From assembly GCA_028281365.1 (NCBI GenBank), contig JANQJZ010000040.1, positions 1-56,132 on the forward strand: a stretch of DNA of 56,132 nucleotides, given 5' to 3'. This document shows positions 1-56,132 of the stretch, one piece after another. Made by a program: the position numbers and the translations under genes. The notes under the pieces are model-generated. The model saw only the letters and a list, made by a program, of their open reading frames with translations, was not told the DNA's origin and made no database searches. Source of the stretch: Gammaproteobacteria bacterium. GTDB lineage: Bacteria > Pseudomonadota > Gammaproteobacteria > Eutrophobiales > Eutrophobiaceae. Numbering within the stretch: position 1 is the first letter of the stretch; each line of letters begins with the position of its first letter.

Positions 1-1159
1 ATGTTCTGGTAAGTAATAAGTCAAGCTCATTACCGTAATCATAACTATCCCTGTCGGAAGAAAAATTATGATAAACGGCAATCAACTTTGCTCCTGCAAT
101 ATTAAAAATCATACTGCCATATAAATCTTCTATCCCATCTCCAGGCGTGACCAGAAACCTGTCAGCCCAACCCTGGAAAGGATGGTTTGTACCCAGAATG
201 GTTACAAAACGATCAGCACCGCCATCTCCGGAAAATAATTCAGCATTAAACTTGAAAACAACAGATTTGATTAAATGGAAGTCAGGTTTAAATTTAATAC
301 CAAATTCTCCAAAAAAATAATCTGCGTCAATATCAGCTGTATTATCTGCAAAATCGCTTTGATAGGCATATTCCAGTGCATAGATCGTACTGAATTTTTC
401 ATTCAGGGGATGATTGCCACTCACTCTTGCACCATAGGTTTGTGTAGAAAACCCGTCAGCGTTTTCGAGATCCAATAAATAAGAGTAGGCTTCGATATCA
501 ACAATTTCAAAACCATTGTATTTGATATTTACAAGGTGTGAGTTACTATCAAAATGGCTTAATGGTTCAGGGGCATCATTGCCAAAGATCCTGTTTACAT
601 TCCAGACATATGCATAATTTATTGTCGTATCTGATAATGACGTATTTTGAATTGTTACCGCATCAAAGTTTTGCCAGTTTTGACGCCATAAAATTGTGCC
701 TATAAAACGATGAAAAGGGTTCTTACGGTAAGTAATGTATTGCCGCCCGCCCTTGAAAACAGTATTTTCAATACCGGAATATTGCAGGAAACCCTGCTCA
801 AGTTCTGTACCGTCAGGATCAACGACTGTAGCAAACTGTGTCTTGCCATTAGAACCATCATTAAAATCATCAATGCCTATATCGGTTATATTTTCGATAT
901 CAATTGTTGCAGAAAAACCATGAAAACTACCGGATTCAAATCCGGCAAATGTCCGTAATGTTGAGGCATCGGCCTGTTTCAATGTCGCACCACTGGCTTG
1001 CAGTGCATTATCATCAACATGTTCATAACGATAGCGGAGGGTTAGATGTGGCTTGCCATTTTTAAAAACAGCATCAAAAAAACTGTCCTCGGCAATTACA
1101 TTTGAAGAAAATGTAACGAGACAAATTAAAAAGCGACAGATATTTTTCTTGAATAACAC
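1..1159 (-). CDS. Alginate-export-type outer-membrane porin (3' end outside window)
   Basis: This reverse-strand frame stays open from a GTG at 1159 to the window edge, about 386 codons, so the C-terminus is missing. The first ~22 residues form a signal peptide (LFKKNICRFLICLVTFSS... cut after VIA). The mature part begins with LRYRYEHVDDNALQ and STLRTFAGFESG. It later has TELEQGFLQYSG, KGGRQYITYRKNPFHRFIG and WRQNWQNFDAVTIQN. This is the order and wording of the alginate-export (PF13372-like) beta-barrel family. Such proteins are outer-membrane channels, and many have nothing to do with alginate; the substrate here is unknown. A Dnr-type box lies 50 bases upstream of the start, so I infer expression under denitrifying or NO conditions. 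The GTG was chosen because the signal peptide follows it directly and no ATG serves better. Confidence 0.8.
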   Translation of the reverse strand, partial: MLFKKNICRFLICLVTFSSNVIAEDSFFDAVFKNGKPHLTLRYRYEHVDDNALQASGATLKQADASTLRTFAGFESGSFHGFSATIDIENITDIGIDDFNDGSNGKTQFATVVDPDGTELEQGFLQYSGIENTVFKGGRQYITYRKNPFHRFIGTILWRQNWQNFDAVTIQNTSLSDTTINYAYVWNVNRIFGNDAPEPLSHFDSNSHLVNIKYNGFEIVDIEAYSYLLDLENADGFSTQTYGARVSGNHPLNEKFSTIYALEYAYQSDFADNTADIDADYFFGEFGIKFKPDFHLIKSVVFKFNAELFSGDGGADRFVTILGTNHPFQGWADRFLVTPGDGIEDLYGSMIFNIAGAKLIAVYHNFSSDRDSYDYGNELDLLLTRT

Positions 1160-1208
1160 GTGCCTGCCCGTTTTTCTGTAAGGATATAATAATAAGAGCA
1201 GGTTTTAC

Positions 1209-1222
1209 TTAACCTAGATCAA
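1209..1222 (-). promoter_or_regulatory. Dnr/NnrR-type box upstream of the porin
   Basis: Read on the reverse strand this is TTGATCTAGGTTAA, matching the Fnr/Dnr pattern TTGAT-N4-(A/G)T(C/T)AA. A TATATC -10 candidate (1188 to 1183) begins 20 bases downstream, close to the spacing of class II activated Fnr-family promoters. It shares both half-sites and the TATATC with the norC promoter. Confidence 0.65.
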
Positions 1223-1242
1223 TTTCCGGGTTAATACTTTAT

Positions 1243-2433
1243 TTAATCAAATTGACCGTCTAGCCTGGGTTTCATCAATATAGGAAGATACGTATAAATG
1301 AATAATAAAAACGCGACTATCCAGCACAGTTGAGACAAGGCTATCCATATCAGATATAAATCAGGAGCAAGGATTGGAAGTAACACGCGAATAATTGCGC
1401 CAAATAATAAAAGCAGCAATACATAATGCACTATTTCAGGAGGCTCATTAACATTCCTGCCTGTATGGCCAAGTGACACGCGTGCCATCATAGCAACAGT
1501 GATAATCCCGATACCGCCATAGCTAAAGGCATGAATCGCCAAATAGGGAGAGATATCTATATAAAAACTTAAAGCAAACAATAAAAACCCTGAAATAATG
1601 AATAGCGTTGCCAGGAATAATCCCCATAGTAACGGTTTTGCCCAAATACCATAAGTATACCAACCAATAAGACGAACCAGATAAATAACGAACAGGCCTG
1701 TTGCTGTAATTACTGTAGTTGTTTTACTTTGTAAAAATAATTCGGAGATAAAAAAGATTAAAAATAACATTAACCCTGCCAGGGTAATCCATTTAGGATT
1801 ATAAAGTTGCACCGGATAACCTACTCCTCGCTCTATGAAAAACGGTATTACCCTACCCCCGATTGTCAAAATCAAACCGATGACTAAATACAAGCCGCCA
1901 TATATTCCCCAAAAAACTCCTTGCGTCAGATGACCTGTATAGCCTAAATAAAAACATAAATTAAAAACGGCCAGTAACAATAGCTTGGACATTATTCCCA
2001 GATGCCTCCAGTTTTTGGTTTTAATAACAGGATAAACAACTGCGATGATCAAACAGACCATGAACATCAGATCGAATATTCCGGCGATAGAGATAAATGT
2101 CGTGCCAAATAAAAATAAAATTCTGGCTATTAGCCACAGGGAAAAAAGAACTATCAATGCATAACCATGAATAGTTTGCACACCGGTCCAGTTCTTGACT
2201 GCAGTCAATAAAAAACCGGTAATCACAGCCATACTGTAACCGTAGATCATCTCGTGGGCATGCCATTGGTAGGATGAAAGTCCCGACATGGGTATTGGAA
2301 ATTTAAATAAATAAACCAGGGTCCATACAATTACAACTAAAACCGAGTAACACGATGCGCCAAGGAAAAAGGGCCTGAATCCCAGGTTAAATAATGCAAA
2401 TCCTGATTGCGTCCGGTTATTAATAATTGTCAT
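1243..2433 (-). CDS. nnrS: NnrS family haem-copper membrane protein
   Basis: NnrS is a polytopic inner-membrane protein of denitrifiers, known from the family to bind haem and copper and to relieve nitrosative stress. Its exact chemistry is unsettled. The 396-residue protein has about twelve hydrophobic segments. The family signature is visible: GFRPFFLGA near residue 20, YQWHAHEMIYGYSMAVITGF around 56-75, then LTAVKNWTG. Conserved histidines (W-H-A-H-E) are candidate metal ligands. It is divergent from norC, and one Dnr-type box sits in the shared upstream region. On this strand a TAATAT -10 (2484 to 2479) lies 21 bases from the box. Length is normal. Confidence 0.93.
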   Translation of the reverse strand: MTIINNRTQSGFALFNLGFRPFFLGASCYSVLVVIVWTLVYLFKFPIPMSGLSSYQWHAHEMIYGYSMAVITGFLLTAVKNWTGVQTIHGYALIVLFSLWLIARILFLFGTTFISIAGIFDLMFMVCLIIAVVYPVIKTKNWRHLGIMSKLLLLAVFNLCFYLGYTGHLTQGVFWGIYGGLYLVIGLILTIGGRVIPFFIERGVGYPVQLYNPKWITLAGLMLFLIFFISELFLQSKTTTVITATGLFVIYLVRLIGWYTYGIWAKPLLWGLFLATLFIISGFLLFALSFYIDISPYLAIHAFSYGGIGIITVAMMARVSLGHTGRNVNEPPEIVHYVLLLLLFGAIIRVLLPILAPDLYLIWIALSQLCWIVAFLLFIYTYLPILMKPRLDGQFD

Positions 2434-2505
2434 TGTATAAATCTGGTTTAATTTTTCTTTTGTTTATATATCAAATAGATATTAACAGCTTCTATTCTTC
2501 AGAAC

Positions 2506-2519
2506 TTGATCAAGGTTAA
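2506..2519. promoter_or_regulatory. Shared Dnr-type box between nnrS and norC
   Basis: The sequence TTGATCAAGGTTAA is centred at 2512.5. Toward norC, TATATC at 2542-2547 begins 22 bases after the box, giving a predicted start near 2554 with the box centred about 41.5 bases upstream. Toward nnrS, TAATAT (2484 to 2479) is 21 bases away. One box can therefore serve both divergent promoters in class II geometry. Confidence 0.75.
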
Positions 2520-2586
2520 GTAAATTTTTCAAGCAGTGTGCTATATCTTCGACGTTCCATTTCATGGTTTTATTGGGGAAGACATC

Positions 2587-3021
2587 ATGAGCGATTTTTT
2601 TACCAAAAACATGGCCCGGAATATCTATTTTGGTGGCAGTGTGTTTTTTATCCTGCTATTCCTGGGCCTGACTTTTGATACCAGCCGGAAACTGCCAAAA
2701 CGTGATTTCCGTGAAAACATTACCGAACAGGTTGCTAATGGCAAATTGATATGGGAAGAAAATAATTGTATCGGTTGCCATACCTTATTGGGTGAAGGCG
2801 CGTACTTTGCACCTGAATTGGGTAATGTCTATCAACGATTTGGTAACTCGAAAGAAGCCATCATTTCTTTTATAAAATTCCGACCTCCTGAAGGCATTCC
2901 TGGTCGACGTAGCATGCCTAAATTTGATCTTTCCGATGAAGAACTTGATGACCTTGCCGAATTCCTGATATGGACCAGCGAAGTTAATACAGAAAACTGG
3001 CCACCCAATATTCAAGGTTAA
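2587..3021 (+). CDS. norC: Nitric oxide reductase cytochrome c subunit
   Basis: NorC carries electrons to NorB for reduction of NO to N2O. The protein has 144 residues. One N-terminal membrane anchor (about 13-30, IYFGGSVFFILLFLGLTF) holds a periplasmic cytochrome c domain. The haem c motif is CIGCH (C61, C64, H65) and M110 in GRRSMPKF is the likely sixth ligand. The ATG at 2587 was preferred over an in-frame ATG at 2536. GGGGAAG lies just upstream of 2587, and 2536 falls before the predicted transcription start near 2554. norB follows after 44 bases. Confidence 0.97.
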   Translation: MSDFFTKNMARNIYFGGSVFFILLFLGLTFDTSRKLPKRDFRENITEQVANGKLIWEENNCIGCHTLLGEGAYFAPELGNVYQRFGNSKEAIISFIKFRPPEGIPGRRSMPKFDLSDEELDDLAEFLIWTSEVNTENWPPNIQG

Positions 3022-3035
3022 TACAGAAAAGCTAA

Positions 3036-4453
<1,418 letters not shown>

Positions 4454-4454
<1 letters not shown>

Positions 4455-5269
4455 TGATTGAAAACCAAACCAGCCAGGCTGATGTTGTTTCAATAGAGCA
4501 TCCCTATTATGAAATTCAGGGTAATGAAGTAACCCTGTTTGAGTCTGCCTATAAAAGTAACTTGCCAATGTTACTTAAAGGACCAACAGGTTGTGGTAAA
4601 ACCCGACTGGTACAATACATGGCTGCAAAACTTGGCAGGCCACTTTATACAGTAGCCTGTCATGATGACTTAACCGCATCCGATCTGGTTGGCCGGCATT
4701 TAATTGAAGGTGGCTCAACATACTGGCAAGACGGACCGTTAACCAAAGCCGTACGTACCGGTGGGATCTGTTATCTGGATGAAGTCGTAGAGGCGCGCAA
4801 GGATACAATTGTCGTGTTACATCCATTAACAGACGATCGCCGAACCTTATCCATAGAACGAACGGGCGAAGTGTTACATTGCCCGCCAGAATTTATGCTG
4901 GTGGTTTCCTATAATCCCGGTTATCAAAATTTACTCAAAGGATTAAAGCCTTCAACACGTCAACGTTTTGTAGCTGCAACATTTCAATATCCGAATACCG
5001 ATACTGAAACAAATATCCTGATAAACGAAACAGGAATAGACAAAATACATGCAGGACAGTTAGTTCGCCTGGCCAGCGGCTTACGCAAACTAAAAGATAT
5101 TGATCTGGAAGAAGCACCATCGACACGCTTACTTGTTTATGCATCAGAGTTAATATTGGCAGGTATCCCTGCAAGAGATGCATGTCTTGCGGCTATCGTT
5201 GAACCGCTTACGGATGATTCTGAAACGATGAAAGTTTTAATGGATGTAGTGGATGCTATCTTTGGCTGA
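4454..5269 (+). CDS. norQ: NorQ, MoxR-class AAA+ ATPase for NO reductase maturation
   Basis: NorQ works with NorD to activate cNor, probably by inserting the non-haem iron; this comes from the family, not from this sequence. The protein has 271 residues. The Walker A motif GPTGCGKT is at 43-50 and Walker B ICYLDEV at about 105-111. Sensor and arginine-finger regions follow (SYNPGYQ, KPSTRQRF). The start overlaps the norB stop and the stop overlaps the next start (TGATG), so the genes are translationally coupled in one operon. It belongs to the CbbQ/NirQ/NorQ branch rather than the MoxR at 21.1-22.1 kb. Confidence 0.95.
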
Positions 5270-5664
5270 TGGACAATTCCAAACAGAATGAACGCTTGTC
5301 TATACTGGCACCATCCTTATATCTATTGAATCTATTAATATTGCCCGGTATTGCATTTCTGATCCTGCTTTATTTATTCATCAAATATCGCGATAGCTCT
5401 GACCCGGTTGCACGAATTCAGATACAACAAAATTTTTACGCCAGTATTATCGCAGGCATCGCTATACTGGGTATCAGTTTTGTCATTATATTAATTGGCG
5501 GATTGTCATCCATGTATAGCTGGATGGTGATGTTGATCTATTTTGTTTCTATCCATGCGACCCTGGTGTTATTCGGTGCTTTGGCACTGGCAAAAGGCAT
5601 AAACCACCAAACATTTATTTACCCTGGTCTATCCCGTTTATCAAAAGATACAAATACTGGTTAA
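5269..5664 (+). CDS. Small membrane protein between norQ and norD
   Basis: The function is not recognised. The 131-residue protein has three predicted membrane segments (about 17-38, 58-82 and 86-112). A short polar loop, KYRDSSDPVARIQIQQNFYA, joins the first two. This loop resembles the layout of DUF4870-like small membrane proteins, but the match is loose. It lacks the cytochrome oxidase subunit III-like sequence of NorE and the NorF pattern as I know them. Its start overlaps the norQ stop by one base and norD begins 3 bases after its stop, so it is clearly co-translated with the NO reductase maturation genes. I infer a role in cNor assembly or stability. Confidence 0.85.
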   Translation: MDNSKQNERLSILAPSLYLLNLLILPGIAFLILLYLFIKYRDSSDPVARIQIQQNFYASIIAGIAILGISFVIILIGGLSSMYSWMVMLIYFVSIHATLVLFGALALAKGINHQTFIYPGLSRLSKDTNTG

Positions 5665-5667
5665 AAC

Positions 5668-7506
5668 ATGGAAGAAACTGTCGGAAAATACTGGCATAAA
5701 TTAATCACCTATGCTGCCCGTAACCATTATCCAATGGCTGTGATTACATTAGCAGAGATAAAACCTAAACTGAGCGTCTGGTACAGGGCTTTAGGTGGTG
5801 AACTTTCCATACGTCTGGATGCGGCAGTTCCCCGTAACCTTGGTCAGGAAAGAACCGTGCTTCAACGAATCGCTGGAACCAATAAAGCCATTCCGGTAAC
5901 GTCATTAGATGACGACTGTTTACGACTACCCGGTCGGGTTGCAATATTTCCTGATAAATCACTCAACGAAAAGCTGTATTACTGGTTGTGTGCATTAGCC
6001 GCAAATAATTCCGGGAAAATAAATGAAAAAAACTGGTCATTAATAAACATCAGGATGGTTTGTATTGTTTTAACAAACTATCCGGGGCTTAAAGATCATT
6101 ATTACAAGCTGGTCAATGCCTATATTCTGGAGCTGGCAAAGCACAGGATAACAGATAAAAAAACATTATATGATAAGTCTGTTATCCAATCTGCATTATT
6201 GGATCCTTTTTCGGGTCATCTCGATCCAAATGCTATTTTAATGCATCAATGGGTACCACTTTGGTTATACCCTGCAACCAATTCGTTGAAAGCACACATG
6301 TTCACACCGGACAATGATGCTGAAACACAATCTTCCGACAAAAAACAAAAAAAATTAAAACAGGAAGATGGTCGCAAGGGTGAATATCGATCTATGCCAA
6401 AACGCGACGATGGTTTATTAGCAACACGATTGGAAAGTTTATTCAGTTGGGCGGAATATGTCGGTGTTGATCGACCCGTTGATGACGATGACGAAGACAA
6501 TGCTGAAAGCATTGCCAATGACCTTGACGTAATCACCTTATCCAGAGATAACAAAACGACTGCATCGCGTTTGAAGTTTGATCTTGATTTACCATCTGAA
6601 CAGGAGGATCAACTGCATTTAGGTGAAGGTGTGCTACAACCTGAATGGAATTATCAAACAAAACTTATGCAAAAAGATTATTGCTGTGTTCAGGCAATGA
6701 CATCAAGAACAGTTAAACCTGTACAATTACCTGAACATTTATATTACGAATCACGCAAATTGCGCGCCCAGTTTGAAAAACTATTACTGGGCCGTAGCTG
6801 GGAATATGCGCAACCGGATGGGGATGAATTAGACCTTGAAGCATTTGTACAACTACATACCGATCTGGCAAAAGGGCACAGCTTTAGCACCGCAAATCTG
6901 TACCGCCGTCCGAACCGTTCTTTACGCGATCTATGTTGTCTATTATTAGCAGATGTCTCATTCTCAACCGATGCCTATGTTGACGATGAAAATCGTATTA
7001 TCGATTGTATCCAGAATAGTCTATACCTGTTTTCCGAAGCGTTAAGCTTGACCGGTGATCGTTTCGCAATTAATGGATTCTCTTCCAAACGTCGAAGTCA
7101 TGTACGTCTGAACTGGGTAAAACATTTTAATGAACCACTAAGTCCGATAGTCAGGGGACGCATCGCAGATTTAAGTCCGGGTTATTATACCCGTATGGGT
7201 GCCGCCATCCGCTATGCGACAAGTCAACTTACTGCACAAGCACAGGAACATAAACTGTTATTACTACTCACAGATGGTAAACCCAATGATCTTGATCGTT
7301 ATGAAGGACGTTATGGTATTGAAGATACACGGATGGCATTAACCGAGGCCCAACAACAGGGCATACATCCTTTCTGTGTAACGATTGATGATAAAGCAAA
7401 TGATTATTTACCTTACATCTTCGGTAAATCATCATATGTATTTGTACGTAATGCTAATGAACTTCCCTATAAGTTACCAAAACTTTACCTTAAACTGACA
7501 AGTTAA
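5668..7506 (+). CDS. norD: NorD, von Willebrand factor A protein for NO reductase activation
   Basis: NorD partners NorQ in activating cNor. It has 612 residues, the normal size. The N-terminal half is a helical region with an acidic, charged linker (about 210-290, including VDDDDEDNAES). The C-terminal third is a VWA domain with the metal-ion site motif LADVSFSTDAY (D-x-S-x-S), a later threonine in YTRMGAAI, and LLLTDGKPND. No signal peptide or membrane helix is seen, consistent with a cytoplasmic chaperone. It ends the nor operon and is convergent with the truncated haemoglobin gene after only 10 bases. Confidence 0.95.
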   Translation: MEETVGKYWHKLITYAARNHYPMAVITLAEIKPKLSVWYRALGGELSIRLDAAVPRNLGQERTVLQRIAGTNKAIPVTSLDDDCLRLPGRVAIFPDKSLNEKLYYWLCALAANNSGKINEKNWSLINIRMVCIVLTNYPGLKDHYYKLVNAYILELAKHRITDKKTLYDKSVIQSALLDPFSGHLDPNAILMHQWVPLWLYPATNSLKAHMFTPDNDAETQSSDKKQKKLKQEDGRKGEYRSMPKRDDGLLATRLESLFSWAEYVGVDRPVDDDDEDNAESIANDLDVITLSRDNKTTASRLKFDLDLPSEQEDQLHLGEGVLQPEWNYQTKLMQKDYCCVQAMTSRTVKPVQLPEHLYYESRKLRAQFEKLLLGRSWEYAQPDGDELDLEAFVQLHTDLAKGHSFSTANLYRRPNRSLRDLCCLLLADVSFSTDAYVDDENRIIDCIQNSLYLFSEALSLTGDRFAINGFSSKRRSHVRLNWVKHFNEPLSPIVRGRIADLSPGYYTRMGAAIRYATSQLTAQAQEHKLLLLLTDGKPNDLDRYEGRYGIEDTRMALTEAQQQGIHPFCVTIDDKANDYLPYIFGKSSYVFVRNANELPYKLPKLYLKLTS

Positions 7507-7516
7507 TTTAAATTAC

Positions 7517-7885
7517 TTAAACTCCTACAATATCAGTCTTGATACTATCAACAAAAGCAAGTACATCATTACTTTCCTGTTCAGGTACTTCAAAACTGCT
7601 TAGAGTATCTTTTAAATGCCCGATAAATCTATCCCAATCACTTTCACTAATACCCATACCCTTATGTGCTAATAACATATCACGGCCCGTATAATACATT
7701 GGCCCACCAGCACTGAAACAAATGAAGTCAACTAATAGTTGTTTCTCACGTTCCAATCCATCATCACCACGATTTTCCCAAAAGCGACCTAACTGTTTAT
7801 CAGACATCAGTCGTGGTAACAGGTCATTGGCAACTGCATTGATCGCGTCATAGCCTCCTAAGCGCTCATATAATGAATCCGTCAT
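7517..7885 (-). CDS. Group I truncated haemoglobin
   Basis: Truncated haemoglobins bind O2 and NO, and several detoxify NO by dioxygenation. The 122-residue protein starts SLYERLGGYDAINAVANDLL, the family opening. It has the GGP-YYTGRDM turn and LLAHKGMGI, whose histidine (about residue 74) is the proximal haem ligand. Its place between the nor and nir genes suggests NO handling. Upstream, TTGATATTTTAAAA at 7942-7955 has one good half-site of a Dnr box and one poor one, so regulation by the same factor is possible but weakly supported. Confidence 0.93.
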   Translation of the reverse strand: MTDSLYERLGGYDAINAVANDLLPRLMSDKQLGRFWENRGDDGLEREKQLLVDFICFSAGGPMYYTGRDMLLAHKGMGISESDWDRFIGHLKDTLSSFEVPEQESNDVLAFVDSIKTDIVGV

Positions 7886-7995
7886 TTGTATTACCCTCTG
7901 ACAAATCTATCTATGTTTATTACACTCCAACACTATCGGCTTTGATATTTTAAAAGTTATTAGTTTTTAGGGCCTGATTGTTGTTGATTTATTTA

Positions 7996-8634
7996 TCATG
8001 CTTGTTCATTAATTAACTGTCGTATCTTGCTGATAAGTTCATCGCCGGGTGTCCCTGTATAGTCGACACTTCGTGTACGACCCTGCTGATCAATCAGGTA
8101 AATCATAATACTGTGGTTAAATAGTGTCGTTTTGTCTGATTTACCTGATTCAACTTCTTTCTCATTAATACGGCGTACGTGTTTTGTTTCAACACTCTTG
8201 GGAGCAGAAATGGCCTGATATTCTGCATGAAAAAGAGAAGCAATCTTATCCACTTGTTCCTGGCTACCAGTCAGACCAATGAAATCCTTATTGAAGTATG
8301 CCAAAAATGCCTTTAGATGCTCAGGTGTATCATATTCAGGATCGACTGTTGAAAATAGCACCCGCACATGTTGTTGCTCTTCTGGCGACAATTTGCTGTA
8401 AATCATTTTTAAGTAACCCAATGTAAACGGGCAAATATCGGCGCAATTTGTATAGCCAAAAGAAAGCAACACAACCTTGTCTTTAAAACTGGTGAATTCG
8501 ATTTCCTGTCCATCCGTATCAATAGCGGTAAAGTTTCCACCGACACCACTCAAGATAGGTAATTCCTCGGCATGCGTCATAGTTACTACAGCGAGCAAAC
8601 TCGCCAGACTCAGTATTTGCATTTTTTTTAACAT
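7996..8634 (-). CDS. SCO1/SenC/PrrC family copper-binding thioredoxin-fold protein
   Basis: Sco proteins deliver copper to, or keep reduced the copper sites of, oxidases and some copper nitrite/N2O reductases. The 212-residue protein has a signal peptide (about 1-22, ...TMTHA). The copper-binding CxxxC is in TNCADICP (C64, C68) and the distal histidine is H174 in FNHSIMIYL. It is last in the operon nirK-unknown-sco, and its start overlaps the end of the upstream gene by 7 bases. This context makes copper supply to NirK a reasonable inference. Cytochrome oxidase assembly is the main alternative, although no oxidase genes lie in the window. Confidence 0.93.
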   Translation of the reverse strand: MLKKMQILSLASLLAVVTMTHAEELPILSGVGGNFTAIDTDGQEIEFTSFKDKVVLLSFGYTNCADICPFTLGYLKMIYSKLSPEEQQHVRVLFSTVDPEYDTPEHLKAFLAYFNKDFIGLTGSQEQVDKIASLFHAEYQAISAPKSVETKHVRRINEKEVESGKSDKTTLFNHSIMIYLIDQQGRTRSVDYTGTPGDELISKIRQLINEQA

Positions 8635-9596
8635 AATAATTTTTGCCAGGGCTCCATGTCCGGGAGTAAATGTTTTTCATTAATAGCAAGTACCATCAAG
8701 GAACCATCGTCTTGTAATTTATACTGAATGAGCTGATTGATCTTTGCTAAAGAAGGTTTACCGTCCGACGTTGTGCCTTTCCAGTCAATAATAAGGTCTA
8801 ATTCAAAATGATTGGGTTTACCCTCTATTTTATTTGCCGTTACTGAACGCAATAAATGTCCCCCTTTGCCAAGGTGTTGATTTCGTTTTTGTAATGAATA
8901 AACTAATCGTTCATCCAGTTCAAAGCTGCCAATTTTCACCGAGTAATTTGCTGAGTCCAACCAGTGATCGATATTGATCTGTGAACCCATGCTATTTGCA
9001 CCATCCATATACGCTAACCAGGCATAGGCAATTTCTCTACTTTTATAATATTCATGTTGAAATGCTGAAGCCGGGTTAGAATCAGTCGTATCATTTTCCG
9101 GTTTGGATGAGAGTCTTGTGATTTTTCTTATTTCGGGCCTACTGGAATCTGAAATTTGAAATAAAAATACCTCATTAATTACCTTAGTCTGATATTTCTT
9201 GGACTGCATAAAAGTGATCAATACTTCCACTTCAAACTGATATTGACCGGGGAGATCCTGTTTTTTCAAATCAGCATTCGTAATTTGAATACCTGTTATC
9301 TGCTCAGGATAAGTCGAACGATGTTCTTCCCTTGAATGGTTTTTTGAAGAAAATCTGATATTCGTATTATTGAAATTCCGGTTGCCAGCCTGCAGGTTAT
9401 TTGTGGTGAGCAGGCTTCCGTACCAATTCATAAGGGTTGACGCAATCGAGTTTAGCGATATTGCATACTCAATGCGCTCATTTATATTGCTGCGTTCTAA
9501 ATAAGATTTCGGGGAAGCAAAGGCTTCCCCGCTAATAGCTATACAGTAAAGTACAGCAAATGTGACACTGAACTTTTTCGCTTTATAGCTATACAT
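8628..9596 (-). CDS. Secreted protein of unknown function in the nirK operon
   Basis: I do not recognise this family. The 322-residue protein has a signal peptide (about 1-27, ending GEAFA). No membrane helix follows, so it should be periplasmic. The mature protein is rich in beta-type segments. It repeats a pattern in which a basic polar stretch is followed by an alternating strand (QFEVEVLITFMQ about 119-130; HFELDLIIDW about 268-277). This suggests two related beta-rich or cystatin/NTF2-like folds, but that is only a guess. The mature chain has one cysteine, at the very C-terminus. It lies 26 bases after nirK and overlaps sco by 7 bases, so a role in NirK maturation, copper handling or electron supply is inferred. 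Confidence 0.85.
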   Translation of the reverse strand: MYSYKAKKFSVTFAVLYCIAISGEAFASPKSYLERSNINERIEYAISLNSIASTLMNWYGSLLTTNNLQAGNRNFNNTNIRFSSKNHSREEHRSTYPEQITGIQITNADLKKQDLPGQYQFEVEVLITFMQSKKYQTKVINEVFLFQISDSSRPEIRKITRLSSKPENDTTDSNPASAFQHEYYKSREIAYAWLAYMDGANSMGSQINIDHWLDSANYSVKIGSFELDERLVYSLQKRNQHLGKGGHLLRSVTANKIEGKPNHFELDLIIDWKGTTSDGKPSLAKINQLIQYKLQDDGSLMVLAINEKHLLPDMEPWQKLLC

Positions 9597-9622
9597 TTTT
9601 GCTTAGCCATTAAAGCTTATTA

Positions 9623-10747
9623 CTATTTAATAGGTCCAGGTGCCTCAACCTGCTCCATCAGGTCATTATTCCATTTACCTTCAACAGAGACATGCCCTGC
9701 TGCACCCAACATAATAGCCTCTATCAAATTATGATTAACATAGGCGTAAAGACCCGGTTGTTTGAAAGTATATAAAGCTGCGACAGCTTCACCACCGAAA
9801 ACCGGCCAGGTCTCACGGTGAGTCATGGGCGCATCGTTAAAAGAGCCACCATGCCAAAACAGATCAGCATGACCACCGATCAGATGAACACGTGTATCAC
9901 GATTTGCCTGAGAATGTACAAATAATACCGTCTCGCCTACTTTGGCTTGCATGGCGTTCTCACCGGTCAAAGCACCCACTTTGCCATTAAACGTAATATG
10001 GCTGGGAGTCAGGCCTTTCATGACATTTAACGTATCACCCATTGCTGCTACAGGTGATTTGTAACGTTTGAAATTGCCTTTACTATCTTTAGGAATATAC
10101 CAATCCTGTTCGCCAATATAGTAAGCACGATCATATTTAACAGACTTGCCTTTTTCGTCTTTCAGTCCATCACGAGGTAATACCATTATGGCTCCGTTCA
10201 TCCCTGTAACGACATGATAAGGAATCATTGTGCCTCCCGGTGCACAGTGATAGACATAGGTACCAACCCGGTCAGCTTTCCAACGTAGTTTTACCTGTTG
10301 ACCAGGTGCAACATGCGTTAAACCTCCCCCACCCAATGCACCAGTTGATGAATGGAAATCGATATTATGCGTCATAACATTAGTTTTAGGGTTTTTAAGC
10401 GTTAGCTCAACCTGATCCCCTTCGTGTACGATAATCAATGGACCAGGATTAGTACCATCAAACGTCATCGCTTGTGCAAAAACACCTTTAGAAATTTCTA
10501 TTTCCTTTTCTTCGATCGTCATCTCGATCTCGACAATCCTGGGTCCGCCACTTGCGACCTGTTCATGCTTGGGTGCAAAAGGTGGAGCAACCAGTTCCTG
10601 TTTGACCCGTTCCATGCCTTTAAGATTAGCTTGTACGCCAACTTCCATACCCTCTAATCCACCTTCGGCAAAAACAGAGATTGGGAATGTAACAATTGAA
10701 GCTACGATGAATAATGATTTAATAGGATATGTAAATAAATTTCTCAT
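9623..10747 (-). CDS. nirK: Copper-containing nitrite reductase
   Basis: NirK reduces nitrite to NO in the periplasm with electrons from a cupredoxin or cytochrome c. The chosen ATG at 10747 gives 374 residues. GAGGTACGAG precedes it, while the ATG at 10759 overlaps that ribosome site. A signal peptide ends at VFA (about 27). Two cupredoxin domains follow. Type 1 copper ligands are H127 (THNIDFH), C168 (HCAPGGT), H178 (PYH) and M183 (GMNG). Type 2 ligands are H132, H167 and H293 (GGHADLFWH), with catalytic D130. No C-terminal cytochrome or N-terminal cupredoxin extension is seen. It heads an operon with the secreted unknown and sco and has a Dnr-type box upstream. Confidence 0.97.
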
Positions 10748-10866
10748 CTCGTACCTCATTATGATTATTACTGGTTTTATAATTACCTCATTAAATACAA
10801 CAATACTGAACGCCTCTTCTAGCAGGGCTCATATTCAAAGTAAAGCACCAGCCCCCGATTATTTCC

Positions 10867-10880
10867 TTGATCCAAGTCAA
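10867..10880 (-). promoter_or_regulatory. Dnr-type box upstream of nirK
   Basis: TTGATCCAAGTCAA on the plus strand reads TTGACTTGGATCAA toward nirK, with half-sites at Fnr-family spacing. A TTTACT -10 candidate (10844 to 10839) begins 22 bases downstream. The resulting leader before nirK is about 85-90 bases. No forward gene starts here, so the site is assigned to nirK. Confidence 0.7.
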
Positions 10881-10996
10881 GTCGGAGGTTCTGATCAATT
10901 CGATGCTGTTTTATTAGGGGTTTATTAAGCTATGCCAGCTAAAATTAAGGTAGAAAAACTAATCGGTTTATTGATTATGGGACAAACAGCTCTTAA

Positions 10997-11680
10997 TTAG
11001 TCTGGACTATTGATAAATTGTTGCAGACTATCAATATCTTCAAAAACGATATGACCACTTCTATCTGAACTGACTCCATATTCAGCTAACTGATTGAATG
11101 CTCGGGATAATGTACCAGGTTGTATTCCCAAATGTGCCGCCAATACTGTTTTATTAAATGGTAGATCGACAATTTTTTGTTGAGGGTTTTCTTCCAATAA
11201 TCCCAATAGAAAAATTGCCAGTCGCTTGGGAACGGCCATGGTCTTGTATTGTTCGAACTCATTGATAAGTGTATTTAGTTGACCAGACAAACGTGCAATC
11301 ATGCGCATGGCAATATCCGGGTCATCCTGTATCATTTTTTTCAAGGAAGATACCCTGATTTCAAGAAGGTCACAGGAAGAAGCTGCATAAGCACTAGCTG
11401 GATATCGTCCCATAACTATTGCTGCGGGTTCGGCAAAACTTTCTCCCTCCTTAAATACATGCAATACCGATTGTTCTGCATTCTGGTTTTCTTTTACGAT
11501 TGCGACCCAGCCACTGATGACCAGAAAAAATGCATTAGCTTCATTACCCTGGCAAAAGATAACATCGTCTTTTTTAAACGATATGATTTTAGACTTATTA
11601 CAAATTTGTTCGACATGTGATTCATCCAACCCATTAAAAAAAGTTGCTCTTTGCAATGTCTTTATGATTTGGGTATTCAT
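10997..11680 (-). CDS. Crp/Fnr-family regulator, Dnr/NnrR type
   Basis: This is a 227-residue transcription factor with an N-terminal cyclic-nucleotide-binding-like beta-roll (about 15-125), a long dimerisation helix, and a C-terminal winged helix. The recognition helix LGIQPGTLSRAF (about 180-191) ends in T-L-S-R, as in Fnr and Dnr proteins that read TTGA half-sites. It lacks the N-terminal cysteine cluster of Fnr, so it should not carry an iron-sulphur cluster. Dnr proteins of this kind sense NO through haem. Its position 250 bases from nirK and the three matching boxes in the window make it the probable regulator of the nir/nor genes. It lies 29 bases downstream of the transglycosylase gene. 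Confidence 0.88.
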   Translation of the reverse strand: MNTQIIKTLQRATFFNGLDESHVEQICNKSKIISFKKDDVIFCQGNEANAFFLVISGWVAIVKENQNAEQSVLHVFKEGESFAEPAAIVMGRYPASAYAASSCDLLEIRVSSLKKMIQDDPDIAMRMIARLSGQLNTLINEFEQYKTMAVPKRLAIFLLGLLEENPQQKIVDLPFNKTVLAAHLGIQPGTLSRAFNQLAEYGVSSDRSGHIVFEDIDSLQQFINSPD

Positions 11681-11709
11681 ATTATTTTGAAGTTGCTAAA
11701 TATAGATAC

Positions 11710-12318
11710 TTAACTCATGGTATTGCGGTATTTCTTATAGTACTTAATAACTTTGTTCACATAGTTACGAGTTTCTTTATAAGGCGGGATTTTGTTACCG
11801 TATTTTTTAACAGCACCTTCACCAGCATTGTATGCTGCTAATGCAAGAATAACGTTATTATCAAACAGCTTTAATAAATCGCGTAAGTAGCGTGATCCGC
11901 CATAAATATTCTGCTTTGGATTTCGACGATTGCTCACACCATAGCGCTTTGCTGTCTCCGGCATTAATTGCATTAACCCGACAGCACCAGCACGTGAGAT
12001 TGCATTCGGATTGTAAGACGACTCCGCAGTAATAACAGCGTGTAATAATGTATGCGGCAATTTATAGAGTCGGGCAACACTACGGATAGTAGGATCATAT
12101 TTCTTCTGGTTTTTTGCCCAATTAAAGTTTTTCGGTACCTTGGCTTCTTCCCAACCCTTCCAGGTTTTAACCAGGCGTTTATAACCACTGTGCCTGGGTT
12201 TATCCGTAAGGATGACGCGGCCATATTTATCAACATATTTATAAATATCTGCCTGAGCGGGCAAAGCAAATAAGAATAGGAAAATAATGTAAACGAATGT
12301 CTTGTTTAGTTTTAACAT
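11710..12318 (-). CDS. DUF4124 plus lytic transglycosylase (SLT) domain protein
   Basis: This enzyme cleaves the peptidoglycan glycan strand to give 1,6-anhydro ends. From the ATG at 12318 it has 202 residues. A signal peptide ends in PAQA. A short DUF4124 domain follows (YKYVDKYGRVILTDKP). The SLT catalytic domain begins about residue 65: the catalytic glutamate is in AVITAESSYNPNAISRAGA, followed by GLMQLMPETA and LALAAYNAGEGAVKKYG. An in-frame TTG at 12360 would add 14 residues before the signal peptide and is rejected. It lies 44 bases downstream of pgpA. Confidence 0.92.
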   Translation of the reverse strand: MLKLNKTFVYIIFLFLFALPAQADIYKYVDKYGRVILTDKPRHSGYKRLVKTWKGWEEAKVPKNFNWAKNQKKYDPTIRSVARLYKLPHTLLHAVITAESSYNPNAISRAGAVGLMQLMPETAKRYGVSNRRNPKQNIYGGSRYLRDLLKLFDNNVILALAAYNAGEGAVKKYGNKIPPYKETRNYVNKVIKYYKKYRNTMS

Positions 12319-12362
12319 TTGATCCGTTTTCTTAAATCTATATTTAGGTAATTCCTGCAACT

Positions 12363-12851
12363 TTATAACAAATATAGAGTTATTTGAATAATTATTAATG
12401 AAAAAAGCCCTGCAATTACATCATCCAGCATTATCCCCAGCCCCCCTTTCATCCTCTTATCCACCATGGATATCGGCCATGGCTTCAGGATATCGAACAC
12501 CCGGAACAATATAAATCCAAGCAATATCCACAGCCACTGTTTAGGCACCATAAATAATGTAATAAATATGCCCACAATTTCATCCCACACTATGGCCGGG
12601 TGGTCATGAACCTCCAATGCCTTGGCAGTTGCCGAACACAGAAAGATACCCAGTAGTAGTGCGATGATGACAATGGCCAGATAGATTTTCCAATCTACAA
12701 CTGGCAATAAGATGAACAAACCAACACCAACCAGACTACCCAGGGTTCCTGGTAATTTTGGCACCAAACCGCTACCGAAACCTAAAGACAATAAATGTAC
12801 AGGGTTCAATAATAAACTGGCAGGAACTTGTGCTTTATTGTTATTGTCCAT
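12363..12851 (-). CDS. pgpA: Phosphatidylglycerophosphatase A
   Basis: PgpA dephosphorylates phosphatidylglycerophosphate to phosphatidylglycerol in the inner membrane. The protein has 162 residues from the ATG at 12851. The family opening LLSLGFGSGLVPKLPGTLGS is at about 16-35. The acidic motif IVWDEIVGIFITL (about 83-95) and a late FRVFDILKPWPI follow. Four membrane helices are predicted. An in-frame ATG at 12902 would overlap the divergent gene start at 12901 and add residues outside the family, so 12851 is preferred. Confidence 0.93.
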   Translation of the reverse strand: MDNNNKAQVPASLLLNPVHLLSLGFGSGLVPKLPGTLGSLVGVGLFILLPVVDWKIYLAIVIIALLLGIFLCSATAKALEVHDHPAIVWDEIVGIFITLFMVPKQWLWILLGFILFRVFDILKPWPISMVDKRMKGGLGIMLDDVIAGLFSLIIIQITLYLL

Positions 12852-12900
12852 TTTTGTATCAGATATAATGAGATAACAGTCTAACCGATATCTATTTAAC

Positions 12901-13275
12901 ATGCGTATAGTTGCAATAGCATTATTGTTCTCTTATACAACTTGTTTCGCTGGTGAGGCAGATGTGCTTTCCGCTGAAGTAGAACATTCCGGTGGTAATT
13001 ATTATCACATCAAGGCGACAGTTAAACATAATGATGAGAATTGGGATCATTTTGCCGCGTCCTGGGAAGTGCTGGATCAGGATGGCAATATCCTGGGCGT
13101 TCGTGTGTTACGACACCCACATATTAGAGAACAACCCTTTACACGGGAATTGACTGTTGAAATTCCTGACCATATCGAAAATATTACCATTAGAGCTTAT
13201 GATTTGATTCACCATTACGGCGGTAAAGAATTTACATTGAAGATTAAAAAAGGAAATAACGATGAAGTTAAATAA
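12901..13275 (+). CDS. Small secreted protein of unknown function
   Basis: The function is not recognised. The protein has 124 residues with a short signal peptide (about 1-17, ending CFAG). The mature chain is beta-rich: EVEHSGGNYYHIKATVKHND, FAASWEVLDQDGNILG and FTRELTVEIPDHIENITIRA. This is the look of a single Ig-like or copper-chaperone-like beta sandwich. Histidines are frequent (11 in the chain), so metal binding is conceivable but unproven. Its last 14 bases overlap the next gene, the secreted methyltransferase-like protein, pointing to a shared transcript. Confidence 0.75.
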   Translation: MRIVAIALLFSYTTCFAGEADVLSAEVEHSGGNYYHIKATVKHNDENWDHFAASWEVLDQDGNILGVRVLRHPHIREQPFTRELTVEIPDHIENITIRAYDLIHHYGGKEFTLKIKKGNNDEVK

Positions 13276-14089
13276 AACCCTAACCATCCTATCCACCCTG
13301 TTGCTTAACTTTATTTTTATTACTCAGCTACATGCTGATACACATGCAACAGAAGCACTAGTTGAACAAGCCATGCAAGGTAATCACCGAAGTGAACAAA
13401 ATAAAGCACGTGATGTTTACCGTCACCCCAAAGAAACGTTAATGTTTTTTGGTATTAGACCGGATATGAAAGTATTGGAGATTTTACCAGGGCGTGGCTG
13501 GTATACAGAAATATTGGCTCCGGTATTAAAAGATAAAGGACAACTCACCGTTGCCAGTTTTGGTGAAAACCATCCTAATGATTATTTGCGTGGTATTCAT
13601 AACGATTTTACCAGCTATCTTGATAGTAATCCTGAACTATATGGTAAAGTTAAACGTGAACTATTTGAAAACAATGGTCACTTGAGGAAAATCCCTGATA
13701 ATTCTCAAGACATGGTTGTTACCTTTAGAAATACGCATAACTGGATCCGTTATGGTGGAATTGAAAGTACTTATCAGTCATTTCATCGCGTGTTAAAGAA
13801 AGGTGGCATACTTGGTGTTGTACAGCACCGTGCCAATAAAGGAAGTGATCCTAAACAAAGTGCAGAAAAAGGTTACGTACCACAATCCTATCTAACCAAA
13901 TTGATTGAAAGTATGGGGTTTGAACTGGTTGATGTGTCAGAGATTAATGCTAACCCGAAAGATACTAAAGACCATCCAAAAGGTGTCTGGACTTTACCAC
14001 CTAGTTACCGTCTAAAAGATGTTGACAAGGCAAAATATACTGCCATTGGTGAAAGTGATCGTATGACTTTACGTTTTATAAAACTTTGA
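13262..14089 (+). CDS. Exported methyltransferase-like protein (COG4798 type)
   Basis: The 275-residue protein begins with a signal peptide (about 1-25, ending LHADT). It continues as a class I SAM-methyltransferase fold: YRHPKETLMFFGIRPDMKVL, then LEILPGRGWYTEILAP (the glycine-rich SAM loop) and later VVTFRNTHNWI and LKKGGILGVVQH. It resembles the family of predicted exported methyltransferases. An exported SAM-dependent enzyme is puzzling because SAM is cytoplasmic, so its real activity is uncertain. AAGGAAATAACG gives a good ribosome site inside the end of the preceding gene. Its TGA overlaps the TTG start of the DUF423 gene. Confidence 0.85.
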   Translation: MKLNKTLTILSTLLLNFIFITQLHADTHATEALVEQAMQGNHRSEQNKARDVYRHPKETLMFFGIRPDMKVLEILPGRGWYTEILAPVLKDKGQLTVASFGENHPNDYLRGIHNDFTSYLDSNPELYGKVKRELFENNGHLRKIPDNSQDMVVTFRNTHNWIRYGGIESTYQSFHRVLKKGGILGVVQHRANKGSDPKQSAEKGYVPQSYLTKLIESMGFELVDVSEINANPKDTKDHPKGVWTLPPSYRLKDVDKAKYTAIGESDRMTLRFIKL

Positions 14090-14475
14090 CAGAAATAAAC
14101 CTGACAGCGAAACTCTTTTTACTGCTTGGCGGTATTAATGCCCTGCTGGCCGTTATCATGGGTGCCTTTGGTGCCCATGCACTGAAGGTCAGACTCGATG
14201 AAGCTTTATTAAAAGTTTATCAAACTGGTAGTGAATATCATTTCTATCATGCCCTGGGCCTGGTCTTATTGGGTGTGTTAGCTATTAATATCCCGATAAA
14301 TATCTGGCTCAAGATATCGGGCTGGTCAATGCTGGTTGGTATAATATTGTTTAGCGGTAGTCTTTATCTATTAAGTATTTTTAACTTACGTTGGCTGGGG
14401 ATGGTGACTCCCGCAGGTGGTTTATTATTTATTATTGCCTGGATAAGTTTAATTATTGCCGTACTTAAGCAATAA
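14086..14475 (+). CDS. DUF423 family membrane protein
   Basis: This small inner-membrane protein belongs to a widespread family (E. coli YgdD) of unknown function. It has 129 residues and four membrane helices. Signatures are LGGINALLAVIMGAFGAHAL at about 13-32, then EYHFYHALGLVLLG and the late WLGMVTPAGG. The start is a TTG at 14086 overlapping the TGA of the preceding gene, typical of translational coupling. No in-frame ATG fits the family length. Confidence 0.9.
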   Translation: MTEINLTAKLFLLLGGINALLAVIMGAFGAHALKVRLDEALLKVYQTGSEYHFYHALGLVLLGVLAINIPINIWLKISGWSMLVGIILFSGSLYLLSIFNLRWLGMVTPAGGLLFIIAWISLIIAVLKQ

Positions 14476-14481
14476 TCTCAC

Positions 14482-14808
14482 ATGAAATTATTATTTATAG
14501 CATTTTCTATTTATCTCATACCAACCTCATGTCTTGCAGATGAATTGGATGAAAAGATTGATAAGGCCTGTCTTCGTCATGCAATATCACTGGTTTCGCA
14601 ATTTAAATCGGATTCTGTTATTGAATTGAATCAACAACAGTCCGATAAAATTTTGAAGATCGCAACTGAATCATGTAAAAATAATTTTAGAAGCGCATTT
14701 AATGAAAATACACAGGAAGATGATGATTCAGACTGGTTGACTGACAATATATTAAATAGTGAAGTAGAGCGAAAAGCAGGAAATAAACGTTTAATGAAAC
14801 GGCGTTAG
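14482..14808 (+). CDS. Small secreted acidic protein of unknown function
   Basis: The function is not recognised. The 108-residue product has a signal peptide (about 1-19, ending SCLA). A helical mature region follows, with two cysteines that could form a disulphide (KACLRHAI and ATESCKNNF). An acidic patch (NTQEDDDSDW) and a basic tail (KRLMKRR) come after. It is the last forward gene here, 6 bases after DUF423, and converges with the YkvA-type gene, overlapping it by 4 bases. Confidence 0.7.
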   Translation: MKLLFIAFSIYLIPTSCLADELDEKIDKACLRHAISLVSQFKSDSVIELNQQQSDKILKIATESCKNNFRSAFNENTQEDDDSDWLTDNILNSEVERKAGNKRLMKRR

Positions 14809-15146
14809 ATCAATTGTATTAACATGTAGCTACAATAAATAAACGCGGACCACACACATATAATAATCATCACACCTAAAACTTTAAGATCACTATTAAT
14901 AAGTTCTTCCGTGTTTATATTTGACATAGAAACTTTTACTTCTTCAGGAATTAAACGCACTACCAAACTGTAAGCAACAGGAACCAGAATAAGCTCATCG
15001 AGCAAACCCACTACAGGGATAAAGTCCGGAATTAGATCAATAGGACTGATAACATACGCCAGGGTCATTATCACGATTGCCTTTGCGTACCAGGGTGTCC
15101 TGTGATCACGCATGGCGAATACTAATAATGTAATTCTGTCTTTCAT
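14805..15146 (-). CDS. YkvA family (DUF1232) membrane protein
   Basis: The 113-residue protein has the DUF1232 core: TPWYAKAIVIMTLAYVISPI followed by DLIPDFIPVVGLLDELILVP (about 18-57). A C-terminal hydrophobic helix follows (about 90-110). The function of the family is unknown. It lies 9 bases downstream of batD on the same strand and may be read through from the Bat transcript. Confidence 0.9.
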   Translation of the reverse strand: MKDRITLLVFAMRDHRTPWYAKAIVIMTLAYVISPIDLIPDFIPVVGLLDELILVPVAYSLVVRLIPEEVKVSMSNINTEELINSDLKVLGVMIIICVWSAFIYCSYMLIQLI

Positions 15147-15155
15147 GCCTTACGG

Positions 15156-16862
15156 TCAAGTTCTATACAGGGGTTCAAGTTTTCCAATTGGTTCAGCTTT
15201 GTTTTTTTTCTGTTTAGCTATTTTTTCTATCATGTTCAACAATTCTGCACCATTCCATTGTCCTGTTGCCTTACCGTATAGATGATTGTTCAGGTCATCC
15301 AAAACATTGTGTATATCAACATCCTTGAACTTTTTTATCTGACCAATACTATTAATATTAGCATCAGGCCAATTCGCCCTCGCCCAAAGTAACAGATTAT
15401 CTTTTGTTATATGTGGATCATTCCGCTTACATGACTGCCTGAGTTTTTTCAGGTAATTACCAGTCTTATCTGCTGAATTTACTTTTTCTTTTTTCGTATC
15501 AGTTTTATTACCACTTCGCCACCACATAAATACCGTTAATAACCATAATATAAATAAACCTATACTAACCCATTGCCAGTTGGGTAATGTAGAAAATGTT
15601 TGCGTATCTATGGCACTATCAACCTTAGTATTATTATTTTCTATTGCGACAAATTCGTTTTCCGGTTCAGGACTTATATTTTGGTCTTCAATATTACCCG
15701 TAGCTGTTGCATCAACTTGTATATATCTTTCCGGTAATTCGGCAATTTCCATTTTGTCTTTAGAAGTATTCCACCAGGGGATTTTAATAGCGGGTAATAA
15801 ATACTTCCCTCCTTCTGTCGGGATTATCGCCATCTTCTCCTGCCGTAAGCCTATAAGGCCGCTTGAAGCAAGCGATTCCTCGAACTTTGGTTGATCAGGG
15901 TATTGCTTTAATTCTTTCGGGAGAGCGCTATTTATCGCAGGTAACTGACTCGCAGCCAGACCGGATGCCCGCACTGATAATGTCCGGGTAGTAGCTTCAC
16001 CAAGTTTTAATTTACCCGGATCAATTGACCATTGTTCCTGTATGTTTAATTCACTGGCCGGTAACCAGGTATCACCGGTAAAACTGTCTGGTATTGGTTT
16101 TACATTGAGTTTTATCTTCCTGGATCGTTTTGCAATCGATTTTGGTCGCGGGCCAAAGGGATCAAAATAAAAAAAACCACCACCGCCTGTCTGTCCCTGG
16201 AAGATAACCGGCTCAATATTTAATTCACCACTTACCTGCGGGAAGATGGCATATTGCCGTTCGATAACGACATAGCGTTTACCATTTTTTCGGGTTTCGT
16301 AACTTTTATCTTCACCCAGCCTTTCAATTACGACCTGGCCGCCACTAATCTTCGGCTCCGATAAACTGGCGTTATCTGTTACAACTGCACGATACAACTT
16401 AACCTTATAAACAATCTGGGCCTGAACATAAGGTGAATCAGTATTTACACCGACATCGATAAAAATGTCATCTGTTTTTTTATTCTTTGTAACAGGTGTG
16501 CCGGCTACAACTTTAATTGACTGGGGCTTACTCAATTCTTTTCCAAATCGGATAGAGGGGATGCCAATAATGCCTGTTTTATTTGTGATCATAGTCAATA
16601 TCCATTGCTGTGAATAACTAATATCACCATTAACGATCTTGGTATGACTGCGTTGACTACTATTTAATACGGTAAACTCTTTATTTAATGGAGAGAAATC
16701 CGGTTTTGTCGTGATCTTCCTGTCACTTTCAAATATCAATCTAAACGATTCATCGGCGACAATCGGACTATGATCGACACTCACCGTAACCTTTGCTAAA
16801 ACAATATGACCTGGCAGCAGTAATAATATTAGAGTTAATATTCTAAAAATCATTTTTACCAA
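15156..16862 (-). CDS. batD: BatD oxygen-tolerance protein
   Basis: Bat proteins form a periplasm-facing, VWA-based complex linked to stress tolerance; the biochemical role is unclear. The 568-residue BatD has a signal peptide (about 1-23). A long run of beta-rich domains carries the family's opening (VSVDHSPIVADESFRLIFES) and the repeated segments of the BatD ectodomain. One membrane helix lies at about 428-447 (WVSIGLFILWLLTVFMWW), with a basic cytoplasmic tail. Its start overlaps the end of batBC by 7 bases, so it belongs to the MoxR/Bat operon. Confidence 0.9.
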   Translation of the reverse strand: MVKMIFRILTLILLLLPGHIVLAKVTVSVDHSPIVADESFRLIFESDRKITTKPDFSPLNKEFTVLNSSQRSHTKIVNGDISYSQQWILTMITNKTGIIGIPSIRFGKELSKPQSIKVVAGTPVTKNKKTDDIFIDVGVNTDSPYVQAQIVYKVKLYRAVVTDNASLSEPKISGGQVVIERLGEDKSYETRKNGKRYVVIERQYAIFPQVSGELNIEPVIFQGQTGGGGFFYFDPFGPRPKSIAKRSRKIKLNVKPIPDSFTGDTWLPASELNIQEQWSIDPGKLKLGEATTRTLSVRASGLAASQLPAINSALPKELKQYPDQPKFEESLASSGLIGLRQEKMAIIPTEGGKYLLPAIKIPWWNTSKDKMEIAELPERYIQVDATATGNIEDQNISPEPENEFVAIENNNTKVDSAIDTQTFSTLPNWQWVSIGLFILWLLTVFMWWRSGNKTDTKKEKVNSADKTGNYLKKLRQSCKRNDPHITKDNLLLWARANWPDANINSIGQIKKFKDVDIHNVLDDLNNHLYGKATGQWNGAELLNMIEKIAKQKKNKAEPIGKLEPLYRT

Positions 16863-18700
16863 TATTTTCCGGTTGTTGTTTGTCTTTTTTGTTGTTGATA
16901 TTGATATTTAAACTTTCGTCTTAAAAGTCCTGAAGGATCATCCGGTATACGCCTTAACCATTGCTCTGTCGCTTGTTGTTCTTCATCGAGTTCATTACTT
17001 GACTGTTGCGCTAATTGTCGTGTCTGATCCTCTGTTGTTTTTTCCTGTTGTTGTTCCTGCATTTTATTTTGATGCTGTTGTTCATCGCTTTCCTGATTCC
17101 TGGCTTGTTGTTCAGCTTCATCCTGACCACTTTGTTGTTGTGATTTTTGACTCTCAGCCTGTTGCTGTTGTTCGGAAGGTTGCGCCTGCTCTTGCTCAGA
17201 CTCACCACTTTCCTGTTGCGACTGTTGTGAATCTTGTTGACTGGAACCTGCTTGCTGTTCAGAGTCTTTTGATTGTGAGTCCTGTTGTTGATCCTGGTCA
17301 GATCCAGACTGTTGCTGGTTTTGCTGACTTTGTTGCTGTTGTTTTTCCAGTTCTTTTTCGATCAATTCCTTATTAAATTTGGCATCTTCGTGCCCGGGAC
17401 TTTGTCTTAAAACTGCATCATATGCAGCAAGTGCTTCTTCGTATTTACCTTGCCTGGCCATTGCATTGCCCCGGTTATACGTACTACGAATATCATTATC
17501 CTGACTCAATAATTCTTCTGCAGCTGCATAATCCCCTGCCTGATACTTTGCCGTTGCCTTCCAGTCTTTATTATCAAATAATTCTGACGCACGTTCTATC
17601 TGTTTGTTCTGCAAAGCTCGCATTGCCTGTTGATCTTTATTTAGCCAAAGATCATCCCACTCAATCGCAACTGCATCATCTGGTTGCATAATAATTATAC
17701 AAACAAGGATACCCAGATAACCTTTTCGAAATGAAAAAGCCATGATCGGGATAATCAATAATACTAACCATGGACCAAACTCCTGCCATCGGTCCGTATC
17801 GAATTCTGTTTCTTTTTTTTCACCTGATTCCTGTCCCTGGTTAAAAAACTGATTGAGATTAATTATATCTCCATCATTAATCTGACTATTTTGATAAAGA
17901 CCTCCTCCTCGATTAACCAGTTTACGTAAACCGTCTTTATCAAGTTTGGGAATAACAATCGATCCTTTACGGTCTTTTAAAAAATCACCACTATTTAATT
18001 TAACGGGCGCACCCTCTTCTGTACCGGTTGCCAGAATTGATATCTTGAAACCTTCATTATTTGCATTTGCAAAATCATCCTCAAATTTAATATCTACCTC
18101 ATCTGTAATAACCAGGATATGTCCATGGTTATGTCCTGCCTGCTTTAATAGTTCAGTTGCCTTGTCAATTGCTGCAGCGGTATTACTGCCAGGTGCTGGC
18201 ATAATATCCGGCGTTAATGCGGACAATTGCGACTTAATTGTTTTCGTATCATCCGTTAATGGTGTGACAGTAAATGCACCACCCGCATAGACAAGCAATG
18301 CTGTCTGTCCTTCTTTTCTTAAATCTAACAAATCCGAAATCTTGAATCGCGCCCTTTCCAGCCGCGAAGGTTTAATATCATCTGCATACATTGAATAGGA
18401 TAAATCCAATGCAATGACTAATGCAGACTCTTTCTGAAAAACCGGTTGCGGTAATTTTTCCCAGCTTGGACCAGCAAGTGCAATAACCGCTAATAAAATA
18501 GCCAGCAATAAATATATAAGGTGTATATTACGCCTTCTTCCCGATCGACCGACCAGGATATAAGGTAACAATGCCGGATCACAAACACTTTCCCAATGCC
18601 GGTTAACTAAATGCTGCTTCGCTAAAAACCATAGACATAGAATTAATGGTATTAACGCAATAAACCAATAGGGACGGATGAAATGAAAATCAGCCCACAT
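16856..18700 (-). CDS. BatB/BatC fusion: VWA, TPR and Gln-rich tail
   Basis: The 614-residue protein starts with two membrane helices (about 10-26 and 57-76). A VWA domain has the metal site LVIALDLSYSMYADDIKPS (D-x-S-x-S, about 90-108) and HILVITDEVD. Two more helices follow (about 311-344), then TPR repeats (AGDYAAAEELLSQ, GKYEEALAAYDAVLRQSPGH). The tail from about 458 to 590 is almost all Q, S, E and D and comes from CTG/TTG-rich DNA at about 17000-17350. Fusion of BatB and BatC is common in this phylum. The Gln-rich tail probably varies in length between strains. Confidence 0.9.
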   Translation of the reverse strand: MWADFHFIRPYWFIALIPLILCLWFLAKQHLVNRHWESVCDPALLPYILVGRSGRRRNIHLIYLLLAILLAVIALAGPSWEKLPQPVFQKESALVIALDLSYSMYADDIKPSRLERARFKISDLLDLRKEGQTALLVYAGGAFTVTPLTDDTKTIKSQLSALTPDIMPAPGSNTAAAIDKATELLKQAGHNHGHILVITDEVDIKFEDDFANANNEGFKISILATGTEEGAPVKLNSGDFLKDRKGSIVIPKLDKDGLRKLVNRGGGLYQNSQINDGDIINLNQFFNQGQESGEKKETEFDTDRWQEFGPWLVLLIIPIMAFSFRKGYLGILVCIIIMQPDDAVAIEWDDLWLNKDQQAMRALQNKQIERASELFDNKDWKATAKYQAGDYAAAEELLSQDNDIRSTYNRGNAMARQGKYEEALAAYDAVLRQSPGHEDAKFNKELIEKELEKQQQQSQQNQQQSGSDQDQQQDSQSKDSEQQAGSSQQDSQQSQQESGESEQEQAQPSEQQQQAESQKSQQQSGQDEAEQQARNQESDEQQHQNKMQEQQQEKTTEDQTRQLAQQSSNELDEEQQATEQWLRRIPDDPSGLLRRKFKYQYQQQKRQTTTGKYW

Positions 18701-19685
18701 AACGGCTTACCTTGTTTCGTATCATAAGAACTGAAATCATAATTACCAATGCGATTGCCAACGGCCAATAGAACAATGCTGTTTGTGGACGGAATCGCTG
18801 CACATCCTTTTCTATCGGTTCAAGCTCATCAAGTAACTGATAAATTTGTTCCAGTTGTTCAACGTCTCTGGCTCGAAAATATCGTCCACCCGTTTTATCT
18901 GCGATAGCTTTTAATGTCTTTTCATCAAGTTCAGCCGACGGATTTATTCTGCGAGCACCAAAAAAAGAACGTACGATCATTTCATCGGCACCAATACCGA
19001 TAGTATAAATTTTTAAACCTTCGCGTGCTGCAAGATCCGCTGCTGCAAGAGGATCGACAGCGCCGGCTGTATTAGTACCATCTGTTAATAATATTAATAC
19101 CCTGCTTTGCTCTTCTTTATCGCGTAAACGTTTTACTGCTAAACCAATAGCATCACCGATTGCTGTTGCCTTACCTGCCAACCCGATAGCCGACTCGTAT
19201 AACAATGTTTTTACTGTTGTTCGATCAAAGGTTAAGGGTGTTTGCAGATAAGCCTGTTCACCAAACAGGATTAGACCGAGCCGATCACCTACACGACGTT
19301 CAATAAATTTTCCGGCAACCCACTTTGTTGCAGTTAATCGGTTGACACGTTGATCTTTTAGTATGAAGTCTTCTTCCTCCATGCTGCCAGAAAGATCAAC
19401 TGCTAACATTAAATCGCGGCCACTAACAGGTATATCAACAAAATCGCCTAACCATTGTGGTCGCATACCAGCAAGTATTAATAAAAGCCACGCAATAATT
19501 GCAAACCAGATTAATCGGTGCTGCACATCAACACGATGTTCTCCCTCAATACCTGAACTGAACTCATTAATGAAAGGTACGCGTAATGCGGCTTCATTCA
19601 CATTTTCAATAGGCTGTAAAAAATAATGGATAATTAAAGGTAGAGGTAGAAATGCAATCACCCAGGGCCATTCAAAATGAATCAT
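18690..19685 (-). CDS. batA: BatA VWA-domain membrane protein
   Basis: The 331-residue protein has membrane helices at about 8-24, 58-75 and 307-323 around a VWA domain. The metal site is LMLAVDLSGSMEEEDF (D-x-S-x-S) and LILLTDGTNTAGAVDPLAAA is characteristic of BatA. It overlaps batBC by 11 bases and the upstream DUF4381 gene by 4 bases. Confidence 0.92.
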   Translation of the reverse strand: MIHFEWPWVIAFLPLPLIIHYFLQPIENVNEAALRVPFINEFSSGIEGEHRVDVQHRLIWFAIIAWLLLILAGMRPQWLGDFVDIPVSGRDLMLAVDLSGSMEEEDFILKDQRVNRLTATKWVAGKFIERRVGDRLGLILFGEQAYLQTPLTFDRTTVKTLLYESAIGLAGKATAIGDAIGLAVKRLRDKEEQSRVLILLTDGTNTAGAVDPLAAADLAAREGLKIYTIGIGADEMIVRSFFGARRINPSAELDEKTLKAIADKTGGRYFRARDVEQLEQIYQLLDELEPIEKDVQRFRPQTALFYWPLAIALVIMISVLMIRNKVSRYVG

Positions 19686-20182
19686 TTTGTTTTACCCCGT
19701 TTTTCTATTCTGTCTATCCACAATGAAACCAACTGCAAAAGTTCAGCACTGTCATAATCTGACGAAGCCTGATAAGGGGCTTCAACCAGTATTTGTCCCG
19801 CTCCACGGCTAAATTGTTGTTTGTCTGTAAATTGGTCCAGGAATAATAACCATTCCCGTCCGGTTAACGATGCAACCTCCGTTCTACTAAAAAGACTGAT
19901 GCTAATACGACGTACTAATCCTGATAATCCTTGTATAAGTGATGTTTTATCCTGGTTCAGGTTAAAATCGTTTCTGATTTTTTCCAGCTCCTGTCTGGCA
20001 AGAAAAATTGTTGAGAGCTGATAATTCCGTCGTTGCCTGATAAAGAAAATAATCGCGCCAACTAAAACGATTAATAAAAAACCAAGCAACCACCAACCTG
20101 GTGCCAAAGGCCACCATGAAATTGCATCAGGTAAATGAATGTCGCGTAACGGTAAGCTGGCAGGATCAGTTTGAGGAATCAT
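19682..20182 (-). CDS. DUF4381 membrane protein of the MoxR/Bat cluster
   Basis: The 166-residue protein opens with LPLRDIHLPDAISWWPLAPG, the family's hallmark, followed by one membrane helix (about 29-49) and a cytoplasmic helical domain with GREWLLFLDQFTD. DUF4381 proteins sit between the DUF58 and VWA genes in such operons and have no assigned chemistry. It overlaps both neighbours by 4 bases. Confidence 0.9.
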   Translation of the reverse strand: MIPQTDPASLPLRDIHLPDAISWWPLAPGWWLLGFLLIVLVGAIIFFIRQRRNYQLSTIFLARQELEKIRNDFNLNQDKTSLIQGLSGLVRRISISLFSRTEVASLTGREWLLFLDQFTDKQQFSRGAGQILVEAPYQASSDYDSAELLQLVSLWIDRIEKRGKTK

Positions 20183-21108
20183 CTTTCACGCAGACCTTCC
20201 CTGATAATTTTTTCCGGATTATCTTCGGTTCGACAACACAAATAATTCATATGACTTGAACGGGTTATTCTTAATATCTGATTTTTATGTTCATTAAATT
20301 TTTTCTGATAATCATCGACCAATTTTTTATTATGGGTATCTATTTCAAGTTCCTGAACACCATTAGTAATTCGATATTGGCCTGCAGGTGGTAAATATTG
20401 TTCCAGCCAATCATAAATATGTACCAGTACAACCTCATTATGTTGGCGTAATCGAATCAAGTGTGAACGTACTTCGTCGTCCAAACCGCGAAAATCACTT
20501 AACAGGATCACCAAACTTCCCGGGCGAACCAAATGACGTAAACTTATTAAGGATCGTAATAAAGATTTATGATCAGCTATATAATGACCGGTATTACTCC
20601 AGGCATCATGTTCAACCATTGTTTTGATCAAGCGTAATACTGATGATTTACCACGCTGTGGTTTTAATTCACGATGAACATCATCTGAAAAGATTATTCC
20701 GCCAACCCGATCACCTTGTTGATTTGCTGTCCATGCAAACAGACTGGCCATCTCTGCTGCAATGACAGATTTAAATTTTCCTCGCGTTGCAAAAAACATC
20801 GGTTTACGAAAATCGACCCACAAATGTACTGGTCGCTCACGTTCTTCACAAAATAGTTTCGTGTGTGCCTTACCTGTCCGTGCAGTTACTCGCCAGTCGA
20901 TATTTCGAATATCATCACCAGGCTGATAAAGACGTGACTCATTGTATTCCATGCCTCGACCTTTAAATGCGGACTGGTAATCTCCTGATTGCACTGCACT
21001 GATAACACCGGACTTGAGTGATAAACCTCTGCTCTTCCGGCTTAGGGCAATAAGACCCGTCGTTGTTATTGAGGCTGGATGTTGAATTGATTCAGCAAGT
21101 GCAGACAT
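20179..21108 (-). CDS. DUF58 domain protein of the MoxR/Bat cluster
   Basis: The 309-residue protein carries the DUF58 signature YQPGDDIRNIDWRVTARTGK at about 61-80, then LFCEERERPVHLWVD and the VWA-like segment LVILLSDFRGLDDE. It has no membrane helix, so it is probably cytoplasmic and a MoxR partner. It lies 8 bases after moxR and overlaps DUF4381 by 4 bases. Confidence 0.92.
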   Translation of the reverse strand: MSALAESIQHPASITTTGLIALSRKSRGLSLKSGVISAVQSGDYQSAFKGRGMEYNESRLYQPGDDIRNIDWRVTARTGKAHTKLFCEERERPVHLWVDFRKPMFFATRGKFKSVIAAEMASLFAWTANQQGDRVGGIIFSDDVHRELKPQRGKSSVLRLIKTMVEHDAWSNTGHYIADHKSLLRSLISLRHLVRPGSLVILLSDFRGLDDEVRSHLIRLRQHNEVVLVHIYDWLEQYLPPAGQYRITNGVQELEIDTHNKKLVDDYQKKFNEHKNQILRITRSSHMNYLCCRTEDNPEKIIREGLRER

Positions 21109-21116
21109 AAACTATT

Positions 21117-22079
21117 TCAGGGAACCGCTATCCTTGATATTAATTCTGATACCACTTTATCAGTCGTCATGCCTTCGGCTTCAGCTTCATAATTCAGGAT
21201 CAAACGATGTCTTAGAACATCATGTGCAATAGCCTGTACATCTTCCGGTCCTACATAATCACGTTGTTCCAGCCAGGCATGCGCACGTGCACATCGATCA
21301 AGTGTAATAGTTGCACGTGGGCTGGCGCCATATTGCAGCCATTGGGCAAGATCATCACCATAGGCACCCGCTTTTCGGGTTGCTAACACAAGTTTTATCA
21401 AATATTCCTCCAGATTTTCTGCCATATAGATCGATAACACTTCTTCACGGGCTGCAAAAATACTTTCCTGTTTGACTGGTTCCGATGCTGTCTGGTTCGC
21501 TGACAATTTTGCCTCCTCTCGTGCCAATCGCAATATTGCCTGTTCTTCTGCATCGTTGGGATAACCAATTGATACATGCATCAGGAAACGATCCAATTGA
21601 GCTTCGGGTAAAGGATAAGTCCCCTCCTGTTCAATCGGGTTTTGGGTTGCCATAACGAGAAATAAATCGGGTAAGGAATAGGTTTTTTTACCCACGGTAA
21701 TCTGACGTTCCGCCATCGCTTCCAGTAATGCCGACTGCACCTTGGCTGGAGCACGATTAATTTCATCCGCTAAAACCAGATTATGAAACAATGGGCCTTG
21801 TTGAAAAACAAAACTACCTTCTTGCTGCCGATAAATCTCGGTACCGGTCAAATCAGCAGGCAATAAATCCGGGGTAAACTGGATTCGATGGAAGTTTCCC
21901 TCTATACCATCGGCAAGCACTTTAATTGCCCGCGTTTTGGCCAGGCCCGGCGCGCCTTCAACCAATAAATGGCCATCTGCCAAAAGGGCAATTAATAGAC
22001 GATTGACCAGCTTTTCCTGACCAATAATCTGTTTTCCAATATGTACTTTAAGCCGTTGAATTTCGGAAATAACTGACAT
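21117..22079 (-). CDS. MoxR family AAA+ ATPase
   Basis: MoxR ATPases act as chaperones with VWA proteins. The 320-residue protein has Walker A EGAPGLAKT at about 40-48, Walker B NLVLADEINRAPAKVQSALL (D-E at about 104-105), the sensor region VMATQNPIEQEGTYPLPEAQ and the C-terminal lid SPRATITLDRCARAHAWLEQ. It is the first gene of the cluster moxR-DUF58-DUF4381-batA-batBC-batD and is divergent from the aldolase gene across 123 bases. Confidence 0.95.
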   Translation of the reverse strand: MSVISEIQRLKVHIGKQIIGQEKLVNRLLIALLADGHLLVEGAPGLAKTRAIKVLADGIEGNFHRIQFTPDLLPADLTGTEIYRQQEGSFVFQQGPLFHNLVLADEINRAPAKVQSALLEAMAERQITVGKKTYSLPDLFLVMATQNPIEQEGTYPLPEAQLDRFLMHVSIGYPNDAEEQAILRLAREEAKLSANQTASEPVKQESIFAAREEVLSIYMAENLEEYLIKLVLATRKAGAYGDDLAQWLQYGASPRATITLDRCARAHAWLEQRDYVGPEDVQAIAHDVLRHRLILNYEAEAEGMTTDKVVSELISRIAVP

Positions 22080-22202
22080 GTTTACTACTCTTGTTTTTGG
22101 TTTATGCTTATTGACAACGTATTTTATGAAAAAATTCCATTATCGTCTTTTAACATGTATTGTCGCATTCATTACAACGCAATATAAGATAGGGATACGA
22201 AA

Positions 22203-22958
22203 ATGGCAGAAATGAAAAATTTTGCTGACCGTATACGTTCCGGAGAAGTATTAACCGGCACACTTGTCAGCTTGCCATCACCGGAAATCTGCGAATTATT
22301 ATCCAATATCGGTTATGACTGGTTATTCATTGATGCTGAACATGGTGCATTTAATCCACAACAGGCGCAAAGCATGCTCCAGGCAGCCTCACCAACGCCA
22401 TGTGTCATACGCGTTCCCGTTGGTGAAACTGTCTGGCTGAAAAAAGCCCTCGATATTGGTGCTGCCGGAATAATTGTTCCGCAGGTCCATAATTCTGCCC
22501 AGGCAAAAGAAATTATCCAACATTGTAAATATGCACCAACGGGTGATAGAGGCATTGGCATAGGCCGCGCACATAAATATGGTCTTGAGTTTGAACGTTA
22601 CCTGGAAAAAGCGAATGAAGAAACCGCTGTAATATTACAGGCTGAAAGTTGTGAGGCCGTAGATAATATTAATGACATTGCCAATCTTAAAGGTGTCGAT
22701 GCAATTTTAATCGGACCCTATGATCTTTCAGCAAGCCTGGGAATGCCGGGTGAAATTAATCATCCCGGTGTTCAATCAGCGATCGACGAAATTGTGTCGG
22801 CTTGTCAAAAAGCTAATGTGAGTATGGGATTTTTTGGTGTTAATGCCAATGCTGTTTTGCCCTACAAGGAAAAAGGTTTTACTTTATTAACTGTCGGTGT
22901 TGATACAACATTTCTTATTAAATCCGCTTCAGAAACATTATCTGAAATGAGTGAGTAG
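22203..22958 (+). CDS. HpcH/HpaI family class II pyruvate-dependent aldolase
   Basis: The family cleaves 2-keto-3-deoxy sugar acids or 4-hydroxy-2-oxo acids to pyruvate and an aldehyde with a divalent metal. The 251-residue protein has the catalytic histidine H47 (LFIDAEHGAF), R70 (CVIRVPVG), and metal ligands E148 (LQAESCEAVDN) and D174 (IGPYDLSASLG). The substrate cannot be told from sequence; no sugar-acid or hydroxyphenylacetate genes lie nearby, so a promiscuous or side-metabolite role is possible. It is preceded by AGGGATACGAAA. Confidence 0.93.
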   Translation: MAEMKNFADRIRSGEVLTGTLVSLPSPEICELLSNIGYDWLFIDAEHGAFNPQQAQSMLQAASPTPCVIRVPVGETVWLKKALDIGAAGIIVPQVHNSAQAKEIIQHCKYAPTGDRGIGIGRAHKYGLEFERYLEKANEETAVILQAESCEAVDNINDIANLKGVDAILIGPYDLSASLGMPGEINHPGVQSAIDEIVSACQKANVSMGFFGVNANAVLPYKEKGFTLLTVGVDTTFLIKSASETLSEMSE

Positions 22959-22974
22959 TTTTAGAATTAATTTA

Positions 22975-23346
22975 ATGGCTAAAAAACCGATTATGAGTCT
23001 TGGTACTATCAATACAATTCTAAATACAGCTCCGATTGTTATTCAGGGCGCTACCCGTTTAATAAAATTAATTCGGGATCAGGGACAAGATAACAAACCG
23101 GATGAAGAAATTCCGGATACGATTGAAGGTATAAAAATTGAAGTCGATCGTTTACATCAGCGTTTGGATAAAAATGACGAATCCAACGTTGAACAAATAA
23201 AATTAATTGAGGAGTTAGCAAAACAGAATGAAACTTTGGCAACCCAATTAAAAAACACTATTACCCATTTAAATCGTATAACAATTGTTGCGATTGTTTC
23301 GATTATTTTTTCAGTTGCATGCATCGTAGTAATAGTTAACCAATAA
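22975..23346 (+). CDS. Small coiled-coil membrane-anchored protein
   Basis: The function is not recognised. From the ATG at 22975 it has 123 residues. An alternative GTG at 22951 overlaps the aldolase stop and adds 8 residues. A hydrophobic N-terminal stretch is followed by a charged helical region (IKIEVDRLHQRLDKNDES to ELAKQNETLATQLKN, about 50-98) that looks like a coiled coil, and a C-terminal membrane helix (about 102-121, ending at the C-terminus). It looks like a tail-anchored inner-membrane protein. Confidence 0.7.
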   Translation: MAKKPIMSLGTINTILNTAPIVIQGATRLIKLIRDQGQDNKPDEEIPDTIEGIKIEVDRLHQRLDKNDESNVEQIKLIEELAKQNETLATQLKNTITHLNRITIVAIVSIIFSVACIVVIVNQ

Positions 23347-23361
23347 TATTAAAGACCGTTG

Positions 23362-23673
23362 ATGAAAAAAATTTATAGTTCAGACAATATAATTATGGCT
23401 GGACATATACACAGTTTACTTGAAGCAAACGGGATTAATTGCCATCTCCGTAATATGAATCTTAGTGGTGGTATTGGTGAGCTGCCAATTAACGAATGCT
23501 GGCCGGAAGTCTGGGTAAATGATGAAGCTGATTATAGTCTTGCTGAGGAAATAATTACTGCAATATTAAACAAAACTGATAATAACACGTCCTGGAAATG
23601 TTCGTGTGGTGAAACTGTTGAAGGACAATTTGATACTTGCTGGTCGTGCGGCAATACAAACACCGGCCTTTAA
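23362..23673 (+). CDS. DUF2007 domain protein with zinc ribbon
   Basis: The 103-residue protein has the DUF2007 fold at its N-terminus (MKKIYSSDNIIMAGHIHSLL, GINCHLRN, then ECWPEVWVNDEADYSLAEEI). A small C-terminal zinc ribbon with two CxCG/CxxC knuckles follows (WKCSCGETV and CWSCGN). DUF2007 proteins are labelled putative signal-transducing proteins without firm evidence. The ATG at 23362 is used; a TTG at 23359 adds one residue. Confidence 0.88.
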   Translation: MKKIYSSDNIIMAGHIHSLLEANGINCHLRNMNLSGGIGELPINECWPEVWVNDEADYSLAEEIITAILNKTDNNTSWKCSCGETVEGQFDTCWSCGNTNTGL

Positions 23674-23687
23674 TAAAAACTAATCCG

Positions 23688-23790
23688 ATGTACAACACTT
23701 GTCCAAAATGCAACCATCAACGTGCTGAATCAGATAATACGGATTGAATATTTGTCCTGCTATCACGACTGGAATCGCATAGAGCAATAG
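23688..23790 (+). pseudogene. Decayed zinc-ribbon gene
   Basis: An ATG at 23688 begins MYNTCPKCNHQRAESDNTD and hits a TGA at 23745. The opening resembles small zinc-ribbon proteins that go on to a second CPxC knuckle. That continuation appears in other frames: NICPA in the frame beginning AAT at 23747, then CYHDWNRIEQ in another. At least two indels would be needed to restore it, so this looks like a broken gene rather than a sequencing slip. The following bases to 23887 hold only a short unrecognised frame (MGITLILLYLAW at about 23808). Confidence 0.5.
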
Positions 23791-23887
23791 CAACTACTTT
23801 TAATAATATGGGTATTACACTTATACTCTTATACCTCGCCTGGAGCGGATACTGTCTATACAAATAATATAAAAATCCTGAATCAAT

Positions 23888-25336
23888 ATGACATTTAACT
23901 GTTTTTTTTATAAATTTATTTTATTCCAGATATTAATATTTGCAATTCTTTTAACTCCTGATCATGTTAATGCTGATCATAGCACCGACCATATACCTGC
24001 AGCTGTTGAACGTATACTTAAAAAATATAAAATTCCAAAAAATTCATTAAGTTTTTACATAAGAGAATATAATTCTTCTACGCCATTACTTTCCTTAAAT
24101 CTGGATACTCCAAGAAACCCGGCATCAGCAATCAAGTTGCTAACAAGCTATGCCGGACTCGAGATCCTTGGGCCCAACTATACCTGGGAAACACATATAC
24201 ATCTCGATGGTAAACTTTCTAATGGTACTTTAAATGGTGATTTAATAATCGAAGGTGGTGGTGATCCCTTTCTAACTCGAGAGACATTTTGGCACTTGCT
24301 ATTTACCCTTCGTAATCGCGGTTTGAAAGATATAAATGGTGATCTATTAATTGATGATGAACTATTTGAGGATGAAAACGGATCACCTGCAGATTTTGAT
24401 AACAAACCTTATCGCGTTTACAACACATTTCCTGATGCAGCATTATTAAATTTTCGTGCTCATCAATTTCATTTCATTCCTTTGGATAATAAGGTTCATG
24501 TATACGCAGATCCGCCAGCAGCAAACCTGCAAATTAGAAATAAATTAAAACTTGTTAGCGGCCGTTGCAGAGGGAAGCATCGACAAATAAAGTTTAGTGT
24601 TTTTGGTCAGGGTTCCATGACAACAATTGGGTTTAGTGGTGATTACCCAAAACGTTGCGGAAATCAGGACCTCATACGAACAGTCTTATCAAATGATGAT
24701 TATATTTATGGTGTTTTTAAAGCGTTATGGCAGGAAATGGGAGGAACGATTAGCGGAAAAATCGGGAAAACATCAATTGATGCAAAAAATCCTTTTTATA
24801 TTGTTCCTTCCAAGCCGCTCAGTGAAATTATTATCTATATCAACAAATTCAGTAATAATGTCATGGCCAGGCAGCTCTTTCTAACAATAGGGAAGGAAAA
24901 ACTGGACACAACCGGTAGTAAAGTATCTGCAAGAAAAGCCATTAAAGACTGGTTAAAAGAAACAGGCATACCGGCACCTGAATTAATGCTTGAAAATGGC
25001 TCCGGTTTATCACGTACTTCACAAATTTCTGCACGTTCTCTGGTGAAAATATTGGAAGCTGCATTAAAAAGTCCTTATCAACCTGAATTCTTCGCTTCGT
25101 TACCCCTGATAGGGATCGATGGAACTGTAAAAAAGCGACTGAAAGGTAAAATTCCGCCTGGAAGCGCTCGAATCAAAACCGGAATTATTGATGATGTAAG
25201 AACAATGGCTGGATATGTAAAAAGTAAAAATAACAGAGATTATATTATTGTCTCGTTACAAAACTTTAAAGGAATACAAAATACAACGGGGACCTTGATT
25301 CAGGATGAATTATTAAAATGGTTATATAATCAATAA
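23888..25336 (+). CDS. dacB: D-alanyl-D-alanine carboxypeptidase/endopeptidase (PBP4)
   Basis: PBP4 trims peptidoglycan pentapeptides and cleaves cross-links in the periplasm. The 482-residue protein has a signal peptide (about 1-29). Active-site motifs are S80-x-x-K83 in NPASAIKLLTSYAG, SNN in KFSNNVMARQLF (about 325) and KTG in RIKTGIIDD (about 432). A family-typical insert domain (HFIPLDNKVHVYADPPAAN) lies between the first two. The length is normal. It is convergent with the DUF3179 gene 13 bases away. Confidence 0.95.
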   Translation: MTFNCFFYKFILFQILIFAILLTPDHVNADHSTDHIPAAVERILKKYKIPKNSLSFYIREYNSSTPLLSLNLDTPRNPASAIKLLTSYAGLEILGPNYTWETHIHLDGKLSNGTLNGDLIIEGGGDPFLTRETFWHLLFTLRNRGLKDINGDLLIDDELFEDENGSPADFDNKPYRVYNTFPDAALLNFRAHQFHFIPLDNKVHVYADPPAANLQIRNKLKLVSGRCRGKHRQIKFSVFGQGSMTTIGFSGDYPKRCGNQDLIRTVLSNDDYIYGVFKALWQEMGGTISGKIGKTSIDAKNPFYIVPSKPLSEIIIYINKFSNNVMARQLFLTIGKEKLDTTGSKVSARKAIKDWLKETGIPAPELMLENGSGLSRTSQISARSLVKILEAALKSPYQPEFFASLPLIGIDGTVKKRLKGKIPPGSARIKTGIIDDVRTMAGYVKSKNNRDYIIVSLQNFKGIQNTTGTLIQDELLKWLYNQ

Positions 25337-25349
25337 TTTTATAAAAAAA

Positions 25350-26756
25350 TTATTGACTAAAAAATTCTGCCTTGTCCAGATAACCACTCCAGGCAAACCA
25401 GTAAGCAAGATGTCCAGGCAATCTTGATAGCGACTCACCATCAGGTCCTATCAGCGCCTCTTCAGTAACCATCCAATCTTTATCATCAGCTTTAACTTTT
25501 GTAAGCTGTTCATTACCTTTTACGAATTTACGTCCTTCTGATCGATAAGCACGAACTGCTCTTGTATTAGTATCTCCAATTAATACGAGCTGTATTACAC
25601 CAACGCGATCATTAATGACTTTACCACCTGAAAAAGCTGTCAATGGCCAGGCTTTTTGTACGCCCGTCATCCTTAAACCAAAAACCTGATCCTTTGGCTT
25701 TAAACGCTCATCTTTGGCTAATGCAGGGAACATTAGATCAGGACTATTAAAATAATGACTATAGGGTTTACCAGGTGTGTAGTCTCTAATAAACCCGGTT
25801 TGAAGCGAAAGTACCTTAGTGTTGGGGTGTTGTTTCTTCCACTCACCCCACGTCGTTGTTGCTACGGGTAATACTTTCAACTGAATTTCAGAACCGGTTA
25901 GTTCTCCAACAACAGGTCTGCCGGTAAACTGGTTCCATAAAGAATGGGTTTGCTGGTCATACATTAACTTGTTAGATCGATATAGAAAACCTGATGATCC
26001 AAAAATGAATGGTTCATCACGATTAGCAATTCGTGTGTCATATAAAATAGCTGACCCACACAAGGTACAATAGGCTAATGAAACCGGCACACCGCCAATG
26101 ACATCATTAAACATTTCATGCCAGTCCATTATTCTGTATGGATAGGCGCGAACATCGCCATTAATTGTTATGCCAAATACAGGCTCGGATTCAGTCAAGT
26201 AATCTGCCTTACCCGCATCTATAAGGTTTGGATTAGTTAACGCGGGAATACCATCTTTAACAACCCCACCCCAGGTTATTTCTTCAAGACGAATCTCATG
26301 CTTAATATCAGCATAAATAAATGTTCGAAACTTGGGGTCTATACGGGAAAATAAATCCGACTGAAATTCGGCAAACCCATTAAACGGTTTGACTTCCGGA
26401 TGTGCCTGCTGCCATAACATCCATTTAAACCAGTCACTGCCATAATGCTCTTCTGTAAGTGTGGTTAATAAATCAGCGATTTTTCCATCTTCATCACCAA
26501 CATAGCGTAACGCATAGATTAAAACCGGGATAACATCCTGATTATCTCTATCCCTCATCCATTGTAAGGACTTTTTCCTCACTTCAGTTGAATGGGTAAA
26601 TAACAACCTTGCATGTACACGTACATCATTGCTCTTGGTTAATTCATCTGAAATAAACGGATCAGTTGCATCTTCAGAGTATACGAACCGGGTTCCAACT
26701 GCCGCTAAGATTGCCAGTGAAAAACCAATAATTAATATTAGTTTCAAAAATTTCAT
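25350..26756 (-). CDS. DUF3179 domain protein
   Basis: The function is unknown. The 468-residue protein has an N-terminal signal/anchor (about 5-22). A HEAT-like region of about 100 residues follows, then the DUF3179 core: NGDVRAYPYRIMDWHEMFND, SLAYCTLCGSAILYD (conserved C-x-x-C), FGSSGFLYRSNKLMYD, SLWNQFTGRPVVGEL and DYTPGKPYSHY. The cysteine pair invites a redox or metal guess, but nothing is established. Its start overlaps the upstream YHS gene by 4 bases (ATGA), so the two are translationally coupled. Confidence 0.9.
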   Translation of the reverse strand: MKFLKLILIIGFSLAILAAVGTRFVYSEDATDPFISDELTKSNDVRVHARLLFTHSTEVRKKSLQWMRDRDNQDVIPVLIYALRYVGDEDGKIADLLTTLTEEHYGSDWFKWMLWQQAHPEVKPFNGFAEFQSDLFSRIDPKFRTFIYADIKHEIRLEEITWGGVVKDGIPALTNPNLIDAGKADYLTESEPVFGITINGDVRAYPYRIMDWHEMFNDVIGGVPVSLAYCTLCGSAILYDTRIANRDEPFIFGSSGFLYRSNKLMYDQQTHSLWNQFTGRPVVGELTGSEIQLKVLPVATTTWGEWKKQHPNTKVLSLQTGFIRDYTPGKPYSHYFNSPDLMFPALAKDERLKPKDQVFGLRMTGVQKAWPLTAFSGGKVINDRVGVIQLVLIGDTNTRAVRAYRSEGRKFVKGNEQLTKVKADDKDWMVTEEALIGPDGESLSRLPGHLAYWFAWSGYLDKAEFFSQ

Positions 26757-27193
26757 CTTGCTTTATTTAATCTTGGCCAGTTTTTATCAGCACGCTGAAT
26801 ATGTGCATCAATATCTTTCTTCCATGTCGTTCTTACTGCTTTTGAATAATTCAAATATAGCTTTCCTTTGTAAATTGTCCATGCGTGTGGATCGGTAGGT
26901 GCTAATGAACCTTTACTAACCGCAAAGGCACAAAATCCTCCATACTGAGGGGCATAACGTGAAGGGGATTTTTTAAACGCATCGCGATTTTTTTTGCTGG
27001 AAAAATGCCAATCAACATCATTCCAGTGATGTGAGTATTTTTTATCGCCTTTAATTGCTTTAGCTTCTGTGTGATAAGCCACAACATCATAACCATTAAC
27101 AGCAATATCACCCTTGCTGAAAATGATATCAGCAGCCCACACTGAATAATGAAAGACGACAAGGATAAAAAAACTTAAACGCTTCATGACCAC
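26753..27193 (-). CDS. Secreted YHS-domain protein
   Basis: YHS domains are small, probably metal-binding modules. The 146-residue protein has a signal peptide (about 1-20, SVWA) and the YHS core: INGYDVVAYHTE-like text (VNGYDVVAYHTEAKAIKG, about 32-49), HHWNDVDWHFSSKKNRDAF and YAPQYGGFCAFAVSKG. A single cysteine lies in GGFCAFA. It is the first gene of a pair with DUF3179, overlapping it by 4 bases. Confidence 0.9.
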   Translation of the reverse strand: MVMKRLSFFILVVFHYSVWAADIIFSKGDIAVNGYDVVAYHTEAKAIKGDKKYSHHWNDVDWHFSSKKNRDAFKKSPSRYAPQYGGFCAFAVSKGSLAPTDPHAWTIYKGKLYLNYSKAVRTTWKKDIDAHIQRADKNWPRLNKAR

Positions 27194-27332
27194 CTCATGG
27201 TATTTGAATCATGAAGTTTAGAGTTAATTAAATATGATAGTTCATGTAAATCAGTGGGGAAATTTGCTTAAACTGTTAACCAGTCAAAATTTTTAAACTC
27301 TAATAATAGAAAATAATAAAGTGCGAGGATTC

Positions 27333-27638
27333 TTATTTTTTAGATTTCGAATCTTTAACAAAATACTCCAGATGTTCATCTTCCAGGGCATCAATAACTG
27401 GTTTTAGTTTTTCAGGTAAGACATATTGTTGATAAACCAATCCATTTTTTTTCAACTGCTTATCCAGGTTCTTCAGGATATTATTTATAAGTTGACTGAC
27501 TGCAGCCTTTTGCATCCCTGTATCCTTAATAACCTCCTGACGAGATTGACCCTTAACTAAAATGCGGTAGGCAGCATCTTTAGACTTAGCGCGTATACGA
27601 AGTCCCTTTATAGCCAATGAGAATTGTTTATCGTTCAT
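27333..27638 (-). CDS. KorA/TrfB-like DNA-binding protein
   Basis: From the ATG at 27638 this is a 101-residue protein. Its opening, NDKQFSLAIKGLRI, and the later AAYRILVKGQSRQEVIKDTG and KAAVSQLINNI match the layout of the KorA/TrfB plasmid repressor: a helix-turn-helix at about 33-58, then YQQYVLPEKLKPVI as in KorA's dimer region. In IncP plasmids KorA represses replication and partition genes; here no plasmid genes are seen. An upstream in-frame ATG at 27740 would add 34 unrelated residues and is rejected. No KorA operator (GTTTAGCTAAAC) was found nearby, so its target is unknown. Confidence 0.65.
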   Translation of the reverse strand: MNDKQFSLAIKGLRIRAKSKDAAYRILVKGQSRQEVIKDTGMQKAAVSQLINNILKNLDKQLKKNGLVYQQYVLPEKLKPVIDALEDEHLEYFVKDSKSKK

Positions 27639-27858
27639 GATAGGACCGTAATTTTCAATCCATATAAAAATATCCAGAGAATCAATGTGTTCCAGAAAAA
27701 TATGCATTATATACATCGTCCCATGACAAGCACTAACCAAATCATTTTGAGAGTTAATTTTAAAATTTAGGATTTTATCAATTATTATACAAGTTTATAA
27801 TTAAATGAACTAATTATGACTATATTAATAACTTGTTAAATATTAAATGGAGAAAATC

Positions 27859-28065
27859 ATGGATGACATACAAAAAGTGCAGATCATTAGCGCCATTTAT
27901 ATTGCAGTAAGTACAAGAAATTACCGGTGTGCAAAGGTAATTCTTGATGATGCGTGCTCAAGCAGGATCAATGAGGTATTGGAAGTGATTATTAATTTGT
28001 CAGAAGAATATGAATATCCACAACTCATAGAAAAGATAAAGGAATTAAAAAAGGAAGACTTTTAA
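27859..28065 (+). CDS. Small protein of unknown function
   Basis: The function is not recognised. The ATG at 27859 gives 68 residues and is preceded by GGAG at the right distance; the in-frame ATG at 27847 overlaps that site. The product looks all-helical (IISAIYIAVSTRNYRCAKVI, then INEVLEVIINLSEEYEYPQL) with a lysine/acid-rich tail and two cysteines. It resembles no family I can name. It is flanked by A/T-rich DNA. Confidence 0.55.
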   Translation: MDDIQKVQIISAIYIAVSTRNYRCAKVILDDACSSRINEVLEVIINLSEEYEYPQLIEKIKELKKEDF

Positions 28066-28177
28066 TAGATTTAACCAGATTAATACTAATAGAAAGTAAA
28101 TACTTACTTATTTATTAGCTAATCAATTTTAAAAATCTATTTTAGAAACAATAACTTATATTAATTTAAAATTAATG

Positions 28178-28205
28178 TTGCAATGCAGCATAAATAGCCT
28201 ATAAT
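28178..28205 (+). promoter_or_regulatory. Sigma-70-type promoter of the phasin gene
   Basis: TTGCAA (28178-28183) and a perfect TATAAT (28200-28205) are 16 bases apart. The bases TTGCAATGCAGCA around the -35 form a near-repeat of TGCA. Repressors of phasin genes (PhaR) bind TGC-rich sites, so this could be an operator; that is a guess. Confidence 0.55.
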
Positions 28206-28242
28206 TCATTCCAATCATTAAATTAATTATTGGAGAAATACG

Positions 28243-28557
28243 ATGGAAAACACACTAGAAAACCTGGTTGCTCCTGTAAAGGAACTAAACGAATTGACGC
28301 TGAAAACGATTGAGGAAATCGCTGAAATTCAGGTTAATGCCATTCAGGAAAACGCAAAGACCAGTGTTGATTCACTGAAATCAGCAACTGAAATTAAAGA
28401 TCTGGATTCTTTACAAAGCTATTTGAAAGGACAGCTTGAGGTTGCTCAAAACCTTTCAAGTAACGCTACAGAAGATGCACAAAAGATCGCCAAAATTGGT
28501 GAAATTTATGCAAATGGTGTTAAGGAATTGTTTGAAAAGTCTTTGAAAGTTGCGTAA
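28243..28557 (+). CDS. Phasin family protein
   Basis: Phasins coat polyhydroxyalkanoate granules. The 104-residue product is all-helical with no signal peptide: VAPVKELNELTLKTIEEIAE, VNAIQENAKTSVDSLKSATE, IKDLDSLQSYLKGQLEV and KIGEIYANGVKELFEKSLK match the phasin_2 pattern of heptad-like helices. GGAG lies 8 bases before the ATG, a promoter is at 28178-28205, and a strong terminator follows, so it is monocistronic. No PHA synthase is present in the window. Confidence 0.85.
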   Translation: MENTLENLVAPVKELNELTLKTIEEIAEIQVNAIQENAKTSVDSLKSATEIKDLDSLQSYLKGQLEVAQNLSSNATEDAQKIAKIGEIYANGVKELFEKSLKVA

Positions 28558-28581
28558 ATCTATCTGTTGTTGAAAATTAAA

Positions 28582-28606
28582 AACCGCTCTTCGGAGCGGT
28601 TTTTTT
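28582..28606 (+). terminator. Rho-independent terminator of the phasin gene
   Basis: Stem AACCGCTC (28582-28589), TTCG loop, GAGCGGTT (28594-28601), then a T-run to 28606. It is 25 bases after the phasin stop. Confidence 0.92.
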
Positions 28607-28610
28607 ACGC

Positions 28611-28680
28611 CTACAGGGAGGTAGGCGGTAGAAAACGTCGGGGAGTGCGTTTCTAGCCTACCTGTAGGTACACGTTTTCG
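28611..28680. repeat. Intergenic palindromic repeat cluster (first locus)
   Basis: Two short palindromes, CTAC-AGGGAG-GTAG (28611-28624) and CCTAC-CT-GTAGG (28657-28668), lie within arms GAAAACGT (28631-28638) and ACGTTTTC (28672-28679). They belong to the same family as the larger cluster at 31957-32190. Confidence 0.6.
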
Positions 28681-28740
28681 AATAATGAAAAACAACCAAC
28701 ATAGGAAAATAAAATTAGATATACAAGATGGACTGATTTA

Positions 28741-29094
28741 TTACTCTTTACCCATTAATTCTTTCAGATCTGAGAATGGTTTACCGGTTGAGTGTTCCCG
28801 TTTAAGTTCATTACTTGCATTTGACTTCAAACCTTCGGTATCAAGATATCTTGCATGTTCGTTATCATGACAATAAAGGCAGAGTAATTCCCAATTACTG
28901 CCGTCTGCAGGATTATTATCATGATTATGGTCCTTATGATGAACCGTTAATTCACTGAGATTTTCTCTGCTAAATTCCCGTTTACATTTCCCACATATCC
29001 ATGGAAACAGTTTGAGTGCCTGCTCACGATAAGAATGCCCTCTTGCCTCGGCACTTTGTCTTGATTCAGCTATGATCTTGTCAAATTTATCCAT
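28741..29094 (-). CDS. yajD: HNH nuclease family protein, YajD type
   Basis: From the ATG at 29094 it has 117 residues. A zinc-binding pair CGKCKREF (about 38-45) precedes the HNH core LTVHHKDHNHDNNP, SNWELLCLYCHDNEHARYLD (about 54-88), with the paired histidines, the asparagine, the distal CxxC and the final histidine in place. YajD-like proteins are predicted nucleases without a known biological target. An in-frame ATG at 29133 adds 13 unmatched residues. Confidence 0.88.
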   Translation of the reverse strand: MDKFDKIIAESRQSAEARGHSYREQALKLFPWICGKCKREFSRENLSELTVHHKDHNHDNNPADGSNWELLCLYCHDNEHARYLDTEGLKSNASNELKREHSTGKPFSDLKELMGKE

Positions 29095-29169
29095 GTAATA
29101 TGAACAAAGGTAAATGTAACCAAACACCTGCACCCATTCATACTCAAGAAGGATAGTTCAAAAAGAGAA

Positions 29170-29514
29170 TTAATGTCTCTGGATGCTCGCCTGAATACTG
29201 ATCAAATCATCGAATATCTTTAATTGTTTTAATAAAGTGTCCGTCGATGGATCATTTTTATGAAGACATTCTTCAGCATATTCAAAAATCGCGCTCTGTT
29301 CAGGTAGAGGTTTTGTCTGTTCAATAGTGTCTTTCATTTTCGGTAAAAAGATCCATTGCAACCACTGTTCGAAACTGAGTGTATCCAGACAAAAAGGATA
29401 GGAACTATTAAGAGCACTGGCTGTTGGCTTGACATCATCCCACTTTCCGTGGATGCGAAGGCTGGCTTCGACTTCGAGTAAAACGTCGGCGATTCGGTTT
29501 GGGATATCGTGCAT
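29170..29514 (-). CDS. yqcC: YqcC family protein
   Basis: The 114-residue protein matches the YqcC/DUF446 family of small cytoplasmic helical proteins in Gammaproteobacteria. It has an N-terminal helix (IADVLLEVEASLRIHGKWDD), then YPFCLDTLSFEQWLQWIFLP and KMKDTIEQTKPLPEQSAIFEYAEE. The function is unknown. In many genomes yqcC is next to truC; here it is next to yajD. Confidence 0.88.
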   Translation of the reverse strand: MHDIPNRIADVLLEVEASLRIHGKWDDVKPTASALNSSYPFCLDTLSFEQWLQWIFLPKMKDTIEQTKPLPEQSAIFEYAEECLHKNDPSTDTLLKQLKIFDDLISIQASIQRH

Positions 29515-29821
29515 TTAATAAATTATACGTGTTGTGAACCTATTCCGACAGAAATAACTGCTTCCACTCGCCAAATCCGGCTATTTATCAGCATCATTTG
29601 TGGCAAATAAGTTACTGTTATTTATAGGTATTTTTAATATAAGCGTTTGAATTTCACATACTTCCTCATTCTGGTTTATACTCCGCCCGCCAGTTTGCAT
29701 GTCAATGCATTCATCTAGATGGTATTCCAGTCGATGTGTTTAATTGATCGCGCTTGTTTCCTGGAACCAGGTGCATGGAAAGTAATGTATTTATTAATTT
29801 TAATTTAACAGAGTTAGGAAA
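29515..29821. other. Non-coding region upstream of the second EF-G gene
   Basis: No gene or RNA is recognised in these 307 bases. A promoter-like pair lies at 29653-29682. The leader before the EF-G start is about 130 bases and has no clear hairpin followed by a T-run, and no known riboswitch pattern was seen. Confidence 0.5.
29653..29682 (+). promoter_or_regulatory. Candidate promoter for the second EF-G gene
   Basis: TTCACA (29653-29658) and TATACT (29677-29682) are 18 bases apart and oriented toward the EF-G gene. It is the best sigma-70 match in the region. Confidence 0.4.
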
Positions 29822-31909
29822 ATGGCAGACTTATCGAAGTATAGAAATATAGGTATCTTCGCCCATGTGGATGCGGGCAAGACCACAACCTCGGAGCGTA
29901 TATTAAAACTGACCGGTAAGATCCATAAAACCGGTGAGGTTCATGATGGCGAAGCAACGACTGATTTCATGGAGCAGGAACAGGAGCGTGGTATTACCAT
30001 ACAATCTGCCGCAACCAGTTGCTTCTGGAATGATCATCGTTTGAATATTATCGACACGCCAGGGCACGTTGACTTTACCATTGAAGTTTATCGTTCATTA
30101 AAAGTTCTGGATGGCGGTATCGGTGTATTCTGTGGTTCAGGTGGTGTAGAACCTCAATCCGAAACAAACTGGCGTTATGCAAATGAATCAGAAGTTGCCC
30201 GAATTATTTTTGTTAACAAGCTGGATCGTATAGGCGCAGATTATTATCGTGTCGTAAAACAAATAGAGGATGTATTGGGTGCCGTGCCATTAGTTATGGC
30301 ATTACCAATTGGTATTGAAGATAAATTTATCGGTGCAGTTGATTTACTAACTCGTAAGGCCTGGGTCTGGAACGATCCAAACGATCCAAGTAAATATGAA
30401 ATTCAAGACCCACCGGAGGATATGCTGGATAAGGTTGAAGAATGGCGTGAGAAATTAATTGAAACAGCCATTGAACAAGATGATGATGTTATGGAGAAAT
30501 ACCTTGAAGGCGAAGAACTTTCAATGGAAGAGATTAAGGCTTGCATTCGAAAAGGAACTATTAATCTGAGTTTTTTCCCGACTTATTGCGGTTCTGCATT
30601 TAAAAATAAATGTGTTCAGTTAGTACTGGATGCTGTTGTCGACTATTTACCAAACCCAACAGAAGTAACACCGCAACCTGAAGTTGACCTGGAAGGTCAT
30701 GAAACTGGTGAATTGGCAATCGTTGATCCTGGTAAACCATTACGTGCACTGGCATTCAAAATTATGGATGATCGTTTTGGCGCACTAACATTCATGCGTA
30801 TCTATTCAGGCAAACTGGATAAAGGCACAACCGTTCTAAACACATTTACCGGCAAGACAGAGCGTATCGGCAGAATCGTAGAAATGCATGCTGATGAACG
30901 TATCGAACTCGATAGTGCACAAGCAGGTGATATTGTTGCAGCCATTGGACTAAAAAATGTCCAAACCGGACATACTTTATGTGATCCGAATAACCCGGCA
31001 ACATTGGAACCGATGGTCTTCCCTGATCCAGTTATTTCTATTGCAGTAGCGCCTAAAGATAAGGGTGCCGCTGAAAAACTGGGTATAGCACTGGGCAAGA
31101 TGATCAAGGAAGACCCTTCTTTCCGGGTCGAAACTGATCAGGATAGCGGCGAAACTATTCTTAAGGGTATGGGAGAACTGCATCTTGATATCAAAGTAGA
31201 TATATTAAAGCGTACTCATGGTATTGAAGTCGATGTTGGCAGTCCACAAGTCGCCTATCGTGAAACAGTCACTAAACGGGTTGAAGATACTTATACCCAC
31301 AAGAAACAATCGGGCGGTTCAGGTCAATATGGTAAAATCGATTACGTCATTGAACCTGGTGAACCCGGCAGTGGATTTCAGTTTGAATCTACTGTGACCG
31401 GCGGTAATGTTCCAAAAGAATTTTGGCCAGCGATTGAGGGGGGATTTCAGAAAAATATGGAGAAAGGCGTGCTGGCTGGTTATCCATGTCTGGATTTTAA
31501 AGTCACTTTATTTGATGGTGCCTTCCATGCGGTAGACTCTTCAGCAGTCGCATTTGAATTGGCAGCCGCTGCGGCATATCGACAGAGTATGCCAAAAGCC
31601 GGACCACAATTAATGGAGCCTATCATGAAGGTCGATGTGTTTACTCCCGAAGATAATGTCGGTGATGTTATTGGAGACCTGAACCGTCGCCGTGGCATGA
31701 TTAAATCACAGGAGGCCACTCCAACTGGTGTACGTGTAAAGGTAGAAGCGCCTCTAAGTGAAATGTTTGGCTACATTGGCTCTTTACGTACCTTGACTTC
31801 CGGCCGGGGACAATTTTCAATGGAGTTTCTACACTATAATCCTTGCCCCAAGAATGTTGCAGATGAAATCATTGCCGAAATAAAGGCACGCGAAGAAGAG
31901 AAAAACTAA
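29822..31909 (+). CDS. Elongation factor G, stand-alone second type
   Basis: EF-G drives translocation or ribosome recycling with GTP. The 695-residue protein has the G1 motif [14 protein letters not shown] (about 15-28), the switch region [13 protein letters not shown] (about 58-70), DTPGHVDF (80-87) and NKLDRIGAD (about 136-144). Domain IV has [20 protein letters not shown]. It is not beside rpsL, rpsG or tufA, and its G-domain text ([20 protein letters not shown]) differs from the usual str-operon FusA. It is therefore probably the second EF-G found in many Proteobacteria. TTAGGAAA precedes the ATG and a terminator follows. Confidence 0.92.
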
Positions 31910-31929
31910 TACTTTAAATACAACTATTA

Positions 31930-31956
31930 AAAGGCCGGTAAATCCGGCTTTTTTTA
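31930..31956 (+). terminator. Rho-independent terminator of the EF-G gene
   Basis: Stem GCCGG (31934-31938), loop TAAAT, CCGGC (31944-31948), extended by A/T pairs, then a run of Ts. It is 20 bases after the stop. Confidence 0.85.
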
Positions 31957-32190
31957 TGTACAGGGATGTACTGGTCGAAAATTGCTGGAAATTTTGTTCC
32001 ATACAATTTCAACCGTTTATGTCCTATAAACGTCCTGCATTTTCGACACTTGCCTACAGGACGTAGGTAAGGGCGATTTGTCGGGAACAAAAATCGCTTC
32101 CGCCATCCATGACGGTCGTATGTTGTGGGCGCAGAACGACATACATGGATGTATTAGTATCGCGTGAGGCACGACTGCAGGGATGCAGGA
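31957..32190. repeat. Cluster of palindromes with co-varying arms (second locus)
   Basis: This fills the first part of the 405-base gap before the DUF4139 gene. Six short palindromes share a core of AGGGAT, ATGGAT or AGGAC and differ in their arms, which stay complementary: TAC-AGGGAT-GTA (31959-31970), CGTTTAT-GTCCT-ATAAACG (32014-32032, reversed), CCTAC-AGGAC-GTAGG (32053-32067), CCGCC-ATCCAT-GACGG (32100-32115, reversed, one G-T pair), ATAC-ATGGAT-GTAT (32141-32154) and CTGC-AGGGAT-GCAG (32175-32188). Longer arms GTCGAAAAT (31974-31982) and ATTTTCGAC (32039-32047) enclose the second. The frames through it are short and match nothing. From 32190 to 32314 nothing further is recognised. Confidence 0.7.
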
Positions 32191-32314
32191 GGTAGAGCGA
32201 CGCAGGAAGCTAAAGCCGAGGAGCAGCGATGTCCAATTTAACCCGATTTCATTTTCACCACGTTTATAGCAGCAAGTTTTACAAATTCCTTATTGAACAA
32301 ACTGGAGAATAACA

Positions 32315-33772
32315 ATGAAATCAATACATTTTCGTAAATATGGACAAGCTCTTACAGTAGCACTTTCAGTATTTCTTTCGTCGAATTCATATGCAATGAG
32401 TTCCGAGAAATTAACCTCGCTGGACGATCAAACTTCTGTTGCTGTAACAATCTATAATGAAAACCTTGCATTAATTAAAGATCAACGCACTATCACATTG
32501 GATGATGGCTTTAACCTTTTAGCATTTCGTGGTGTCAGCGGAAAAATGCGTCCGGAAACTGCACTACTAAGAAACCTGAAAAATGCAGGGCTTAACGTCA
32601 TCGAACAAAATTTTGACTTCGATCTGCTTACACCGCAAAAGCTTCTAGAAAAATATGTTGGCAAACAAATACAGATTGCCAGGATGAATCCGGCTACGGG
32701 TGAAGAAACGATCGAAGAAGCAACTGTACTAAGTACCAACCAGGGTGTTGTTGTCAAGTTCGGTGACCGGATTGAAACTAATCCACGTGGTCGTTATATC
32801 TTTGACAAGGTACCGGAAAATCTTCGCGACCAACCGACTTTAGTAATTCAACTTAATAGCCAGACGGCTAAACCTCAGGATGTTGAACTCAGTTATTTAT
32901 CCTCTGGTTTGTCCTGGAAGGCAGATTATGTTGCAGAATTAAACTCAGACGATAACAAACTTGATTTAATGGGTTGGGTCACACTGAACAACCATAGCGG
33001 TACCAGTTATAACAACGCCAAAATGCAACTTGTGGCAGGCGATGTCAATGTAGTTAAAAATGAATTCCGTAGAGCCGCAAAAGCCATGCAGGCGAATGTG
33101 GCTTCGCTTGATATGGCCCAGGAAGCCATGACAGAGGAAAGTTTATTTGAATATCATCTTTATACACTAAATCGTCCTACTACAATTTCCAATAACCAGA
33201 CCAAGCAAGTATCACTTTTAACTGCAGCCCAGGTTCCGGTAAACAAGGAATTCCTGTTACAGGGAAATGATTATTACTACTACAGTAGTTATGGCGATAT
33301 CGGCCAAAAAATGAAAGTCGGCGTGTATGTCGAATTCCAGAATAAAGAAAAAATGGGGCTTGGCAAACCATTACCAAAAGGAATTGTAAGAGTATATAAA
33401 AAAGATAAAGCCGGTAATGCACAATTTATTGGAGAGGATAGCATTGATCATACCCCTAAAAACGAAGATGTCCGTTTAAAGCTGGGTGATGCGTTTGATA
33501 TTACTGCTGACAAAAAACAAACAAACTTCAAAAAACGTAATGCCTTCGGTAAATACAATTATGCCTATGAAAGTTCTTATGAAATAGAGATTAAAAACGC
33601 AAAACCGGAACCTGTCACAGTCGTTGTTCGTGAACCGGTACCTGGTGACTGGAAGATGTTAGAACATAGTCATAAATTCAAAAAAGTTGCTGCAGGAACA
33701 GCCGAATGGCATATCGAAGTGCCTGCAGAAGGGAGTTCCACACTGGAATATAATGTCCTGGTAAGATATTAA
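32315..33772 (+). CDS. DUF4139 domain protein, secreted
   Basis: The function is unknown. The 485-residue protein has a signal peptide (about 1-27, SNSYA). The DUF4139 layout follows: VAVTIYNENLALIKDQRTIT near the N-terminus, LLAFRGVSGKMRPETALL, SYLSSGLSWKADYVAELN in the middle and SYEIEIKNAKPEPVTVVVRE near the end. Proteins of this family are exported and beta-rich, with no enzymatic assignment. ACTGGAGAATAACA is its ribosome site and a long terminator hairpin follows, so it is probably a single-gene transcript. Confidence 0.9.
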   Translation: MKSIHFRKYGQALTVALSVFLSSNSYAMSSEKLTSLDDQTSVAVTIYNENLALIKDQRTITLDDGFNLLAFRGVSGKMRPETALLRNLKNAGLNVIEQNFDFDLLTPQKLLEKYVGKQIQIARMNPATGEETIEEATVLSTNQGVVVKFGDRIETNPRGRYIFDKVPENLRDQPTLVIQLNSQTAKPQDVELSYLSSGLSWKADYVAELNSDDNKLDLMGWVTLNNHSGTSYNNAKMQLVAGDVNVVKNEFRRAAKAMQANVASLDMAQEAMTEESLFEYHLYTLNRPTTISNNQTKQVSLLTAAQVPVNKEFLLQGNDYYYYSSYGDIGQKMKVGVYVEFQNKEKMGLGKPLPKGIVRVYKKDKAGNAQFIGEDSIDHTPKNEDVRLKLGDAFDITADKKQTNFKKRNAFGKYNYAYESSYEIEIKNAKPEPVTVVVREPVPGDWKMLEHSHKFKKVAAGTAEWHIEVPAEGSSTLEYNVLVRY

Positions 33773-33788
33773 AATAAATATTATGTAT

Positions 33789-33825
33789 AAGGCCGAGCTA
33801 CAAGAATCGTAGCCCGGCCTTTTTA
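33789..33825 (+). terminator. Rho-independent terminator after DUF4139 gene
   Basis: Arms AAGGCC-GAGCTAC and GTAGC-CC-GGCCTT pair with one small internal mismatch around a 7-base loop, then TTTTA. It lies between a forward and a convergent reverse gene and may work both ways. Confidence 0.85.
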
Positions 33826-33899
33826 TTGTTCGCTATCCTTAATTTACTATCAATGCCGTTCATCAAATGATCACTTTTAAAATATACAACAAAAAAATT

Positions 33900-35627
33900 C
33901 TAGTTTTTATCCTGTGACAAGGGTGAACTTAAGTAAGCAGCTGTCGTTTTGTAGTCGGGATTTATCGCCAGAAGGACATTCCTAGCCGATTCTGCTTGTT
34001 CAGATTCTCCAAGGATGTCCAATATTGCTATTTTAAAAATATGATTGGGAATGAAATTCTTATTTCGAATAATACCTCGATTATGATATTCGAGGGCTGT
34101 TATATGATCACCTCTGCTGTAATGAGCCAAACCTAACGCAAAAATATACGTGACGCTGTAATTAGGATTTATTTGAATGGCTTTTTCAATGGATTTTAGT
34201 GCCTCATCACCACGATTTATTACTGATAGAATTATCGATTGCCATAAATAACTATCAGCATAATTTGGATCGAGTTTAATTGCTTCGTCTATTTCATAAA
34301 GTGCCTCATCATATTGTTCTCTCCAACGATAGGCCCATCCAAGATTAGCGTGTGCGATGGGTAATAGCTCATCCAGTTCAATTGATCTTTTAGCTAAGTT
34401 AATACCTTGATCAACGGTATCTTCTATTGAGTTATTCAGGCCGGTGATGTACATATAAACAACAGCTCTTGATTTCCATGCGTAAGCTTCTGCGTAATTT
34501 TTGTCAGCTTCAATCGATTTACTAAAAAGATCAAGCGCATTTTCAATTCCTTCTGAATTAAACTGATAAAATTGACGTTGACCTTTTAATAAATAATCAT
34601 GAGCTTTTATATCATTCGTCCCGATATGACCAATCCGCCTTTCTTCAAAATCTGTTAATGTAACTTTCAAAGCATTAACAATACTTCTGGTTACGTCGTC
34701 TTGTACTGTAAAGATATCACCATATTCCCGATCATATCGATCTGCCCATAAATGAGTATCAGTTTTTGCGTCTATCAATTGCGCTGTAATTCTCATTTTA
34801 TCATCCGCATTTCTTACACTTCCTTCCAAAATGTATCTGGCTCCCAATTCATTACTAATTTCAGAAATGTTTTTTATTTTATTTTTATATACAAATGTCG
34901 AATGACGGGAGATCACAAAAAGCCACGATATTTTTGACAAATCCGTGATGATATCTTCAGTAATTCCATCACTAAAATATTCCTGACTTGGATCATTGCT
35001 CATATTATTAAATGGTAAAACTGCAATAGCAGGTTTTTCATTTAGTAAAATAAATTTACCCTGGTTATTTTGGTCTATTTTTGAAGTAATATTTTTTTCA
35101 TTAACAGAACTTGATCGAGGAAAGAAAGAATATAAACCATAGATTGCCAAGATTACGAGTAATGAAATAATAATTGAAGTGGAACTTATTGGAATTATCC
35201 ATTTACTATCTGAGGTGATGGACTCACTATAATTATTATTATCTCTACCAAACTCAGTATCATTTTTATCTTCTATTTCCTGTTTTTTACTGATCCGAAT
35301 TGCATACCCCCCTTTTGGTAATTCAATAATGATCGAATCATCTTTACCAGATTCCTGATAATAATCCTGAAGCTTAAATCGCAATCGCCCCGCTTCTACG
35401 CGCACCGTGGAATCGACAGCAGGATCATAGGTTTCATCTTTATCAAAGACGTCAATCCCAATGCTAAATTGGTTCAGGTTTTTAGAATCACCGGATAGCT
35501 TTGCTTCAACTATATATTTTAGAAATCGAGCCTGTTTTTCTGCCTGTCGAAACTGACTGCTTTGCAGGATTTTATCCAATTGAGTTCGTATGGTGACAAT
35601 CTCATTAGATGTTAATTTTTCGCTCAA
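33900..35627 (-). CDS. Membrane-anchored winged-helix, TolB-like, TPR regulator
   Basis: The 575-residue protein has four parts. Residues ~1-112 look like a divergent OmpR/CadC-type winged helix: QARFLKYIVEAKLSG, DPAVDSTVRVEAGRLRFKLQ as recognition region, and the wing IIIELPKGGYAIRI. One membrane helix follows at about 148-168. Then comes a TolB/FlgO-like periplasmic domain (AIAVLPFNNMSNDPSQEYFS, DGITEDIITDLSKISWLFVI, GARYILEGSVRNADDKMRIT), and from ~335 several TPR repeats (NYAEAYAWKSRAVVY, EQYDEALYEIDEAIKLDPNY). Such proteins are often labelled adenylate cyclase, but no cyclase domain is present. I infer a CadC-like signal-sensing regulator, divergent from the secreted-protein/hydrolase/efflux genes it may control. 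Confidence 0.85.
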   Translation of the reverse strand: MSEKLTSNEIVTIRTQLDKILQSSQFRQAEKQARFLKYIVEAKLSGDSKNLNQFSIGIDVFDKDETYDPAVDSTVRVEAGRLRFKLQDYYQESGKDDSIIIELPKGGYAIRISKKQEIEDKNDTEFGRDNNNYSESITSDSKWIIPISSTSIIISLLVILAIYGLYSFFPRSSSVNEKNITSKIDQNNQGKFILLNEKPAIAVLPFNNMSNDPSQEYFSDGITEDIITDLSKISWLFVISRHSTFVYKNKIKNISEISNELGARYILEGSVRNADDKMRITAQLIDAKTDTHLWADRYDREYGDIFTVQDDVTRSIVNALKVTLTDFEERRIGHIGTNDIKAHDYLLKGQRQFYQFNSEGIENALDLFSKSIEADKNYAEAYAWKSRAVVYMYITGLNNSIEDTVDQGINLAKRSIELDELLPIAHANLGWAYRWREQYDEALYEIDEAIKLDPNYADSYLWQSIILSVINRGDEALKSIEKAIQINPNYSVTYIFALGLAHYSRGDHITALEYHNRGIIRNKNFIPNHIFKIAILDILGESEQAESARNVLLAINPDYKTTAAYLSSPLSQDKN

Positions 35628-35722
35628 TTTAGACCCTGGGAAATATTTGATTTCGGTTGAATCGGCATATTAATTTTAATTCTTATCTTACCAGTTCGCT
35701 GACAGAGTACGCCATCTCTGCC

Positions 35723-35738
35723 AATGTAACGTTACATT
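35723..35738. promoter_or_regulatory. Perfect 16-base palindrome, candidate operator
   Basis: AATGTAACGTTACATT lies midway between the divergent regulator (start 35627) and the small secreted gene (start 35881). A partial repeat, TTAACGTTACC, occurs at about 35784-35794 and TGTAAC at about 35743. Repetition of AACGTTAC in one divergent region suggests binding of a dimeric regulator, possibly the neighbouring winged-helix protein. Confidence 0.5.
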
Positions 35739-35880
35739 CGTGCTGTAACTATAACTAAAAATATATATAAATCAGCGATTTAATTAACGTTACCGTTTCA
35801 TACTACATAGAGCACTAAACCTCACCCAGACTTACCCACGTAGTTTTAAAAATCCATTTAACAACACAGGAGAAATTGAT

Positions 35881-36165
35881 ATGAAAAATTACAGAAACAA
35901 TTTAGTTGGTCTTTTAACAGCAGTTGTACTGTCAACGAGTTCAAATGCTTTTGCTGACAGTATTCATAGTGTGCTGGATGAAAATCGAGTCAACGAAATA
36001 ACAACGGCTCAATCATCTAACAATTATCGCAATACGACTCCCCGGACACTCCAGGAGTATGTTGCGCAATTCCAAAACCAAAATGGCTCACCTGAAAAAG
36101 AGCCTACTCCAAATTATCAGGCTCAATGGACTGTCCCGGATTACATCAAGGCTGGCCGCATCTGA
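35881..36165 (+). CDS. Small secreted protein of unknown function
   Basis: The function is not recognised. The 94-residue product has a clear signal peptide (about 1-25, cut near AFA-DS). A polar mature chain of about 69 residues is rich in N, Q, T and P and has no cysteine: TLQEYVAQFQNQNGSPEKEP, then NYQAQWTVPDYIKAGRI. CAGGAGAAATTGAT is a strong ribosome site. It looks intrinsically disordered. It is the first gene after the candidate operator and is separated from the hydrolase by a strong hairpin at 36188-36217. Confidence 0.75.
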   Translation: MKNYRNNLVGLLTAVVLSTSSNAFADSIHSVLDENRVNEITTAQSSNNYRNTTPRTLQEYVAQFQNQNGSPEKEPTPNYQAQWTVPDYIKAGRI

Positions 36166-36187
36166 TGCTTTGGTATGACCAGAATAG

Positions 36188-36217
36188 GACTGATATCGAT
36201 TTCGATTGATATCAGTC
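36188..36217 (+). promoter_or_regulatory. Intergenic hairpin with TTCG tetraloop
   Basis: GACTGATATC (36188-36197) pairs with GATATCAGTC (36208-36217). Allowing one G-U pair, the stem extends three more pairs to a UUCG loop (36201-36204). No T-run follows, so it is not a standard terminator. It may stabilise or partly uncouple the messenger between the secreted-protein gene and the hydrolase gene. Confidence 0.6.
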
Positions 36218-36251
36218 TCTGGTTCAAAATGTATAAACCGAGGATTTAAAA

Positions 36252-37217
36252 ATGACGACATCATCTTTAATAATATTTAGCATCATATCCCTCATTGGTC
36301 TTGTTATCGTATCTTATATTATTGAGGCGCTTCGTTCCTCCCCGAAAGAGCCTGAAAAATTATCATGGTCGAATGATATAAGCACACATCATATTGAAGT
36401 AAACGGAAATAATCTTCGTTATATAAAAACCGGCAGTGGTGAACCGCTTTTATTACTCCACACTCTTAGAACACAGCTCGATATGTTTCAAAATGTTATT
36501 CCATGTTTATCAGAATACTTTACTGTTTATGCATTTGACTACCCGGGACACGGATACTCTGATATTCCTGAAGTCGAGTACACACCAGAATTCTTATTAA
36601 GTATTGTTGAAGGTTTTATTGAAAAAAATAATTTTGATAATGTCACCGTTGTCGGTGAATCTATTGGTGGCACCTTAGGATTACTTCTTGCTGCAAAGGC
36701 TAATCCGAAAGTCAAAAATGTTATTTCTATTAATCCATATGATTATGGAAATGGATATGGCATAACACGAGGGTCCTGGGTGGGTCGAATATTATTCTAT
36801 ATGAATAATATTCCTGTCTTTGGTGCAACAAATTGGCGTCTACGTATTTACCCCGCATTTCTACATATCATGCAAGGCGGTGTTGTAGATAAAGATGTAT
36901 TACCTTCAGATTTAATGCACGAAATAGATCGTGTTGGTAACCGTCCAAATCACTATCGTGCATTTATGTCCTTGATCCGTAATTTTCCTTTATGGGAAAA
37001 AGCAAAGCATGAATATTCAAAGATCAAAACACCAGTTTTATTAATCTATGGTGAGAATGACTGGTCGACCATTGAAGAACGTCTCGAAACTAAATCTAAA
37101 ATTCCTTTAGCTGAGTATAAAACTGTTCCCGACAGTGGACATTTCCTTTCACTTGAAGAACCCAGTTGGCTAATTGAATTAATTATCAAATTTATACGTA
37201 AAAATTCTAAAGCTTAA
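36252..37217 (+). CDS. Alpha/beta hydrolase with N-terminal membrane anchor
   Basis: The 321-residue protein starts with a membrane helix (about 5-26), followed by an alpha/beta-hydrolase domain. The oxyanion region is LLLLHTLRTQLDMF (about 72-85), where the usual HG is replaced by HT. The nucleophile elbow is VVGESIGGTLG (serine in G-E-S-I-G). Acid and histidine candidates lie in IYGENDWSTI and VPDSGHFLSLEEP. The substrate is unknown. It begins the run hydrolase, NmrA-like protein, membrane protein, efflux adaptor, efflux pump, with gaps of 22-70 bases. Confidence 0.88.
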   Translation: MTTSSLIIFSIISLIGLVIVSYIIEALRSSPKEPEKLSWSNDISTHHIEVNGNNLRYIKTGSGEPLLLLHTLRTQLDMFQNVIPCLSEYFTVYAFDYPGHGYSDIPEVEYTPEFLLSIVEGFIEKNNFDNVTVVGESIGGTLGLLLAAKANPKVKNVISINPYDYGNGYGITRGSWVGRILFYMNNIPVFGATNWRLRIYPAFLHIMQGGVVDKDVLPSDLMHEIDRVGNRPNHYRAFMSLIRNFPLWEKAKHEYSKIKTPVLLIYGENDWSTIEERLETKSKIPLAEYKTVPDSGHFLSLEEPSWLIELIIKFIRKNSKA

Positions 37218-37239
37218 TTTCTAAATTGGAGAAAATATT

Positions 37240-38364
37240 ATGTCAAAACCAAAAATATTAGTGACTGGTGCTGCAGGTCGAACAGGATCGGAAACGGTAT
37301 TGCAACTTCTAAAAAAAGGATATCCAGTTAAAGCATTCGTTAAAAAGAATGATACGAGAGCAGCAGCATTAAGAAACGCTGGCGCAGAAATACATATAGG
37401 AAACTTGTTCGATTTTCGTGACTTAAGTGTTGCGATGCATGATGTTCAACGTGCTTATCATTGCCCCCCATTCGCACCAAATTTGTTGGAAGGCAATATG
37501 GCATTTGCATTAGCGGCAAACGATGCTCGATTGGAAATCGTTGCGCTAATGAGTGGATGGAATGATCATGAATCTCATCCATCTATAGTAACGCGTCAGC
37601 ATTGGATAGCTAAACAACTTTATCGTTGGATGCCATCAGTAGACGTTATTCATATTAACCCAGGCTTATTTGCATTCGTTTATTTATTAGGGCTTCCTGC
37701 AATCGTCCATTTTGGACTATTGATGGGCCCATTTGGAAACGGAAAAAATGCACCACCTTCGAATGAAGATATTGCCAAGGTTGCTGCTAGCGTATTAACG
37801 AATCCAGGACCACATATTGGTAAAAGTTATCGCCCCACGGGTCCAGAATTATTATCACCAGATGAGATAGCTGATGTTCTCGGTAAAATTTTGAATCGAA
37901 AGGTTAAGTATCAGGATGCTTCATTTAATATGTTCATAAAAGCTGCAAAGGGTCTTGGCTTTCCAGATTTTGAAATATCCCAGATACGTTATTATGCTAA
38001 AGAACTACGTCATGGTGCCTATGAAATTGGTGCCCCCACTGCTCATGTTGAACATGTGACCGGACAGAAACCGGAATCATTCAATGAAATTGCTCGTCGA
38101 TACATTAATAATCCTTCGCTGATTCATCCCACTCTCAAAACAGGTAACAAACTCGATGCGTTGACCTTTATGTTTCGTATGCTTACCAGCCGTGTTGTTG
38201 ATTATGATCGATGGGAACAGGACCGCAATCATCCAATTTTAACTCAACCTCTACTTGCACATGAAAATAGAGATTGGTTAACAACAGCAAGAAATCAACA
38301 TGCACATATTTTAGAAAATATTCCAAAACAGAATATTGCATTAAAACACACAAAGACAGCTTGA
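37240..38364 (+). CDS. NmrA-like NAD(P)-binding protein
   Basis: The 374-residue protein has an atypical short-chain dehydrogenase fold. The dinucleotide motif VTGAAGRTGSETVLQLLKKG is at about 7-26. A basic residue follows strand two (AFVKKND), suggesting NADP(H), and the NmrA-type GAEIHIGNLFDFRDL follows. The catalytic YxxxK of classic dehydrogenases is not evident, so it may be a redox-sensing or isomerase-like member. The C-terminal ~80 residues are an unusual extension (LDALTFMFRMLTSRVVDYDR) without a clear match. GGAGAAAATATT precedes the ATG. Confidence 0.85.
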   Translation: MSKPKILVTGAAGRTGSETVLQLLKKGYPVKAFVKKNDTRAAALRNAGAEIHIGNLFDFRDLSVAMHDVQRAYHCPPFAPNLLEGNMAFALAANDARLEIVALMSGWNDHESHPSIVTRQHWIAKQLYRWMPSVDVIHINPGLFAFVYLLGLPAIVHFGLLMGPFGNGKNAPPSNEDIAKVAASVLTNPGPHIGKSYRPTGPELLSPDEIADVLGKILNRKVKYQDASFNMFIKAAKGLGFPDFEISQIRYYAKELRHGAYEIGAPTAHVEHVTGQKPESFNEIARRYINNPSLIHPTLKTGNKLDALTFMFRMLTSRVVDYDRWEQDRNHPILTQPLLAHENRDWLTTARNQHAHILENIPKQNIALKHTKTA

Positions 38365-38401
38365 TTAATTAACATATAAATATATTTTCGGAGGTTTCAT
38401 C

Positions 38402-38869
38402 ATGGATACGTTAACTATTTTTTTAACTCAACTAATTTTAAGTATTACTGTCTTTTCATTTATTGCCAAGTGGTATGTCTCACCATGGCTTTCAGGAAAA
38501 TTACTTAATGAATCTTTAATGATATTGATTTTTCCTCATGCGTTTAGACATGTTGGATTGTCTTTTTTAGTACCAGGTTTGGTAGATGAATCATTACCAA
38601 ATCAATTTGCATTTATGACGGCATATGGTGATTTTATTAGTGGTTTACTCGCTTTAGTGGCAATAGTTTTTCTAAGAAAAGGCTGGGCTTACGCTATCTC
38701 ACTTGTATGGGTATTCAATGTAATTGGTCTACTGGATCTGTTAAATGCATTAAGACAAGCTGATGCAGTCCCGTTCTTACATACGACCTGGTACATTCCA
38801 ACATTTTGGGTGCCGATATTACTTGTGACACATGTGATGATCTTTAGCTTGTTGCTGAAAAAAAGATAG
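38402..38869 (+). CDS. Four-helix membrane protein of unknown function
   Basis: The 155-residue protein has four predicted membrane helices (about 5-23, 58-68 with a weaker stretch, 78-118 as two, and 130-151). Polar features include FPHAFRHVGLSFLVPGLVDE and TTWYIPTFWVPILLVTHVMI. The function is not recognised. GGAGGTTTCATC before the ATG is a strong ribosome site. It sits between the NmrA-like gene and the efflux pair. Confidence 0.85.
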   Translation: MDTLTIFLTQLILSITVFSFIAKWYVSPWLSGKLLNESLMILIFPHAFRHVGLSFLVPGLVDESLPNQFAFMTAYGDFISGLLALVAIVFLRKGWAYAISLVWVFNVIGLLDLLNALRQADAVPFLHTTWYIPTFWVPILLVTHVMIFSLLLKKR

Positions 38870-38939
38870 TAATGCAGGGACCATACTATTAATAAACTTT
38901 TGTAATGAATTTTCTGAATAACACTTAATGGTGACGACG

Positions 38940-40481
38940 ATGAAGATTAACTCAATCATGATTATCATGACATTTTTATTAATCTCAGCCTGCAATAAAG
39001 AACCCGAGCCAGAGAAGAAAACATCAAATATACGCCCTGTTTCCGTCATTAGTCTCGAAGAGAATAATTTTTCAAGAGAAGTAAGTTTAACAGGCTCGGT
39101 GAATCTATATCGTCAGGAAAAAGTAGGCTTCGAAGTAACTGGTAGGATACTTGCCGTACAAGAGTTAGGTATAGAAGTTGAGGGTCCCGCCTATGATGAA
39201 AATAATACTCTTATAAGAGCAGGTGATGTTATTGCCTCGATGGACAATACTCGTTACCGGTTAATTGTTGAAGCACTTGAAGAGAAACTAAATGCTGCAT
39301 ACCAAACTTTAAAATCAACTGAAGCTACATTAACACTTGCGAAGCAGACTCTTGATAGAAGGCAAGGTATCTATGATCGAGGTGTTGGTGATAAACATTC
39401 TGTTGATACTGCGAAATCGCAACTGGATAGTACATTAGCACAAAAAGCACAAAATGAAGCAGTTATAAGAGAAATAACAGAAGATTTAAAACGTGCAAAA
39501 GAAGATCTTGAAGACACAAAGTTAAGGGCCCCCTTTACAGGAAGGATTACCGATATCCATGTAACTCAGGGAGCGGTAGTCGAAACCGGTACCCCGGTTG
39601 TCACACTGAGTTTAATGGATCCTATTCAGGTTCATGTAGAGGTATCTGCAGATGATGACCGACGAATACAAACAGGTGATCGCGCAATGTTATATCCAAG
39701 CGATCCCATTGACCCAAACAGAAATCCGATACCCGTGCATGCATTAGTTTACGAAAAAGGCGCTATTGCAGATCCAAATACGCGTACATTCAGAATAGAT
39801 TTAATGGCCAGGAATGAACGAAGGCGCATAGATCAAGTAGATGAAAATACTATTGATCTACCACTGGTATCCGAGTTTTTACCCGTAGTTAAACAATACC
39901 AGGGGGAAGAAGGTGATTTGTTTGTTCCCGTTGATAGTATTTATTTTGAAAATAGCAAGTCATATGTGATGACACTGCCAGGCGTCAGTTTTCATGCCGG
40001 TTCAAAAAGAAGTGCTATAGGAAAACATGTCCCTGAAAAAGTTGAGGTTAATTTAGGTAATGATTACTTCACAGTTATTAAATGGAACTTTAGAAATCTA
40101 ATTCAAAATAATGGATTAAAAGAAGGCGATTTTTTAGTAGTCGACCCCAGAAAGGAACACCTAAAAGGCCTTGCGATTGGCAGACCTCAGTGGTTATTGA
40201 GACCGGGAGATTTAGTACCAGTCAATTTTATACAGGATGTATCCAGGAAAGGATTCTATGTGCCTATCAATGCCATATCAAAAAAAGGTAACGAACATAT
40301 TGTCTACATTGTTATAAATAATAAAGCTCAATCAATTGAAGTCACACTACATGATACGTATCGAGAATTACGCCGAATAGAAGGAGAAGGTATAGAAACA
40401 GGAGCGCAGATTATTGTTAGCGGTATTCATTATATTTCAAATAACCAGAATGTTCGCATCGTGAAACAGGAAGAAATTTAA
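38940..40481 (+). CDS. RND efflux periplasmic adaptor lipoprotein
   Basis: This adaptor links an inner-membrane RND pump to an outer-membrane channel. From the ATG at 38940 it has 513 residues; another ATG at 38928 is possible but lacks a ribosome site. The signal ends in a lipobox (LLISAC), so it is lipid-anchored. The barrel-sandwich and hairpin domains follow: EVSLTGSVNLYRQEKVGFEV, a coiled-coil hairpin (about 105-190), and LRAPFTGRITDIHVTQGAVV. It is longer than AcrA-like adaptors (about 380-400), with extra sequence around 290-380. It ends 2 bases before the pump gene. No outer-membrane factor gene lies in the window. Confidence 0.92.
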   Translation: MKINSIMIIMTFLLISACNKEPEPEKKTSNIRPVSVISLEENNFSREVSLTGSVNLYRQEKVGFEVTGRILAVQELGIEVEGPAYDENNTLIRAGDVIASMDNTRYRLIVEALEEKLNAAYQTLKSTEATLTLAKQTLDRRQGIYDRGVGDKHSVDTAKSQLDSTLAQKAQNEAVIREITEDLKRAKEDLEDTKLRAPFTGRITDIHVTQGAVVETGTPVVTLSLMDPIQVHVEVSADDDRRIQTGDRAMLYPSDPIDPNRNPIPVHALVYEKGAIADPNTRTFRIDLMARNERRRIDQVDENTIDLPLVSEFLPVVKQYQGEEGDLFVPVDSIYFENSKSYVMTLPGVSFHAGSKRSAIGKHVPEKVEVNLGNDYFTVIKWNFRNLIQNNGLKEGDFLVVDPRKEHLKGLAIGRPQWLLRPGDLVPVNFIQDVSRKGFYVPINAISKKGNEHIVYIVINNKAQSIEVTLHDTYRELRRIEGEGIETGAQIIVSGIHYISNNQNVRIVKQEEI

Positions 40482-40483
40482 AA

Positions 40484-43400
40484 ATGAATTTACCTAAATT
40501 TGCACTCACGCATCAATCTGTAGTTTTAGCCTTTTTTAGCGTTTTTATTTTTGCAGGCTTATTTAACTTTACAGATATGTCTCGCAGAGAAGATCCGGAA
40601 ATTACTATTCGGGACACATTAGTACTTACTGCATGGCCTGGGGCAACGGCTGAAAAAGTAGAAGAATTAATCACTGACCCGCTAGAAAAAGTCATTGCAC
40701 AAATAACGGAAGTCGACATTATTGAGTCAAAATCAATGACAGGTTTATCCGTTATTCAAATAGCTGCCGAAGACAAAGTAACAGATACGGATCAGGTTTG
40801 GGATGAAATTCGCGCAAAAGTTACCTCAGTACAAGATACATTGCCATTAGGTAGTCAAACACCATTTGTAAATTCGGACTTTGGTGATGTCTATGAAATT
40901 GTACTGGCATTACATCAAATTCCAATTAATGGAAAAACAAAAATTGAACAACCTTACACATCACGTCAACTTGAAATCTACGCCGAGCATATTGAAGATG
41001 AAATTGAATTAATTAAATCTGTCGCAAAGGCAGAATTTTGGGGAGTCCAGGAAGAACGTATCTACGTTGAAATCGATAGTGCCGATTTAGCCAAAGTAAA
41101 TCTGAGTCTAGGCGAATTAAGACATGTCTTTGAAGCAAGAAATATTGTTCAACCAGGTGGCGAACTGGATACTGAGATCGCCCGTTATTCAATCAACCCG
41201 ACAGGAGAATTTACATCCACTAAACAAATGGGAGATCTGATTGTCCGTCGTGTCGACAATAACCTGCCAGTAAGACTTGGCGACTTACCAGTCAGTATCG
41301 AAAGACGATACGAAGAACCGATCAAGTCATTAACCAGATTTACGACGCCAGAATATCCAGGTAATAACACTTTGGTAATAGGCATATCAATGAAGAGCGG
41401 TCAAAACGTAACTGAAATGAGCCGTGATGTTAACCAGGTTCTTAATCGCTTAAAAGAAAGCTATTTGCCTCCCGATATTGAACTTGTAAGAGTTAATGAT
41501 TTACCGAGACAAGTTGACACTCGTATTAATGACTTCCAGGTCAATCTTCTACAAGGTATGACAATCGTTCTTTTATTAGCCTTGTTAACAATGGGTTGGC
41601 GACCTGCATTAATTATGGCCGGAGCAATACCTGTGTCGATGATATGCGCATTTGCAATCGTACGTCATTTAGGTATTGAACTGGAGCAATTTTCAATTGC
41701 ATCATTAATCATTGCATTAGGTATGGTAGTTGATAATGCAATTGTGGTATCCGAAAATTCGGTTCGATTGATTCGAGACGGTATGTCTAAAGTCGAGGCT
41801 ATTATTAAAGGCACACAGGATTTACTGATCCCGATTTTAACCTCAACCTTAACAACCATCTTTGCCTTTTTACCCATGTTGACCATGATTGGTAATGTTG
41901 GTGAATACGTTGGCAGCCTCCCTGTCGTGGTCCCTGCAACACTCATTGCGAGTTTTTTTGTTGCGATGCTGATTACACCAATAATGTGTCTTTGGTTATT
42001 AAAAGAAAAAGAAGCTGATGAAATTAATATAAAGAAAGCAGGCTTAAATAAAAAACCTGTCTATGATCGCATAATGAACTGGTCCTTAAATAACAAATTC
42101 AAAGTGATCTCAATATCAATGTTAATTTTTTTAACAAGCCTTATTATCGTGCCTATTATTGGAAATCAATTTTTTCCTTCCGGTTCACGTGATCAGTTTT
42201 TTATAAAAGTATGGCTACCGGAAGGTTCACCTATAGAAAAAACATCAGATGTTGCAAAACAAGTCGAAAAAATTCTAGTTGATACGAGCCCGGTCTTAAT
42301 TGAGGGACAAACAACCGAACGTTTATCGAATGCGATCACATTTGTTGGCTCCGGTAGTCCACGCTTAATGCTAACGCAGGAACCTGAATATGATTATCCC
42401 TATTATGCGTTTATTCTGGTTAATATGAATGACAATAGCTATACCGAACAATTTGCACGTGAAGTTAGAGAGAAACTATCTAATATCTATGAGGCGAGGA
42501 TTACTGTAGATTTATTTATGTTAGGACCTCCAATTCGAGATCCTATTGCTTTTAGATTAAGCGGACCGGATAGACAGTTGCTTCGTAGTAAGGCACAGAA
42601 CATGGTCGAAATCTTTAAAAGTGTACCTGGCACGATAGAACCTTACAGTAACTGGGGAGCACACGCGCATGGTATCGAATTAAAGATTGGTCCATATGCG
42701 GCAAATTTGGCAGGTGTAACAAATAATGATATTGCATTAACGACGAATTCCTTATTATCAGGTGCACATCTAACAAATTACAGGGAAGGTGATCACCTTG
42801 TTCCGATAATGTTAAGGACAACAAGAGAAAAACGAGAGGACTTAAATGATTTGTCGGGTATTTATGTTAATGGTTCGGATGGAAAAGTCCCACTTGCATC
42901 TGTTGCCGAGGTTATCACAGATTGGAAACCCGCAGTCATTGCAAGACGAAACAATATTCCTACTGTAACAGTTGGGGCAAGGGTAGAAGAAGGATTATTA
43001 GCAAATAAAGTCGCAAATGATATAAAAGAAAAACTTAATGAAATGATGGAATCATTACCACCAGGATATCATTTAGAACAAGGTGGAGAGCATGAAGAAA
43101 CGATTAAAGCACAATCACAAGTCGTTGTTGCTGTCGGACTGGCAATGATCTTAATCATACTCGTCCTAGTGACACAATATAATTCATTCCTAAAACCTCT
43201 TGTGATCTTCTTCAGTATCCCCTTTGCCCTGGTGGGCGTGCTTATAGGATTATTAACAACAGGTTGGGCCCTGGGTTTTATGGCAAACCTCGGTATTTTG
43301 TCTTTAATTGGTATCGTCATTAATAATGCAATTGTGCTGATAGATTTTATCCAGACACGTGTTGCTGAAGGGCAACCAGTAAGAGAAGCTGTAGTCGAAT

Positions 43401-43609
43401 CAGGTAGATTACGAATGAGACCCATTATATTAACAAGTTTAACTACAATAGGTGGGTTGTTACCTCTTTCATTATTTGGTGGTGCGCTATGGTCTCCAAT
43501 GACTAATGGAATGATCTTTGGATTACTTTTTTCTACCGTACTTACGTTAATAATCATTCCTACATTATATGTATTGTTTGTAGAAAAACTGGGAATGAGC
43601 CCGAATTAA
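40484..43609 (+). CDS. RND efflux permease
   Basis: This inner-membrane proton-driven exporter has 1041 residues, the normal AcrB-like length, with 12 membrane helices and two large periplasmic loops. Motifs include the opening FALTHQSVVLAFFSVFIFAG, the TM4 region ALGMVVDNAIVVSENSVRLI (one acidic residue, D-N, where AcrB has D-D) and LSLIGIVINNAIVLIDFIQT in the second half. The D-N form is known in other subfamilies such as SwrC-like pumps. Substrates cannot be predicted; the lack of a heavy-metal signature argues against metal export. The divergent TetR downstream may or may not control it. Confidence 0.95.
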   Translation: MNLPKFALTHQSVVLAFFSVFIFAGLFNFTDMSRREDPEITIRDTLVLTAWPGATAEKVEELITDPLEKVIAQITEVDIIESKSMTGLSVIQIAAEDKVTDTDQVWDEIRAKVTSVQDTLPLGSQTPFVNSDFGDVYEIVLALHQIPINGKTKIEQPYTSRQLEIYAEHIEDEIELIKSVAKAEFWGVQEERIYVEIDSADLAKVNLSLGELRHVFEARNIVQPGGELDTEIARYSINPTGEFTSTKQMGDLIVRRVDNNLPVRLGDLPVSIERRYEEPIKSLTRFTTPEYPGNNTLVIGISMKSGQNVTEMSRDVNQVLNRLKESYLPPDIELVRVNDLPRQVDTRINDFQVNLLQGMTIVLLLALLTMGWRPALIMAGAIPVSMICAFAIVRHLGIELEQFSIASLIIALGMVVDNAIVVSENSVRLIRDGMSKVEAIIKGTQDLLIPILTSTLTTIFAFLPMLTMIGNVGEYVGSLPVVVPATLIASFFVAMLITPIMCLWLLKEKEADEINIKKAGLNKKPVYDRIMNWSLNNKFKVISISMLIFLTSLIIVPIIGNQFFPSGSRDQFFIKVWLPEGSPIEKTSDVAKQVEKILVDTSPVLIEGQTTERLSNAITFVGSGSPRLMLTQEPEYDYPYYAFILVNMNDNSYTEQFAREVREKLSNIYEARITVDLFMLGPPIRDPIAFRLSGPDRQLLRSKAQNMVEIFKSVPGTIEPYSNWGAHAHGIELKIGPYAANLAGVTNNDIALTTNSLLSGAHLTNYREGDHLVPIMLRTTREKREDLNDLSGIYVNGSDGKVPLASVAEVITDWKPAVIARRNNIPTVTVGARVEEGLLANKVANDIKEKLNEMMESLPPGYHLEQGGEHEETIKAQSQVVVAVGLAMILIILVLVTQYNSFLKPLVIFFSIPFALVGVLIGLLTTGWALGFMANLGILSLIGIVINNAIVLIDFIQTRVAEGQPVREAVVESGRLRMRPIILTSLTTIGGLLPLSLFGGALWSPMTNGMIFGLLFSTVLTLIIIPTLYVLFVEKLGMSPN

Positions 43610-43639
43610 ATTCAAATGCACTACAGATATAGGAATAAT

Positions 43640-43669
43640 CAGAACTCCCTTCTAACTATATTAGTTCTG
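43640..43669. terminator. Weak hairpin between convergent pump and tetR genes
   Basis: CAGAACT (43640-43646) pairs with AGTTCTG (43663-43669) over a 16-base loop. There is no strong T-run on either side, so termination is tentative. Confidence 0.3.
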
Positions 43670-43673
43670 GTTG

Positions 43674-44237
43674 TTACTTACTGTGTAGATTTAGAAGATC
43701 TATTGCGGACGCCTTTGCATCTTTAGCTGGGTTTTCAGTATGCCCTAAATGAGCCGTAACGATTGCACCTTCTTTTAATAGTAATAATTGTCGTGCAAGG
43801 ACATCAGGGTTTGTTAGTCCGGCATTCTCAGCCAACTGTGTAATATGCCTTTCAAGCATTCGCTTATGATCTGCTGACTGTTTGTGTATTGGGTGGCTAG
43901 CCTCCTGATATTCAGATGATGCTTTGATGAACATGCATCCTTTGTAGTCAATTTCATTAAACCATTCTTCCAGTGCATCAAACATCGCAATCAATTGCTG
44001 TCGTGGCGAATCGGCCAACTCTTCCATCCGACGATACAGCCAATTTCGAAAATGTTCATCGCGTAGACGCAGCACAGCAAGAATTAAGTCCTCCTTTGTT
44101 CGAAAGTGTTTGTAGATAGAAGTCTTTGAGATACCAGTCTCGGTCGCAAGCATGTCCATGCCTGTCGCGTGAAACCCATATTGATAAAACACCTTCAATG
44201 CTTTTTGAACTAGCTCGTCTCGTTTAGTTGGTCGCAT
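43674..44237 (-). CDS. TetR family regulator
   Basis: From the ATG at 44237 it has 187 residues. The N-terminal helix-turn-helix is TGMDMLATETGISKTSIYKH (about 25-44), followed by FRTKEDLILAVLR. The C-terminal ligand domain (EEWFNEIDYKGCMFIKASSE) resembles TetR_C-type sensors with one conspicuous cysteine. The in-frame ATG at 44267 lies inside an operator half and is rejected. Three copies of an (A)CCGATCGGT-type operator lie in the shared region with the cysteine hydrolase gene, so it should repress both itself and that gene. Confidence 0.92.
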   Translation of the reverse strand: MRPTKRDELVQKALKVFYQYGFHATGMDMLATETGISKTSIYKHFRTKEDLILAVLRLRDEHFRNWLYRRMEELADSPRQQLIAMFDALEEWFNEIDYKGCMFIKASSEYQEASHPIHKQSADHKRMLERHITQLAENAGLTNPDVLARQLLLLKEGAIVTAHLGHTENPAKDAKASAIDLLNLHSK

Positions 44238-44250
44238 AATTTGATATAAA

Positions 44251-44266
44251 TTAACTGATCGGTACA
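44251..44266 (-). promoter_or_regulatory. TetR operator copy at the tetR promoter
   Basis: TTAACTGATCGGTACA matches the perfect operator at 44412-44429 in its core (GATCGGTA) and lies 14 bases before the tetR start codon. It suggests autorepression. Confidence 0.65.
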
Positions 44267-44371
44267 TATTATATCGAAAAAAACATTATAAGTAAAAAAT
44301 AATAATATTAATAAAAACAATAATATAAAAATTATAATTCTTAAGACTATATATATTTCGCCATTATTACC

Positions 44372-44401
44372 TTGACAATAGTTAACCGATCAGTCTAGTA
44401 T
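44372..44401 (+). promoter_or_regulatory. Promoter of the cysteine hydrolase gene with operator in the spacer
   Basis: TTGACA (44372-44377) and TAGTAT (44396-44401) are 18 bases apart. The spacer contains GTTAACCGATCAGTC (44381-44395), a variant of the TetR operator, so bound repressor would block RNA polymerase directly. Confidence 0.7.
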
Positions 44402-44411
44402 TATTTATAAG

Positions 44412-44429
44412 GTTTACCGATCGGTAAAC
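44412..44429. promoter_or_regulatory. Perfect TetR operator palindrome
   Basis: GTTTACCGATCGGTAAAC is an 18-base perfect palindrome just past the transcription start predicted for the cysteine hydrolase gene. It is the best of three copies in this intergenic region. Confidence 0.8.
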
Positions 44430-44479
44430 TATATAGAATTTTACCGCGCCCTGCGCATTAACAGACGGAGAGAGTAATT

Positions 44480-45181
44480 ATGAATAATAATGAAGACAAA
44501 AGTGGTTTACCTGATACAGGTTTTGAAATTGTATTGAGTCGAACAGCATTACTTGTCACCGATCCACAAAACGATTTTTTAAGTCCCGATGGTGTCTCCT
44601 GGGGTGTTGTTGGGAAAAACATCGAAGCGAACGGTACGGTTGAAAATATTGATCAACTATTCGCTACGGCTAAAGAAGTAGAGATGCAAGTATTTATTTC
44701 TCCGCATTATTACTACCCACATGATCACGGTTGGCAGTTCGAGGGTGCTTTAGAAAAATTAATGCACAATATAGGTATGTTTAACCGCAAAGGCCCTCTT
44801 TCCACAACTAATTTTGAAGGGTCTGGAGCTGACTGGCTCGAACAATATAAGAAGTATATTAATGATGAAAAAACTATTGTTACCAACCCACATAAAGTAT
44901 TTGGCCCCGAAACTAATGACTTGGTTTTACAATTGCGTAAACAAGGGATCGACAAAGTCATAATTGCAGGAATGTCTGCCAATCTTTGTACAGAATCTCA
45001 CATGCGTGAATTGATTGAGCAAGGTTTTGAGGTGATGGTCGTTACTGATGCCACTGCTGCTGCACAAGTACCTGGTTATGATGGGTATGAAGCAGCGTTG
45101 ACTAACTTTCGAATGATCGCAAGTCATATTGCTGATACACAATCGACCATCACTGCTATGAAAGAAGCTGCTACCAAATGA
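44480..45181 (+). CDS. Isochorismatase-family cysteine hydrolase
   Basis: The family hydrolyses amides or vinyl ethers through an Asp-Lys-Cys triad. The 233-residue protein has D28 (LLVTDPQNDF), K139 (NPHKVFGPE) and C170 (GMSANLCTES), with the cis-peptide region before the cysteine. The substrate is not evident. Family members include nicotinamidase, N-carbamoylsarcosine amidase and phenazine enzymes; the TetR/operator arrangement suggests induction by a small toxic or signalling compound. CGGAGAGAGTAATT precedes the ATG. DUF1348 follows after 97 bases with a hairpin between. Confidence 0.93.
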   Translation: MNNNEDKSGLPDTGFEIVLSRTALLVTDPQNDFLSPDGVSWGVVGKNIEANGTVENIDQLFATAKEVEMQVFISPHYYYPHDHGWQFEGALEKLMHNIGMFNRKGPLSTTNFEGSGADWLEQYKKYINDEKTIVTNPHKVFGPETNDLVLQLRKQGIDKVIIAGMSANLCTESHMRELIEQGFEVMVVTDATAAAQVPGYDGYEAALTNFRMIASHIADTQSTITAMKEAATK

Positions 45182-45202
45182 ATCAGCAAGAGGCAACACA
45201 TT

Positions 45203-45241
45203 CACTGACCATTTGGCTTCCTCCTCGCCTCATGGTCAGTG
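45203..45241 (+). terminator. Hairpin between cysteine hydrolase and DUF1348 genes
   Basis: CACTGACCAT (45203-45212) pairs perfectly with ATGGTCAGTG (45232-45241) over a 19-base loop and is followed by TTGTTTA. It is a weak or partial terminator candidate that may lower expression of the downstream gene. Confidence 0.45.
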
Positions 45242-45278
45242 TTGTTTACTTTAAATATTACCTATGAGGAATAAAATC

Positions 45279-45743
45279 ATGAATAAACCACCACTACCCC
45301 CTTTTACATATGAAGATGCAGTTAATAAAGTTAGACTTGCTGAAGACGCTTGGAATAGTCGAGATCCAAATCGTGTTTCACTTGCTTATACAACTGATAG
45401 TCAATGGCGAAATCGTTCTGAATTTATAAATGGTCGAGAAGAAATTGTCACATTTTTAACTAAAAAATGGCTGAAAGAACAGAACTACCGATTAATAAAG
45501 GAAATATGGACGTATGAAAATAATCGTATTGCAGTTCGTTTTGCCTATGAGTGGCGTGATTCCTTACAAAATTGGTTTCGATCTTATGGAAATGAAAATT
45601 GGGAATTTGATAATAGTGGATTAATGAAAAAAAGATACGCTTCAATTAATGATCTTGAAATTAATGAGTCGGAACGTAAATATTTTTGGCCACTAGGCCG
45701 TAGACCTGATGACTATCCAGGTCTAACAGAGTTGGGATTGTAA
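45279..45743 (+). CDS. DUF1348 (NTF2-like) protein
   Basis: From the ATG at 45279 (AGGA 10 bases before) it has 154 residues and matches the DUF1348 branch of the NTF2-like fold: [14 protein letters not shown]-like text ([20 protein letters not shown]), [59 protein letters not shown] and [13 protein letters not shown] at the end. The function is not known. It is often beside TetR-controlled catabolic or stress genes, as here. An in-frame ATG at 45264 overlaps the ribosome site. Confidence 0.9.
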
Positions 45744-45763
45744 TTATAAATAACTAGATATGA

Positions 45764-45862
45764 ATGATATTCGGCCTTATGTTTTCTACAGTGCTAACAC
45801 TAATTATCGTGCCAACATTGTATGTTACCTTCGTAGAAAAATTTAATATGAAGGCGGATTAA
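45764..45862 (+). pseudogene. C-terminal remnant of a second RND permease gene
   Basis: These 33 codons translate to MIFGLM, FSTVLTLIIVPTLYV, TFVEKFNMKAD and a stop. They match the last 35 codons of the pump ending at 43609 (GMIFGLLFSTV, LTLIIIPTLYVLFVEKLG) in register. The DNA differs at roughly a third of positions, so it is not a fresh copy. No upstream part of the gene remains. It is best read as the tail of another RND pump whose body was lost when the intervening tetR/hydrolase/DUF1348 block came to lie here. Confidence 0.8.
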
Positions 45863-45865
45863 TAA

Positions 45866-47683
45866 TCAGACTACTTTCCTTGATGCACTTTTTCTTTCAT
45901 GTTCTTTTAGATATTTTTTACGAAGACGAATCGAGTTTGGCGTAACCTCAACCAGTTCATCATCATCAATAAACTCAAGCGCCTGTTCCAGACTCATATT
46001 AACAGGGGGTGTTAATATAATATTCTCATCAGAACCCGCTGCGCGAATATTAGTCAACTGCTTTGCCTTAAGTGGATTCACTGTAAGATCATTATCACGC
46101 GAATGAATACCGATAACCATGCCTTCATAGACATCTTCACCATGACCGATAAATAACTTGCCCCGTTCCTGTAAATTAAATAGTGCATATCCCAGCGCTT
46201 TACCCTGTCCATTCGCTATTAACACGCCATTAATACGTTGACCGATACTGACCGGAATATATGGACCGTAATGATCAAATACGTTATACATTAATCCTGT
46301 TCCTGACGTTAAGGTCAGAAATTCAGTGCGAAAACCGATCAAGCCTCTTGCCGGGATTATATAGTCCATGCGTACCCTACCCTTACCATCAGGTTGCATG
46401 TTTTTAAGTTCTGCACGGCGCTCACCGAGTTGTTCCATCACAGCACCCTGATGATCAACTTCGATATCTACTGTCAATTGCTCATAAGGTTCTTCTTTAT
46501 GATCACCCAGATCATGGACAATAACCTGTGGTCGACCAACGGCAAGTTCATAACCTTCTCGACGCATGTTTTCGATCAATACAGATAGATGTAATTCACC
46601 GCGACCGGATACCCGGTATTTGTCTGCGTCTTCAGTTGTTTCAACTCTCAATGCAACATTATGTTTTAATTCCTGTTGTAAACGATCCCATATGTTGCGA
46701 CTGGTGACATACTTTCCTTCTTTACCTGCGAATGGAGATGTATTCGGTTGAAAGGTCATACTAATAGTGGGTTCATCAACTGTTAAAGCAGGCAATGCTT
46801 TAACATTATCCGGATCACAAATTGTATCCGAGATATTCAATGGATCGAGTCCGGTTATAGCGACAATATCTCCGGCCGAAGCAGTATCGACTTCAATACG
46901 ATCCAGTCCAAGAAAACTGTACACCTGGGATATTTTTCCTTTACGTGTATCACCTTTTCGATCAATCAGGCTGACTGGCATATTAGTTTTTACCGTTCCT
47001 TGTTTAATACGCCCTATCCCGATAACGCCAACATAACTATTGTAATCCAGTGTTGATACCTGCATCTGTAACGGACCTGATTGATCAACGTCCGGTGCCG
47101 ATACACATTTAATGATTGTTTCAAATAAAGGTGTCATGTCACCTTCACAAATATCATCTTTTAATCCGGCATAGCCGCCAATTGCAGAAGCGTAAACAAC
47201 CGGAAAATCCAGTTGCTCATCAGATGCACCCAATTTATCGAACAAGTCAAAAGTTTGATCCAATACCCAATGCGGACGGGCACCATCTCGATCAATCTTG
47301 TTAATTACAACAATGGGTTTAAATCCCATAGCAAATGCTTTTTGTGTGACAAAACGTGTTTGCGGCATGGGACCTTCAACGGCATCAACCAGTAACAAGA
47401 CTGAATCAACCATAGACAGGACGCGTTCCACCTCACCACCGAAGTCAGCATGACCCGGCGTATCTACAATATTTATTCTGTAGTCTTTCCAGCGAATAGC
47501 CGTATTCTTCGACAGGATTGTAATACCGCGTTCCTTTTCAAGATCATTGGAATCCATGATCCGCTCGGCAGGTGTTGAGCGTAAATCGAGTGTCCCGGAT
47601 TGTTGCAATAACTTGTCAACCAGCGTGGTCTTACCGTGATCGACATGGGCAATAATTGCGATATTTCGTAGTTTTTCGGTCAC
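45866..47683 (-). CDS. typA: Ribosome-associated GTPase BipA/TypA
   Basis: BipA is a translational GTPase that helps ribosome assembly and stress adaptation. The 605-residue protein has G1 [15 protein letters not shown] (about 12-26), [13 protein letters not shown] (about 52-64), [14 protein letters not shown] and [10 protein letters not shown]. The C-terminal BipA-specific domain has [20 protein letters not shown] and the family ending [14 protein letters not shown]. Length is normal. It is convergent with the RND remnant, 3 bases apart. Confidence 0.97.
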
Positions 47684-47851
47684 TTTATCCAGATGCCTTG
47701 ATTCAAAAGGCGGGCATTATACAGAGGGATAGAAAATGTGGATAGATTCCAAAAAATTATTTTGCAACTGGCAACCAGTTTATTTCAACTACGATCACTT
47801 CATCCACGATGACTTGTTTTAGTTTTCGGGGAAGTAATATTAATATTCCGA

Positions 47852-49324
47852 TTAATTAAGATACTTATTTAATAGTAAATTGACCGAATAACGAACGCCA
47901 AAACCGATTGTATCCGTCGGGATATGTGCCAAGCCCCCCTTCTTATTACTGCTGGATAAATCCATATGTACCCAGGGGACGTCATTCTTAACAAAACGTT
48001 GTAAAAATCTGGAAGCAAGAATATGGTCAACGCCGCTTTCCTGTGAACATTGTTTTACATCAGCAATATCACTTTTGATCATGTCATCATAATCTTTATC
48101 TAACGGAAACGGCCAGACACGCTCACCGGAATCTTCGCCTGCTTTTATCAAGGCAGTATGCCAATCCTTGCGATTGGTAAATACACCGCTATAAGATGTT
48201 CCGATTGAATACATACAGGCACCCGTTAAAGTCGCAAAATCCATAATCAACGATGGTTTTTCTTTTGAGGCCAACGCCAGGGTATCCGATAACACCATAC
48301 GCCCTTCAGCATCAGTATGGACAACCTCAATGGTTGTGCCATCTGAAGCGGTAATCACATCATTCGGCTTATAAGCCCTGGAACCAATATGATTCATCGC
48401 CAAGGCCATCCAGCATTCAACTGGACGATTAAAGTTTATTTTTGTTAATGCCAATAATGTTCCTAATGCAACTGCACTACCCTGCATGTCTTCATGCATA
48501 CCAAACATATAGTTTGCCGGTTTCAGGTTTGTACCACCGGTGTCATAACAAATACCTTTACCAACCAGAAAAACTTTTTTACCGGTTGTTTTTGCTTTGG
48601 GCGTATAACGTAATCGTACAATCCCTGCATCCGCCTTCGGACTTCCCTGGGAAACGGCAAGAAATGCACCGGCCTTTTTCTTTTTTAATGTACCCTCATC
48701 ATAAAATTCAAGTTTCCATTTGTTTTCACGGGCAATGGCTTTGACTTCTTTAAGATATTCCGTTGGCGTGAGTTTATTCGGCGGTAACATGCTTAAACTT
48801 CGTGTTAAGGCGTTACCTTCTGCAATTGCAAAACTTTGTTTAAAACCATGACGTGCGTGAATACCATATAAGGATAATTTTGTTAAACGGGACGGTTTTT
48901 GTTTTTTACTCTTGAACTGCGGCATCGTTGCTGCTGCAGCAAGTACTGCAGAGATTAATGCTTCGGCAACTCGTTCAGCCTCTTTATCACTAAAACCGGA
49001 AACTACTATACCAATATGTGAAGGATTACCGGATGAGTGTGTTGCGACGAGTTTTCTAGCCAGGGTTAATAAATCGAAACTACTGATTGTGGATTCAATT
49101 GCAGCATATGCAACGTGGCTTAAATTCTGATTTGGTAAATCAAGCACAACGGCATCCCTATCTGCATCTTTTAGGTTGAGTTGTTTTCGACGATTTAATA
49201 ATTGATCCTGGTAGGGAAATGTTCCTTTCTTCATTGGATGAGAAAAGACCATCAACCAGTTACTGATAGCATCAATATTCTGTTGTGTAGGTAGCGTGCT
49301 TTTTTGTTGTAGTTTAATACTCAT
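47852..49324 (-). CDS. M17 leucyl aminopeptidase family protein
   Basis: M17 enzymes remove N-terminal residues with two metal ions in a hexamer. The 490-residue protein has the metal/catalytic motifs VGKGICYDTGGTNLKP (lysine and aspartate), MHEDMQGSAVALG and the signature VHTDAEGRMVLSDTLALAS, where the usual asparagine of NTDAEGR is histidine. The arginine and the D and E ligands are kept. The N-terminal domain is shorter and different from E. coli PepA, so the gene is closer to PepB-like or uncharacterised M17 members. Confidence 0.92.
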   Translation of the reverse strand: MSIKLQQKSTLPTQQNIDAISNWLMVFSHPMKKGTFPYQDQLLNRRKQLNLKDADRDAVVLDLPNQNLSHVAYAAIESTISSFDLLTLARKLVATHSSGNPSHIGIVVSGFSDKEAERVAEALISAVLAAAATMPQFKSKKQKPSRLTKLSLYGIHARHGFKQSFAIAEGNALTRSLSMLPPNKLTPTEYLKEVKAIARENKWKLEFYDEGTLKKKKAGAFLAVSQGSPKADAGIVRLRYTPKAKTTGKKVFLVGKGICYDTGGTNLKPANYMFGMHEDMQGSAVALGTLLALTKINFNRPVECWMALAMNHIGSRAYKPNDVITASDGTTIEVVHTDAEGRMVLSDTLALASKEKPSLIMDFATLTGACMYSIGTSYSGVFTNRKDWHTALIKAGEDSGERVWPFPLDKDYDDMIKSDIADVKQCSQESGVDHILASRFLQRFVKNDVPWVHMDLSSSNKKGGLAHIPTDTIGFGVRYSVNLLLNKYLN

Positions 49325-49529
49325 ATTCCTTCTTTTTCCTTACAATCAATTGATTTTATTACATTTTGGTATTTAAAATGTATGGCAACAAGTGCACCGT
49401 TAAAACGATACTTTTACATAAAAAAACCCTAAACTAGTATCAGGGTCAAATAATTAAAAGAATAATACCAGTTGTTTGCGTAACCGTGGTTTATTCTAAA
49501 AACAAAAGACAAAAGACGCTGTTTTTTTT

Positions 49530-52187
49530 ATGTCAGAACAAGAAAAAGATATAGATCCACAAGAAACACAGGAATGGCTGGAAGCGCTGGACTCCATGCT
49601 GGAATGCGAAGGCATTGAGCGCGGACATTTTATCCTGGAGCAACTGGTAGCCCGGGCAAGAAAATCAGGAGCATATCTACCCTATTCAGCAAATACGGCC
49701 TACTTAAATACCATTCCACCGTCACGTGAAGAAAAATCGCCGGGCAAGCCAGGTCTGGAATGGCGAATCCGTTCACTCATCCGCTGGAATGCGATGGCCA
49801 TGGTCGTCAAAGCCAATCGAATCAGTACTGAACTCGGCGGACATATCGCCAGTTTTGCATCATCGGCAACATTATATGACGTCGGTTTTAATCATTTCTT
49901 CCATGCCCCAAGTAAAGACCACGGTGGTGACCTGCTATATGTACAAGGTCATTCAGCACCCGGTATCTATGCGCGCGCGTTTATGACCGGGCGTATCACC
50001 GAAGAACAAATGATGAATTTCCGTCAGGAAGTGGATGGTAAAGGCTTATCTTCTTATCCGCATCCCTGGTTAATGCCGGATTACTGGCAGTTTCCAACAG
50101 TATCGATGGGACTGGGTCCATTAATGGCGATCTACCAGGCGCGTTTCATGCGTTATCTTGAAAACCGTGAATTGGTTAAAGATACAGGTCGTAAAGTCTG
50201 GGCCTTTATGGGTGACGGCGAGATGGATGAACCGGAATCACTTGGCGCGATTGGCCTCGCTGCAAGAGAAAAACTTGATAACCTGATCTTTGTCATCAAT
50301 TGTAACCTGCAACGGCTTGATGGACCGGTTCGTGGCAATAGCAAGATCATCCAGGAACTTGAAGGGACCTTTCGTGGTGCGGGTTGGAATGTCATCAAAG
50401 TCATATGGGGATCTTATTGGGATCCATTAATTGCTCGTGATACTTCCGGATTGTTATATCAACGCATGGAAGAATGTGTCGATGGTGAGTACCAGGTCTA
50501 TAAAGCAAAAGACGGTACCTATGTCCGTGAAAATTTCTTTGGTAAATATCCTGAACTAAAAGAAATGGTCGCCAATATGTCAGATGAAGACATCTGGCGC
50601 TTAAACCGCGGCGGACACGATCCACATAAAGTTTATGCCGCTTACGCTGCCGCTGTTAAACACAAGGACCAACCGACTGTCATTCTGGTTAAAACGGTTA
50701 AAGGTTACGGTATGGGTGAAGCGGGTGAAGGTCAAAACATAACCCATCAACAAAAGAAGATGGGGGAAGAAGCGCTCAAACAATTCCGGGATCGATTTAA
50801 TATCCCCATCTCCGATGAAGAGATTAACGATGCACCATTTTATAAACCGGCTGAAGATAGTGAAGAAATACAATACATAAAAGCACGTCGTGAAGAATTG
50901 GGTGGTTACTTTTTTGGTAACCGTATTCCCGCACCAAAGCTTGAAATTCCTGATATCAGTATTCACCAAAAATTACTGGAAGGAACTGGTGATCGTGAAA
51001 TATCAACAACCATGGCCTTTGTTCGTATCCTGAATGGCTTGTTAAAAGACAAAAAGATCGGCAAACATATTGTACCCATTGTCCCGGATGAGGCACGTAC
51101 ATTCGGCATGGAAGGTATGTTTCGACAATATGGTATTTACTCTGCGGTGGGTCAATTGTATGAACCCGTTGATTCTGATCAGGTCATGTACTACCGCGAA
51201 GATATAAAAGGTCAGATACTTGAAGAAGGGATTAACGAAGCCGGCGGTTATTCTTCCTGGATTGCGGCTGCCACTTCATGGCGTAATCATGCGATACAAA
51301 TGATCCCGTTCTTTATTTATTACTCAATGTTTGGCTTTCAGCGTATTGGCGATCTGGCCTGGGCATCAGGTGATATGCGTTCGCGTGGTTTTCTACTAGG
51401 CGGAACAGCGGGCAGAACAACACTTGCAGGCGAAGGTTTACAACACCAGGATGGGCATGGCCATTTGTTTGCCTCATTTATACCTAACTGTGTTTCTTAT
51501 GACCCAACCTTCGCCTATGAGTTAGTCGTTATCATTCAGGATGGTATGCGTCGTATGTATCAAAATCATGAAGATATTTTTTATTACATCTCGGTGATGA
51601 ATGAAAACTATCAACATCCTGCTATGCCAGAGAATGTTGAAGAAGGCATTCTTAAAGGTATGTACCTGTTTAAAAAACCAACCAGAGGTAAGGCAAAAAT
51701 ACAACTACTCGGTTCAGGTACTATCTTACGGGAAGTAATTGCCGCCGCCGATCTATTGAAAGATGATTTTGGCATTACTTCAAATATCTGGAGTGTTACC
51801 AGTTTTAATGAATTACGTCGTGAAGGTTTAAATATACAACGCTGGAATATGTTACATCCAACGAGTAAAGCTAAAAAATCTTATATTGAAACCTTACTTG
51901 ATGGCCATAACACACCCGTTATTGCGGCGACTGATTACATGAAGACTTATGCTGATCAAATTCGTGAGTTTATACCGGGACATTATATTGTATTAGGCAC
52001 CGACGGTTTTGGTCGTAGTGATACACGCGCACAATTGCGTAAATTCTTTGAAGTAAATCGTTATTATGTCGTCGTTGCTGCACTCAAGGCCCTGGCGGAT
52101 GAAGGAACCATACCGAATAAAACAGTCAATGAAGCTATCAAAAAATATAACATTGATCCTGATAAACCAGATCCAACGACAATGTGA
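49530..52187 (+). CDS. aceE: Pyruvate dehydrogenase E1 component
   Basis: E1 decarboxylates pyruvate with thiamine diphosphate and passes the acetyl group to E2. The 885-residue homodimeric-type E1 has the ThDP motif FMGDGEMDEPESLGAIGLAA (about 228-247) ending in FVINCNLQRLDGP, the substrate-site GNSKIIQELEGTFRGAGWNV and the later YRQYGIYS region. Length is typical. The ATG has no good ribosome site, only a run of Ts before it. Its stop codon lies in a 7-base tandem repeat (52184-52250) that separates it from aceF. Confidence 0.97.
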   Translation: MSEQEKDIDPQETQEWLEALDSMLECEGIERGHFILEQLVARARKSGAYLPYSANTAYLNTIPPSREEKSPGKPGLEWRIRSLIRWNAMAMVVKANRISTELGGHIASFASSATLYDVGFNHFFHAPSKDHGGDLLYVQGHSAPGIYARAFMTGRITEEQMMNFRQEVDGKGLSSYPHPWLMPDYWQFPTVSMGLGPLMAIYQARFMRYLENRELVKDTGRKVWAFMGDGEMDEPESLGAIGLAAREKLDNLIFVINCNLQRLDGPVRGNSKIIQELEGTFRGAGWNVIKVIWGSYWDPLIARDTSGLLYQRMEECVDGEYQVYKAKDGTYVRENFFGKYPELKEMVANMSDEDIWRLNRGGHDPHKVYAAYAAAVKHKDQPTVILVKTVKGYGMGEAGEGQNITHQQKKMGEEALKQFRDRFNIPISDEEINDAPFYKPAEDSEEIQYIKARREELGGYFFGNRIPAPKLEIPDISIHQKLLEGTGDREISTTMAFVRILNGLLKDKKIGKHIVPIVPDEARTFGMEGMFRQYGIYSAVGQLYEPVDSDQVMYYREDIKGQILEEGINEAGGYSSWIAAATSWRNHAIQMIPFFIYYSMFGFQRIGDLAWASGDMRSRGFLLGGTAGRTTLAGEGLQHQDGHGHLFASFIPNCVSYDPTFAYELVVIIQDGMRRMYQNHEDIFYYISVMNENYQHPAMPENVEEGILKGMYLFKKPTRGKAKIQLLGSGTILREVIAAADLLKDDFGITSNIWSVTSFNELRREGLNIQRWNMLHPTSKAKKSYIETLLDGHNTPVIAATDYMKTYADQIREFIPGHYIVLGTDGFGRSDTRAQLRKFFEVNRYYVVVAALKALADEGTIPNKTVNEAIKKYNIDPDKPDPTTM

Positions 52188-52250
52188 AGAGTGAAAGGTG
52201 AAAGGTAAATTATAAAATGTTTTTCACGTTTCACATTTAACTTTTCACTG
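52184..52250. repeat. 7-base tandem and inverted repeat between aceE and aceF
   Basis: Three tandem 7-base units, GTGAAGA, GTGAAAG and GTGAAAG (52184-52204), start within the aceE stop codon. After an A/T-rich loop, related units in reverse orientation (CACGTTT, CACATTT, then CTTTTCAC) end at 52250. The element can fold into a long imperfect hairpin. Confidence 0.65.
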
Positions 52251-52283
52251 TTAGATAGTATTGCAAGACAGGAAATAATCATT

Positions 52284-53579
52284 TTGAGCAATGAAATAGA
52301 AATTAACTTACCCGACATAGGTGACTTCGATGCAGTCGAAGTGATCGAAATCGCGGTTAACGTTGGCGATACCATCGAAGCCGAAGATACCTTGCTGACA
52401 CTCGAAAGTGATAAGGCGACGATGGATATCCCCTCGCCCCAGGCCGGCGAGATAAAACAAATCAAAGTAAACGTTGGCGATAAGATATCGGAAGGCACAC
52501 CAATCGTTAGCTTATTGGCTACCGATGGCGCAGCTAGAAAACAGGAAGAACAAACAAAGCAAGCTGAACCAGCGCCTGTTAAGGAAGAAGCTGCACCAGT
52601 TGTAGAAAGCAAACCTGAACCGAGGCCTGCCCCCAAAACACCTGAAACCAGTCAACTTGTCGGACAGAGTGATTCAGCCAAGGCACATGCCAGTCCTTCT
52701 GTACGACGTTTCGCCCGTGAACTGGGCGTTGATTTGGGTTTGGTGTATGGAACAGGACCAAAAGGGCGCATCTTGAAAGAAGATGTTAAATCATTTACTA
52801 AAAGTATTATGTCCGGTGAAAAACTTGCGAATAAAGGCGCATTTGCAACACCGGAAGTTCCGCCGGTTGATTTTTCCAGGTTTGGTGAGATAGAACAAAA
52901 ACCGTTAAGCCGCTTAAAACGGCTTGGTGGACAAGCACTGCATCGAAGCTGGATAACGGTACCCCTTGTTACGCAGTTTGATGAAGCGGATATCACAGAG
53001 CTCGAAGCGTTTCGAAAATCAAAACTGGATAATGCCAAAGCCGAAGGCGTTAAACTGACTTTAGTTACCTTTTTGGTTAAAGCCGCTGTTGTGGCCTTAC
53101 AAAAATTTCCTGAATTTAATTCTTCTATTGAACCGAGTGGTGATAATCTAATTATTAAAAAGTATTACCACATCGGTGTTGCTGTGAATACCGATGATGG
53201 TTTAGTCGTACCTGTTGTTAAGGATGTTGATAAAAAGGGATTGTTTGATATTGCCCGCGAGATTACTGAACTAAGTAACAAGGCACGGGAAGGAAACATT
53301 GCGCCGAAAGATCTACAAGGAGGTTGTTTCACAATCTCAAGCCTGGGCGGTATCGGCGGTTTACACTTTACGCCGATCGTTAATACACCCGAAGTAGCTA
53401 TTCTTGGTGTTTCGCGTGCTGCAATGAAACCTGTTTATGAAAATGGTGAATTTGTTCCTCGATTAATAATGCCGTTTGCCTTGTCTTATGATCATCGTGT
53501 TATCGATGGTGTTGCCGGGGCACAGTTTACTCAATTTTTAAGTACGATCTTGACAGATATAAGGCACATTCTTCTCTAA
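52284..53579 (+). CDS. aceF: Dihydrolipoamide acetyltransferase (E2)
   Basis: E2 is the core of the complex and moves the acetyl group to CoA. The 431-residue protein has one lipoyl domain (lipoylated K44 in [10 protein letters not shown]), a P/E/A-rich linker, the E1/E3-binding domain ([14 protein letters not shown] to [11 protein letters not shown], about 132-170) and the catalytic domain with [10 protein letters not shown] (about 400). E. coli E2 has three lipoyl domains; here there is only one, the other being on E3. The start appears to be TTG at 52284 with AGGAAA upstream; no in-frame ATG gives the full lipoyl domain. Confidence 0.95.
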
Positions 53580-53598
53580 TAACGTTGGATAATAATAA

Positions 53599-55314
53599 TT
53601 GATCAAAGATATTAAAGTCCCTGATATTGGTGATTTCGATACGGTCGAAATTATTGAAATACTGGTCGCCGCCGGAGATAGTGTAGAAAAAGAACAATCT
53701 TTAATCACATTAGAAAGTGATAAGGCCACGATGGACATTCCCTCCCCTGAATCGGGAACTGTTAAAGAGATTTCAGTCAATATCGGCGATAAAGTTTCTC
53801 AGGACGACCTCATTCTTAAACTTGAAACAGAAACGACTTCAACGCAAACAGAAAACAAAAAAGAAGAAACGTCAAAACAAGAAGCCCCTGCTGTTAAAGC
53901 AGATAGTTCTAATAACGATGCTGAAGTCGTTGTATTAGGTGCCGGACCGGGTGGTTATACCGCGGCGTTTCGTGCTGCCGACTTGGGTTTAAAAACAATA
54001 TTGATTGAACGCTACCCTTCTTTAGGTGGTGTTTGTTTAAACGTCGGTTGTATCCCATCAAAGGCCTTACTGCATATTGGCAAAGTCATTTCTGAAGTCG
54101 AAGAATTAAAAAAACAGGGTATTGATCTTGGTTCAAAAAAACCGAGCTCAAAACCAGTCCGCCAGTGGACAGAATCGGTTGTTAATAAATTAACATCCGG
54201 CCTAAAGGCAATGGCCAAACAAAGAAAGGTCGAAGTCGTTAATGGCTACGGCAAATTTACCTCAGCAAATTCAATTGAAGTAGACGATAACGGCAAGACG
54301 AAAACAATTACATTTGATTCAGCGATTATTGCTGCCGGTTCTCAGGCAACCAAACTTCCGTTTATACCGGATGACCCACGCATAATGGATTCTACTGATG
54401 CCTTGTTGTTGGAAAAAATACCAAAGCGTATGTTGGTAATTGGCGGCGGCATTATTGGGCTAGAGATGGCAACTGTTTATGCCTCACTCGGTACAAAGAT
54501 AACCATTGTTGAAATGCTGGATTCATTAATTGCGGGTTGTGATAAAGATATCGTTCGACCTTTACATAAAAAAATAAAAGGTCTTTATGAAAACATTTAT
54601 TTAAAAACAGGGGTTACCTCCGTTAAAGCAATGAAAACCGCGCTTGAAGTCACCTTTGAAGGTAAAGATGCGCCGGAAAAAGACAAGTTTGACGCCATAT
54701 TAGTTGCCGTTGGGCGGCAACCTAATGGGAATAAGATCGGTGCAGACAAAGCCGATATTCATGTTGATGAACGTGGTTTTATTCCGGTCGATGATCAACA
54801 ACGTACCAATGTCGCCAACATCTTTGCGATCGGTGACATCGTTGGTCAACCGATGTTAGCGCACAAGGCTACCCATGAAGGGAAAGTTGCCGCAGAAGTC
54901 ATTGCCGGGCATAAAGTAGGGTTCGATAATCGTGTGATCCCTTCCGTTGCTTATACCGATCCGGAAATTGCCTGGGTCGGGTTATTGGAAACCGAAGCGA
55001 AAGAAAAAGGGATTGATTATGGTAAAGGTGTTTTCCCCTGGGCTGCAAGCGGTCGTTCATTGTCAATTGGACGTGATGAAGGGATGACTAAAATATTATT
55101 CGATAAAGAATCCAATCGTATTCTTGGTGCAGCGATAGTCGGACCTAATGCAGGCGATCTAATTGCAGAGTGTGCTTTGGCAATCGAAATGGGCGCAGAC
55201 GCTGCCGATATTGGATTAACGATTCACCCTCATCCAACATTATCTGAAACAGTTGCGATGGCAGCAGAAGCGTTTGAAGGTACGATTACTGACCTTTATA
55301 TCCCTAAAAAATAA
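53599..55314 (+). CDS. lpdA: Dihydrolipoamide dehydrogenase (E3) with N-terminal lipoyl domain
   Basis: E3 reoxidises dihydrolipoamide with FAD and NAD+. The 571-residue protein has a lipoyl domain (K42 in [10 protein letters not shown], 1-78), a K/E-rich linker (about 79-108) and then the E3 fold: FAD site [20 protein letters not shown], redox disulphide [16 protein letters not shown] site [20 protein letters not shown] and the active His-Glu segment [11 protein letters not shown]. This arrangement is known in Neisseria and several beta- and gammaproteobacteria. The start is TTG at 53599, 19 bases after aceF. Confidence 0.96.
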
Positions 55315-55352
55315 CGATTAAACTCAGCTGCGCGTCACTTTGGAGTGATTGG

Positions 55353-55613
55353 TTATGCTGCGTTCTCATGCTTGATGTCCCATCCAGGAAAAACCAGTAC
55401 AGCAGGGTGACACTTAAGTACACGGGCAAGCTGCTTGGCGCGTTCCACGCCAAGATTCACACGATCATTTTCAATAGCAGAGATTGTAGACTGTGGAATG
55501 CCTGTTTCTTTTGCCAATTCATTCTGGCTCATCTCTTGCAATTCGCGAATGATGCGGACAGACTGACCCACAGAAACATTAACCTGTTTTTTCGCAATTC
55601 TGTAATTTTTCAT
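55353..55613 (-). CDS. Xre-type HTH antitoxin
   Basis: The ATG at 55613, one base after the toxin stop, gives 86 residues; GGAAGAA in the toxin's last codons is its ribosome site. A Cro/C1 helix-turn-helix lies at about 24-54 (MSQNELAKETGIPQSTISAI), then RAKQLARVLKCHPAVLVFPG. It should neutralise the upstream toxin and repress the pair. Toxin-first order is typical of HigBA-like systems. It is convergent with lpdA, 38 bases away. Confidence 0.88.
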   Translation of the reverse strand: MKNYRIAKKQVNVSVGQSVRIIRELQEMSQNELAKETGIPQSTISAIENDRVNLGVERAKQLARVLKCHPAVLVFPGWDIKHENAA

Positions 55614-55614
55614 A

Positions 55615-55896
55615 TCATTTCTTCCGGTAATCATGGGCGGTAATATTTACGACTTGTACGAGTATTTGATCTCGCACAATTTTGTATATGACCCGATATT
55701 TCGAACCAAGTCGCGATGATCGGCAGCCTTTCCATTCTCCACGAAGCGCTTCATCATGAAATCCTTTGATTAAACGTAAGCCCTGAGGCCCAGAAACAGC
55801 GACAATATCTTTCCATTTCTCATATCGTTTCAGTATGTCCTCAGGCACCGAGTTTAGTTGCCGGGCAACGCGACGGTGTTCATAGATGAACCACAT
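55615..55896 (-). CDS. RelE/HigB-type toxin
   Basis: The 93-residue protein matches RelE/ParE-superfamily mRNA interferases: RVARQLNSVPEDILKRYEKW at the start, SGPQGLRLIKGFHDEAL, RGEWKGCRSSRLGSKYRVIY and the end VVNITAHDYRKK. Basic residues of the core strand and the terminal ITAHDY typical of the family are present. The first 58 bases are repeated in mirror image at 56074-56132. The palindrome at 55895-55910 overlaps the start codon and is probably the autorepression site. Confidence 0.9.
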   Translation of the reverse strand: MWFIYEHRRVARQLNSVPEDILKRYEKWKDIVAVSGPQGLRLIKGFHDEALRGEWKGCRSSRLGSKYRVIYKIVRDQILVQVVNITAHDYRKK

Positions 55897-55910
55897 ACTA
55901 TATATAGTAT
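55895..55910. promoter_or_regulatory. Toxin-antitoxin operator palindrome
   Basis: ATACTATATATAGTAT is a perfect 16-base palindrome overlapping the toxin start codon and followed by more A/T alternation. This is a usual place and form for an operator bound by the HTH antitoxin. A mirrored copy precedes the second toxin start. Confidence 0.6.
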
Positions 55911-55940
55911 ATATACCATTTTCAGTATGTCAAACAAGTA

Positions 55941-56029
55941 GCATAACGCCTGCCTTGCAGCCGACCCACTTTCCGCTACTTCCCTTCGGTCATCCGCTCC
56001 AAACAGTCGGCTGAAGGCAGGCGTTATGC
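55941..56029. other. attC-like (integron recombination) site
   Basis: The 89-base element begins GCATAACGCCTGCC and ends GGCAGGCGTTATGC. Inner arms CAGCCGAC and GTCGGCTG lie around a 40-base asymmetrical loop. One arm has an extra G (CCTTGCAGCC against CCTTCAGCC), like the unpaired base of attC sites. The AAC...GTT ends fit the R''/R' boxes. The spacing fits attC, but the unpaired base is not on the strand expected for a canonical site and no integrase is present. A plain stem-loop is the alternative. Confidence 0.6.
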
Positions 56030-56073
56030 TACTTGTTTGTCATACTGAAAATGGTATATATACTATATATAGT

Positions 56074-56132
56074 ATGTGGTTCATCTATGAACACCGTCGC
56101 GTTGCCCGGCAACTAAACTCGGTGCCTGAGGA
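56074..56132 (+). CDS. Second, mirrored RelE/HigB-type toxin copy (3' end outside window)
   Basis: The ATG at 56074 opens a frame identical to the first 19 residues of the reverse-strand toxin (MWFIYEHRRVARQLNSVPE) and runs off the window. It lies in the right arm of the inverted repeat, facing away from the attC-like site. Whether it is a complete gene, and whether it is real rather than a fold-back artefact, cannot be decided here. Confidence 0.6.
   Translation, partial: MWFIYEHRRVARQLNSVPE

Follow-up and report, generated by a model that had tools for sequence, protein, structure and literature searches.

Results

The window, by which we mean the whole 56,132-nucleotide stretch of DNA analysed, lies on contig C76 of the 2.2-Mb draft genome G000 and carries, between positions 35881 and 43609, six intact open reading frames on the forward strand that encode, in order, a small secreted protein (SEC), a hydrolase (HYD), an NmrA-like protein (NMR), a membrane protein (MEM), a periplasmic adaptor (MFP) and an RND pump (RND) (Table 1). 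The intergenic gaps measure 86 bp (SEC-HYD), 22 bp (HYD-NMR), 37 bp (NMR-MEM), 58 bp (MEM-MFP) and 2 bp (MFP-RND), and 253 bp separate SEC from the divergent gene for a putative regulator (REG), which bears out a sequence-only reading of this DNA that had described six genes running in one direction with short gaps behind a divergent regulator. From their spacing, the six genes are likely to be expressed as one transcript; a sigma-70 promoter scan of the region gave hits at chance level, and an Rfam search of it returned no family. Searches against Pfam and NCBIfam assigned HYD to Abhydrolase_1, NMR to NmrA, MFP to the RND adaptors and RND to ACR_tran, and matched neither SEC nor MEM to any family.

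Table 1. Coordinates of the regulator, the six-gene run and the associated sequence elements in the window
Feature	Position	Strand	Description
REG	33900..35627	-	575-aa putative regulator: N-terminal domain of ~118 aa, one transmembrane (TM) helix (144-162), TolB/FlgO-like segment, TPR repeats
Candidate operator	35724..35737		Exact 14-bp palindrome ATGTAACGTTACAT between REG and SEC
SEC	35881..36165	+	94-aa small secreted protein, signal-peptide-like N-terminus, no known family
Hairpin	36188..36217	+	13-bp stem with one G-U pair, UUCG loop, no U-run; between SEC and HYD
HYD	36252..37217	+	Membrane-anchored alpha/beta hydrolase; Pfam Abhydrolase_1, 5e-28
NMR	37240..38364	+	NmrA-like, NAD(P)-binding protein with the C-terminal extension of its subfamily; Pfam NmrA, 2.6e-14
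MEM	38402..38869	+	155-aa membrane protein with about five TM helices and no match in Pfam; recurs downstream of NMR
MFP	38928..40481	+	517-aa lipoprotein-type periplasmic adaptor, lipobox-like start; NCBIfam RND_mfp above cut-off
RND	40484..43609	+	1041-aa RND pump; Pfam ACR_tran, 4e-164

The run stops at a convergent TetR-type gene (43674-44267), beyond which lie an isochorismatase-family gene (ISO, 44480-45181) and a DUF1348 gene. Since a 68% identical relative of ISO (4330-5142 of locus L110) stands directly upstream of an NMR relative, with an MMPL-type and a DUF1302-like gene further upstream, the TetR, ISO and DUF1348 genes may be part of a wider locus. A palindrome containing TTTACCGATCGGTAAA (44406-44435) sits between the TetR-type and ISO genes and is a candidate operator for TetR in a distinct, adjacent unit.

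The divergent intergenic region holds an exact palindrome that is new in this analysis. Its 12-bp core, TGTAACGTTACA, occurs once in the 2.2-Mb genome, where base composition predicts about 0.24 copies, and once in a related genome, G031, whose REG and NMR orthologues (51% and 47% identical) are likewise divergent neighbours. Both sites lie in the intergenic region of REG, at 96 bp from the gene in G000 and 95 bp in G031. Around the site 18 of 19 bases are identical, while the two intergenic regions otherwise align poorly: the site is their best local alignment, with a score of 33 where the best of 500 shuffles reached 28, and the second-longest stretch common to them spans only 8 bases. The palindrome is absent at the more distant REG homologues examined. 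A further match to TGTAACGTTACA, in genome G069, was rejected as chance, being inside a coding frame in a genome that has no REG match.

Pfam and PDB profile searches gave no placement for the N-terminal domain of REG, and its AlphaFold model (pLDDT 69) yielded no meaningful fold match. Because the fold of this domain is unplaced, we infer DNA binding by REG; to judge from the position of the candidate site, REG would bind the palindrome. The G031 orthologue has no TM helix. The orthologous regulators at L025:2942-4555 and at window positions 33900-35627, which share the candidate operator, differ in that one has a TM helix and the other does not. Elsewhere, the same type of N-terminal domain occurs within a 1031-aa protein (L181:4745-7840) whose N-terminus resembles a Ser/Thr kinase.

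SEC, a small protein with a signal-peptide-like start, leads the run; a small secreted protein in this place had been read from the letters. A search of 58 relatives gave one weak match, and a second relative was found beside a REG homologue; the two proteins, in G008 and G025, are about 33% identical to SEC, and it is the one in G025 that adjoins the REG homologue. In related genomes, small secreted protein genes divergent from REG homologues are also present at L175:6375-6797, L176:5911-6363 and L181:4204-4611, two of them EF-hand-like. Between SEC and HYD lies a hairpin that, like the palindrome, is absent from the earlier reading. Its fold z-score is -5.0, none of 200 shuffles was equally stable, and the window contains one copy of it; it is possibly a processing or stabilising element, and could uncouple the expression of SEC from that of the downstream genes.

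HYD has one N-terminal TM helix (residues 6-24). In an alignment of 12 proteins its Ser137, Asp270 and His297 are conserved, which we take for the catalytic triad, and the motif HTxRTQ replaces the usual HGxP. Enol-lactonase and meta-cleavage hydrolase models give scores for HYD, with every equivalog match below cut-off. NMR passes the Pfam NmrA gathering score (54 bits against 27) over residues 3-256 of 374, and solved relatives of it include YtfG, triphenylmethane reductase and SimC7; it is a putative NAD(P)H-dependent reductase. Both proteins had been singled out as odd, and in both cases the feature is there but the oddity is not: the anchor of HYD recurs among its family relatives, and the C-terminal extension of NMR beyond the NmrA match is a trait of the subfamily, as every one of the 81 aligned proteins (342-428 aa) has it up to about residue 350 and at least 95% of them conserve W346. 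NMR also has an invariant APPSNED segment.

MEM has a low-confidence AlphaFold model (pLDDT 64) and no meaningful fold match. Homologues of it lie downstream of NMR on the same strand, mostly directly adjacent, in 9 of 80 NMR loci and in Paraburkholderia PGU19, the records being labelled Burkholderiaceae, Acetobacteraceae, Acidobacteriaceae, Pleurocapsa, Planctomycetota and one uncultured bacterium. Since MEM homologues occur away from NMR in 13 other genomes, the pairing is facultative. Acidobacteriaceae KBS 96 (L126:4458-8692) has a tandem pair of NMR-type genes with a MEM gene on each flank.

The pump has the makeup of an HAE-1-type RND system, a full-length ACR_tran permease with an adjacent periplasmic adaptor, and its nearest solved sequences are MexK (7e-141) and TriC (1e-136). 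The adaptor is indeed unusually long, as had been noted: an extra segment occupies about residues 300-437, ahead of a C-terminal domain aligned at 438-513, and is conserved in the closest relative, a 55% identical protein in G047 that is longer still (569 aa). A tandem membrane-proximal domain suspected by eye in MFP was unsupported by a profile comparison of the two segments. By motif comparison, RND lacks the D407/D408/K940 proton relay of AcrB (PMC8277102), with D417/N418 and N947 at the likely positions; MexK has the DD pair and lacks the relay Lys in the alignment. As RND pumps vary at the relay positions, these residues leave activity of RND possible. No outer-membrane channel gene is among the six, and OEP genes are found on contigs C38, C17, C57 and C30 of the genome.

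Gene order was compared at several depths. We queried 53 genomes of the same family with NMR, MEM, RND, HYD and the N-terminal domain of REG, and none of them has the full gene set. MFP was sought in 369 genomes of the class and 398 of the phylum, RND in the 369 and MEM in the 398; under strict thresholds and with few candidates scored per genome, so that cases can be missed, only G047 besides the window was found to have MFP or RND, as orthologues (55% and 69% identical) that stand alone. In addition, 80 loci of NMR relatives were mapped after a profile scan in a set of 84,980 species genomes, an earlier single-sequence scan having found none. The six-gene order was found in none of these genomes and loci, and no description of an NmrA-RND operon was found in the literature searched; the assertion that no described system has this order thus holds as far as the search reached.

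Co-occurrence elsewhere is lacking for the six genes as a whole but not for parts of them: the pairs regulator-NMR, HYD-NMR, NMR-MEM and MFP-RND are each seen elsewhere without the remaining genes. In G069 a HYD relative (65% identical) precedes NMR downstream of a MarR-like gene; the contig there, like that in G031, ends in or just after NMR. In a Hyphomicrobium MAG, HYD and NMR fall within one gene run, and two Marinicaulis MAG loci have a REG homologue divergent from an MFP-RND set that is followed by NMR. The locus is a mosaic of separable gene pairs: its parts are modules that move independently, so that the six do not form a conserved unit.

NMR relatives are sometimes accompanied by an alpha/beta hydrolase, an exporter or both. 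Their other neighbours, given here as recurrences and not as statistics and named in part from sequence by eye, include TetR, HxlR and MarR regulators, beta-carbonic-anhydrase-like, DUF1330, SDR and MAPEG proteins, and a DHA2-like MFS exporter followed by an MsrB-like protein. The series NMR-SDR-MFS-MsrB is seen at L084, L085, L088 and L091; these MAGs carry the labels Dadabacteria, Deltaproteobacteria and Thermodesulfobacteriota, and wherever the contig extends far enough a MarR-like gene precedes NMR. Of the NMR relatives found, the closest (66% identical; L070, MAG PMV_7.24) is followed by an alpha/beta hydrolase lipoprotein and an MMPL-type exporter and has a MarR-like gene upstream.

Discussion

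We consider it somewhat more probable than the contrary that the locus is a locally regulated detoxification operon that modifies and expels a compound. REG, transcribed divergently, would control the operon through ATGTAACGTTACAT in response to a toxic compound that is probably hydrophobic or electrophilic; anchored HYD, as a serine hydrolase, and NMR, as an NAD(P)H-dependent reductase, would modify it at the inner membrane, perhaps together with MEM; and MFP-RND would expel the compound or its products through an outer-membrane channel whose gene lies elsewhere in the genome. We favour this explanation because the palindrome at the REG site is conserved and because NMR genes elsewhere stand beside TetR, HxlR and MarR genes and sometimes beside exporters. 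The tight packing of the genes on one strand speaks for it, as do the HYD-NMR pair in G069, the HYD-NMR run in the Hyphomicrobium MAG, the run of three protein classes at L070, the Marinicaulis loci that combine REG, MFP-RND and NMR, the kinship of the pump to MexK and TriC and the outer-membrane channel genes on other contigs. Against it count that SEC has no role in such a scheme, that the SEC-HYD hairpin may separate expression and that the fold of the N-terminal domain of REG is unplaced. Moreover, as the only close MFP-RND orthologue pair stands alone, the pump may not share the substrate of the enzymes.

This last point also bears on the explanation that there are two independent units: HYD, NMR and MEM as an inducible stress cassette that REG controls, and a pump, acquired separately, that follows it by chance. 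The solitary pair in G047 fits such a history, as do the lack of this pump at NMR loci elsewhere and the 58-bp gap between MEM and MFP, but it must contend with six genes closely spaced on one strand and with exporters that recur beside NMR, at L070 and at the Dadabacteria-type loci, and we judge it unlikely. The remaining explanations keep the enzymes and the pump together and assign them other tasks. NMR and HYD might make or mature a metabolite, a signal or a toxin, that RND exports with SEC as an accessory: the relatives of NMR include the polyketide ketoreductase SimC7, and overexpression of MexJK has been associated with reduced output of quorum-sensing signals (PMC9323910). Yet none of the six genes has a Pfam or NCBIfam match to a scaffold-building enzyme, and the neighbours of NMR relatives are of stress type rather than biosynthetic, so that we think this improbable. 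We regard as likewise improbable a catabolic unit in which HYD and NMR degrade an aromatic compound or an ester while the pump relieves toxicity; the hydrolase models against which HYD scores, the nearby ISO and DUF1348 genes and the ISO relative adjoining NMR in L110 are in keeping with it, but the equivalog matches all fall below cut-off, and Pfam and NCBIfam place neither a ring-cleavage oxygenase nor an uptake gene among the six.

The sequence-only reading had suggested that the genes make or modify a small molecule and export it, or sense and expel one. Of this, a system that senses and modifies or expels agrees best with the stress-type neighbours of NMR, the kinship of the pump to MexK and TriC and the conserved palindrome; the separate modules of which the locus is made count against the implied novelty. 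The gene order and the long adaptor are unusual, and the principle of sensing, modifying and expelling is familiar rather than new. A modify-and-expel operon assembled from separable modules is the simplest reading, with a function that is predicted throughout. The REG family is unusual too, and we tentatively raise the possibility that it is an undescribed family of one-component regulators, with a non-Pfam N-terminal DNA-binding domain and a TolB/TPR sensor, that exists in anchored and soluble forms, uses the same palindrome in both and controls a reductase-hydrolase-RND detoxification operon.

If the favoured explanation is true, the genes of an efflux pump are linked here to those of enzymes that may alter its cargo before export, and an exact candidate operator is on hand for an uncharacterised regulator family. 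The NMR-MEM and HYD-NMR pairs may be useful for assigning function to nameless protein families.

Several known systems resemble parts of the locus. The L070 run shares with it a reductase-like protein, an anchored hydrolase and an RND-superfamily exporter, but its hydrolase and exporter are non-orthologous and its upstream regulator is of the MarR type. YtfG, triphenylmethane reductase and SimC7 have the Rossmann domain of NMR, with about 240 residues aligned, to which NMR adds its C-terminal extension and the APPSNED segment. Regulators of the CadC/ToxR type are built like REG, with an N-terminal domain, a single TM helix between the N- and C-terminal domains and a large, sensor-like C-terminal part; REG differs in that its N-terminal domain has no OmpR-type winged-helix match in Pfam or PDB and in having a soluble orthologue. 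Among pumps, TriABC-OpmH contains the next-best solved match, TriC, but TriABC, which exports triclosan, has two adaptors (PMC8277102) and this locus one adaptor gene. MexJK of Pseudomonas aeruginosa, which has an effect on quorum sensing and is able to extrude triclosan, erythromycin and tetracycline (PMC9323910), is similar in layout, with a single adaptor gene, no adjoining outer-membrane channel gene and, in MexK, the best solved match. The relationship is distant, however: the window's adaptor is much longer, its operon adds enzymes, and its divergent regulator is REG, with TPR and TolB-like parts, rather than a TetR repressor such as MexL.
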